Shown here: positions 1-39,011 of the stretch, one piece after another
Layout: each line of letters starts with the position of its first letter
How positions within the stretch are numbered: position 1 is the first letter of the stretch
Assembly: GCA_944324155.1 (NCBI GenBank)
Contig: CALUVF010000027.1
Span: 1 to 39,011, forward strand
Reading direction: 5' to 3'
Length of the DNA stretch: 39,011 nt
Source: an uncultured Erysipelotrichaceae bacterium
Lineage (GTDB): Bacteria > Bacillota_I > Bacilli_A > Erysipelotrichales > Erysipelotrichaceae
Notes under the pieces: model-generated
What the model was told of the DNA's origin: nothing
Database searches by the model: none
The model's input: the letters and a program-made list of their open reading frames with translations, nothing else
Program-made: the position numbers and the translations under genes

Positions 1-989
1 TTAAAGAACTTTTGAAGGTCTTAAAAGAGCTCGCCCAAAAGGGCGTCAAGATCTATTTCTTATATGACGATGCCGGCTCGATCACCTGTCTTCCCGAAAA
101 CTTTGAAGAGCGCTTAAAAGAAGCGGGCGTTAAGGTCGCGACCTTTTCGCCAGTCTCAGTCGCGCTTTCGCTTTTATCGCGCACCAACAACCGCTCACAC
201 CGCAAGATGGTCGTCATCGACAACAAGTATGCCTTTACCGGAGGCTTTAACTTAGCTGATGAATACATCAATAAGGTCGTGCGCTTTGGCCATTGGAAGG
301 ATACCGGGATCATGCTTAAGGGGGAGGCGGTCTGGAATTTCACTATTATGTTTATCCAGTTTTATAATGCCTCAGTGCCTGATGATCAAAATCTTTCCTA
401 TTTGGATTTTAAATACCAGGACTTTGAAGCGATTTGGCGCGATAACTTCATCTTGCCTTTTTCGGATTCACCGACCGATGATGAGGATCTGTCGCGTTCT
501 ACGCATCTTTCGCTTATCAGCCATGCCCGGCGCTACGTCTATATCCATACGCCTTATCTCGTTTTGGACTACGATCTCACCAATGCCTTAAAAATGGCGG
601 CTCATTCCGGGGTTGAGGTCATTATCACCGTTCCACACATTCCTGATAAAAAGACGGTCTTTATGGTGACACGCTCAAACTACATCGAGCTTTTAAAGGC
701 GGGTGTCAAGATTTATGAATATACGCCTGGCTTTATCCATTCCAAGCTTTGGGTCGTCGATGACAAAGTGGCCTTAATGGCGACCTTCAATATGGATTAT
801 CGCTCTTACTACCTTAATTATGAGTGTGGGGTCCTCATTTATAAAGATAAAGTGATCGAAGAGATGAAAAAGGATTATCTTTTGACCTTACAAAAATCAG
901 AAGAGATCACTTTAGAAAAAGCCCGAAAGGTCAAATTGCCCGTGCTTATTGCCCGTTCGATATTGAACGTCTTTGCGCCTTTATTGTAG
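1..989 (+). CDS. cls: Cardiolipin synthase, 3' part (5' end outside window)
   Basis: Membrane phospholipase-D-superfamily enzyme that joins phosphatidylglycerol units to make cardiolipin. The frame is open from the window edge, so the gene is truncated; about 329 codons are visible against roughly 480-510 for the family, and the N-terminal membrane segments are missing. Both HKD catalytic motifs are present: HRKMVVID with a following TGGFN, and later HSKLWVVDD with ATFNMDYRS. The visible C-terminus ends in a short hydrophobic stretch. A TTG near the window start could be read as a start, but nothing favours it because the frame continues upstream. The stop codon TAG at 987-989 is also the first half of the predicted -10 element for the next gene. 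A related PLD-family transferase cannot be excluded, but the two-HKD layout and spacing fit Cls well. Confidence 0.9.
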   Translation, partial: KELLKVLKELAQKGVKIYFLYDDAGSITCLPENFEERLKEAGVKVATFSPVSVALSLLSRTNNRSHRKMVVIDNKYAFTGGFNLADEYINKVVRFGHWKDTGIMLKGEAVWNFTIMFIQFYNASVPDDQNLSYLDFKYQDFEAIWRDNFILPFSDSPTDDEDLSRSTHLSLISHARRYVYIHTPYLVLDYDLTNALKMAAHSGVEVIITVPHIPDKKTVFMVTRSNYIELLKAGVKIYEYTPGFIHSKLWVVDDKVALMATFNMDYRSYYLNYECGVLIYKDKVIEEMKKDYLLTLQKSEEITLEKARKVKLPVLIARSILNVFAPLL

Positions 990-992
990 AAT
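963..992 (+). promoter_or_regulatory. Promoter inside the cls 3' end, predicted leaderless start
   Basis: TTGAAC (963-968), an 18-base spacer, then TAGAAT (987-992). The -10 ends seven bases before the ATG at 1000, so transcription should start at or next to the start codon. No Shine-Dalgarno sequence is visible. It is one of a set of at least eight similar arrangements in this window. Confidence 0.55.
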
Positions 993-999
993 ACTAGCG

Positions 1000-1257
1000 A
1001 TGGGCATCAAAAATATCAAAGATATTGAAAACTACTTAAACAGCGGATATGCTCTGCGCTCTAAAAACGGCACCGTAGTGCGCTATTTTAAAAGCGATTA
1101 CTACCTTGTAAGACAAAAGAATAGCCGTTTCAAGCTTTTAAATGAAGAATTTTTTAAGCTGTATCAAGATGAGGATTGGGAGATTCTAGAAGACGAACAC
1201 GTAAAGATCGACGAAGAGATTGACAAACAATATTACGAAGTATTTAAACATAAGTGA
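1000..1257 (+). CDS. Small conserved-looking protein of unknown function
   Basis: An 85-residue soluble protein that I do not recognise. The N-terminal half is basic and aromatic (GYALRSKNGTVVRYFKSDYYLV), suggesting a small beta-rich fold; the C-terminus is acidic and probably helical. There is no signal peptide or membrane segment. A TTG start at 973 is possible, but the ATG at 1000 is preferred because a good promoter (963-992) places its -10 seven bases upstream. It sits between cls and a patatin-like phospholipase and its stop codon lies next to the latter's ribosome-binding site, so the two are probably co-transcribed. A lipid-related role is only guilt by association. Confidence 0.65.
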   Translation: MGIKNIKDIENYLNSGYALRSKNGTVVRYFKSDYYLVRQKNSRFKLLNEEFFKLYQDEDWEILEDEHVKIDEEIDKQYYEVFKHK

Positions 1258-1265
1258 GGGATAGT

Positions 1266-2120
1266 ATGAAAACAGCGTTGGTTTTAGAAGGCGGCGGCAT
1301 GCGCGGGGCCTATACGGCTGGGTGTCTGGCTTGGCTTATCGATAACGACATTACTTTTACAAGCGCCTATGGCATATCAACTGGCGCTGTTCATTTAGGA
1401 TCGTATCTTGAAAAGAACATTGACTTTTTATATGATCTTTCCACCAATCATATCGCCGATAAAAAGCTTATCGGTCTAAGCCCGCTTTTAAGAGAGCACC
1501 ACTATGTAGGCTATGATTACTTGTTTGAGCATATCTTGCCGATCGTCAAGCATTACGATCTAAAAGAAGCCAAAAAATCTAAGGTCCTTGCCAAATATGG
1601 GCTTTACGACATGGAAAAGGGCGAGACTGTCTTTAAAGAATTTAGGAATCTTGACGAAAAATTATTACTTTTAAAAGGGGCCTGTACACTTCCGATTCTT
1701 GGCAAGCCCGTGAACTTTGAAGGCAAAGAATATCTGGATGGCGGCATCACTAAGATGATCCCGATCGAAGAGGCGATCAAAGATCAAAACGACCGCTATT
1801 TGATCATCACGACCAAGCCTTATGATTATGTGCGAAAACCGGCCAAAAACTTTATCGTCAATCTGATGAAGAAGGTCTATAAGAACTGTCCTAAGATCAG
1901 TGAAGATTACCGCATGCGCCATATCAACTATGAAAAACAGATCACCTTAGTGCGCGATCTTGAAAAAAAGGGCGATGCCTTATACATGTGTCCTAGCACT
2001 CACATCAATGTCAAGCGTCTGACAGGTGATAAGCCTAATTTAAGAAAGCTGTACGAGCTTGGCTATAACGATATGGAAAATAGAAAAGATGAGATCTGTC
2101 AATATTTTAAGCTGTCCTAA
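1266..2120 (+). CDS. Patatin-like phospholipase (RssA-type)
   Basis: Predicted serine acyl-hydrolase, 284 residues, acting on membrane lipids or other acyl esters. The patatin elements appear in order: the oxyanion-hole loop GGGMRG near residue 9, the nucleophile elbow GISTG near residue 42, and the catalytic Asp in LDGGITKMIP in the middle of the protein. There is no export signal, so it should act from the cytosolic side. An upstream GTG at 1254 is in frame, but ATG 1266 has GAGGG at the right distance and puts the canonical LVLEGGGMRG start immediately downstream, so it is chosen. The 3' end overlaps the start of rlmA by about 32 bases. The family is clear; the physiological substrate is not. 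Confidence 0.88.
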   Translation: MKTALVLEGGGMRGAYTAGCLAWLIDNDITFTSAYGISTGAVHLGSYLEKNIDFLYDLSTNHIADKKLIGLSPLLREHHYVGYDYLFEHILPIVKHYDLKEAKKSKVLAKYGLYDMEKGETVFKEFRNLDEKLLLLKGACTLPILGKPVNFEGKEYLDGGITKMIPIEEAIKDQNDRYLIITTKPYDYVRKPAKNFIVNLMKKVYKNCPKISEDYRMRHINYEKQITLVRDLEKKGDALYMCPSTHINVKRLTGDKPNLRKLYELGYNDMENRKDEICQYFKLS

Positions 2121-2886
2121 TTGTGGTAAGGAGCTATGTCACAATGACAAGAGCTATTATTGTCTTAATAATCATCATTTTGACATCGCTAAAGAGGGCT
2201 ATGTCAATTTACTCGTGCATACCCAAAAGCCCACTGGCGACAATAAAGAAATGGTCATGGCTCGCCGCGAGTTTTTTAAGGGCGATCACTATAAGATCTT
2301 AAAAGATGAGATCCTAAAGACCACTAAGGAACTAGCTCCTGAGATCATCGTCGATGCCGGGGCAGGCGAGGGCTATTATACCAAAGCAATAAGCGATCAC
2401 TGTGATGCCTTGATCTATGCCTTTGACATGTCAAAAAACGCCATTAAGATAGCTAAAAAGAAAGCGCCGAAAGTTCATTATATCGTGGCCAATGTCTTTC
2501 ATTTGCCCTTAATTTCTGAAAGTGTCGACCTTGTGCTTAGCGTCTTTACCCCCTTGGCGATGAAAGAAAATCATCGGATCTTAAAAAAGGGCGCTTATCT
2601 TTTAAAGGCCGGGCCAGCCAGCGATCATCTTTTTGAAATGAAGGCTTTAGTTTATGATGCGCCTTATCTTAACCCCATAAAAGAAATCGATCATGAAGGT
2701 TTTGAAAAACTAAGGGATTATGAAATAAAAGAAGTCATCACACTTTCAAATGATGACCTCAAAAATCTTTTTACGATGACACCTTATGTTCACTCTTGTC
2801 CTTCAAGTGGCAAGGAGCGCTTATTTAAAACAGACGAACTAAAGGTGACGATCGCCTTTCGCTTAGAACTTTTTAAAAAACTCTAA
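2089..2886 (+). CDS. rlmA: 23S rRNA guanine-N1 methyltransferase, RlmA family
   Basis: SAM-dependent methyltransferase acting on a guanine in hairpin 35 of 23S rRNA (G745 or G748 type), 265 residues. The N-terminus carries the family's zinc-binding module: CPNC, then a third Cys and a His (YYCLNNHHFD). It is followed by the conserved KEGYVNLL. The Rossmann domain begins at IIVDAGAGEGYYT (motif I), with an Asp in FDMSKNAIK binding the ribose. Whether it is the RlmA(I) or RlmA(II) type, the latter linked to tylosin resistance, cannot be decided here. The start is uncertain: ATG 2089 lies inside the upstream gene; an in-frame TTG at 2059 is less likely. It converges on the next gene with a four-base overlap of stop codons and no visible terminator. 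Confidence 0.88.
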   Translation: MRSVNILSCPNCGKELCHNDKSYYCLNNHHFDIAKEGYVNLLVHTQKPTGDNKEMVMARREFFKGDHYKILKDEILKTTKELAPEIIVDAGAGEGYYTKAISDHCDALIYAFDMSKNAIKIAKKKAPKVHYIVANVFHLPLISESVDLVLSVFTPLAMKENHRILKKGAYLLKAGPASDHLFEMKALVYDAPYLNPIKEIDHEGFEKLRDYEIKEVITLSNDDLKNLFTMTPYVHSCPSSGKERLFKTDELKVTIAFRLELFKKL

Positions 2887-3896
2887 GCGTATAAAAGACA
2901 ATATTCTTCCATCAAAAGACCGGATTCATAGATCTTCGTGGCCAGATCTTTTCCAACATAGCGATAGACATTGCTTTGGCCATCATACCCCGTGACTTTT
3001 TCAAAGCCCTCGGGATAGCGTAAGATAAAACCGTATTTATGGGCGTTTTCTTTTAGCCAGGCAGCTTCTTTGGAAGTCTTGAAGTCTTTGACATTTTCAT
3101 TGGTGATATCGACGACCTCTACCAAAAGCCCGGTCGAGTATTCATTGAAATTAAGAGATGTTTTATCATCTTCACTTCCAGGACTATAGCCTTTGATGGC
3201 ATAGATTCCAAGGCCTGCATCATTTAAGTCCTCGCACATTTCTTTAAAGGCTTCAGCGGCCTCTTTTTTTAAGATCAGACCATCGATGGCGTATTGCACG
3301 CTCATTTCTTCAAGGTCATCAGGAGTATTACTCTTTAGGGCGAATTTAGGGCTGACTAAAACCTCGATCGTCCCTTCCTTTGGTGCATCTTTGACATTTT
3401 CATAGGGCTTTAGATAATCACCGCTTAAAGTAAGCCTGTTAGAAGAATTTTCACTCTTATGGCTTAAGCAATCGCTTATATAAGCATCGACATTCACGCG
3501 CTCAAAGACGACTAGCGGTGCGATCTCATAATCTTCAAGATCTCCAAAAAGCTTGGCCAACTCTTCCTCGCTATAATCGTGATCTTTTAAAAAGTCATAA
3601 AGATCAAAGTCTAAAGAAGTGAGGTCTTTTTTATAACTCTCAAGATATAGATATTTGACATCAAAATCTTTTTCTAAAAGGGCACTGTTTAAATTATCGG
3701 CGTTTAACTTGTGATCGATCACATCTTTGGAGACCTTGAGATCAATGATCTTATCGACGGCCTCTTTTTTAAAGCCGAGATCTTCAAGCTCGCTTCTTAC
3801 AAGAAAAGAGGGGATCTTAAAGATCGAGATCACCACCAGCAAGATCACAGAGATCGTGATCAGAAAAGAAGAGCGCAGTGCTAATTTTCTTGCCAT
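2883..3896 (-). CDS. VanY/LdcB-like (M15B) membrane-anchored protein with degenerate active site
   Basis: 337 residues. An N-terminal membrane anchor (residues about 9-28) is followed by an extracytoplasmic region and a C-terminal domain that aligns with D-alanyl-D-alanine carboxypeptidases of the VanY/LdcB family (YGFILRYPEGFEKVTGY ... YRYVGKDLATKIYESG). The family's metal-binding and catalytic residues are replaced. The usual SEHxTGLAxD is NEYSTGLLVE (His to Tyr253, Asp to Glu260). The usual EPWHxRYVG is QSNVYRYVG (Glu to Gln307, His to Val310). The fold is therefore recognisable but the zinc peptidase activity is probably gone. It may bind peptidoglycan peptides or regulate an active paralogue. 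ATG 3896 has a strong GGAGG and overlaps the end of the RluA-type gene by 16 bases. It is the third gene of a leftward operon. Confidence 0.8.
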   Translation of the reverse strand: MARKLALRSSFLITISVILLVVISIFKIPSFLVRSELEDLGFKKEAVDKIIDLKVSKDVIDHKLNADNLNSALLEKDFDVKYLYLESYKKDLTSLDFDLYDFLKDHDYSEEELAKLFGDLEDYEIAPLVVFERVNVDAYISDCLSHKSENSSNRLTLSGDYLKPYENVKDAPKEGTIEVLVSPKFALKSNTPDDLEEMSVQYAIDGLILKKEAAEAFKEMCEDLNDAGLGIYAIKGYSPGSEDDKTSLNFNEYSTGLLVEVVDITNENVKDFKTSKEAAWLKENAHKYGFILRYPEGFEKVTGYDGQSNVYRYVGKDLATKIYESGLLMEEYCLLYA

Positions 3897-4558
3897 AATG
3901 TAACCTCCATAAATTGGTCAAAGGGATATCTTAAAGGTAAAGGAAGCTTAAAAGTCATTTCCTTTTTTAAAGTCGGATGTAAGAAGGTGATCTTAGTGCT
4001 AAATAAGGCCAATTGCATGCCTTTTTTTGCATCTTTGTTGTAGCGCTGATCGCCAAAAAGCGGGTGATTAGAATTGGAGAACTGCACGCGGATCTGGTGG
4101 GGACGACCAGTCTTAAGCTTGATATAGGCCAGGGCTAAATCGCCCTTTTGACTTAATATTTGATAGTCTAAGATCGCTTTTTTGCCACGCGCGTCAACTT
4201 TGACGGTATTGGTCTTTGGATCTTTTAAAAGAAAGTCCTCAAGATGGCCGCTTTTTTTAAAAGGAGGGCGCGTGATGATTGCGACATATTCTTTATGCAG
4301 ACGATTTGCGCTGATCTCTTTGCTAAGACGTGAAGCAGCTTTTGAGGTCTTGGCTATTAAGCACAAACCCCCGACTGGACGATCGAGCCTTTGGACGATC
4401 CCCACATAAGCGTCGCCCTTTTTTTGATAGCGCGTGATGAGATCTTTTTTGACAAGATCATAGACGCTTGGATCTTTTGATCTGTCTGGGACCATCGGCA
4501 CGTTGATCGGCTTGTTGATGAGTAAGATATGATTGTCTTCATAGATGATGTCAATCAT
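3881..4558 (-). CDS. RluA-family RNA pseudouridine synthase
   Basis: Converts specific uridines in rRNA (or tRNA) to pseudouridine. At 225 residues it is the short form lacking the N-terminal S4 RNA-binding domain of RluD or RluB. The catalytic Asp sits in QRLDRPVGGL (the family's HRLDxxTSG loop, with Gln replacing the usual His), followed by AKTSKAASRLS. GRPHQIRVQF in the C-terminal half is the conserved RluA-type RHQIR loop. Its start overlaps the stop of the upstream methyltransferase by eight bases and its 3' end overlaps the VanY-like gene by 16, so the three are translationally coupled. The specific target base cannot be assigned. Confidence 0.88.
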   Translation of the reverse strand: MIDIIYEDNHILLINKPINVPMVPDRSKDPSVYDLVKKDLITRYQKKGDAYVGIVQRLDRPVGGLCLIAKTSKAASRLSKEISANRLHKEYVAIITRPPFKKSGHLEDFLLKDPKTNTVKVDARGKKAILDYQILSQKGDLALAYIKLKTGRPHQIRVQFSNSNHPLFGDQRYNKDAKKGMQLALFSTKITFLHPTLKKEMTFKLPLPLRYPFDQFMEVTLWQEN

Positions 4559-5420
4559 GGAATTCTAACCTCGTCGCAAGACCACAGGGCAAGAAGTAAG
4601 GGCTATTTTCAATCTTGATCCCCAGCTCATCAGAAATGACCGCTCCTTTAAAAGTGCTTGTCTTTAATTTTTGGTCTAAGACATTATATAGGACTGTTTT
4701 TGAATAGCCGGTGGTATAGGAAGATACCATTAAGAATAAGGGTCTGTCGCTTAAAAGCTTGAAAGAGAGGTCTAAAAGCTTTCCTATCGCATCTTCAAAG
4801 CGGAAGAGCTCGCCGTTTGGCCCGCGGCCGTAAGAAGGCGGATCCATGATGATGACATCGTAATGATGCCCCCTTCTTATCTCGCGTTCCATAAATTTGA
4901 TGCAGTCATCGACGATATAGCGGATCTTTTTGTCTTCGAGTTTGGAAAGCTTGGCGTTTTCTTTGGCCCAATTGACCATGCCCTTAGAAGCATCCACATG
5001 GACGACCTCCGCTCCCGCATTTGCCAAGACCATGGAAGCTGCCCCACTGTAGGCGAAAAGGTTTAAGGCGCTTATCTTGCCTTTGGCCAAACTGATCTTT
5101 TGAGTGATGTAATCCCAGTTAGCAGCCTGCTCGGGGAAAAGCCCGGTGTGTTTAAAACCAGTCGGCGCTACTTTAAAGGTCAGATCTAAATAATTCACTT
5201 TCCAATATTCTTTTAATTCTTTTTTAAATTCCCATTTGCCACCCCCGCTTTTAGAGCGGTGATAGATAGCATCGGCCCTTTCCCAAAGCTTAGGGTTACT
5301 TTTGGCCCAGATCGCCATGGGGTCGGGACGTCTTAAGATAATCCCATGCCATGATTCGAGCTTTTCTTTATCACCGGCATCTAAGAGGCGATAATCTTTA
5401 AAATTAGTACTTGTAAACAT
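4551..5420 (-). CDS. Class I SAM-dependent RNA methyltransferase, RlmI/RlmK-like
   Basis: Predicted cytosine or guanine rRNA methyltransferase of the RlmI/RlmK-C type, about 289 residues. The order is an N-terminal region (YRLLDAGDKEKLESWHGIILRRPDPMAIW), motif I (LNLFAYSGAASMVLANAGAEVVHVDASKG) and the catalytic-site motif DPPSYGRG. The PUA domain of full-length RlmI is absent. In-frame starts also exist at 5474 (TTG) and 5444, but ATG 5420 is chosen: conserved sequence begins just after it, and TATTAT lies exactly six bases upstream with no ribosome-binding site, matching the leaderless pattern seen elsewhere in this window. It heads the leftward cluster with RluA and the VanY-like gene. Confidence 0.82.
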   Translation of the reverse strand: MFTSTNFKDYRLLDAGDKEKLESWHGIILRRPDPMAIWAKSNPKLWERADAIYHRSKSGGGKWEFKKELKEYWKVNYLDLTFKVAPTGFKHTGLFPEQAANWDYITQKISLAKGKISALNLFAYSGAASMVLANAGAEVVHVDASKGMVNWAKENAKLSKLEDKKIRYIVDDCIKFMEREIRRGHHYDVIIMDPPSYGRGPNGELFRFEDAIGKLLDLSFKLLSDRPLFLMVSSYTTGYSKTVLYNVLDQKLKTSTFKGAVISDELGIKIENSPYFLPCGLATRLEFHD

Positions 5421-5426
5421 ATTTAA

Positions 5427-5456
5427 ATAATAGCATTTTCTCATCACAATAATAAA
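5427..5456 (-). promoter_or_regulatory. Predicted leaderless promoter of the methyltransferase gene
   Basis: On the minus strand TATTAT occupies 5432-5427, exactly six bases before ATG 5420. The -35 region (TTTATT at 5456-5451, 18-base spacer) is weak. No Shine-Dalgarno sequence precedes the ATG. Confidence 0.4.
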
Positions 5457-5508
5457 GTCATTTATAAAGTCCAAGAAAATAAATTAATTATTTCACAAAT
5501 CTAACACA

Positions 5509-5537
5509 TTGATCTGTTTAAATATGGGACGTAGAAT
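5509..5537 (+). promoter_or_regulatory. Sigma-A-type promoter upstream of the FemABX/feoAB operon
   Basis: TTGATC (5509-5514), a 17-base spacer, then TAGAAT (5532-5537). Transcription would start near 5544, about 20 bases before an intrinsic-terminator hairpin. The FemABX start codon lies a further 33 bases past that hairpin. Confidence 0.5.
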
Positions 5538-5563
5538 TTTTTCATTTGCTTCTTTTTAGATAT

Positions 5564-5587
5564 AAAGGCCCACAGGCCTTTTATTTT
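5564..5587 (+). terminator. Intrinsic terminator in the leader of the FemABX operon
   Basis: Stem AAAGGCC (5564-5570) and GGCCTTT (5575-5581) with loop CACA, followed by ATTTT. It lies between two divergent transcription units, so it does not end any visible gene. It is either a leader attenuator or the end of a very short RNA. Confidence 0.6.
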
Positions 5588-5620
5588 GGTGTATTATATT
5601 AAAAGCTACAAGGAGGGCGT

Positions 5621-6862
5621 ATGGAGTTTTTAGAACTGACACAAGAAGAATACAGTGCTTTTCAAAAGAAAAGTCCTTTCCATAACTTTACCAACAGCTT
5701 AATGAATATGCGCTTATATGAGCTAAGAGGCATTCATGTCAAATATTGCGGAGTAAAAAAAGACGGCGTTTTGGTTTTATCCTGCGCGATGGTCGAAAAG
5801 ATAATACTTAGAAAGTTTAAATATTTATATGTGGTAAGAGGTCCGCTTTGTGATTTTAGAGATGTCGAACTTCTAGGTTTTTATATTAAAAATCTTAAGG
5901 CTTATGCCAAAAAGAAACACTATGTCAAAGTCGTGTTTGACCCTTATGTCTTATATAAAGAAAGGGATCGCAACGGGGCCTATGTCGAAGGCGGATTTGA
6001 TAATAGCTACGTTATTGATAATTTAAAGAAATGCGGGCTTAAACACGAAGGCTTTACTATCGGTTACAATAAAAACGAGCAATTCATCCGTTTTATGTAT
6101 TCGACCTATCTGAATAACGAGACAGAGGACAGTATCTTCAAAAAGTTAGAACGCGGGACTCGCAACAACATCAATAAGATGAAGCGCTATGCGATCAAAG
6201 TGGTGGAGCTTAAAGAAAATGAACTCGAGCGCTTTTATAAGATTTCGCAATCTACTGCTGATCGCCGTCATTTTTTAAATCATGGTGAAACTTATTTTAA
6301 GTTGCTTAAAAAAGCCTATGGTGATCAGGCACGCTTTATGTTGGCGTATCTCGACCTTGAAATGATGATCGAAAAGGATAAAAAAGAGATCTCAGAATTA
6401 GAAGAAAAAATCATGGATCTTAAGACCAATCATATCCAAAGTCCTAGGATCGAACGCAACATTAAAGAGCAAGAACGCTTGCTTATGGATGTTAAAAAGC
6501 GTCTTGCTAAGAGCGTGGAATTAAAAGAAAAACACGGCGACAAGATTGATCTGGCGGCCAGTATATTCTTATTTGAAGGTGACGAGATTACTTATTTTGT
6601 CTCGGGTTCCTATGAAGAATTCATGATGTATCGTGGTCAATACGCCCTGCAGTGGTGGGCCATAACATATGGTTTAAAAAATGGTTATAAGCGTTATAAC
6701 TTTTATGGCATCAATGGAATATTTGATAAAAATGATGCTGAATACGGTGTCTATGAATTTAAACGCGGTTTTCCAGGGCAGGTCGAAGAGCTAGTCGGTG
6801 ACTTTAAACTTGTCTTAAGACCGCTTATCGATAAGGTTTATGAAATGAGAAACGGCAGGTAA
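5621..6862 (+). CDS. FemABX-family peptidoglycan bridge aminoacyltransferase
   Basis: 413 residues. It resembles FemA/FemX/MurM enzymes, which use aminoacyl-tRNA to add an amino acid to the stem-peptide Lys of lipid II, building the interpeptide bridge on the inner membrane face. Visible features are two GNAT-like halves and a charged helical arm between them at about residues 250-310 (KDKKEISELEEKIMDLK...), the coiled-coil arm of this family. A GINGIFDKNDAEYGVYEFKRGF block near the C-terminus is typical. ATG 5621 has an excellent AAGGAGG. feoA begins one base after its stop, so it leads a three-gene operon with the iron transporter genes. The amino acid it transfers is unknown. Confidence 0.85.
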   Translation: MEFLELTQEEYSAFQKKSPFHNFTNSLMNMRLYELRGIHVKYCGVKKDGVLVLSCAMVEKIILRKFKYLYVVRGPLCDFRDVELLGFYIKNLKAYAKKKHYVKVVFDPYVLYKERDRNGAYVEGGFDNSYVIDNLKKCGLKHEGFTIGYNKNEQFIRFMYSTYLNNETEDSIFKKLERGTRNNINKMKRYAIKVVELKENELERFYKISQSTADRRHFLNHGETYFKLLKKAYGDQARFMLAYLDLEMMIEKDKKEISELEEKIMDLKTNHIQSPRIERNIKEQERLLMDVKKRLAKSVELKEKHGDKIDLAASIFLFEGDEITYFVSGSYEEFMMYRGQYALQWWAITYGLKNGYKRYNFYGINGIFDKNDAEYGVYEFKRGFPGQVEELVGDFKLVLRPLIDKVYEMRNGR

Positions 6863-6863
6863 T

Positions 6864-7097
6864 ATGACATTAGATCAAGGTGTAATTAATAAGAAATATC
6901 AAATTCAAAAGATTGATCTTCCCTCCTTTACCAAAAGGCATTTAGAGGCTTTAGGTATGACCAATAAGTGCGAGGTCGAGGTCCTCAACCGTAAAGGAAA
7001 GGGGATCATGATGGTGCGCTTTCGCGGATCATCTTTTGCGCTAGGCTATAATGTGACAAGAAAGATCGAGGTCAAAGAGGTGAAGGCATGGAACTGA
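6864..7097 (+). CDS. feoA: Ferrous iron transport accessory protein FeoA
   Basis: A small SH3-like-fold cytosolic protein, 77 residues, that supports FeoB-mediated Fe(II) uptake. The family pattern is visible: a central LEALGMTNKCEVEVLNRKGKG and a C-terminal RGSSFALGYNVTRKIEV, equivalent to the usual 'G..iaLr...a..i.V'. It starts one base after the FemABX stop and overlaps the start of feoB by ten bases, so it is translationally coupled to the transporter. Confidence 0.87.
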   Translation: MTLDQGVINKKYQIQKIDLPSFTKRHLEALGMTNKCEVEVLNRKGKGIMMVRFRGSSFALGYNVTRKIEVKEVKAWN

Positions 7098-9112
7098 CGA
7101 TCGGTTTTATCGGTAACCCCAATTGTGGCAAGACGACTTTATTTAATGACTATACCGGAGCGAATTTAAAGGTCGCCAATTATCCCGGTGTGACGGTTGA
7201 AAAAGTCGAAGGTTCGATCATCAAAGAAGGAACCAAGATTCATTTGGTCGATCTTCCCGGGGCCTATTCGCTTACTTCCTATACTTTAGAAGAAAGGGTC
7301 ACGCGCTCTTTTATCCTTTCTGATGAATGTGATGTCGTGATCAATGTCATTGATGCTTCGACACTTGAGCGTTCGCTTTATTTGACCTTGCAGCTTTTAG
7401 AATTGGGGAAGCCGGTCGTCGTGGCTTTAAATATGATGGACATCGTTAAAAAAAGAGGAATGGAGATCGACTTACATCGTCTTCCAGAGATGCTTGGTAT
7501 TCCTGTTATTCCCGTCTCGGCCCGCAAAAGAGAAGGACTTGATATCCTCTTGCATGCCGCGATCCATCACAAAGATCAAAATCGTCCCGATCGCCTCATC
7601 CATGAACATGACTATGTCTCCAAACATCGTCATCACCACCATGAAGAATATGCCATGGTGTACTCTGACAAGATCGAAGACAAGATCGATGACATCATTG
7701 CCGATCTTAAGGATAATTATCAAGGTGTGGTGAATGAGCGCTTTTTGGCTCTCAAGGTTTTAGAAGGCGATGAAGAGATCCTTAAAAAGTTTGATCGCTT
7801 AAAGGAATATGCTCCTATGCAAGATGAGATCATCAATGAAAAATATGCCTTTATTGAGGAGGTCATCAAAGAGGTCTTATTGTATAAAGAAAAAAGCGAC
7901 GCCCTGACGCAAAAAGCCGATCGCATCTTGACCCACAAGGTCTGGGGCTTTGTGATCTTTTTGGTCGTCATGGCCTTAGTCTTCTTTTTGACCTTTACGA
8001 TCGGCGACTATATCAAATCATATTTTGAATTGGCCTTAAATGTTTTAAATGAAGGGCTTTCTAACCTGTTTGATTACTTAAATGTCTCAAGTGCCATAAA
8101 GTCTTTAGTGATCGATGGCATCGTTTCTGGGGTTGGCGTGGTCATCACCTTCTTGCCGAATATCACAATCCTTTTTCTGGCTTTAGCGTTTTTGGAAGAT
8201 AGTGGGTATATGTCGCGTGTGGCCTATATCATGGAAGGGATCATGTCAAAGCTGGGGCTCTCAGGACGGGCCTTTATCCCTATGCTTCTGGGGTTTGGCT
8301 GTACAGTCCCGGCCATCATGGCCTCCCGGACTTTAGAAAATCATAAAGACCGGCTAAAGGTCATGCTGGTGACACCGTTTATGAGCTGTAACGCACGTCT
8401 TACGATCTATATCTTATTTTCCGAGATGTTCTTTAAAAGCTATGCTATGATCGTTGCTTATTCGATGTATGTCATCGGACTTTTGGTTGCGATCCTTGCT
8501 TCTTGGATCATTCATCTTTTGGACCGCAAGAAAAGCGCTAACTATTTGATTATCGAACTGCCCGAATATAAAATGCCCGATCTTCACACGGTCGGGATCT
8601 ATGTCTGGGATAAGGTCAAAGATTATGTCATTAAGGCAGGGACGACGATCTTTGTGGCAACGATCATCATCTGGCTTTTATTAAATCTTGGGCCAAATGG
8701 CTTCGGTGATATGCAAAACAGTTTTGCCGCTCTTTTATCTAAGAAGATCGCCTTCCTTTTTGCGCCGATCGGCTTAGGTTTTTGGCAGATTGTGGTGGCC
8801 CTTATTGCCGGCATCAGTGCCAAGGAAGTGGTCGTCTCATCTTGTGCGGTGCTCTTTGGTATCGCTAATGCCTCTTCAATAGATGGCATGAACAGCTTTT
8901 TAAGCGCATTAAATGCGATCGGTTTTGAAAGTATCAACGCCTTGTGTTTAATGGTGTTCAGTCTTTTGTATATCCCCTGTGTCGCTACTCTGGCGACGAT
9001 CTATCGTGAATCAAAAAGCCTTAAATGGACGCTTTTAGAAGGTTTATTCCAGCTTGTAGTGGCTTATCTTGTCACGCTTTTGATCTATCAGGCCTATCTG
9101 TTATTTGTATAG
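7088..9112 (+). CDS. feoB: Ferrous iron transporter FeoB
   Basis: GTPase-coupled Fe(II) membrane transporter, 674 residues. The N-terminal G domain shows G1 GNPNCGKT (residues 9-16), the switch I region ANYPGVTVE, G3 DLPG (55-58), G4 NMMD (115-118) and G5 SAR (144-146). A helical GDI-like linker is followed by a C-terminal membrane domain with the two Gate-type motifs, including GFGCTVPAIMASRTLENHKDR with its conserved Cys. An unusual His-rich segment (residues about 172-186, containing a run of four His) lies between the G domain and the linker. The gene overlaps feoA by ten bases and converges on the rpiR-type gene with a 12-base overlap and no terminator between. Confidence 0.96.
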   Translation: MELTIGFIGNPNCGKTTLFNDYTGANLKVANYPGVTVEKVEGSIIKEGTKIHLVDLPGAYSLTSYTLEERVTRSFILSDECDVVINVIDASTLERSLYLTLQLLELGKPVVVALNMMDIVKKRGMEIDLHRLPEMLGIPVIPVSARKREGLDILLHAAIHHKDQNRPDRLIHEHDYVSKHRHHHHEEYAMVYSDKIEDKIDDIIADLKDNYQGVVNERFLALKVLEGDEEILKKFDRLKEYAPMQDEIINEKYAFIEEVIKEVLLYKEKSDALTQKADRILTHKVWGFVIFLVVMALVFFLTFTIGDYIKSYFELALNVLNEGLSNLFDYLNVSSAIKSLVIDGIVSGVGVVITFLPNITILFLALAFLEDSGYMSRVAYIMEGIMSKLGLSGRAFIPMLLGFGCTVPAIMASRTLENHKDRLKVMLVTPFMSCNARLTIYILFSEMFFKSYAMIVAYSMYVIGLLVAILASWIIHLLDRKKSANYLIIELPEYKMPDLHTVGIYVWDKVKDYVIKAGTTIFVATIIIWLLLNLGPNGFGDMQNSFAALLSKKIAFLFAPIGLGFWQIVVALIAGISAKEVVVSSCAVLFGIANASSIDGMNSFLSALNAIGFESINALCLMVFSLLYIPCVATLATIYRESKSLKWTLLEGLFQLVVAYLVTLLIYQAYLLFV

Positions 9113-9913
9113 ATCGGCATAAGTGGCAAAAAGCTCATCAAAGAAATAGGTGACGCCATATTTTGTAAAAGCATTTTGACTCCCACGTGTAATTCGATCG
9201 ACATCGATGATCGTGCTGCTTAAGTAGATGACCTCATCAAAAGATTTCTTTATTTCTTCATTGCGATTGATGCTTACAAGGACCTTATGGGCCCTAATAT
9301 CATTGATCGTTTTTTTAATGGCATGGGCATAATTTCCTGTCACCGAGATCATGATGAAAAGGGCATCGTTAGCGATCTCTTTGATGGAATTGAGGTCGAT
9401 GGTCTTATTGGTGATAAGGCGCAGCAATTTATCTTTAGACAGCATTCCTTTTTGGAATTCCTCGCCCATTGAAATATAGTTGTCGGCCATCGTGATATAG
9501 ACCTTATCACAGTCGTGGATCTTGCATGCCAAAGCCTTTAAGGTCGCATCGTCAAGGGTCTTATTCATATCTTCCATCATCTCATCGATCGAAGCTTTGA
9601 GATAATCCTTGAAATTTGACTTGTTGGCATAAAGGACATAGGACTGGGCATGGATCTCGTTTTCCGGAACCTTGGCCTTTAGGCTTGTGAAAGAGTCAAA
9701 ACCGATGTATTTAATAAAACGCTGAATGGTCGAGCGCGAAACAAAACATTGATCTGCCAGATCATAGATGCTGATCTGATGCAGATCCTTGAAGTTTTCT
9801 AACATGTATTCCGCAATCGTGTAGTAGGCATTGTTTTTGTCGTTAGTGTTAAGCAGTTCTAACAAGACCGATATAAGATTGAAATTGCGGGGATTGTAGT
9901 TGGCACTTTTCAT
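9101..9913 (-). CDS. MurR/RpiR-family transcriptional regulator
   Basis: 270 residues. An N-terminal helix-turn-helix of the HTH_6 type (ISIYDLADQCFVSRSTIQRFIKYIGFDSF) is followed by a SIS domain (about residues 105-250) that in this family binds a phosphosugar. It is divergent from a GH1 / PTS operon, so it probably senses a phosphorylated beta-glucoside or its product and controls that operon. ATG 9913 has no ribosome-binding site, and TATGAT lies exactly six bases upstream, so a leaderless message is predicted. A 23-base near-palindrome at 9941-9963 overlaps its likely -35 region, suggesting autoregulation. The 3' end overlaps feoB by 12 bases. Confidence 0.88.
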   Translation of the reverse strand: MKSANYNPRNFNLISVLLELLNTNDKNNAYYTIAEYMLENFKDLHQISIYDLADQCFVSRSTIQRFIKYIGFDSFTSLKAKVPENEIHAQSYVLYANKSNFKDYLKASIDEMMEDMNKTLDDATLKALACKIHDCDKVYITMADNYISMGEEFQKGMLSKDKLLRLITNKTIDLNSIKEIANDALFIMISVTGNYAHAIKKTINDIRAHKVLVSINRNEEIKKSFDEVIYLSSTIIDVDRITRGSQNAFTKYGVTYFFDELFATYADLYK

Positions 9914-9919
9914 AAATCA

Positions 9920-9950
9920 ATCATAGCATATATGTCAAGTTTGGTATCAA
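9920..9950 (-). promoter_or_regulatory. Predicted leaderless promoter of the rpiR-type gene
   Basis: Minus strand: TTGATA (9950-9945), a 19-base spacer, then TATGAT (9925-9920), six bases before ATG 9913. The spacer is longer than ideal. The -35 lies inside the palindrome at 9941-9963. Confidence 0.4.
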
Positions 9951-9963
9951 AAGTTGAAACCAA
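9941..9963. promoter_or_regulatory. Near-perfect palindrome, candidate RpiR operator
   Basis: Arms TTGGTATCAA (9941-9950) and TTGAAACCAA (9954-9963) match as inverted repeats at nine of ten positions around a 3-base centre. It lies between the divergent regulator and the GH1/PTS operon, as expected for an RpiR-type binding site. Binding by this regulator is inference. Confidence 0.55.
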
Positions 9964-9990
9964 TAGGGGCAAAATGCGAAACCACCGAAA

Positions 9991-10004
9991 TGTAAGCGCT
10001 TATT
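9991..10004 (+). promoter_or_regulatory. CcpA cre-like site 1
   Basis: TGTAAGCGCTTATT fits the Firmicute cre consensus (TGWAANCGNTNNCW) closely. It lies directly upstream of the -10 hexamer TATAAT at 10005-10010, where bound CcpA would block RNA polymerase. Confidence 0.65.
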
Positions 10005-10010
10005 TATAAT
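10005..10010 (+). promoter_or_regulatory. -10 element of the GH1/PTS operon promoter
   Basis: A consensus TATAAT lies between the two cre-like sites, with no good -35 at 17 bases upstream, so activation or derepression may matter. Transcription would start near 10017, inside cre site 2. Confidence 0.5.
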
Positions 10011-10015
10011 AATTA

Positions 10016-10029
10016 TGTAAGCGCTTCAA
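10016..10029 (+). promoter_or_regulatory. CcpA cre-like site 2
   Basis: TGTAAGCGCTTCAA shares its first 11 bases with site 1 and starts 25 bases downstream of it, at the expected transcription start and just before the GH1 ribosome-binding site. Confidence 0.6.
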
Positions 10030-10042
10030 AAGGAGGTAAAAC

Positions 10043-11521
10043 ATGAAGCATAAAACAAATCCGGTTTTTCCTGAAGGTTTTTTGTGGGGTGCATCTAGTG
10101 CCGCATGGCAAGTCGAAGGTGCAACGCTTGAAGGTGGCAGGAGTCAAGCCATCATCGACCTCAACTCACAGACTAAAAAACCTTACGCCGACAATTCTAT
10201 CGCTGCTGATCACTATCATCACTACAAAGAAGATGTCGCGCTCATGAAAGAATGCGGTTTTACGAGCTACCGTTTCTCATTTTCGTGGTCACGCATCATT
10301 CCCCAAGCTGATCGCAAGGTCAACGAAGAGGGCTTGGCGTTTTATGACAATTTGATCAATGAGCTTTTAAAGAACGGTATTACGCCGATCGTCACGCTTT
10401 ATCATTACGACATGCCCTGTTGGGTCGATGAAAAGTACGGCGGCTGGCATGATCGTAAGATCATTGATGAATTTGATTACTATTGTCGTGTTTGTTTCAA
10501 ACACTTTGGCGATCGCGTCAAATACTGGCTCTCTATCAATGAACAGAACATGCAGATCTGCTACGGTCACTGGTTAGGTGTTTCTAAGGGCTGTAAGGAC
10601 TGGTTCAAAGAAAAATGGGACATCAACCACATCATGAACCTATGTCATGCCAAGGCAGTCATAGCCTGCCATGAACTTGTCAAGGACGGTAAGATCGGTC
10701 CTGTCCCGGGCTATGTGCCGATCTATCCCTTAACTGGCAAGCCGGAAGATCAGATCGCTGCGATGAATGCTGAAGAACTCACTCAAAAGGTCTGGGACGA
10801 TCTATATGTCAATCGTGAGTATTCGACCTTCATCAAGAATTATTGGAAAGAGAATGACATTCATCCCGATATCAAAGAAGGCGATATGGATTTGATTAAA
10901 GAGGCCAAGATCGACTTCATTGCGGTCAACTGCTACCGCAGCGATGTTGCTAAAGCTCCCGATCCCTCTTTCACACAAGAGATCGGCCTAAACAAGTCGG
11001 GCATCAAAGGCGATTTCACCTATCCCAACCTTCCTGGTGAATACGCCATGGCTAGAAACCCTTATGTGGAAGTTACGGACTGGGATTGGCATATCGATCC
11101 CGTATCGATGCGCTATGCCCTTCGCTATTTGTGGGATCACTACCATCTTCCGATGGTCATTACCGAATTTGGTTATGGGGCCCATGAAGATCTTGATGAA
11201 AACGGCAAGATCCACGATGATTACCGCATCGATTATCTTAGGGAATACATCTATAATATCGGCTTAGCGATCGAAGATGGGGTCGAAGTATTCGGCATCA
11301 ATCCCTGGTCTTTCACAGACCTGCTCTCTACTGGCAATGGCATGGCCAAACGCTATGGCCTCGTGTTTGTCAATACAACTGATGATGATGTCCGTGATCT
11401 AAAGCGCTATAAAAAAGATTCTTTCGACTGGTATTCAAAGCTCATCAAGTCTAACGGACAAGAATGGGGCAAAGATATGAAAGTATGGCGCGACTTTGAA
11501 AATAAATCAAAAGAGGAGTAA
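10043..11521 (+). CDS. GH1 glycosidase, probable 6-phospho-beta-glucosidase
   Basis: 492 residues. Predicted cytosolic hydrolase that cleaves phosphorylated beta-glucosides delivered by the adjacent PTS. The GH1 signature FLWGASSAAWQVEGA is at the N-terminus. The catalytic acid is Glu167 in SINEQN (canonical NEP; 6-phospho enzymes often have NEIN), and the nucleophile is Glu375 in ITEFG (canonical ITENG). STGNGMAKRYG near the C-terminus matches the S...KxY pattern that binds the 6-phosphate in this subgroup. ATG 10043 has a perfect AAAGGAGG. It is the first gene of the operon and is separated from the PTS EIIBC gene by three bases. The exact aglycone cannot be told from sequence. Confidence 0.88.
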   Translation: MKHKTNPVFPEGFLWGASSAAWQVEGATLEGGRSQAIIDLNSQTKKPYADNSIAADHYHHYKEDVALMKECGFTSYRFSFSWSRIIPQADRKVNEEGLAFYDNLINELLKNGITPIVTLYHYDMPCWVDEKYGGWHDRKIIDEFDYYCRVCFKHFGDRVKYWLSINEQNMQICYGHWLGVSKGCKDWFKEKWDINHIMNLCHAKAVIACHELVKDGKIGPVPGYVPIYPLTGKPEDQIAAMNAEELTQKVWDDLYVNREYSTFIKNYWKENDIHPDIKEGDMDLIKEAKIDFIAVNCYRSDVAKAPDPSFTQEIGLNKSGIKGDFTYPNLPGEYAMARNPYVEVTDWDWHIDPVSMRYALRYLWDHYHLPMVITEFGYGAHEDLDENGKIHDDYRIDYLREYIYNIGLAIEDGVEVFGINPWSFTDLLSTGNGMAKRYGLVFVNTTDDDVRDLKRYKKDSFDWYSKLIKSNGQEWGKDMKVWRDFENKSKEE

Positions 11522-11524
11522 AAA

Positions 11525-12913
11525 ATGGCAAAAAAAGATTACAACAGGATCGCCCTTGACATAATTGAAGTAGCGGGCGGTGAAAACAATATCATAAACG
11601 TATCACATTGTATGACACGTTTAAGAGTTCAACTTAAAGACGGCTCAAAATTAGATCAAGAAAAGGCCAAAGCGATCGATGGCGTTATCAACCTCATCAT
11701 ACAAAATGGCGAATATCAGTTTGTCATCGGACAAGATGTCGCCAGCCTTTATGAAGAATTTGAAAAGAATCCCAATATCAAATCTTCTGGTGAAGTCGAA
11801 GATGATGAAGCATTAGATGTTGATACGAAAACTGAAAAGGGCGGTATCGTCAATGGCATCTTATCCTTTATCGGTGGAACCTTCTCACCAGTTATCCCCG
11901 TGCTTGTCGCCGGTGGTCTTACTGGTGCAGTCTTGACCTTACTAACGACCTTCTTTGGGGTCGCTACGGACTCTGGAACATATACGATCATCTACGCGAT
12001 CAATCAGGCTACCTTCTATTTCTTGCCGGTCTTCATTGGTTTTTCAGCAGCGACGCGTTTAAAATCAAACGGCTATCTAGGGGCTTTCTTAGGTGCGATC
12101 TTATTATATTCGACTATCAATAATGCCGAAGGTTTAAATTTCTTTGGTATCCCCGTAGCTCAGGTAACTTATAATTCGACGGTTTTCCCTGTCATATTAG
12201 GCGTCTTATTCATGGCAGTGGTCTATCGTTTCTTAAGCAAGACTTTGCCAACCTATTTAAGAACGATCTTTGTACCGCTTATCACGATCTTAGTCACAGT
12301 TCCTGTCACACTCATCGTCCTTGGTCCGATCGGAAACTGGATGGGTACGCTTTTAGCCGATGGTGTCTTGGCAATCTATCGTGCCGTACCATTCTTAGCT
12401 GTAATGATCGTTGGTATCACGACTCCCTGGATGGTCTTCTTCGGTATGAATAACGCTACTTATCCCGTTGTCTTTGCGCTTTTAGCGGAAGTCGGAAGCG
12501 ATCCTTTGATCTGTACTGGTATGGCTCCTGCCAACGTAGCAGTCGGCGGGGCGTGTTTAGCGGCTGCTTTGATCGCTAAGAATATCAACGATAAGTCTGT
12601 AGCCGTGGGTGCTGGCGTTACAGCGCTTTGCGGCATCACAGAACCAGGTGTCTATGGTGTCTTATTCACTAAGCGCTATCCTTTGATCGGCGCCATGATT
12701 GGTGGTGGCATTGGTGGTCTTATCGCGGGTCTACTTGGCATGACGCAATATACCATCTCCACTCCAGGTTTCATCTCTTTTGCAGCTTATATCGCACCAG
12801 ATGGTACCTTCACAAATCTTTGGATCTCTTTGGTCGTCATGGTCATTGCAGTCGTCGTGGCCTTTGGCGTAACTTATGTCTTAGGTAAGAAAAGCGAAGC
12901 TAAAAATGCTTAA
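11525..12913 (+). CDS. PTS EIIBC component, beta-glucoside (Glc) family
   Basis: Phosphotransferase-system permease that imports and phosphorylates a sugar, 462 residues. The N-terminal EIIB domain (residues 1-85) has the phospho-accepting Cys29 in SHCMTRLRV. A linker is followed by a hydrophobic EIIC domain (about 105-455) with the conserved CGITEPGVYG loop that binds sugar. The EIIA domain often fused at the C-terminus of this family is absent; a separate EIIA gene follows. Good ribosome-binding site (GAGGAG) directly after the GH1 stop. The beta-glucoside assignment rests on the EIIC family and the GH1 partner. Confidence 0.92.
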   Translation: MAKKDYNRIALDIIEVAGGENNIINVSHCMTRLRVQLKDGSKLDQEKAKAIDGVINLIIQNGEYQFVIGQDVASLYEEFEKNPNIKSSGEVEDDEALDVDTKTEKGGIVNGILSFIGGTFSPVIPVLVAGGLTGAVLTLLTTFFGVATDSGTYTIIYAINQATFYFLPVFIGFSAATRLKSNGYLGAFLGAILLYSTINNAEGLNFFGIPVAQVTYNSTVFPVILGVLFMAVVYRFLSKTLPTYLRTIFVPLITILVTVPVTLIVLGPIGNWMGTLLADGVLAIYRAVPFLAVMIVGITTPWMVFFGMNNATYPVVFALLAEVGSDPLICTGMAPANVAVGGACLAAALIAKNINDKSVAVGAGVTALCGITEPGVYGVLFTKRYPLIGAMIGGGIGGLIAGLLGMTQYTISTPGFISFAAYIAPDGTFTNLWISLVVMVIAVVVAFGVTYVLGKKSEAKNA

Positions 12914-12920
12914 TCATTAA

Positions 12921-12941
12921 AAGGGGGCCAAAAGCCCCCTT
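12921..12941 (+). terminator. GC-rich hairpin between EIIBC and EIIA genes
   Basis: Stem AAGGGGGC (12921-12928) and GCCCCCTT (12934-12941) with a 5-base loop. It is not followed by a real T-run (ATCGTAAATT), so it is more likely a partial terminator or an mRNA-stabilising/processing element than a full stop. Confidence 0.45.
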
Positions 12942-12954
12942 ATCGTAAATTAAT

Positions 12955-13449
12955 ATGGGACTATTTGATAAATTAAAAAATAAAACAATAACTTTTAAAG
13001 ATTATAAAGACAATGAGGTCATCGCTCTTGGAAATGCTGAAATGATCGATGTCAAGACTTTATCAGACGTTATGTTTAAAGAGGAGATGATGGGACCATC
13101 AGTCGCCTTTAAGTTAAAAGATAAAGAGGTCTATGCACCATGCAACGGCACCTTAGAGGTCTTATATCCCACCGGACACGCCTTTGCCATACGTATGAAG
13201 GACAATACGGGAATTTTGGTTCATATTGGCATCAATACCGTTAAGTTGAAGGGTAAAGGCTTTACTGTTTTTGCCAAACAGGGGCAAGAAGTTAAGGCTG
13301 GTGATAAGATTGTTGCGGTCGATCTAAAAACTATTAAAAATGCTGGACTTGATGACAGCGTCATTCTTATCAAGACGGAAGAGGGCACTGATCCACCCGT
13401 TTTTAAAAAGAAGATCGGCGAAGTTAAAGCCGGTGACATCATTTCTTAA
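12955..13449 (+). CDS. PTS EIIA component, glucose/beta-glucoside family (stand-alone)
   Basis: 164 residues. Cytosolic phosphocarrier that passes phosphate from HPr to the EIIB domain. The two active-site histidines are His75 (GHAFAIR) and His90 (ILVHIGINTV, the phosphorylated one). It supplies the domain missing from the preceding EIIBC and might also serve other Glc-family permeases. ATG 12955 follows directly on a hairpin and lacks a recognisable Shine-Dalgarno sequence (upstream bases CGTAAATTAAT), which is odd for an abundant phosphocarrier. No convincing separate promoter was found either. A terminator overlaps its stop codon. Confidence 0.92.
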   Translation: MGLFDKLKNKTITFKDYKDNEVIALGNAEMIDVKTLSDVMFKEEMMGPSVAFKLKDKEVYAPCNGTLEVLYPTGHAFAIRMKDNTGILVHIGINTVKLKGKGFTVFAKQGQEVKAGDKIVAVDLKTIKNAGLDDSVILIKTEEGTDPPVFKKKIGEVKAGDIIS

Positions 13450-13472
13450 AGGGCGTTAAAAACGCCTTTTAA
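13448..13472 (+). terminator. Terminator of the GH1/PTS operon
   Basis: Stem AAAGGGCGTT (13448-13457) and AACGCCTTTT (13461-13470), loop AAA. The left arm overlaps the EIIA stop codon. Confidence 0.65.
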
Positions 13473-13498
13473 AATTATGTGTATTTTAAAAGAAAAAA

Positions 13499-13507
13499 TG
13501 TTATAAT
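13499..13507 (+). promoter_or_regulatory. Extended -10 promoter of tRNA-Thr
   Basis: TGTTATAAT gives a consensus TATAAT (13502-13507) with the TGn extension. It is ten bases upstream of the tRNA. No strong -35 is visible. Confidence 0.55.
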
Positions 13508-13516
13508 CTTCTTACT

Positions 13517-13591
13517 GCCGACGTAGCACAATGGCAGTGCAACGCACTCGTAACGCGTAGGTTGTAGGTTCAACTCCTATCGTCGGCACCA
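13517..13591 (+). tRNA. tRNA-Thr (anticodon CGT)
   Basis: All four arms can be drawn. Acceptor GCCGACG pairs with CGTCGGC (13581-13587); D arm GCAC/GTGC; anticodon loop CTCGTAA with CGT at 13549-13551; T arm GTAGG/CCTAT around TTCAACT. The discriminator A is at 13588 and an encoded CCA follows. It reads ACG codons. The anticodon stem ACGCA/CGCGT has an A-C mismatch at the pair next to the loop (positions 31-39), which is unusual. It stands alone, between two terminators, with its own promoter. Confidence 0.93.
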
Positions 13592-13603
13592 TATTTAGCA
13601 TAA

Positions 13604-13631
13604 AAGCCCAATACAAGTTGGGCTTATTTTT
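13604..13631 (+). terminator. Terminator after tRNA-Thr
   Basis: Stem AAGCCCAA (13604-13611) and TTGGGCTT (13618-13625), 6-base loop, followed by ATTTTT. The DUF368 gene starts 16 bases later with no obvious promoter of its own, so read-through from the tRNA may feed it. Confidence 0.8.
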
Positions 13632-13646
13632 AAAAAAGGAGTCTAG

Positions 13647-14465
13647 ATGAATTATTTAATGATCTTGATCAAGGGCCTGATCGTCGGTGGGACGATGTTG
13701 GTGCCAGGGGTGAGCGGGGGATCCATGGCGATGATCCTTGGTGTATACAATCGTCTGATCTTCGCCATCAGCAATTTCTTTAAAGACATAAAAGGAAATA
13801 CTAAGGTTTTATTAGCATTTGTCGCCGGGGGCGGTGTCGGTATTTTGTTATTTGCCAAACCTTTGCTTGCACTGATTGAAACATACCCCATGCCGATGCT
13901 TTATTTCTTTATCGGCGCAGTAGCCGGGGGCGTGCCTTTGATGCTCAAAGAGGCAAGAGTTAAAAAGTTCTCTTTTAAGATCATAGTCTATATCATTATC
14001 GGCTTTTTGATCGTCATTCTTTTAAACTATCTGCCTTTAAGCGGCCTTGAAACGCAAAGCGGGTTTGATTTAGGTGTGATGATCTATCTTTTGATTGCCG
14101 GGATCATTGCGGCGGTGGCTTTAGTTTTACCAGGTATCAGCGTTTCTTATCTTTTGCTTATGATGGGCTTATATGAAAATACGATGCGGGCGATCAGCGA
14201 ATTTGATCTTCTGTTTTTGTTGCCTTTGGCATTAGGTGTAATTTTGGGGATCATCTTAACTACCAAGATCCTTGATTATTTCATGACTAAGTACCCAGAG
14301 GCCACTTACTTGATCATTTTAGGCTTTATTTTGGGGTCGCTTTTGGAACTTTTCCCTGGTATCCCTAGCGGCTTTGAGATCATTTTATGTATAATAACAA
14401 TGTCTTTAGGTTTTTTAGCGATCTATTTTATTTCGTTTAAGGAATTAAAGAATAGGAAAGAGTGA
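13647..14465 (+). CDS. DUF368 membrane protein, PopT-type undecaprenyl-phosphate translocase
   Basis: 272 residues, almost wholly hydrophobic, with about eight membrane segments. The family signature PGVSGGSMAMILGVY lies at residues about 20-34, and a second, related PGISVSYLLLMMGLYE repeat occurs midway, giving the inverted-repeat look of DUF368. Members have been shown to return undecaprenyl phosphate, the carrier lipid for wall synthesis, across the membrane, so this gene complements the murein genes elsewhere in the window. Start ATG 13647 has AAAGGAG. It is followed after four bases by the thioredoxin-like gene, so the two look co-transcribed. Confidence 0.85.
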   Translation: MNYLMILIKGLIVGGTMLVPGVSGGSMAMILGVYNRLIFAISNFFKDIKGNTKVLLAFVAGGGVGILLFAKPLLALIETYPMPMLYFFIGAVAGGVPLMLKEARVKKFSFKIIVYIIIGFLIVILLNYLPLSGLETQSGFDLGVMIYLLIAGIIAAVALVLPGISVSYLLLMMGLYENTMRAISEFDLLFLLPLALGVILGIILTTKILDYFMTKYPEATYLIILGFILGSLLELFPGIPSGFEIILCIITMSLGFLAIYFISFKELKNRKE

Positions 14466-14469
14466 TGAC

Positions 14470-15102
14470 ATGAAAAAAAAGATTGCCCTTGCCGTTATGG
14501 CACTTGTGATCGTGGGGGCTGGTGTAACTATCGCCCTTAGGATCGCCTCTAAAAATTATATGGAAGATGTGCGCGATAATATCGATGAGGTAACTACTGA
14601 TAAAGAAGTCGGAGCCTGTACCTTAGATGATTGCGAAGATGATGAAGAAAGTGCGCATACTGCATTTGGCAAAGCAGTTACGATCGAAGAAGTTGATGCG
14701 ATCTTTGAAGAAAAAGATGACGCAATCTTAATGATCGGATTTGGCGAGTGTCCCTGGTGCATTGATCTAGCGCCCGTCTTAAGCGAAACCGTTAGCGAAT
14801 TAAATCTTGATGATAAAGCTTATTATTTTAATACGCGCCCTGATGGCGTTAAGGAAAATGACTATCGCTATGGAAGTGATCCGACCTATTTAAAGCTCTA
14901 TGAGCGCTTATTGCCCTATCTTGAAGAAGACGAAGTGGTCTATGCACCAACCGTGGCTTATATTAAAGATGGCGAGATCAAGGGAATCCATGTGGGGACA
15001 TTAGAAGATCATGATGCCCACAAGCGCGATCTGACCGCCGATGAGACCAAGACCTTAAAAGATCTCTTGAAGGGAGAGATCCACAAGTATCTGGAAGTAT
15101 AA
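14470..15102 (+). CDS. Membrane-anchored thioredoxin-like protein with CPWC motif
   Basis: 210 residues. An N-terminal signal anchor (residues 4-25) is followed by an acidic linker and a thioredoxin-fold domain whose active site is GECPWC (Cys94 and Cys97). The cis-Pro loop is APTVAYIKDG. This suggests thiol-disulfide exchange outside the membrane. Two further cysteines (Cys50 and Cys55, in the linker) could form a regulatory or substrate-like disulfide. It resembles the 'bacteriocin transport accessory protein' group of short thioredoxins, but that name implies nothing firm about role. It is translated right behind the DUF368 gene. Its physiological substrate is unknown. Confidence 0.75.
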   Translation: MKKKIALAVMALVIVGAGVTIALRIASKNYMEDVRDNIDEVTTDKEVGACTLDDCEDDEESAHTAFGKAVTIEEVDAIFEEKDDAILMIGFGECPWCIDLAPVLSETVSELNLDDKAYYFNTRPDGVKENDYRYGSDPTYLKLYERLLPYLEEDEVVYAPTVAYIKDGEIKGIHVGTLEDHDAHKRDLTADETKTLKDLLKGEIHKYLEV

Positions 15103-15147
15103 ATTTTCTAAATCTCTTAATCGCGTAAATTAATTTAGTTAAAAAAT

Positions 15148-15174
15148 AAGGCACAGGCAAAAGAGCTGTGCCTT
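15148..15174. terminator. Bidirectional terminator between the thioredoxin-like gene and mscL
   Basis: Stem AAGGCACAG (15148-15156) and CTGTGCCTT (15166-15174). On the minus strand the stem is followed by TTATTTTTT, a strong terminator for the leftward unit. On the plus strand the T-run is short. Confidence 0.7.
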
Positions 15175-15181
15175 TAATCTT

Positions 15182-15208
15182 AAATAAAAAAGGTAGCAGA
15201 TCGCTACC
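15182..15208 (-). terminator. Terminator of the leftward mscL unit
   Basis: Minus strand: stem GGTAGC/GCTACC (15208-15203 and 15197-15192), loop GATCT, followed by TTTTTTATTT. It ends 13 bases past the mscL stop codon. Confidence 0.8.
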
Positions 15209-15220
15209 GATGTGTAAGAC

Positions 15221-15589
15221 TTATTTGTTTTTGAGAAGATCGCGGATCTCTTCTAATAAGACAACTTCCGGGGCTGGAGCCGGAGCGGGGGCAGCCGCTT
15301 CTTTTTTCTTAGTAAACTTGTTGACGGCCTTGACGAATAAGAAGACACAGAAAGCAACTAAGATAAAGGAGATGACGGCATTTAAGAAGTTGCCGATCAT
15401 GATGTGGCCGAGGTGCCAGTTAGAGAAGTCGATACCGCCAGTGATCATGGAGATGATCGGGGTAAAGACATCAGCGACCAAACTGTTGACGATCGAGGTG
15501 AAAGCGCCACCGATGATGACACCTATTGCCATATCAAGGACATTGCCCTTGATCGCAAAAGCCTTAAACTCTTCAATAAATTTTTTCAT
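15221..15589 (-). CDS. mscL: Large-conductance mechanosensitive channel MscL
   Basis: 122 residues. A pentameric membrane pore that opens on membrane tension and releases solutes during hypo-osmotic shock. The N-terminal amphipathic helix MKKFIEEFKAFAIKGNVLDMAIGVIIGGAF with the gate-lining TM1 is textbook. TM2 (about residues 65-90) is followed by a KKK patch, an Ala/Pro linker (APAPAPAP) and the C-terminal helical bundle (LLEEIRDLLKNK). ATG 15589 has AAAGGA about nine bases upstream. It is preceded 15 bases upstream by a small membrane-protein gene, so both form a leftward unit that ends in two tandem terminators. Confidence 0.96.
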   Translation of the reverse strand: MKKFIEEFKAFAIKGNVLDMAIGVIIGGAFTSIVNSLVADVFTPIISMITGGIDFSNWHLGHIMIGNFLNAVISFILVAFCVFLFVKAVNKFTKKKEAAAPAPAPAPEVVLLEEIRDLLKNK

Positions 15590-15604
15590 TCTAATATTCC
15601 TTTC

Positions 15605-15847
15605 TTAACCTTTAATATTGCGATATGCGTTATGGATATAGTAATAAGGCACGACGAGCGTCAAAGCGTGCATGACGATCTGTAAGATACCCATATCAGC
15701 ATATGTGAAGAACTCCCATAAATTGATCACAAACAAGATGATCCCTAAAATTAAGGCAAAATAAGATCTCTTGTTCGCTCTTAAGACACCGATGATCCCA
15801 GTGAAGATCTCAAAAATGTGGAAACCATATAAGATGGTGATCGACAT
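15605..15847 (-). CDS. Small membrane protein, probable 3' part of a frameshifted gene
   Basis: 80 residues from ATG 15847, with about three membrane segments (ITILYGFHIFEIFTGIIGVL; FALILGIILFVINLWEFF; ILQIVMHALTLVVPYYY). I do not recognise the family. The chosen ATG lacks a ribosome-binding site, and the reading frame continues upstream to a stop at 15908-15910 with protein-like sequence (GDFSKVVNEGLAANTL). A second frame starting at ATG 15950 has AGAAGG and a strong promoter but stops after 17 codons at 15897. The two frames overlap and would join into one protein of about 114 residues by a +1 shift near 15897-15910. So this is a broken gene, a programmed shift or a sequence error. It sits just upstream of mscL in the same unit. 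Confidence 0.5.
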   Translation of the reverse strand: MSITILYGFHIFEIFTGIIGVLRANKRSYFALILGIILFVINLWEFFTYADMGILQIVMHALTLVVPYYYIHNAYRNIKG

Positions 15848-15896
15848 CAGGGTATTAGCGGCCAGGCCTTCGTTTACTACCTTGGAAAAGTCGCCA

Positions 15897-15950
15897 TTAC
15901 CAAATTTCTAAGAATCCGGCAATTCTTAAGTGTTTGCCACCTTTTAACAT
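15897..15950 (-). pseudogene. 5' fragment of the frameshifted membrane-protein gene
   Basis: 17 codons (MLKGGKHLRIAGFLEIW) with a good ribosome-binding site and promoter, ending at TAA 15899-15897. The hydrophobic end LRIAGFLEI echoes the repeat-like HIFEIFTGIIG in the downstream frame. Reading one base forward at ATT-TGG-TAA joins it to the frame of the 15605-15847 gene. Confidence 0.45.
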
Positions 15951-15978
15951 ATCTAACCTTCTTTTTTAACCCTTAGGT

Positions 15979-16007
15979 ATTGTAATAAAATAAGAATTGT
16001 TTGTAAA
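15979..16007 (-). promoter_or_regulatory. Promoter of the small membrane gene / mscL unit
   Basis: Minus strand TTTACA (16007-16002), a 17-base spacer, then TACAAT (15984-15979). It reads toward ATG 15950. The strength of this promoter argues that the upstream frame at 15950 is the real start of the unit. Confidence 0.55.
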
Positions 16008-16022
16008 TAATGAGCATTTGAT

Positions 16023-16052
16023 TTGTCATTGGCCCTTTTAAATTGCTACAAT
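16023..16052 (+). promoter_or_regulatory. Promoter of rubrerythrin
   Basis: TTGTCA (16023-16028), an 18-base spacer, then TACAAT (16047-16052). It is followed by GGAGG before ATG 16075. It is back-to-back with the leftward promoter at 15979-16007. No PerR-type box was recognised. Confidence 0.5.
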
Positions 16053-16074
16053 TAAAACACGGAGGAAATTAACA

Positions 16075-16614
16075 ATGGAATTAAAAGGTTCTAAAACAGA
16101 AAAAAATCTACAAGACGCTTTTGCTGGGGAATCACAAGCCCGCAATAAGTACACTTACTTTGCTAAGGTCGCCATGGATGCTGGCCAAAATCAGATCGCG
16201 GAATATTTCTTAGAGACAGCCCGCAATGAACAAGAACATGCCCGTTTATGGTTTGAAGCTTTACAAGGTGGCAAGATGCCGGAATTAGCTGAATGTCTAA
16301 AGATGGCAGCTGAAGGCGAAAACTACGAGTGGACAACGATGTATAAAGATATGGCTGAAACAGCTAAAGAAGAAGGTTTCACGCGCATCGCCGCCCAAAT
16401 GAATATGGTCGCTAAGGTTGAAAAGGACCATGAAGATCGCTACTTGGCTCTTTTAGAAAACGTCCAAAATGATAAGGTCTTCAACAAAGATGAAGATGAA
16501 GTTTGGATCTGTGCCGTCTGCGGATATAAGCACACTGGCAAAAAGGCTCCGATGGTCTGCCCGCTTTGCGGCTATTCTCAGGGCAACTTCTCTTTAGACC
16601 GCAAAGATTATTAA
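16075..16614 (+). CDS. Rubrerythrin
   Basis: 179 residues. Non-haem diiron peroxidase that reduces hydrogen peroxide in the cytosol of anaerobes and microaerophiles. The N-terminal ferritin-like four-helix domain has the iron ligands in [10 protein letters not shown] and [10 protein letters not shown], and in the second half VEKDHEDRY. The C-terminal rubredoxin-like domain has CAVCGYKH and CPLCGYSQ for the Fe(SCys)4 centre. Its length is typical. It stands as its own transcription unit with a strong ribosome-binding site. It supports an oxygen-sensitive lifestyle for the host. Confidence 0.96.
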
Positions 16615-16618
16615 TCAA

Positions 16619-16662
16619 AAGACCAATATGGTCTTATAGGTGCACTTTTGTGCATCTTTTTT
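16619..16662 (+). terminator. Double hairpin terminator after rubrerythrin
   Basis: The first stem-loop is AGACCA-ATA-TGGTCT. The second has stem AGGTGCAC (16638-16645) and GTGCATCT (16650-16657) with a TTTT loop, followed by TTTTTT. The next gene begins 15 bases later and may rely on read-through. Confidence 0.75.
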
Positions 16663-16677
16663 AAAAAGGAGAATAAT

Positions 16678-17541
16678 ATGCTTAGAACAAACGAAGATAA
16701 ACTGCCGATCATCTCTTTGGTTGCCCAAACTGAACACCCCAAGATGAAACTCCCAGGTTATTATGTGGGCTATGATGGCCAAGGCCGGATCTTGTGTGGG
16801 ACGGGTGGCATTACTTACAATTACTTTATCGGTGACAATTGTTGCGATATTGCCGGCGATCATATCGAGCCGGGCTGCTCGTGTTTCAATGCAGATGAGA
16901 GATCAAACGCTGCTTTGCAAGCTCTTTCGTGCATCGGCAATGAGGCGATCGTCATATCTGGCGAAGCCAAAGGTCATAGGGGCTATGTTACAGGCAAACA
17001 TGGTGGCGTGGATCATGTGATGATCGCCTTTAAAAAGGAGACCTTAGAGAAATTGACGCTCCATGACGAGTTTTTGATCAAGGCCAAAGGACAGGGTTTA
17101 GAGATCCTCTCGCTTAAGGGCGTCGATGTCTTTAATCTTGATCCCGATCTTTTAAAAGCCATGGATCCCAAACTAGACAACGAGCGCTTGATCGTCGATG
17201 TCGCCAAGGTCATTCCTGCTCATCTTATGGGGTCGGGCTTGGGATCGACAAGTCTTAAAAGTGGCGACTATGACATCATGATGCACGATACAAAAGAAGT
17301 AGAGCGCCTAGGGCTTAAGGAGCTGCGCTTTGGCGATATCGTAGCGATCGAAGATCACTACGCGACCTATGGGCCAGATTATCTAAAAGGAGCTGTCTCG
17401 ATCGGTGTGATCGTCCATTCCGACTCCTATTCTTCCGGCCATGGGCCTGGTGTCAGCATCATCATGTCTTCTAAGGAAAATTTAGGCTATACGATTTCCG
17501 AAAAAGCCAACCTTAAAAATTATCTCAATTTTATATGCTAG
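16678..17541 (+). CDS. DUF4438 domain protein
   Basis: 287 residues, soluble, function unknown. The sequence fits the DUF4438 family, which is spread among anaerobic bacteria. Features are an internal Cys-rich stretch (DNCCDIAGDHIEPGCSCFN), a SGEAKGHRGYVTGKHGGVDHVM segment, and a C-terminal SYSSGHGPGVSIIMS loop; the conserved His and Asp residues could bind metal or a small molecule. The start at ATG 16678 is set by a strong AAGGAG; an in-frame TTG at 16648 lies inside the terminator and is rejected. It follows rubrerythrin with only a terminator between, so partial read-through could link the two. No reaction can be assigned. Confidence 0.75.
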   Translation: MLRTNEDKLPIISLVAQTEHPKMKLPGYYVGYDGQGRILCGTGGITYNYFIGDNCCDIAGDHIEPGCSCFNADERSNAALQALSCIGNEAIVISGEAKGHRGYVTGKHGGVDHVMIAFKKETLEKLTLHDEFLIKAKGQGLEILSLKGVDVFNLDPDLLKAMDPKLDNERLIVDVAKVIPAHLMGSGLGSTSLKSGDYDIMMHDTKEVERLGLKELRFGDIVAIEDHYATYGPDYLKGAVSIGVIVHSDSYSSGHGPGVSIIMSSKENLGYTISEKANLKNYLNFIC

Positions 17542-17545
17542 CTAG

Positions 17546-17573
17546 TTGACAAACAAAGGCAGATTGCTAAAAT
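17546..17573 (+). promoter_or_regulatory. Promoter upstream of the rpoE unit
   Basis: Consensus TTGACA (17546-17551), a 16-base spacer, then TAAAAT (17568-17573). Transcription would begin near 17580, leaving a leader of only about seven bases before ATG 17587. Confidence 0.6.
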
Positions 17574-17586
17574 ACTCTATGGAAAT

Positions 17587-17916
17587 ATGGAAGGGACCAA
17601 AAAAAGCAAGAAAGAGATCAATCGTCTAGTTTTAAAGGGTAACCTTGATTCTCGTGGTATTGTTCGCTTTGGGTATGGTACTTTGTATTTCCGGCCCGGC
17701 AGGGCTCTCATTAAGTATCAGTATGAAGATCATGAGGGGCTTATATCCCTTCAGAAAGATTCATCGTATATCAAGATCTTCGATGAAGATAAAGAATTCT
17801 CTTTTCTGATCGAACTCGTTGAGCTGATCATTAAAGAAGAATATATCGAGATCACTTATGATAGCGGTGAATTGATCCAATTACACATTGATATTGATAA
17901 GGAGTTTGAGCAATGA
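17587..17916 (+). CDS. Hypothetical protein upstream of rpoE
   Basis: 109 residues, soluble, predicted beta-rich (alternating FGYGTLYFRPGRALIKYQYED, then IEITYDSGELIQLHIDID). I do not recognise it firmly. Its position before rpoE and its beta pattern recall the YwiB-type (DUF1934) barrel proteins found near rpoE in Bacilli, but no diagnostic motif was confirmed. The start ATG 17587 has no ribosome-binding site and follows a strong promoter closely. Another ATG at 17579 in a different frame gives only 16 codons. Its stop overlaps the rpoE start as ATGA, so the two are coupled. Confidence 0.6.
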   Translation: MEGTKKSKKEINRLVLKGNLDSRGIVRFGYGTLYFRPGRALIKYQYEDHEGLISLQKDSSYIKIFDEDKEFSFLIELVELIIKEEYIEITYDSGELIQLHIDIDKEFEQ

Positions 17917-18260
17917 CCAAAACACGTTCAATGACCGATGTTGCTTATGACATCATGCTAGAGCAAAAAAACGCTATTCCCTTTAAAAAGCTATGGGAAG
18001 AAGTGATCGCCGATCTTAAGCTTGAACCAGAGACGGCCAGTGAAAAGATCGCCCAATTTTATACCGATATGACCCTAGATTCACGTTTTACCTCTTTGAA
18101 GGAAAACAAGTGGGATCTAAGGGAACGCCATCGCTTTGAAGAAGTTTACGTCGATCTTGGTAATTTCGATGAAGACGAAGATGAAGAAGAGAGCGAATTA
18201 GACGAGGAAGAATTGGAAGGCGAAAATATCCACAAAGTCGATGAAGACGAAGAATATTAG
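17913..18260 (+). CDS. rpoE: DNA-directed RNA polymerase delta subunit
   Basis: 115 residues. Auxiliary subunit of Firmicute RNA polymerase that displaces nucleic acids and speeds recycling. The N-terminal winged-helix HARE-type domain (AYDIMLEQKNAIPFKKLWEEVI ... LDSRFTSLKENKWDLRE) is followed by a tail made almost only of Asp and Glu from about residue 84. The tail is shorter than in B. subtilis, where the protein is about 173 residues. It overlaps the upstream gene by four bases and is followed by a terminator whose stem begins in the stop codon. Confidence 0.93.
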   Translation: MTKTRSMTDVAYDIMLEQKNAIPFKKLWEEVIADLKLEPETASEKIAQFYTDMTLDSRFTSLKENKWDLRERHRFEEVYVDLGNFDEDEDEEESELDEEELEGENIHKVDEDEEY

Positions 18261-18287
18261 GCTATTTGGACATAGCCTTTTATTTTT
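18259..18287 (+). terminator. rpoE terminator, overlapping the next promoter
   Basis: Stem AGGCTAT (18259-18265) and ATAGCCT (18272-18278), loop TTGGAC, followed by a TTTTATTTTT run. The loop TTGGAC also fits as the -35 of the following promoter. Confidence 0.8.
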
Positions 18288-18295
18288 GGTAAGAT
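18266..18295 (+). promoter_or_regulatory. Predicted leaderless promoter of the HAD/ispF unit, built on the terminator loop
   Basis: TTGGAC (18266-18271, the terminator loop), an 18-base spacer made of the 3' stem and T-run, then TAAGAT (18290-18295). ATG 18302 follows after six bases. The GGAG in that gap is too close to the ATG to act as a normal ribosome-binding site. Confidence 0.5.
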
Positions 18296-18301
18296 GGAGC
18301 T

Positions 18302-18919
18302 ATGAAATATCTGATCTGGGATTTTAATGGAACGATCGTCGATGATGTAAAGCTGGGCGTAAACTGCATCAATCAGCTCATCACTAAATATTTAAAGCGC
18401 CCGCCTTTAAAGATAGGGGAGTATCAAGATATCTTTACCTTTCCTGTTAAAGACTACTATGAAAAAGTAGGTTTTGATTTTAGCGTCTTGGATTTCAAAA
18501 AACTGGGAAACGAGTGGATCGAACTTTATGATGAGGGCTTTAAAGATGTCACAGTCTTTGATGATGTCGTCGCACTTTTAAATGAGGCACGAAATAAAGG
18601 CTATCGAAACGTCGTGATCTCGGCATCGAAAGAAGATAAGCTCAAAAGTGAGATGGCCTATTTAAATCTCACCTCCTATTTTGAAGAGATCTTAGGCATC
18701 AATGATATCTACGCGACCTCAAAACTGGCGATTGCCCAAAAATGGGCTGAAGACAAAAAAGGCGAGCTGATCTTTTTAGGAGATAGCCTGCACGATGAAG
18801 AAGTGGCCTCTTCGATCGGGGCTAAGTGTTATCTCATCTCACGTGGCCATCAAAGTAAGAAGGTCCTACAAAAAGGCCAAAGCACCATCATCGATAATTT
18901 AAAGGGGGTAAGTTTATGA
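18302..18919 (+). CDS. HAD-superfamily hydrolase (DFNGT variant)
   Basis: 205 residues. HAD-type phosphatase fold, cytosolic. Motif I is WDFNGTIVDD: the nucleophile Asp is kept, but the general-acid Asp is Asn. Motif II is VVISAS, the motif III Lys is probably in the ATSKLAIAQK region, and motif IV is FLGDSLHDEE. A helical cap lies between motifs I and II. Overall it resembles phosphoglycolate phosphatase-like proteins, but the Asn substitution may weaken or change the activity. It overlaps ispF by four bases (ATGA), so it could act on or near isoprenoid intermediates, though this is only context. Confidence 0.78.
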   Translation: MKYLIWDFNGTIVDDVKLGVNCINQLITKYLKRPPLKIGEYQDIFTFPVKDYYEKVGFDFSVLDFKKLGNEWIELYDEGFKDVTVFDDVVALLNEARNKGYRNVVISASKEDKLKSEMAYLNLTSYFEEILGINDIYATSKLAIAQKWAEDKKGELIFLGDSLHDEEVASSIGAKCYLISRGHQSKKVLQKGQSTIIDNLKGVSL

Positions 18920-19392
18920 TGCGAATCGGACAATCCAGCGACATTCATCGCTTAGTAAAGGGGCGCAAGCTCATCTTGGGCGGTGTAGAGATCGAAAGTG
19001 AATTAGGGCTTTTGGGACATAGCGATGCTGATGCCCTGCTTCATGCGATCATCGAAGCGATCATTGGAGCTATGGGCCTTGGTGATATCGGTAAGCACTT
19101 CAGTGATACCGATGAGCGCTATAAGGATATATCTTCGCTCTATCTTTTAGAAAAGACCTATGAGATGATGAAAAGAAGGGGCTATGAGATCAATAATATC
19201 GATGCGCTCATTTTGATCGAAAAACCGAAAATGGCTCCTCATATCTTAAAGATGCGCGAGAATGTCGCTAAAGTTCTGCACTGTGATCTTGACAGGATAA
19301 ATATTAAAGCGACGCGTGGGGAGGGCTTAGGCTTTATTGGAAAAAGTGAGGGTGTCATGGCCCAGGCCGTGGTCTTATTAAATTCAAAATAA
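18916..19392 (+). CDS. ispF: 2-C-methyl-D-erythritol 2,4-cyclodiphosphate synthase
   Basis: 158 residues. Cyclises CDP-methylerythritol 2-phosphate in the MEP route to isoprenoids, which supplies undecaprenyl carrier for the wall. Metal ligands are in SDIH near the N-terminus and in the GHSDADALLHAI motif; DIGKHFSDTD follows, and the C-terminal IKATRGEGLGFIGKSEGVMAQA matches the family's 'TTEGLGF.G...G' block with RG in place of TT. Two adjacent ATG codons (18916 and 18919) could serve as start; GGGGG lies upstream. It overlaps the HAD gene by four bases. Confidence 0.95.
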   Translation: MMRIGQSSDIHRLVKGRKLILGGVEIESELGLLGHSDADALLHAIIEAIIGAMGLGDIGKHFSDTDERYKDISSLYLLEKTYEMMKRRGYEINNIDALILIEKPKMAPHILKMRENVAKVLHCDLDRINIKATRGEGLGFIGKSEGVMAQAVVLLNSK

Positions 19393-19450
19393 TCTTTAAT
19401 CTTTAGACAAAATAGAGTATCATGTTAGGTAGAAATAAGGAGGAAATGAA

Positions 19451-20314
19451 ATGATAGTTTCTGCTAGTGAAATGTTAAAGAAGGCGCATGAAGGTCATTA
19501 CGCCGTAGCCCAATTTAACATCAATAATTTGGAATGGACAAAGTCTGTTCTTACAGCTTGTGAGGAGATGAAATCACCAGTCATCTTAGGTGTTTCAGAA
19601 GGTGCCGGCAAGTACATGTGTGGATTCAAGACGGTCGCCGATATGGTCAAAAATATCCACGACGCCTTAGGTATTACTGTACCAGTCGCCATCCACTTAG
19701 ATCATGGTACTTATGATGGTGCCAAAGCTGCCATCGAAGCTGGTTTCACTTCAGTTATGTTTGATGGATCACACTACGATATCGAAGAAAATATCGAAAA
19801 ATCTAAAGAGATCATCGCTTTAGCTCATTCTAAGGGCATCAGCGTGGAATGTGAAGTCGGTGGCATCGGCGGTGAAGAAGATGGCGTTACTTCTATGGGT
19901 GAGGTCGCCGATCCTGAAGAATGCCGTCGCGTCAATGAATTAGGCGTCGACTTCTTAGCAGCTGGTATCGGCAATATCCATGGTAAATATCCTGCAAACT
20001 GGGCTGGTCTTAACTTTGATGTCTTAGCTAAGATCCAAGAAGTTACCAACGGTCGTCCTTTAGTCTTACATGGCGGTAGTGGTATCCCAGTTGAACAAGT
20101 CAAGCGTGCTATCTCTTTAGGTGTTTCAAAGATTAACGTCAACACCGAATTGCAATTAGTCTTTGCCGACGCAACACGCAAGTACATCGAAGAGGGCAAT
20201 GACCAAAAGGGCAAGGGTTATGACCCACGTAAATTATTGGCACCTGGTGCTAAAGCGATCATTGAAAAATGTAAGGCAATGATCAAAGACTTCGGCAGCG
20301 ACAACAAGGCTTAA
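19451..20314 (+). CDS. fba: Class II fructose-1,6-bisphosphate aldolase
   Basis: 287 residues. Zinc-dependent aldolase of glycolysis and gluconeogenesis, splitting fructose-1,6-bisphosphate into DHAP and glyceraldehyde-3-phosphate. Zinc ligands are in HLDHG, GIGNIHGKYP and LVLHGGSGIP; the phosphate-binding GVSKINVNTE is present. Codon choice is strongly biased (TTA for Leu, GGT for Gly), unlike most neighbours, as expected for high expression. It has a near-perfect AAGGAGG ribosome-binding site and its own unit, ending in a long hairpin. Confidence 0.96.
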   Translation: MIVSASEMLKKAHEGHYAVAQFNINNLEWTKSVLTACEEMKSPVILGVSEGAGKYMCGFKTVADMVKNIHDALGITVPVAIHLDHGTYDGAKAAIEAGFTSVMFDGSHYDIEENIEKSKEIIALAHSKGISVECEVGGIGGEEDGVTSMGEVADPEECRRVNELGVDFLAAGIGNIHGKYPANWAGLNFDVLAKIQEVTNGRPLVLHGGSGIPVEQVKRAISLGVSKINVNTELQLVFADATRKYIEEGNDQKGKGYDPRKLLAPGAKAIIEKCKAMIKDFGSDNKA

Positions 20315-20326
20315 GTCGATCTATAT

Positions 20327-20370
20327 TTACACATCAAAAGGCGGAGCGATCCGTCTTTTTATGTGTGTAA
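20327..20370 (+). terminator. Long two-tier hairpin after fba
   Basis: The inner stem AAAAGGCGGA (20336-20345) and TCCGTCTTTT (20350-20359) is nested in an outer stem TTACACAT (20327-20334) and ATGTGTGTAA (20361-20370). The T-run is only five bases and lies inside the outer stem. Confidence 0.7.
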
Positions 20371-20386
20371 GGCTAAGATATTTTTG

Positions 20387-20392
20387 TATAAT
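20387..20392 (+). promoter_or_regulatory. Predicted leaderless -10 of the helical-repeat gene
   Basis: Consensus TATAAT ends seven bases before ATG 20400, with no Shine-Dalgarno sequence. The -35 region is poor. Confidence 0.45.
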
Positions 20393-20399
20393 AAAATAG

Positions 20400-21065
20400 A
20401 TGGAAAAATTAAAAGAAGCTTTGAAAGTGCTCGATAGTATCGATCCTAAGGACGATTTAGAACATATTAAAGAAAAAGCTTTAAAAGCTTATGACCTTTC
20501 TTCTAGGTGTCTTGATGCCGTTATTCTATTGTCGCGTCTTGAAAGATCATATCTTTCAAAGGTCAAGCTTTTAGAAGAGGTCTTAGAAAAAGAAGATCTA
20601 AAGGCCTATTCCATACCTTTGGACGACAGTTTTTTAAGTCGGCAGTTTTTGCGCTTTTTAAAAGAGCTCTTAGATCTCTATTTGGCCTATAACGACTTAG
20701 TCAAAGCCAGAAAGCTCGTTTCTTGGATCATCACTTTAAAACGTGAGAATATCTATCACATCAAAGAAGACGCCTTAATTTTAAGCGTGTATTTTAATGA
20801 TGAAGGGGCGTATCAAAAATTATCAAAAGAAGAACTTGATCCTTTTGTGAAAGCCCTGGCTGCTTATATTCATGATCTAGAAAATGGCTGCGATTTTAAA
20901 GATGAACTCACCAAGCTTATTAATATCTATGATCTAAGGACGCTTTTATTAAAGGAAGAAAAGGGCGACAGTGACCCCTTGCGCCATACTTTGGCGCGCT
21001 ATGCTTTTTTGATCAATCGCTCTTATTTAACCATAAGACTTTTATTGGGAGAAGAAGATGCTTAA
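20400..21065 (+). CDS. Unknown protein, predicted all-helical (TPR-like)
   Basis: 221 residues. Almost entirely charged amphipathic helix with regularly placed Leu, Ala and Tyr (LKALDLSSRCLDAVILLSRL-like blocks; LLDLYLAYNDLVKARKLVSWI), consistent with a TPR- or SEL1-like helical repeat scaffold. No catalytic motif, signal peptide or membrane segment was seen. I cannot name it. ATG 20400 is directly downstream of a TATAAT (leaderless prediction). It overlaps the following HAD gene by eight bases, so the two are co-translated and may act together. Confidence 0.6.
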   Translation: MEKLKEALKVLDSIDPKDDLEHIKEKALKAYDLSSRCLDAVILLSRLERSYLSKVKLLEEVLEKEDLKAYSIPLDDSFLSRQFLRFLKELLDLYLAYNDLVKARKLVSWIITLKRENIYHIKEDALILSVYFNDEGAYQKLSKEELDPFVKALAAYIHDLENGCDFKDELTKLINIYDLRTLLLKEEKGDSDPLRHTLARYAFLINRSYLTIRLLLGEEDA

Positions 21066-21711
21066 GGCCTTATTTTTTGACATGGATGGAACGCTTGTAG
21101 ATACCGAGCGCTACTATACAAAGGGGACCTATACCTGGATGAAACGCTATGGCTTTAAAGGAAGACTTGAAGATGTTTATCCAATCATTGGCACATCGAT
21201 GGAAGAGACGGCTCGCATCATCAACAAACTTTTAAAAAAGGATTGGACGATCACTAAGACCCTTAAGATCAATGATGATTATTTCCATTATGAAGAAGTC
21301 ATCGACTATCAAAAGTATATTTTTCCTGAGGTCAAAAAGAACCTCAAAAGGTTTAAAGAAATGGGACTTAAGCTGGCCCTTTGCTCAGCGAGCTATCGTC
21401 AGGATATCGAGCGCTTTTTAGAAAGTAATGACTTAAAAGAAGACTTTGATTATACTATTAGTGCATATGAATGCAAGATGCATAAACCCGATCCCGCCAT
21501 TTATTTAAAAACCCTCGAGCATTTTGGTTTAGATAAGGAAGAGGCTTGGATCGTAGAGGATTCATATTCAGGCATTATGGCTGGCAAAAACGCTATGATC
21601 AAGACCCTAGCCCGTAAGGATACCCGTTTTGGGATCGATCAGAGCGCGGCTGATCTTTTGATCGCCGATCTTGATGAACTGTACGCCCTAATTAAAAAGG
21701 AGATCATGTAA
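21058..21711 (+). CDS. HAD-superfamily phosphatase/phosphomutase, beta-phosphoglucomutase-like
   Basis: 217 residues. All four HAD motifs are intact: FFDMDGTLVDTE (nucleophile and acid Asp), CSAS, the Lys in KMHKPDPAIY, and VEDSYSGIMAG. The cap is the small helical type (C1) between motifs I and II. This class includes beta-phosphoglucomutase, phosphoglycolate phosphatase and sugar-phosphate phosphatases; sequence alone does not choose among them. It sits between the helical-repeat gene and murA with overlaps on both sides (eight bases and TAATG). Confidence 0.88.
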   Translation: MLKALFFDMDGTLVDTERYYTKGTYTWMKRYGFKGRLEDVYPIIGTSMEETARIINKLLKKDWTITKTLKINDDYFHYEEVIDYQKYIFPEVKKNLKRFKEMGLKLALCSASYRQDIERFLESNDLKEDFDYTISAYECKMHKPDPAIYLKTLEHFGLDKEEAWIVEDSYSGIMAGKNAMIKTLARKDTRFGIDQSAADLLIADLDELYALIKKEIM

Positions 21712-22955
21712 TGGAAGATGCAATTATTATCAATGGTGGAAAACGTTTAAACGGAGAAGTGTATATCTCCGGTGCCAAAAATGCGACGGTCGCTCTAATT
21801 CCGGCGACCTGCATGGCCGATGGGGTCGTCACGATCTTCGATGTGCCCAATATCTCCGATGTCGAGGCCCTGGTTACTCTTTTGCGGGAATTAAATGTCG
21901 ATGTCATCGAAAAGAAGAACCACCTCATAATCGACACCGGAGCGATCAAAAACGTTACCTTGGACCATGAGGCCGTGGGAAAATTGAGAGCTTCTTACTA
22001 TTTCATGGGGGCTCTTTTGGGGCGCTATAAATATGTCAAGATTCGCATGTCAGGCGGCTGCTACTTAGGCCCAAGGCCCATCAATCTCCATCTCAAGGGT
22101 TTTGAGGCCTTAGGGGCTAAAGTTGACTATGATGATGGATATTATGAGATCAGTGCCAAAGAACTGATCGGCACCAATATCTATCTGGATTTTGCCTCGG
22201 TCGGTGCCACCATCAACATCATGATGGCAGCCGTTTTCGCAAAGGGTAGGACGGTTATTGAAAATGCCGCCAAAGAACCAGAGATCATTGACTTAAGCAC
22301 GATGCTCAACAAGATGGGCGCCAAGATCCGCGGGGCAGGCACGAGCGAAATCGTCATCGACGGGGTCGAGCACTTAGGCGGCTGTACCCATGAGATCATA
22401 CCAGACCGCATCGAGGCGGGAACTTACATCATTATGGCGGCGGCCATGGCTGAAAAGGTCAAGATCAAAAACGTGATCCCGCAGCACTTAGAGTCGATGC
22501 TTCTGAAACTTTCGGAAATGGGGGTCAAGATGGATATCGGTCTTGATGAAGTAGTTGTCTATCGCTCCGATCAATTAAACGGGATCGAAGTAAAGACCTT
22601 GCCTTTCCCTGGTTTTGCCACCGATCTTCAGCAGCCGATCTCAGCTTTGATGACCCAGGCCTTTGGGGTCTCAAGGATCAAGGATACGATTTATCCAGAG
22701 CGCTATAAACATCTTCACGAATTGTCTTTGATGGGAGCCGAGACCAGTTATGATGACGGCGTCATCTCGATCTCGGGGCCTACGAGTCTTACCGGTGCGA
22801 CGGTCACGGCTACTGATTTGAGGTGTGGGGCCTGTCTTGTGATCGCCGGTTTGATTGCCGAGGGCACGACGATCATTAAAGATGCCTATCACATCTATCG
22901 CGGATATGACGGGATCAAGGAGAAATTATTGAAATTAGGGGCCGATGTCAAGTAA
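21711..22955 (+). CDS. murA: UDP-N-acetylglucosamine 1-carboxyvinyltransferase
   Basis: 414 residues. First committed step of peptidoglycan synthesis: enolpyruvyl transfer from PEP to UDP-GlcNAc. The EPSP-synthase-like double fold is clear. Lys23-Asn24 (SGAKNA) and the catalytic Cys117 in MSGGCYLGPRPINLHLKG are present; the Cys is the residue fosfomycin alkylates, so sensitivity at this target is expected. A TDLQQP block precedes the C-terminal domain. Firmicutes often carry two MurA copies; this one resembles the MurZ/MurA2 type only loosely. It starts in a TAATG overlap with the HAD gene. Confidence 0.95.
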   Translation: MEDAIIINGGKRLNGEVYISGAKNATVALIPATCMADGVVTIFDVPNISDVEALVTLLRELNVDVIEKKNHLIIDTGAIKNVTLDHEAVGKLRASYYFMGALLGRYKYVKIRMSGGCYLGPRPINLHLKGFEALGAKVDYDDGYYEISAKELIGTNIYLDFASVGATINIMMAAVFAKGRTVIENAAKEPEIIDLSTMLNKMGAKIRGAGTSEIVIDGVEHLGGCTHEIIPDRIEAGTYIIMAAAMAEKVKIKNVIPQHLESMLLKLSEMGVKMDIGLDEVVVYRSDQLNGIEVKTLPFPGFATDLQQPISALMTQAFGVSRIKDTIYPERYKHLHELSLMGAETSYDDGVISISGPTSLTGATVTATDLRCGACLVIAGLIAEGTTIIKDAYHIYRGYDGIKEKLLKLGADVK

Positions 22956-22959
22956 GTAC

Positions 22960-22989
22960 TTGATTTTGATGATGCTGCTATGCTATTAT
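22960..22989 (+). promoter_or_regulatory. rpmE promoter
   Basis: TTGATT (22960-22965), an 18-base spacer, then TATTAT (22984-22989), preceded by TGC as an extended -10. It starts just after the murA stop codon. Confidence 0.55.
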
Positions 22990-23002
22990 TTGTAGGCACT
23001 TA

Positions 23003-23027
23003 CTTTAGGTTGATCTGATACCTAAGG
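23003..23027 (+). promoter_or_regulatory. Stem-loop in the rpmE leader
   Basis: Stem CTTTAGGT (23003-23010) and ACCTAAGG (23020-23027), 9-base loop, with one G-U pair. It lies immediately before the Shine-Dalgarno sequence GAAGGGAG and could be a binding site for L31 or another regulator. This is inference from position and pairing. Confidence 0.4.
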
Positions 23028-23046
23028 CAGAAGGGAGAAAAAAGTT

Positions 23047-23253
23047 ATGAAAAAAGGAATTCATCCAGAGTACAAGCGCGTAACAGTTACCTGTGCTGGT
23101 TGTGGCACAACGTTTGAAACAGGTTCTACCATGGGCGATATCAAGGTCGATACTTGTTCTAACTGCCACCCATTCTATACTGGCCGTCAAAGATTTGCGG
23201 CAGCGCAAGGACGAATTGAAAAGTTCAATAAAAAGTATGGCATTAAGAAATAA
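23047..23253 (+). CDS. rpmE: 50S ribosomal protein L31
   Basis: 68 residues. Small ribosomal protein bridging the subunits. The zinc-type ('C+') form is shown by CAGC and CSNC, with the canonical N-terminus MKKGIHPEY and the [10 protein letters not shown] block. In many Firmicutes a Cys-free paralogue replaces it under zinc limitation. It has its own promoter, a structured leader and a terminator that begins in the stop codon. Confidence 0.97.
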
Positions 23254-23279
23254 GGGTCGCGAAGTACCCTTATTTTTTT
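23249..23279 (+). terminator. rpmE terminator
   Basis: Stem AATAAGGGT (23249-23257) and ACCCTTATT (23266-23274), 8-base loop, continuing into a run of seven T. The tdk ribosome-binding site follows at once. Confidence 0.85.
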
Positions 23280-23293
23280 AGAAAGGATTTTTT

Positions 23294-23884
23294 ATGTATC
23301 AAAGATATCAAGATGGTTGGGTCGAAGTTATCTCGGGCTGTATGTTTGCGGGAAAGACGGAGGAACTCATTCGCCGCATTAAAGTATTAGAGATCGCTCA
23401 TAAAAAAGTTTTGGTCTTTAAACCTCAGATCGACAATCGCTATAGCGACACCAAAGTCGTTTCGCACGCCGGTTCTAGCGTAGAGTCTTTTGTCATCGCC
23501 AAACCTTGTGAGATCTTTGATTACCTTAGCGATGACACCGAAGTCGTGGCCATTGATGAGGTACAGTTTTTTGATGACAGTATCTGTGATGTCGCCAATG
23601 AATTGGCTGACCGTCGCTTGCGGGTGATGTGTGCTGGCTTAGACATGGACTTTAGGGGCGAGCCCTTTGGCCCCATGCCCAAGCTGATCACTCAAGCCGA
23701 GTTTGTCACTAAACTGACGGCCGTTTGCCATAAGTGTGGGGCTCCAGCCACCCGTACCCAGAGGATCATTGATGGTCGCCCGGCCAGTTTTAATGACCCT
23801 ACGATCTTAGTTGGAGCCAGTGAATCTTATGAGGCGCGCTGCCGTCACTGTCACGAGGTTTTAAATCGTCCCCACTCATATTAA
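23294..23884 (+). CDS. tdk: Thymidine kinase (type II)
   Basis: 196 residues. Phosphorylates thymidine to dTMP in the pyrimidine salvage pathway. The P-loop GCMFAGKT is at residues 15-22, the Walker-B-like DEVQFF near residue 91, and the C-terminal zinc site comprises CHKC and CRHC. The lasso loop lies between. Length and motifs are standard. It sits ten bases upstream of prfA, the classic Firmicute neighbourhood (rpmE-tdk-prfA-prmC). Confidence 0.97.
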
Positions 23885-23893
23885 GGAGGCTTT

Positions 23894-24970
23894 ATGGACG
23901 CAAGAATTGTTAAATTAAAAGAGATCAAAGAGCGTTTTGATGCATTAGAAAAAAAGCTCGAAGATCCCGATATCGTATCTGATCCAAAAGAAGTAATGAA
24001 ATTATCCAAGGAGCAGGCGCGCTTAAAAGAAGGGCGCGATGCTTATTTAGAATTTAACCAGTTGAACGATGATATCGCCAGCGCCAAGGAATTATTGGCG
24101 AGCGATGATGAAGAGATCAAGGAGCTGGCCAAAGAGGAGCTCTCACAAAAAGAAGCGGCCCTTGAAAAACTAGAAGCCAAGATCGATGACCTCTTACTGC
24201 CTAAAGATCCTGAAGATGACTATGACTGCATCGTTGAGATCCGTGGGGCAGCCGGGGGTGATGAAGGAAACATCTTTGCCGGCGACCTTTTCCGCATGTA
24301 TTCTTATTATGCTGAAAGCTTAGGCTATAAGGTTCAAGTTATGGAGGCCAGCGAATCTGAGGCGGGAGGTTATTCTCAGATCACCTTTATGGTCAAAGGG
24401 AATGGCGCCTATCGCCACTTCAAGTTTGAAAGCGGTGCCCATCGCGTCCAAAGGGTTCCCAAGACCGAGACCCAGGGGCGCGTTCACACTTCGACCGCGA
24501 CAGTCTATGTGCTTCCCGATGTCGAAGAGGCTGATATCGAGATCCCTGACAGCGATCTTGAGATCGAGACCCATCGCGCCAGCGGGGCCGGCGGTCAGCA
24601 TATCAACAAGACCGACAGTGCCGTCAGGATCGTTCATAAGCCCACTGGGATTACGGTCAACTGCCAAGACGGACGCTCGCAAATGGCTAACCGTGAGACG
24701 GCCTTAAGGATCATCAGGGCGCGGGTCTATGAAGAGATGGCCCGTCGCAAGGCGGAGGCTGAGGGTGCGATCCGTCGCTCAAAGATCGGTACCGGAGATC
24801 GCTCGGAAAAGATCCGTACCTATAACTACCCGCAAAACCGGGTTACTGACCATCGCATATCTTTGACGATCAATCAGTTAGACCGCATCATCAACGGCAA
24901 GCTTGATGACATCATCAAAGCGCTTTTAGAAGATGAACAGAAACATAAATTGCTCGATGGAAACGTATAA
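23894..24970 (+). CDS. prfA: Peptide chain release factor 1
   Basis: 358 residues. Recognises UAA and UAG stop codons in the ribosomal A site and triggers peptide release. The GGQ tripeptide (residues 233-235 in RASGAGGQHINKTDSA) is the catalytic motif methylated by PrmC, encoded next. The codon-reading tripeptide is P-K-T (residues 189-191), fitting the PxT pattern of RF1. The N-terminal helical domain is full length. It has a good AAGGAGG start and overlaps prmC. Confidence 0.97.
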   Translation: MDARIVKLKEIKERFDALEKKLEDPDIVSDPKEVMKLSKEQARLKEGRDAYLEFNQLNDDIASAKELLASDDEEIKELAKEELSQKEAALEKLEAKIDDLLLPKDPEDDYDCIVEIRGAAGGDEGNIFAGDLFRMYSYYAESLGYKVQVMEASESEAGGYSQITFMVKGNGAYRHFKFESGAHRVQRVPKTETQGRVHTSTATVYVLPDVEEADIEIPDSDLEIETHRASGAGGQHINKTDSAVRIVHKPTGITVNCQDGRSQMANRETALRIIRARVYEEMARRKAEAEGAIRRSKIGTGDRSEKIRTYNYPQNRVTDHRISLTINQLDRIINGKLDDIIKALLEDEQKHKLLDGNV

Positions 24971-25796
24971 TCAGCTCTTGTTTAGGGCTTATCACAAATA
25001 TGAAGATAAGCTCGATATAGCGACCTTGCGCTTATATTTATATGAACTATGTTATGCCAAAGGCATCAATCTATATTTAATGTTGGATGAAACGGCCGAT
25101 GAAAGTATTGCCAATGAGTTTGAAAAAGGGGTGAAGGATTTAGCTTTGGGTAAACCTCTTAACTACGTCCTTGGATATTCGTGGTTTTATGGCTATAAGC
25201 TAAAGGTCAGCCCTTCAGTTCTCATACCGCGCTTTGAGACCGAAGAACTCGTTGGACATCTTTTGGCTTATATCGATGAAGTAAAAAACGATGATCTTTC
25301 TTTGGTCGATGTGGGTACAGGCTCAGGGGCCTTAGCGATCGCTCTTAAAAAGGAAGCTCCTTTTTTAAAGGTTAAAGCCAGCGATATTTCTTTAGATGCC
25401 TTAAAGGTCGCTTTAGAAAACGCTAGGGACAATGCTGCAGAAATCACCTTTTATGAAGGCGATATGTTAAAACCTTTCGTGGAAAATAACGACAAATTCG
25501 ACATTATCGTTTCAAACCCGCCTTATATTCCCGATGACGAAAATGTTGAGCACAGTGTAAAGGACTATGAGCCTCATGTAGCCCTTTTTGGCGGTCAGGA
25601 CGGTCTTGATCACTATCGCGATCTTTTAAAAGATGTGCCCAAGGTTTTAAAAGAAAATGGTTTGGTGGCCTTTGAAATGGGCTATAACCAAAAAGAAGCT
25701 TTAACTAATTTAGTTCACTCTTACTTTGAAAATGTTAAAATAGATGTGCAAAAGGACATAAACGGGAAGGATCGCATGATGTTTGTGAAATTTTAA
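24957..25796 (+). CDS. prmC: Release-factor glutamine methyltransferase PrmC
   Basis: About 279 residues. N5-methylates the GGQ glutamine of release factors. The N-terminal helical substrate-binding domain includes GKPLNYVLGYSWFYG; the SAM site is VDVGTGSGALAIAL and the catalytic NPPY motif is in IIVSNPPYIPDDENV. An in-frame ATG at 24933 would add eight residues; ATG 24957 is preferred because METYNQLLFRAY matches where family members usually begin, but neither has a clear ribosome-binding site. It overlaps the end of prfA, so translation is coupled to its substrate's gene. Confidence 0.94.
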   Translation: METYNQLLFRAYHKYEDKLDIATLRLYLYELCYAKGINLYLMLDETADESIANEFEKGVKDLALGKPLNYVLGYSWFYGYKLKVSPSVLIPRFETEELVGHLLAYIDEVKNDDLSLVDVGTGSGALAIALKKEAPFLKVKASDISLDALKVALENARDNAAEITFYEGDMLKPFVENNDKFDIIVSNPPYIPDDENVEHSVKDYEPHVALFGGQDGLDHYRDLLKDVPKVLKENGLVAFEMGYNQKEALTNLVHSYFENVKIDVQKDINGKDRMMFVKF

Positions 25797-25859
25797 ATTT
25801 TCACAGGACTAACATATTATTGTGATTTAATAAGAGTGCAGTAATTTTTTCATTAATTC

Positions 25860-25923
25860 AGTTCCTTCCTCCTACTTGCATCAGGGAACTAACTAAAGGT
25901 CCTGTCATAAGGACCTTTACTTT
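25860..25923 (+). promoter_or_regulatory. Structured degV leader: upstream stem-loop plus terminator
   Basis: Stem 1 is AGTTCC (25860-25865) and GGAACT (25885-25890), enclosing a 19-base pyrimidine-rich loop with TTCCTCC. It is followed four bases later by a terminator-type hairpin AAAGGTCCT (25895-25903) and AGGACCTTT (25910-25918), loop GTCATA, then ACTTT. The degV Shine-Dalgarno sequence begins right after. No known riboswitch consensus was recognised. It could equally be the terminator of prfA-prmC. Confidence 0.5.
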
Positions 25924-25937
25924 AGAAGGGAGATAGT

Positions 25938-26822
25938 ATGAGTACCTATCAATTAACTTGTTGTTCAACGGCTGATCTGGATCTTGAGACCTTTGAGAAG
26001 CTGGATCTTAAATATGTTCCTTTCACCTTTCACTTAGATGGTAAGGACTACTTTGATGACTATGGAAACTCCATGCCGATCAAAGCTTTTTATGATGCGA
26101 TGCGCAGTGGATCTTCGCCGACCACTTCCCAAGTCAGCGTTGGCCGCTATTTGGATTTTTGGCGTCCCTTTTTGGAAAACGGGCAAAGCGTCTTGCATTT
26201 GACGCTTTCTTCTGGCATCAGCGGTTCGTATAATTCGGCCCTTTTGGCAGCTCAAGATATCAATGCAGAATTTAAGGACGTCAAGGTCGCCGTCATCGAT
26301 TCTTTGTGCGCATCAAGTGGCTATGGGCTTTTAATGAGCGAGCTTGCCCAAAAAAGAGACGAAGGCTTAAGTTTTGAAGAAATTTGCGATTATGCTAAGG
26401 ACCTGCGTCTTAAGATCCAGCATTGGTTTTTCCCAAGTGAGCTCACTTATCTCGTGCGTGGGGGAAGAGTTTCTAAAACCTCGGGCTTTATCGGCGGGGC
26501 ATTACATATCTGTCCTTTGATGAATGTGGACTATAAGGGTCATCTCATTCCTCGTCAGAAAATCAGAGGTAAGAAAAAGGTCATGGCTGCCCAGATCGAA
26601 ATGATGAAGGCTCATGCCCTAAACGGAACTGATTATAACGGAAGGGTCTATATCTGTAATTCCGATTGTTTAGAAGGTGCCGAATATTTAAAAAAGGCGG
26701 TCTTAGACAATTTCCCTAAAGTCAAGTCTGTGGAGATCTTTTCGATCGGTACGGTAATCGGGGCTCATACCGGGCCTGGAACTCTTGGCTTATTCTTTGT
26801 CGGCGATCAAAGAGTGGATTAA
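25938..26822 (+). CDS. DegV-family fatty-acid-binding protein (FakB-like)
   Basis: 294 residues. DegV proteins bind a fatty acid and present it to the kinase FakA for phosphorylation and entry into phospholipid synthesis. Signature blocks are present: CCSTADLD near the N-terminus, SPTTSQVSVG, LTLSSGISGSYNSA, LVRGGRVSKTSGFIG and the C-terminal IGAHTGPGTLGLFF. A fakA homologue lies at 30322-31923 in this window. The gene has a strong ribosome-binding site (AGAAGGGAG) behind a structured leader. Which acyl chain it binds is unknown. Confidence 0.9.
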   Translation: MSTYQLTCCSTADLDLETFEKLDLKYVPFTFHLDGKDYFDDYGNSMPIKAFYDAMRSGSSPTTSQVSVGRYLDFWRPFLENGQSVLHLTLSSGISGSYNSALLAAQDINAEFKDVKVAVIDSLCASSGYGLLMSELAQKRDEGLSFEEICDYAKDLRLKIQHWFFPSELTYLVRGGRVSKTSGFIGGALHICPLMNVDYKGHLIPRQKIRGKKKVMAAQIEMMKAHALNGTDYNGRVYICNSDCLEGAEYLKKAVLDNFPKVKSVEIFSIGTVIGAHTGPGTLGLFFVGDQRVD

Positions 26823-27085
26823 TGAAAAAAAGCAGTGCCTTTCTATATCTGATATTAGTGATCATCAGCTATGTGCTTTTAGGGATTATCGGAGCCCTGA
26901 TCATCAAATACATCACAGAAATCTTTACTTTTAATTCTTTGGTCACATTATTTTGTCTTTTGCCGTATCTTTTATTGGTGCTTCCAGTAATGGTCTATTT
27001 TTTAATGGAACGCCTGCCTTTTAAGGCCAAGGAATTAAAAGCTGTCGACATCGAGAATTATGAATATGATGACAAATCAAAATAA
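26822..27085 (+). CDS. Small two-helix membrane protein, unknown
   Basis: 87 residues with two membrane segments (about 8-30 and 38-62) and a short acidic C-terminal tail (IENYEYDDKSK). Function not recognised. The start ATG overlaps the degV stop as TAATG, so the two are co-translated; a role with fatty-acid uptake or the membrane is suggested only by that link. Confidence 0.65.
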   Translation: MKKSSAFLYLILVIISYVLLGIIGALIIKYITEIFTFNSLVTLFCLLPYLLLVLPVMVYFLMERLPFKAKELKAVDIENYEYDDKSK

Positions 27086-27086
27086 T

Positions 27087-27108
27087 AGGTCTTTCAAATA
27101 GACCTTTT
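27087..27108 (+). terminator. Hairpin after the degV unit
   Basis: Stem AGGTCT (27087-27092) and AGACCT (27100-27105) with a 7-base loop and only TTTT after it; a weak terminator. Confidence 0.5.
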
Positions 27109-27120
27109 AGAGTTAAAAAA

Positions 27121-27129
27121 TGGTAGAAT
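27121..27129 (+). promoter_or_regulatory. Predicted leaderless extended -10 of murG
   Basis: TGG followed by TAGAAT (27124-27129) makes an extended -10. ATG 27136 follows after six bases with no ribosome-binding site. No good -35. Confidence 0.45.
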
Positions 27130-27135
27130 GAAACT

Positions 27136-28197
27136 ATGAAGATTGCAATGGTAGCCGGCGGGACGGGCGGACATATTTATCCAGCTTTGACCCTTGCCGA
27201 TGAACTTAAAAAAAGAGGGCATGAGATCATCTTTTTTGGGGCCAAGGACCGCTTAGAAAAAAAGGTCGTTCCCCAAAGAGGCTATGAGCTCATCGCCTAT
27301 GATATCCACTCTACAAAAGGCGGCCTCATCTCTAAGGCCCATTCGGCCTTAACGATGCTTATAACTTATTTTAGGGCCAAAAAAGATCTAAAGGGCTTTG
27401 ACTTGGTGTTTGGCTTTGGCAATTATATCTCTTTGCCGATCGTTAAAGCCGCCAAGAGCTTAAAGATCAAGATCGTGCTTCATGAACAGAACTCCTTTTT
27501 AGGCAAGGCCAACAAGGTCCTTTATAAGGACTGTGATCTTTTGATCGCCTCATATAAAGAAAGTCTTGAAGAAATCAAAGGTGATAAGGCCATATATATC
27601 GGCAACCCGCAAAGCTCGATCGCTCATCTTTATCACTATGATGAAAAAGTTTTAAAGGATATGGGAATAGACGCTGATAAAAAGGTCGTGACGATCTTTA
27701 TGGGGTCTTTGGGCTCTGAGAGCGTCAACAAGATCTTGAAAGAGTATTTTAAGCTTTGCACGGATATTGATTATGAGATCATCTTTGCGACTGGTGATAA
27801 GGAATATGCCAAGTTTGAAAACGAAGCCTATCCGCATGTCCATATCTTTAAAAGGATCGACGGGGCCAGGGTCATGGCCTCCAGCACGCTTGTCATAACG
27901 CGCTCTGGCGCTTCGACGATCGCTGAGATCATCGCTCTTCATAAAGCCGCGATCCTTATCCCATCGCCCTATGTCGCCAACAACCACCAATACCATAACG
28001 CCAAGGCTTTAAGCGATAAAGGGGCGGCGCTTCTTTTAAATGAGAAGGAACTAGATGCCAAGGTCTTAAAAAGGACCGTCGAAGATCTTTTAAAAGACGA
28101 AGCTAGGCAAAAGCTTTTGAGCACTAACTTAGAGGCTTTTGATACTGAAGATGTAAATGAGCGGATCATAAAGGAGCTAGAGAAATTATGGAAATAA
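27136..28197 (+). CDS. murG: UDP-GlcNAc--lipid I N-acetylglucosaminyltransferase
   Basis: 353 residues. Adds GlcNAc to lipid I to give lipid II at the cytosolic membrane face. The GT28 glycine-rich motif AGGTGGHIYPALTLA is at residues about 7-21, HEQNSFLGKANK binds the acceptor side, and the donor site is in IFMGSLGSESVN and TRSGASTIAEI. Its ten-base overlap with murB and the following divIB give a compact wall-synthesis/division operon. The start ATG is preceded by a -10 element and not by a Shine-Dalgarno sequence. Confidence 0.96.
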   Translation: MKIAMVAGGTGGHIYPALTLADELKKRGHEIIFFGAKDRLEKKVVPQRGYELIAYDIHSTKGGLISKAHSALTMLITYFRAKKDLKGFDLVFGFGNYISLPIVKAAKSLKIKIVLHEQNSFLGKANKVLYKDCDLLIASYKESLEEIKGDKAIYIGNPQSSIAHLYHYDEKVLKDMGIDADKKVVTIFMGSLGSESVNKILKEYFKLCTDIDYEIIFATGDKEYAKFENEAYPHVHIFKRIDGARVMASSTLVITRSGASTIAEIIALHKAAILIPSPYVANNHQYHNAKALSDKGAALLLNEKELDAKVLKRTVEDLLKDEARQKLLSTNLEAFDTEDVNERIIKELEKLWK

Positions 28198-29081
28198 TCA
28201 ATTTTTTATCTTCTCATGCCGATCTAAAATTAGATGCCAGTTTTAAAGACATCACGACCATCAAATTAGGGGGACCGATCAAATATCTCGTCTCGCCCTT
28301 TGATATGAACCGTTTAAAGGTCATCGTCAGCTTTTTAAAAGAATATGCCATTCCTTTTAAAGTTGTCGGGCGCGGGAGTAATCTCGTCTGCGGTTCTAAG
28401 ACTTATGAGGGCTGTGTGATCTTATTAGAGCACATCAATCACTACCATTTTGAAGATGATAACCTGATCTATGTCGAAAGCGGCATGGTCATACCGCGTC
28501 TTTGTAATACCCTGGCAAAGCTGGGCTATAGTGGCTTAGAATTCGCCAGCGGTATACCTGGGAATCTAGGAGGGCTCGTCTATATGAATGCCGGAGCTTA
28601 TAAAAAAGAGATGAGCGACATCGTCAAAGAGGTCTTGGTCTTAGAAGATGGCGAGTTCAGGTGGCTAAAAAAAGAAGAGTGTGAATTTTCTTATCGCCAT
28701 TCGATCTTTCACGAAAGAAGAGATGTCATTATCTTAGCGGCGAAATTAAAATTAGAAAAGAAGCCTTCTGACGATATCAAAGAGCTCATCGCTGATCGTT
28801 TGGCGCGTCGAAGGGCCACTCAACCTTTAGATAAGCCCAGCTGTGGCAGTTGTTTCAAAAATCCCGATGGCGACTTCGCTTGGCGTCTCATTGATGGTGT
28901 GGGCATGCGCGGGTATTGTTATAATGGGATTGAGGTCAGCAATAAGCACCCCAATTTCATCGTCAATACTGGCCACGCTAAGGGCGAAGACTTTGTCGCG
29001 ACCCTTAACCTTGTAAAAGCGAAGGTACTAGATAAATATGGGATCAATCTAAGAGAAGAAGTGGAGATCTTTAATTGTTAA
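28188..29081 (+). CDS. murB: UDP-N-acetylenolpyruvoylglucosamine reductase
   Basis: 297 residues. FAD enzyme reducing the MurA product to UDP-MurNAc. FAD/substrate motifs are VVGRGSNLVCG, SGIPGNLGGLVYMNAGAY and SYRHSIF; the proton-donor Ser region is CGSCFKNP, and the C-terminal EEVEIF supplies the conserved Glu. The layout fits type II MurB. It overlaps murG by ten and divIB by seven bases. Confidence 0.96.
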   Translation: MEIINFLSSHADLKLDASFKDITTIKLGGPIKYLVSPFDMNRLKVIVSFLKEYAIPFKVVGRGSNLVCGSKTYEGCVILLEHINHYHFEDDNLIYVESGMVIPRLCNTLAKLGYSGLEFASGIPGNLGGLVYMNAGAYKKEMSDIVKEVLVLEDGEFRWLKKEECEFSYRHSIFHERRDVIILAAKLKLEKKPSDDIKELIADRLARRRATQPLDKPSCGSCFKNPDGDFAWRLIDGVGMRGYCYNGIEVSNKHPNFIVNTGHAKGEDFVATLNLVKAKVLDKYGINLREEVEIFNC

Positions 29082-29914
29082 AAGAGAACCGCAAGGAGCT
29101 TTTAGACGATAACTATCTGCTCAATAAAAGAGAAAATTCGCGTCAAAAAACGCGCTTTATCCGCCAAAAACACCGCCTTTTCATCTTAGGCGTCTTTTTG
29201 GGTCTTTTAATTTTTATCGCGCTTTATCTAAGTCTTGATATATCAAATATTTACGATATCAAAGTAAATGGCAATACCTATCTAAGTGCTGAATATTATC
29301 AAAAACTCAGCGGTCTTGATACCGATGATAAATACCTTTTGACGATCTCGCCTTTAATCGAATCTAGGATTAAAAAAGATCCACTTATTGAAAGCGTTAA
29401 AGTCCGCCTTGATGACGACATGATCATCACGATCGAAATCCAAGAAAAGGAAGTCATCGGCTATATCTATGAAGATCTGCCCTACCTCATCTTAAGCGAT
29501 GCCTCAAAGGTTTCCCTCAAAGAAGACTACATGGACGTGATCTTAAAGGTGCCCTTTATCGAAGGTTACAGCGATGAAGAGCTAAAGCTCATCGCCAAGG
29601 GTTTTAAAGACATGGATCCGATACTTATCAACGAGATCTCCGAGATCCACAAGTATCCCTTCAGCTACGATGACATGATGATGGAAGTCGTTATGCGTGA
29701 TGGCAATTATGTTTATATGAGCTATTATGCCATGCATCTTTTAGATTCTTATTACGCTTTTGCCTCCAAGATCGACTCTCAAAAGCCGGTCTGCATCTTT
29801 ATCGACGATCTAAGCTCAAGCGCTTATACCTCGGAATGTCCTTATAAAAACCAGGGCAAGACAAGTCAAGATGAGACAAAAAATACGCAAGAAAACGATA
29901 GCACTACAAATTAG
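29075..29914 (+). CDS. divIB: Cell division protein DivIB/FtsQ
   Basis: 279 residues. Divisome scaffold protein with a cytosolic basic N-terminus, one membrane helix (residues about 31-52), then a POTRA-like domain (IYDIKVNGNTYLSAEYYQKL ... IESVKVRLDDDMIITIEIQEKEVIGYI) and a beta domain. The tail is Lys/Asp/Asn-rich and unstructured. Its start is a TTG at 29075 inside murB, with GGAG upstream; no better ATG exists. The murG-murB-divIB order is the common Firmicute arrangement. Confidence 0.92.
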   Translation: MLKENRKELLDDNYLLNKRENSRQKTRFIRQKHRLFILGVFLGLLIFIALYLSLDISNIYDIKVNGNTYLSAEYYQKLSGLDTDDKYLLTISPLIESRIKKDPLIESVKVRLDDDMIITIEIQEKEVIGYIYEDLPYLILSDASKVSLKEDYMDVILKVPFIEGYSDEELKLIAKGFKDMDPILINEISEIHKYPFSYDDMMMEVVMRDGNYVYMSYYAMHLLDSYYAFASKIDSQKPVCIFIDDLSSSAYTSECPYKNQGKTSQDETKNTQENDSTTN

Positions 29915-29962
29915 TTTTTGGTTATTGTATAATTATGACGTTTAAAGGACAGGTGAAAAATT

Positions 29963-30322
29963 ATGTCAATTAAAAAAAATACAGCTTTAGGGGATATTCA
30001 AATCAGCGATGATGCGATCGCCACTTTGACCGGCAGCTCGGTCAATGAATGCTATGGCGTGGTTGGAATGTCTTCACAAAAACCGATCAAAGATGGCTTT
30101 TTCGAGCTTTTGAAGAAGGATAACTTCGCCAAGGGTGTCATCATTTCGAAAGATGATGAAGGGATCGTTGTCGACCTCTATGTCATCATTTCGTATGGCG
30201 TCAAGGTGACAGAAGTTGTAAGCGAGATTCAAAAGCGTGTTAAATATACATTAGAAAAGACATTGAACATGGATGTCGCCAAGGTTAATGTCTATGTTCA
30301 AGGGATAAGGGTGATTGGATAA
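29963..30322 (+). CDS. Asp23/Gls24 (YloU-type) protein
   Basis: 119 residues. Cytosolic, membrane-associated alkaline-shock/envelope-stress family. The opening NTALGDIQISDDAIATLTGSSVNECYGVVGM and the C-terminal half with the YGVKVTEVVSEIQKRVKYTLE block are diagnostic. In Firmicutes YloU is regularly paired with YloV (FakA), as here. A TATAAT and an AGGACAGG-type ribosome-binding site precede it. It overlaps fakA by one base. Confidence 0.93.
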   Translation: MSIKKNTALGDIQISDDAIATLTGSSVNECYGVVGMSSQKPIKDGFFELLKKDNFAKGVIISKDDEGIVVDLYVIISYGVKVTEVVSEIQKRVKYTLEKTLNMDVAKVNVYVQGIRVIG

Positions 30323-31923
30323 TGAATACAATTAATGGATCGATATTTAAAGAAATGCTTAAAAGCGCCGACGCAAATCTGTTTAATCGTCAAAAAGAGA
30401 TCGACGCTTTAAATGTTTTCCCAGTGCCCGATGGCGATACGGGAACCAATATGGCAATGACGCTTTCAAGCGGTGTCAAGGACGCGGTAAATGTTTATAG
30501 CGACGATATCTCAGATGTTGCCAAGGCCTTGTCAAGAGGGCTCTTGATGGGGGCAAGAGGCAACAGTGGCGTCATTACTTCACAGATCTTTAGAGGTTTT
30601 GCCCAAAGTGTTGAAGGTAAAAAAGAGATCGACACACATGAGCTCTCCGAAGCTCTTGAAAATGGCGCCAAGGTCGCTTATAAGGCTATTATGAAGCCGG
30701 TCGAAGGAACGATCTTGACAGTAGTCAGAGAAGCCAGCTGGTATGCCAACCACTATCTTAAAGAACACGACGATCTAAGCATCGAAGAATTCTTCGACAA
30801 ACTTATTGAATATGCCAAGGATTCACTTGACCATACCCCTGAATTATTGCCGGTCTTAAAAGAGGTCGGGGTAGTGGATTCTGGCGGTACAGGCCTTTTG
30901 GTCATCATCGAGGGCATGAAGGCTTATTTAGATGGCAAGCCCTTCGTGCGCCAAGAAGAAAGTGGCGAAAAGGTCGATGTGGCTGGTGCTAGTGTTTCAA
31001 ATGATGAATTTGGTTATTGCACAGAGTATCTGTTGCGTTTAAATAATCCGGATTTCGATGAAAAGATCTTATCTGGCAAGTTGGCCAAGATCGGTGAGTC
31101 ACTGGTCGTTGTCAAAGATGGCGATATCATTAAGGTTCACGTCCATACCCTAAACCCTGGTGATGCGCTTAATATCGGTCAAAGATATGGCGAATTCATC
31201 AAGCTTAAGATCGAGAATATGCAAGAGCAGCACTCAAACCTCAAAGAAGCTCCTTCTAAGCCCAGCAAATACGGTTTGATCACGGTCGCTGCCGGCGAGG
31301 GCCTTAAGAATTTATTTAAGGAATTCCGTTGTGATACGATCATCTCGGGTGGACAGACGATGAATCCATCTTGCGAAAGCTTTGTCGAAGAGATCAAAAA
31401 ACTTAATGCCAAACACATTATTATCTTGCCGAACAATTCCAATATCATCTTGGCCGCCAATCAAGCCAAGGATATCTTGGAAGATCGCGATATCCGCGTT
31501 TTGGGGACGACTTCGATCCTTGAGGGCTTAGCAGCTTTGAGCATGTTTAACCCTGAGGGTGAGCTTGAAGACAATCTAAGCGAGATGACAGCTGCCATCG
31601 AAAACATGGAATCGGGATCTTTGACCTATGCGATCAAGGATACTTCCTTCAACGGCATCGATGTCAAAAAAGGCGATTATATCGCTATGACGCATAAAAA
31701 GATCGTAGCCTCTGGCAAAGACAAACTTCTGGTCGTCTATTCGCTTTTAGATGAGATGTTTAAAAAAGAAGATGCCGAGCTTGTGACCCTGATCTCAGGC
31801 GAGGGATCAAATCCCGAAGAAGTAGCGATGATCGAAAACTACATCAGAGAACACTCTGACTTAGAATTAGAAGTCATCGACGGCGGCCAGCCGGTCTACT
31901 CTTACCTGTTTGGAGTTGAATAA
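30322..31923 (+). CDS. fakA: Fatty acid kinase FakA (YloV, DAK-type)
   Basis: 533 residues. ATP-dependent kinase that phosphorylates fatty acids bound to a FakB/DegV protein, giving acyl-phosphate for phospholipid synthesis. The N-terminal DhaL-type domain has the ATP/Mg site FPVPDGDTGTNMAMT and the LLMGARGNSGVI loop. The middle and C-terminal domains (GYCTEYLLRL; IISGGQTMNPS) complete the YloV layout. A DegV partner is encoded about 3.5 kb upstream. A strong terminator follows. Confidence 0.94.
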   Translation: MNTINGSIFKEMLKSADANLFNRQKEIDALNVFPVPDGDTGTNMAMTLSSGVKDAVNVYSDDISDVAKALSRGLLMGARGNSGVITSQIFRGFAQSVEGKKEIDTHELSEALENGAKVAYKAIMKPVEGTILTVVREASWYANHYLKEHDDLSIEEFFDKLIEYAKDSLDHTPELLPVLKEVGVVDSGGTGLLVIIEGMKAYLDGKPFVRQEESGEKVDVAGASVSNDEFGYCTEYLLRLNNPDFDEKILSGKLAKIGESLVVVKDGDIIKVHVHTLNPGDALNIGQRYGEFIKLKIENMQEQHSNLKEAPSKPSKYGLITVAAGEGLKNLFKEFRCDTIISGGQTMNPSCESFVEEIKKLNAKHIIILPNNSNIILAANQAKDILEDRDIRVLGTTSILEGLAALSMFNPEGELEDNLSEMTAAIENMESGSLTYAIKDTSFNGIDVKKGDYIAMTHKKIVASGKDKLLVVYSLLDEMFKKEDAELVTLISGEGSNPEEVAMIENYIREHSDLELEVIDGGQPVYSYLFGVE

Positions 31924-31929
31924 AAAGGA

Positions 31930-31956
31930 CGCACCCTTTAAAAAGGTGCGTTTTTT
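31930..31956 (+). terminator. fakA terminator
   Basis: Stem CGCACC (31930-31935) and GGTGCG (31945-31950), followed by TTTTTT. Confidence 0.85.
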
Positions 31957-32548
31957 AATATTCCTTTTTGGCAAAAAGGACGCGTCCTAAGATTTTAACA
32001 GGAAGTTCTTCGATTTCTTTCTGGCTGAAATAGCGATTGTCAAAAGCGGGGTTAGAAGCTTCGAGAATGATGGTGCCATCTTTATATATCACACGTTTGA
32101 TCGTCACTTCATCGCCGATCTGGATAACGCCGATCTGACCGTTATTTAAGATATTGGTCTTTTCGACATATACAAGACTTCCTTCAACGATCCCATCACC
32201 CATCATCGAATTGCCTTTGACCCTTAAGAAAAAGTCGCCTTTTTTAAATTCATCGTAATTGACCTCTTCTTCACCTTCAAAATCACTTTCTAAAAACATG
32301 TCATAGCCACCCTTGGCTTCACCTAGGATCGGCCTTTTAAAAGTGATCACATCTTTGCCCAAGACGTTTTCGACATCAAAGCCTACGACCTTAGAGAGCT
32401 TTTTGATCGTCTCGCTTTGCATACCCTGTACTTCGCCTTTGGCCCATCGGCCGACCGTGGCCTTAGATACCCCCATTAAACGGGCAATATCGGCATTATT
32501 TAAAGAATATTTCTTTTTAAAATCTAAGATCAGGTTCGCAAGTTTCAT
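31955..32548 (-). CDS. XRE-type repressor with S24 peptidase domain (LexA-like)
   Basis: 197 residues. The N-terminal helix-turn-helix of the Xre/Cro type is NNADIARLMGVSKATVGRWAKGE. The C-terminal S24 peptidase domain has catalytic Ser114 in VKGNSMMGDGI and Lys151 in DEVTIKR. A GEAKGG stretch at residues 76-81 could be the self-cleavage region. The design matches phage cI- and LexA-like repressors that inactivate themselves on DNA damage, but no phage genes are nearby. ATG 32548 has AGAGGT and a strong promoter with a small palindrome in it. It is divergent from a 73-residue gene and converges on fakA. Confidence 0.85.
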   Translation of the reverse strand: MKLANLILDFKKKYSLNNADIARLMGVSKATVGRWAKGEVQGMQSETIKKLSKVVGFDVENVLGKDVITFKRPILGEAKGGYDMFLESDFEGEEEVNYDEFKKGDFFLRVKGNSMMGDGIVEGSLVYVEKTNILNNGQIGVIQIGDEVTIKRVIYKDGTIILEASNPAFDNRYFSQKEIEELPVKILGRVLFAKKEY

Positions 32549-32569
32549 AATTATACCTCTTTTGAAATT

Positions 32570-32598
32570 ATTTTACTAAAGTTAGCTGTATATGACAA
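32570..32598 (-). promoter_or_regulatory. Promoter of the S24 repressor with an internal palindrome
   Basis: Minus strand TTGTCA (32598-32593), a 17-base spacer, then TAAAAT (32575-32570). The palindrome CTAAAGTTAG (32576-32585) occupies the spacer next to the -10, as an autoregulatory operator would. Confidence 0.55.
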
Positions 32599-32616
32599 GA
32601 AAAGTTGCAAAAGAGA

Positions 32617-32645
32617 TTGAATTATGAAACTCAATTATATAGAAT
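32617..32645 (+). promoter_or_regulatory. Predicted leaderless promoter of the 73-residue gene
   Basis: TTGAAT (32617-32622), a 17-base spacer, then TAGAAT (32640-32645). ATG 32652 is six bases downstream with no ribosome-binding site. Confidence 0.6.
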
Positions 32646-32651
32646 GAAGTC

Positions 32652-32873
32652 ATGAAACAGTATGTCGAAGTAATTGCTAAATTTGGTCTTGATGGCGAAG
32701 TATATCCCAAATATCTGGTCTTTAAAAATAAGACCTATCCCATCGATACCATTTTAAATGTTCGCCCCAGCAGTCTTGATAAAGGGGTTGCCTTGCTTTA
32801 TGAGTGCTTGATCAAAGGTCAGACGCATCACTTGTTTTTTGATCGCGAGCGCTGGTTTGTGAGATATCGCTAA
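32652..32873 (+). CDS. Small beta-rich protein next to the LexA-like gene
   Basis: 73 residues. The pattern 'FGLDGEVYPKYLVFKNKTYPIDTILNVRP ... HLFFDRERWFVRY' recalls a family of small Firmicute proteins often encoded beside DinB/UmuC-type (Y-family) polymerases and LexA-type repressors; this is from memory and untested. No polymerase gene follows here: the AraC-type gene is convergent and starts its stop region seven bases away. If the recollection holds, it is a DNA-damage-inducible accessory protein. Alternative: an unrelated orphan. The strong leaderless promoter supports that it is a real gene. Confidence 0.6.
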   Translation: MKQYVEVIAKFGLDGEVYPKYLVFKNKTYPIDTILNVRPSSLDKGVALLYECLIKGQTHHLFFDRERWFVRYR

Positions 32874-32879
32874 AAAAGA

Positions 32880-33704
32880 TCAATTTGAGTTGTTCTTGCG
32901 ATATTGTAAAGGGGAGACATGGACATATTTTTTAAAGGTCTGGGCAAAATAACTAGGCGAAGAAAAGCCGACGATATCGGCGATCTCACCCATGTTTAGA
33001 TCGGTTGTCATTAAAAGCATCTTGGCTTCGATCAAGCGCTTTTCTAAAACGTAGCGAATGGGTGACATGCCCTTATATTTAGTGAAAGAGTGAATGAGAT
33101 GATACTTATTCATATAAGAGATCTTGCTTAAAAGATCGATCGTGATATTTTCTTTGAAATGATCGTTGATGTATTTTTCAACAAAATGGCAGTACTTGTT
33201 GTCGTTTTTATTTTGGGAGGCCCGCATCTCAAACTTGGAGCGCCGCATCATATTGATGATGAGGATCTCTAAAAGATACTGACAGATGATCTCGTATTTT
33301 TCATCTTTATTTTCGGCTTCCACAAGCATCGTCTTTAAATAAAAAAGGATCTCGTGCTTATAATCGCGGTAATTGGACAAGGTATAGCCAAAGCGCTCGC
33401 CCGAATCAGCTAATTCAAAGTTTTCCACACCGATCACGACATATTCCATAAACTCGTTATTAATGCCGATCTCAGTGTGTGACATCAAAGGATTGACGAC
33501 AATCAGGTCATCTTCCTTGACCTTAAATGTTTCATTCTCGACCCGGAATTCTCCTTTACCTCTTAGGACATAAAAGATCTCAGTACAATGGTGAGAATGG
33601 AGCGTTGAATTCCAATCGCCATCATTAGTGGAGTGGGTGATGTATAAAAGCGAGGCCTTTAGTTTTTCATCGTTTTTGGGAATCTCATAGCGTGTTGTAC
33701 TCAT
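32880..33704 (-). CDS. AraC-family transcriptional regulator
   Basis: 274 residues. An N-terminal cupin-like sugar-sensing domain (STLHSHHCTEIFYVLRGKGEFRVENETF) is joined to a C-terminal AraC-type double helix-turn-helix (ITIDLLSKISYMNKYHLIHSFTKYKGMSPIRYVLEKRL ... MGEIADIVGFSSPSYFAQTFKKYVHVSPLQYR). It is divergent from the sugar ABC/GH112 operon, so it is the likely activator of that operon. ATG 33704 is chosen over an in-frame GTG at 33710 because TAGAAT sits exactly six bases upstream of the ATG, the leaderless pattern used by other genes here. Confidence 0.9.
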   Translation of the reverse strand: MSTTRYEIPKNDEKLKASLLYITHSTNDGDWNSTLHSHHCTEIFYVLRGKGEFRVENETFKVKEDDLIVVNPLMSHTEIGINNEFMEYVVIGVENFELADSGERFGYTLSNYRDYKHEILFYLKTMLVEAENKDEKYEIICQYLLEILIINMMRRSKFEMRASQNKNDNKYCHFVEKYINDHFKENITIDLLSKISYMNKYHLIHSFTKYKGMSPIRYVLEKRLIEAKMLLMTTDLNMGEIADIVGFSSPSYFAQTFKKYVHVSPLQYRKNNSN

Positions 33705-33710
33705 ATCCAC

Positions 33711-33739
33711 ATTCTAATATATTTATAGAATTTTGTCAT
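33711..33739 (-). promoter_or_regulatory. Predicted leaderless promoter of the AraC-type gene
   Basis: Minus strand ATGACA (33739-33734), a 17-base spacer, then TAGAAT (33716-33711), six bases before ATG 33704. Confidence 0.55.
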
Positions 33740-33750
33740 CTTATGCATCT

Positions 33751-33776
33751 AGCAATATATCTAAAATTTTAAGCAA
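33751..33776 (+). promoter_or_regulatory. Direct repeat, possible AraC-type half-sites
   Basis: AGCAA occurs at 33751-33755 and again at 33772-33776, 21 bases apart (two helical turns), just upstream of the ABC-operon promoter. Two 5-base matches can arise by chance in this AT-rich region. Confidence 0.3.
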
Positions 33777-33787
33777 CAATCGCATAG

Positions 33788-33801
33788 TAAAAGCGCTTAC
33801 A
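33788..33801 (-). promoter_or_regulatory. CcpA cre-like site of the ABC/GH112 operon
   Basis: The minus strand reads TGTAAGCGCTTTTA, sharing its first 11 bases with the two cre sites of the GH1/PTS operon. It overlaps the -35 position of the operon promoter (-10 TATACT at 33808-33813). Confidence 0.6.
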
Positions 33802-33807
33802 CTTTAC

Positions 33808-33813
33808 TATACT
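33808..33813 (+). promoter_or_regulatory. -10 element of the ABC/GH112 operon
   Basis: TATACT, with no good -35 hexamer at 17 bases upstream (where the cre site lies), as expected for an AraC-activated, CcpA-repressed promoter. Confidence 0.45.
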
Positions 33814-33873
33814 TATCTTGTAAGGAAAGAATGTGAAACAAAATAAGGATATATGCAGGAAAGGGAGGAAATT

Positions 33874-35214
33874 ATGAAAAAATTTGCTGTATTAATGTTA
33901 ACCTTATTTGTCGCTTTCAGCTTAGTTGCCTGTGGTAACTCTTCTGAAGACGAAACTGGTAAGACCGAAGGAGAACAACGCGTCTTAAAAGTCGACTTAT
34001 TCTCTGGCGGTAATGGGGAAGCTGTTTTCACAGCTTTAGCTGAAGCTTTTGAAGAAGCTCATCCTGATGTTGATGTTCAAGTACGTATTGAAAAAGAATT
34101 GCCAGACGTTTTAAACCGTGAAAACGCTACTGGTCAATATTCTGATGTCGTTTACTACAATCTAGGACAACCATCACAATACACTGAAACACAACTTTTG
34201 AATCATGAAGTATTAGATATCACTGATGTCGTCGAAGCTATTGACATTGATGAAGATTACGCAAACAGCCGTATCGTTCAATACTATGGCGATGGCAAAG
34301 CTTACTTATTGCCATTAAAGACTACTCCAGCTGGTTTCTTCTACAACACGGAATTAGTCGGTGAAGGTAAAGAATATCCACTTCCAACAACTTGGGAAGA
34401 ATTCTGGGAAGTTGGCGACATGGCTAAAGAAGACGGCCGTGCCTTATTCACATATCCAACTGCCGGTTACTTCGATAACACTTACAACGCTTTATTAAAG
34501 CAAGCAGGTGGTGAAGACTTCTTATTCGATGTCATGAACTGGAAAGAAGGCGTTTGGGATACTGATGAAGGTAAACAAGTAATCGATATTATCTCTAAGT
34601 TGGTATCTTCGGATTACTTATATGAAAGCACTGTTGCTCAAGCTAACAACACAGACTTTATCCGTAACCAACAAGCTGTAATCGACGGCGATGCTCTGTT
34701 TATGCCAAATGGTGACTGGATCGTTAGTGAAATGGCTGATACGACTCCTGAAGAAGGATTCCACTGGGGCTTATTACCTCTTCCAGCAATGGACGAAAAT
34801 TCAGAACGTTATGTCGGTTCTATGACAGAACAAATCTGGATCCCAGCACAAGCTGCTAATCCTGATGATGCCAAAGAATTCTTAAAGTTCATCTTCTCTG
34901 AAGAAGGTGTAGCTATTATGGCTGAAAACGGTAATGTCGTTCCAACCAGCGACTACATGGAACGCGTAGCAGCAATGGAAGATGGCTATACTAAAGAATT
35001 CTTCAGCGTATACGAAGATGCAACTCCAGCCTTTGCAGCTGTAGGTGTTTACGATGTATCTGCTTTACCAGACTTCGACCGCAGTGCAGTCGTTTATGAT
35101 CAAATCAACGATCTGGCCGCAGGAACGATCACAGCCGATGAATATCGTCAATCATTAGCTGATGCCTGGGCAGAAGTTGCTGCTCATCCAGTAGAAGCAG
35201 AAGCTGCTGAATAA
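33874..35214 (+). CDS. Sugar ABC transporter substrate-binding lipoprotein
   Basis: 446 residues. Extracellular solute-binding protein (family 1, MalE-like). The signal peptide MKKFAVLMLTLFVAFSLVACG has a lipobox (LVAC) giving a lipid-anchored Cys. The mature part has the usual extracellular features (TYPTAGYFDNTYNALLKQAGG; AMDENSERYVGSMTEQIWIPA). ATG 33874 is chosen: AGGGAGG is well placed, and an in-frame ATG at 33853 would add charged residues before the signal peptide. Codon use is strongly biased toward TTA, CAA and GAA, unlike the permeases, as expected for an abundant protein. The downstream GH112 gene suggests galacto-N-biose/lacto-N-biose as ligand. Confidence 0.9.
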   Translation: MKKFAVLMLTLFVAFSLVACGNSSEDETGKTEGEQRVLKVDLFSGGNGEAVFTALAEAFEEAHPDVDVQVRIEKELPDVLNRENATGQYSDVVYYNLGQPSQYTETQLLNHEVLDITDVVEAIDIDEDYANSRIVQYYGDGKAYLLPLKTTPAGFFYNTELVGEGKEYPLPTTWEEFWEVGDMAKEDGRALFTYPTAGYFDNTYNALLKQAGGEDFLFDVMNWKEGVWDTDEGKQVIDIISKLVSSDYLYESTVAQANNTDFIRNQQAVIDGDALFMPNGDWIVSEMADTTPEEGFHWGLLPLPAMDENSERYVGSMTEQIWIPAQAANPDDAKEFLKFIFSEEGVAIMAENGNVVPTSDYMERVAAMEDGYTKEFFSVYEDATPAFAAVGVYDVSALPDFDRSAVVYDQINDLAAGTITADEYRQSLADAWAEVAAHPVEAEAAE

Positions 35215-35238
35215 GGATTTTAAACATTCATAATGAGG

Positions 35239-35269
35239 AGCGATGAGCTATAATTGCTCATCGCTTTTT
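35239..35269 (+). terminator. Internal terminator between the binding protein and permease genes
   Basis: Ten-base perfect stem AGCGATGAGC (35239-35248) and GCTCATCGCT (35256-35265), loop TATAATT, with TTTTT. It would let most transcripts stop after the binding-protein gene, so this protein is made in excess over the permeases. Confidence 0.75.
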
Positions 35270-35286
35270 AAAAGAAAGGGGATTAT

Positions 35287-36168
35287 ATGACTAAGAAAAA
35301 AGCTAAAAGTATCTTTGTCTTTGGTTGTTTGGCTCCTGCAGTAATCCTGGTCTGTGTTTTTATGGTCTATCCGACCATCGAAGTATTTAGGACAGCATTC
35401 TTTCAAAAGAGCAATTTCGTTGCCGAAGAAACTTTCGCAGGACTCTTTAATTTCCAAACCTTACTAAAAGATACGACGTTTATCGAATCTATCCAAAATA
35501 TGATTCTATACGTTGTTTTGATAACGCTTATCACCATGACCCTGGCTATTCTTTTCGCTACGCTATTGACGCGTGAAAAGATCAAAGGGTCTAACTTGTT
35601 CCGCGTTATATTCTATATTCCAAATATCTTAAGTATTGTCGTCGTAGCTGGTATGTTTTCGGCCATTTATGCGCCAACCAATGGTATTTTGAACACCTTC
35701 TTATCGATGATCGGCTTAGATGGCCTGCGCCAGCAATGGCTAGGCAATCCCGACATCATCAATTACTCGATTATTGCAGCTTTAGTATGGCAGGCGATCG
35801 GTTATTACATGGTCATGTATATGTCGGCCATGACATCAATCCCAGAAAACCTGTATGAAGCTGCATCATTAGAAGGTGCTTCGCGTGTTAAACAATTTTT
35901 TATGATAACTCTCCCTTTGATCTGGAATAATATAAGAACGACCCTGACATTCTTCGTTATTTCGACAATTAACCTAAGCTTTATGTTTATCCAATTGACG
36001 ACTGATGGATCTCTAGCCACCGAAACACCGCTCAACTACATGTATAATACGGCTTTTGCCGGAAAATACGGCTATGGCATGGCCATCGGCGCGATCGTCT
36101 TTATTATTTCGTTCTTGCTTAGTGCCCTAATCAATAAGGTCACCGAAAGAGATACATACGAATTCTAG
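35287..36168 (+). CDS. Sugar ABC transporter permease 1 (MalF/UgpA type)
   Basis: 293 residues with six membrane segments. The EAA loop that contacts the ATPase is EAASLEGASRVKQFFMITLPLIWNN in the second half. Inner-membrane half of the heterodimeric channel for the binding protein upstream. AAAGGGG ribosome-binding site. The second permease follows after 11 bases. Confidence 0.93.
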   Translation: MTKKKAKSIFVFGCLAPAVILVCVFMVYPTIEVFRTAFFQKSNFVAEETFAGLFNFQTLLKDTTFIESIQNMILYVVLITLITMTLAILFATLLTREKIKGSNLFRVIFYIPNILSIVVVAGMFSAIYAPTNGILNTFLSMIGLDGLRQQWLGNPDIINYSIIAALVWQAIGYYMVMYMSAMTSIPENLYEAASLEGASRVKQFFMITLPLIWNNIRTTLTFFVISTINLSFMFIQLTTDGSLATETPLNYMYNTAFAGKYGYGMAIGAIVFIISFLLSALINKVTERDTYEF

Positions 36169-36179
36169 GAGTTAGTTTT

Positions 36180-37040
36180 ATGAATAAAGATGGATTTAAA
36201 CTATATCGCATATTTGTATATGTAGCTCTCATTACGCTCGCTATTACTATTGTTGTACCGATCATTTGGGTAATGCTGGCATCGTTTAAGACACAGCTTG
36301 AACTTGTCAGTGGCAATCCCTTCGATCTGCCGCAGCAATTTTTGTGGCAAAATTACGTCGACGCCTTCAACAAGGCAAGAATGGGCGATTATCTCATCAA
36401 TACCGTAATCGTTACGGCTTTGGCTTTAGTCATCCTTTTGGTTGTGGCTTTGCCAGCTTCCTATGTCTTGGCTCGCTTTAAGTTCTTGGGCAAGAAGTTC
36501 TTTAATGGCTTATTTATGGCCGGGCTATTCATCAATGTCAACTACATCGTCCTTCCGATCTATTTGATGCTGTTTAAAGCCGACATGTTTTTAGGCTTTA
36601 ATTTCTTTTTAAACAATCTGTTTTGGCTAGCAGTAGTCTATGCTGCTACAGCTTTACCTTTTACCGTTTATTTGCTGGCTTCATATTTTAGGACCTTGCC
36701 CAAAGCTTACGAAGAGGCTGCTCTGATCGATGGCTGTGGTCACTTCAAAACCATGATGAAGATCATGATCCCGATGGCCCGCCCCAGCATCATCACGGTC
36801 ATCTTGTTCCAATTTTTGGCTTTCTGGAATGAATACGTCATTTCATTCACATTTATGGATAAGGAAAATGCCACTTTGGCAGTTGGCTCTAAATATTTGA
36901 TGGCGGATGCTAAGTCACAAGCCAATCAGGGCGTCATGTATGCTGGTCTTGTCATCATCATGGTGCCGACCTTGATCTTATACATCTTGGTTCAAAAGAA
37001 ATTGACACAAGGTATGTCACTGGGAGGTTTAAAGGACTAG
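36180..37040 (+). CDS. Sugar ABC transporter permease 2 (MalG/UgpE type)
   Basis: 286 residues, six membrane segments. The EAA loop is EEAALIDGCGHFKTMMKIMIPMARPS, and the N-terminal VALITLAITIVVPIIWVMLASFK is typical of the second permease of CUT1 sugar transporters. It pairs with the preceding permease. The 58-residue membrane-protein gene begins directly after its stop. Confidence 0.94.
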   Translation: MNKDGFKLYRIFVYVALITLAITIVVPIIWVMLASFKTQLELVSGNPFDLPQQFLWQNYVDAFNKARMGDYLINTVIVTALALVILLVVALPASYVLARFKFLGKKFFNGLFMAGLFINVNYIVLPIYLMLFKADMFLGFNFFLNNLFWLAVVYAATALPFTVYLLASYFRTLPKAYEEAALIDGCGHFKTMMKIMIPMARPSIITVILFQFLAFWNEYVISFTFMDKENATLAVGSKYLMADAKSQANQGVMYAGLVIIMVPTLILYILVQKKLTQGMSLGGLKD

Positions 37041-37041
37041 T

Positions 37042-37218
37042 ATGATGGAAAAGAAAGAAATTATTAGGATCATTATAAATGTTGTCCTGTTTATCTTCTT
37101 TTTGGGCCTGATTATTTGGGCGCATAAAACGATAAGCTTAGCTAATTTAGGCTTAGAGATCGTTGGTCTTATCGGATTATTGACACTGTTGATGTTGTAT
37201 AACAGACGTCACAAATAA
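37042..37218 (+). CDS. 58-residue two-helix membrane protein in the transporter operon (DUF6903-like)
   Basis: A short gene that is easily missed. It starts at ATG 37042 (a second ATG follows at 37045), directly after the permease stop at 37040, and ends at TAA 37216-37218. The product starts MMEKKEIIRI, has two membrane segments (about residues 11-26 and 36-53) and ends YNRRHK. A GLIIWAHKTISLANLGLEIVG stretch links them. From memory, a small DUF6903-type membrane protein recurs in CUT1 transporter operons next to GH112 genes; that match was not tested. Its job is unknown; it may assist permease assembly. The spacing and retained frame argue for a real gene. Confidence 0.75.
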   Translation: MMEKKEIIRIIINVVLFIFFLGLIIWAHKTISLANLGLEIVGLIGLLTLLMLYNRRHK

Positions 37219-37229
37219 GGAGAAAGGTT

Positions 37230-38321
37230 ATGGCTGAATTATCACTTAAAAATATTAATAAAGTTTACGACAACAATGTCCAGGCAGTCTTTGATTTCAA
37301 TTTAGACATCAAAGATAAAGAATTTATCGTCTTCGTCGGGCCTTCGGGCTGCGGCAAATCGACGACTCTAAGAATGGTCGCTGGTCTTGAAGACATCACA
37401 TCGGGCGAATTTTATATCGACGGCAAGCTCATGAACGATATTGAGCCCAAAGATCGCGATATCGCCATGGTCTTTCAATCCTATGCCCTATATCCGCATA
37501 TGAGTGTCTATGAAAACATGGCCTTTGGTTTGAAACTTAGAAAAACACCTAAAGATGAGATTGATCGCCGTGTTAGGGAAGCGGCTAAGATTCTTGACAT
37601 CGAAGCCTATCTCGATCGTAAGCCCAAGGCATTATCAGGAGGGCAAAGACAACGTGTCGCCTTAGGACGCGCTATCGTTCGAAATGCCAAGGTCTTCTTG
37701 ATGGACGAACCTTTAAGTAACCTCGATGCGAAATTAAGGGTACAAATGCGCTCTGAGATCATTAAGCTTCACGAAAGAATCGGTGCTACGACGATCTATG
37801 TTACCCACGACCAGACCGAAGCCATGACGATGGCTGATCGGATCGTTGTCATGCGTGGTGGGTATATCCAACAGATTGGTACCCCTAAGGAAGTCTACAA
37901 TAATCCTGCCAATGTCTTTGTCGCTGGCTTCTTAGGCTCACCAGCCACAAACTTCTTGCATGGCAAGATTGAAGGCAAGTATTTTGTCTATAAGCATATG
38001 AAGATCGAACTTCCAGAGATGTTTGATGAATCTTTAAAAGCCTACGATGGCAAAGAGGTCATCATGGGTGTAAGACCAGAAGATCTCCATGGTGAGGGTA
38101 TCGTGGCTGAGACCTATCCGACCTCGACTTTTGAAATGGATGTCGAAGTTGCTGAACTTTTGGGTCACGAGTATATCCTTCATGGCAAGTTTGAAGATCA
38201 AGATATTGCCGCAAAAGTTTCCAGCAGGATTGAAACCGAAGCGCATTCTAAATTAAAATTGACCATGGATTTATCAAAGGTCCACTTCATTGATAAAGAA
38301 ACGGAATTAAGAATAGATTAA
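37230..38321 (+). CDS. ugpC: Sugar ABC transporter ATPase (UgpC/MsmX type)
   Basis: 363 residues. ATP-binding subunit energising the two permeases. Walker A GPSGCGKST, Q-loop MVFQSYALYPH, signature LSGGQRQRVALGRA, Walker B VFLMDEP and the His switch THDQTEAM are all intact. A C-terminal TOBE/regulatory domain (about residues 245-363) is present. Such MsmX-type ATPases often energise several sugar importers in Firmicutes, but here the gene is inside the operon. Good AAGGAG start. Confidence 0.95.
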   Translation: MAELSLKNINKVYDNNVQAVFDFNLDIKDKEFIVFVGPSGCGKSTTLRMVAGLEDITSGEFYIDGKLMNDIEPKDRDIAMVFQSYALYPHMSVYENMAFGLKLRKTPKDEIDRRVREAAKILDIEAYLDRKPKALSGGQRQRVALGRAIVRNAKVFLMDEPLSNLDAKLRVQMRSEIIKLHERIGATTIYVTHDQTEAMTMADRIVVMRGGYIQQIGTPKEVYNNPANVFVAGFLGSPATNFLHGKIEGKYFVYKHMKIELPEMFDESLKAYDGKEVIMGVRPEDLHGEGIVAETYPTSTFEMDVEVAELLGHEYILHGKFEDQDIAAKVSSRIETEAHSKLKLTMDLSKVHFIDKETELRID

Positions 38322-38332
38322 AAGGAGAATAT

Positions 38333-39011
38333 ATGAGAAAAGGGCAAGTAACTGTTCCGACTGATGTCGATGTCATAGACGCGACCATAGATATTATTAA
38401 GAGATTTAAAGCAGATGCGATCCGCGATTGCGATGGGACAAATATGCCCGACGCGCTAAAAAAGCTCGATGTCAAGCGCTATGCGACCTATTACACGACC
38501 CGTAAGGACAACGCCTGGGCCAAGGCCCACCCCGAAGAGATCCAGCAGGTTTATTTGATGTCGAATTTTGAAACGGCCAAAGGAAGCGAACTCAAAATCA
38601 AGATCATGGAACACTATTATCTTGATCAATTAAGGCCTAATACAATCGACGATATCAAAAGATGGTGGGAAGTAATCGACCGCACTACTGATGAAGTTGT
38701 TAAGGATTGGGATTATGATGAAGAAAAAATGGAAGTCTCGATTCATAACACCAAACCTTATCACGCCTATACCGTCAGCTTTTTAGCCTTCGTCATTTGG
38801 GATCCGGTACATATGTATAATTCTTTGACCAATGATTGGGAAGGCGAAGAACATCAAATGACTTATGATGTGCGCCAGCCAAAGACAAGAGAATATGCCT
38901 TAAATAAATTCCGCAAGTTCTGCGAGGAAAGAGATGATGTCGATGTCGTGCGCTTCACAACTTTCTTCCATCAGTTTACTTTGGAGTTTGACGAGAAGGC
39001 CCGCGAAAAAT
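38333..39011 (+). CDS. GH112 1,3-beta-galactosyl-N-acetylhexosamine phosphorylase, 5' part
   Basis: About 226 codons visible; the gene runs off the window edge. Predicted cytosolic phosphorylase that splits galacto-N-biose or lacto-N-biose with phosphate into galactose-1-phosphate and GalNAc or GlcNAc. The N-terminal half matches what I recall of the bifidobacterial enzyme: GQVTVPTD, ADAIRDCDGT, a YLMSNFETAKGSE region, KRWWEVIDRTT, AYTVSFLAFVIWDPVHMYN, LTNDWEGEEH and VVRFTTFFHQFTLEFDEK. The catalytic Asp lies beyond the window end. It follows the ABC transporter with an AAGGAG ribosome-binding site, which assigns a likely substrate to the whole operon. GNB-only, LNB-only or dual specificity cannot be told. 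Confidence 0.88.
   Translation, partial: MRKGQVTVPTDVDVIDATIDIIKRFKADAIRDCDGTNMPDALKKLDVKRYATYYTTRKDNAWAKAHPEEIQQVYLMSNFETAKGSELKIKIMEHYYLDQLRPNTIDDIKRWWEVIDRTTDEVVKDWDYDEEKMEVSIHNTKPYHAYTVSFLAFVIWDPVHMYNSLTNDWEGEEHQMTYDVRQPKTREYALNKFRKFCEERDDVDVVRFTTFFHQFTLEFDEKAREK

Follow-up and report, generated by a model that had tools for sequence, protein, structure and literature searches.

The locus upstream of mscL

The DNA analyzed here, referred to as the window, is a stretch of 39,011 nucleotides from an uncultured Erysipelotrichaceae bacterium. On its minus strand, directly upstream of an intact mscL gene, lie the two frames of a small membrane-protein gene (Table 1). The original prediction had described a ribosome-binding site and start codon leading into a frame that stops almost at once, a second frame that stays open and lacks a ribosome-binding site at its own ATG, and a minus-strand promoter in front, and all of these were found. 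AGAAGG is located six bases before ATG 15950, the first frame ends after 17 codons at a TAA (15899-15897), and the second frame runs from 15907 to 15605, 100 codons without a stop. The nearest approach to a ribosome-binding site for ATG 15847 is GAAGG, about 20 bases upstream. Another ATG overlaps the TAA (15897-15895), but is in the third frame, which ends after six codons, and would divert reinitiating ribosomes. The 3' open frame is genuinely part of a gene (family profile E = 6.0e-44) and both pieces match the same uncharacterised family of membrane proteins, which are about 127 residues long.

Table 1 Features of the window at and around the interrupted gene
Feature	Position	Strand	Remarks
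5' piece, 17 codons plus TAA	15897..15950	minus	residues 1-16 = family positions 1-16
3' piece	15605..15907	minus	other frame; family positions 31-127; open to stop
ATG-started frame inside the 3' piece	15605..15847	minus	80 residues; no well-placed ribosome-binding site
Deletion junction, 41 bases gone	15902..15904	minus	DNA alignment with five orthologues
Promoter-like pair TTTACA-17-TACAAT	15979..16007 (TTTACA 16007-16002, TACAAT 15984-15979)	minus	probable mscL operon leader
mscL, intact, 122 residues	15221..15589	minus	PF01741, E = 7.6e-40; AAAGGA in front
Terminator-like hairpin 3' of mscL	15192..15208	minus	

The promoter was present as a promoter-like pair of hexamers, although over both strands of the stretch there were 3 such matches versus a shuffle mean of 2.5, a count not above chance. 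Inspection by eye found a pair at the equivalent site in genome G005 (TTTACT-17-TATAAT), where rubrerythrin and mscL flank the site as in the window, and a search for the membrane gene between those two G005 genes found none. The sequence from the rubrerythrin start to the -10 box is conserved between the window and G005 (score 63, reached by 0 of 500 shuffles). Given a pair at the equivalent site in a genome where the gene was not found, together with conservation upstream of the -10 box, the promoter-like pair is probably the leader of mscL, whether or not the extra gene is present.

A family of small membrane proteins

A first search with the 3' piece covered 60 genomes, its own included. 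Three further members of the genus (G003, G004, and G008) proved to have an orthologue (55-57% identity), each in one frame and directly upstream of mscL. Scanning the species-genome collection by pattern, a method that detects close relatives only, added two from Faecalicoccus: over the 3' piece L015, from a Faecalicoccus MAG, is 68% identical and L016, from F. acidiformans DSM 26963, is 66% identical. We built a family profile from these five orthologues and searched 315 genomes of the order with it, which gave matches in 10 (G000, G003, G004, G008, G083, G158, G168, G226, G228, and G229), the G083 match being weak (E = 9.6e-9). G226 and G228 were taken to be the same records as L016 and L015. 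In a class-wide sample 4 of 395 genomes matched; three were already known and the fourth, G348, lies outside the order and was weak (E = 4.7e-4). None of 15 pattern matches in viral contigs encodes a relative, and when the window piece, L015, L003, and L005 were compared with Pfam and NCBIfam nothing scored over the curated cut-offs. A by-product of the analysis is thus an uncharacterised family of small membrane proteins, encoded directly upstream of mscL in five of the ten genomes of the order that have it (G000, G003, G004, G008, and G158).

Comparison of orthologues, as proposed in the original prediction, gave no indication that they start at the equivalent of ATG 15847, an outcome that would have refuted it. 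Among the eight full-length relatives (L015, L016, L003, L004, L005, L021, L024, and L026) six have a listed start at, or no more than two residues from, the equivalent of ATG 15950. The other two are L004, which appears to lack an ATG, GTG, or TTG at this site, and L026, the start of which is uncertain; both have the N-terminal segment. In L004 (genome G003) AGGAGGAGA at 1411 is followed by ATT CTT AAA GGA at the expected start, and either the ATT or a listed TTG farther upstream (1369) may serve as the start codon of this copy.

The Faecalicoccus proteins (L015 and L016) have 127 residues and an N-terminus near-identical to that of the window. Their genes are whole and, unlike that of the window, are not beside mscL but follow a gene for a 464-residue protein. 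The copies of G003, G004, G008, and G158 have mscL directly downstream as in the window, yet are whole; that of G158 shows 39% identity to the window in the retained region. Window positions 15608-15907 resemble the copies of Faecalicoccus, G229, and G168 (0.67-0.71) more than they resemble the congeneric copies (0.55-0.57). For MscL the identities to the window protein are 61-86% in six congeners, 82% in G158, 79% in G168, and 44% in the two g59 (Faecalicoccus) genomes compared. Judged from these sequences, the relationship of the window copy to Faecalicoccus could possibly be due to horizontal transfer or to old paralogues.

Fold comparison was attempted with a predicted model of L015 (mean pLDDT 69.3, from a three-row alignment; the means of the other four models were 46-52). 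Foldseek gave no match at E <= 0.001 (best 0.052), and the VIA-align Z values of up to 11.9 may, according to the tool, reflect just a common helical arrangement. Hence, no function was drawn from the fold.

A probable 41-base deletion in the first predicted helix

When the window was aligned as DNA with five orthologues, it had a single internal gap of 41 bases (columns 68-108), which is filled in all five. These orthologues amount to about four independent sequences because the L015 and L016 proteins are 98% identical. Owing to a run of T residues the breakpoint is uncertain by a base or two, and 3' of the gap the window has three additional bases that keep the frame. When the two pieces were scored separately with the family profile, the 5' piece gave 14.1 bits and the 3' piece 148.5 bits over the family positions listed in Table 1. 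The window is therefore missing family residues 17-30, and 14 residues are present there in all five orthologue rows (VIGVLMLLFTWTLV in L015). All eight full-length relatives carry this segment, although L026 is a weak relative, with only about 20% identity to the piece from the window. In the predicted L015 model (three-row alignment, mean pLDDT 69) the first helix consists of residues 4-30, of which the deletion would remove the second half. The frame changes because 41 is not divisible by three. The eight full-length relatives, five of them compared as DNA, pass through the site in one frame, whereas in the window the 41-base gap is a frame-shifting lesion that truncates the product at a TAA after 17 codons. 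We looked for a second copy of the gene in the genome of the window and found none.

The original prediction held that one +1 shift near the TAA joins the two frames into a coherent protein. The arithmetic is correct (16 + 98 = 114 residues), but all five orthologues have 14 more residues at the join. A single shift would connect parts that lie apart in the relatives, and the frames are out of register owing to the 41-base gap. Of the explanations originally offered, a recent null mutation was supported, with the correction that the cause is a 41-base deletion rather than a one-base shift; a sequence error of one extra or missing base was not, since 41 bases are absent. We consider it very probable that the mscL operon begins with a pseudogene, formed when a gene for a small membrane protein lost 41 bases in the part encoding its first helix. 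In this lineage the deletion within the first membrane helix would have inactivated the gene, translation would stop after 17 codons, no working protein would be made from the broken gene, and its loss would be tolerated. MscL would still be expressed from its own ribosome-binding site and, judged from the sequence, the mscL gene is most likely still translated.

Over 96 codons the 3' piece of the window differs from L015 at 28, 10, and 55 sites in codon positions 1, 2, and 3, respectively (pN 0.20; pS 0.76, which is saturated). This pattern argues that the 3' frame was under purifying selection for most of its history. In a tree of 10 sequences with modest support the window branch was 0.17, as compared with 0.32 and 0.51 for the intact L003 and L005. 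Given the imprint of purifying selection and the lack of a stop in the remaining 98 codons, the deletion looks recent, although the constraint would mostly precede the deletion and so the selection signal says little concerning the time elapsed since.

Alternatives to gene loss

An assembly fault or a mixture of strains, such that the 41 bases are absent just from the contig or from a minority of cells, is the alternative that fares best, but we regard it as unlikely. The assembly is a draft in 153 contigs, and the nine genomes of the genus compared represent one per species, this species by a single genome, which leaves room for a strain variant. However, a loss of 41 bases is unlike a one-base calling error in size, and the neighbours tested (rubrerythrin, mscL, and a PF04018 protein) gave near end-to-end family matches in one frame each. 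Moreover, other genomes likewise lack the gene or have it in truncated form.

The stop-free 98 codons could possibly give a shortened product, which is a point against the pseudogene reading. Production and use of a shortened protein, either the 80 residues from ATG 15847 or a product of another internal start, would accord with the open 3' frame and its former purifying selection. However, that selection signal would mostly predate the deletion, ATG 15847 has no well-placed ribosome-binding site, and reinitiation at the ATG that overlaps the TAA would enter the third frame and soon terminate. Such a protein would also lack the first helix, and we consider its use very improbable. We give equally little credence to an adaptive remodelling in which a 17-codon leader and the shortened protein from ATG 15847 would act with MscL or set mscL translation.

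The last option of the original prediction, a programmed +1 shift at TGG-TAA that makes the protein, resembles prfB (RF2) in that an early in-frame stop is followed by an open +1 frame, and a net +1 does lead into the 3' frame. PMC12421855 gives the elements of the prfB +1 shift as a CTTT slippery run, a stop TGA with C as the next base, and an SD-like element with a consensus approaching AGGGGG. In contrast to these hallmarks the window site reads TGG TAA T after GGATTCTTAGAAATT, with neither CTTT at the stop nor TGA-C, and the sole purine-rich run in GGATTCTTAGAAATTTGG, which stands before the TAA, is AGAAA, with no AGGGGG-like element a few bases upstream. The orthologues have no conserved shift site; they read through the site in one frame and need no shift, and the shifted product would be short of 14 residues of helix 1, half of that helix. 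In the window's own genome prfB matches its model from position 4 to 353 in a single open frame that contains no stop, its start region has no interrupting stop after the GTG, and hence it shows no use of such a shift. Our literature search on mscL and programmed frameshifting found nothing relevant. Given the lack of the prfB-type elements at the window site, the one-frame orthologues, and the loss of half a helix, a programmed shift is scarcely credible. The candidate recoding event is struck off and replaced by an ordinary, probably recent gene loss.

Absence or apparent truncation in other genomes

Of the nine genomes in the genus, three have a whole copy, one has the broken copy, and five gave no match. 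Four of these five have mscL, the exception being G002, which is 81% complete. In G168, from another genus, family positions 58-126 alone match, within a frame of 73 residues, and we take this copy to be, apparently, a separate truncation with different breakpoints. By eye, N-terminal-like AAAGGAAGCAAACATTTAAGAATT immediately precedes the helix-2 part but in a different frame (L025, 1460-1712), as if the segment between similar sequences at the beginnings of helices 1 and 2 had dropped out, although the MAFFT alignment does not place these letters in that way. The absence of a match in five of nine genus genomes (mscL being seen in four), together with the apparent second truncation in G168, suggests that the gene is dispensable in the group. 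The family is absent or broken in several relatives of its carriers.

A remnant of the gene may possibly persist between rubrerythrin and mscL in G005. In a protein comparison its score of 39 was reached by 3 of 500 shuffles, which is suggestive, whereas the DNA comparison score was reached by 247 of 1000 shuffles and the family profile (1.1 bits) gave no support. In G007 (L013 and L014) mscL itself is split across two contig ends, C22 (length 16169) and C30 (length 33143), which looks like an assembly break rather than a broken gene.
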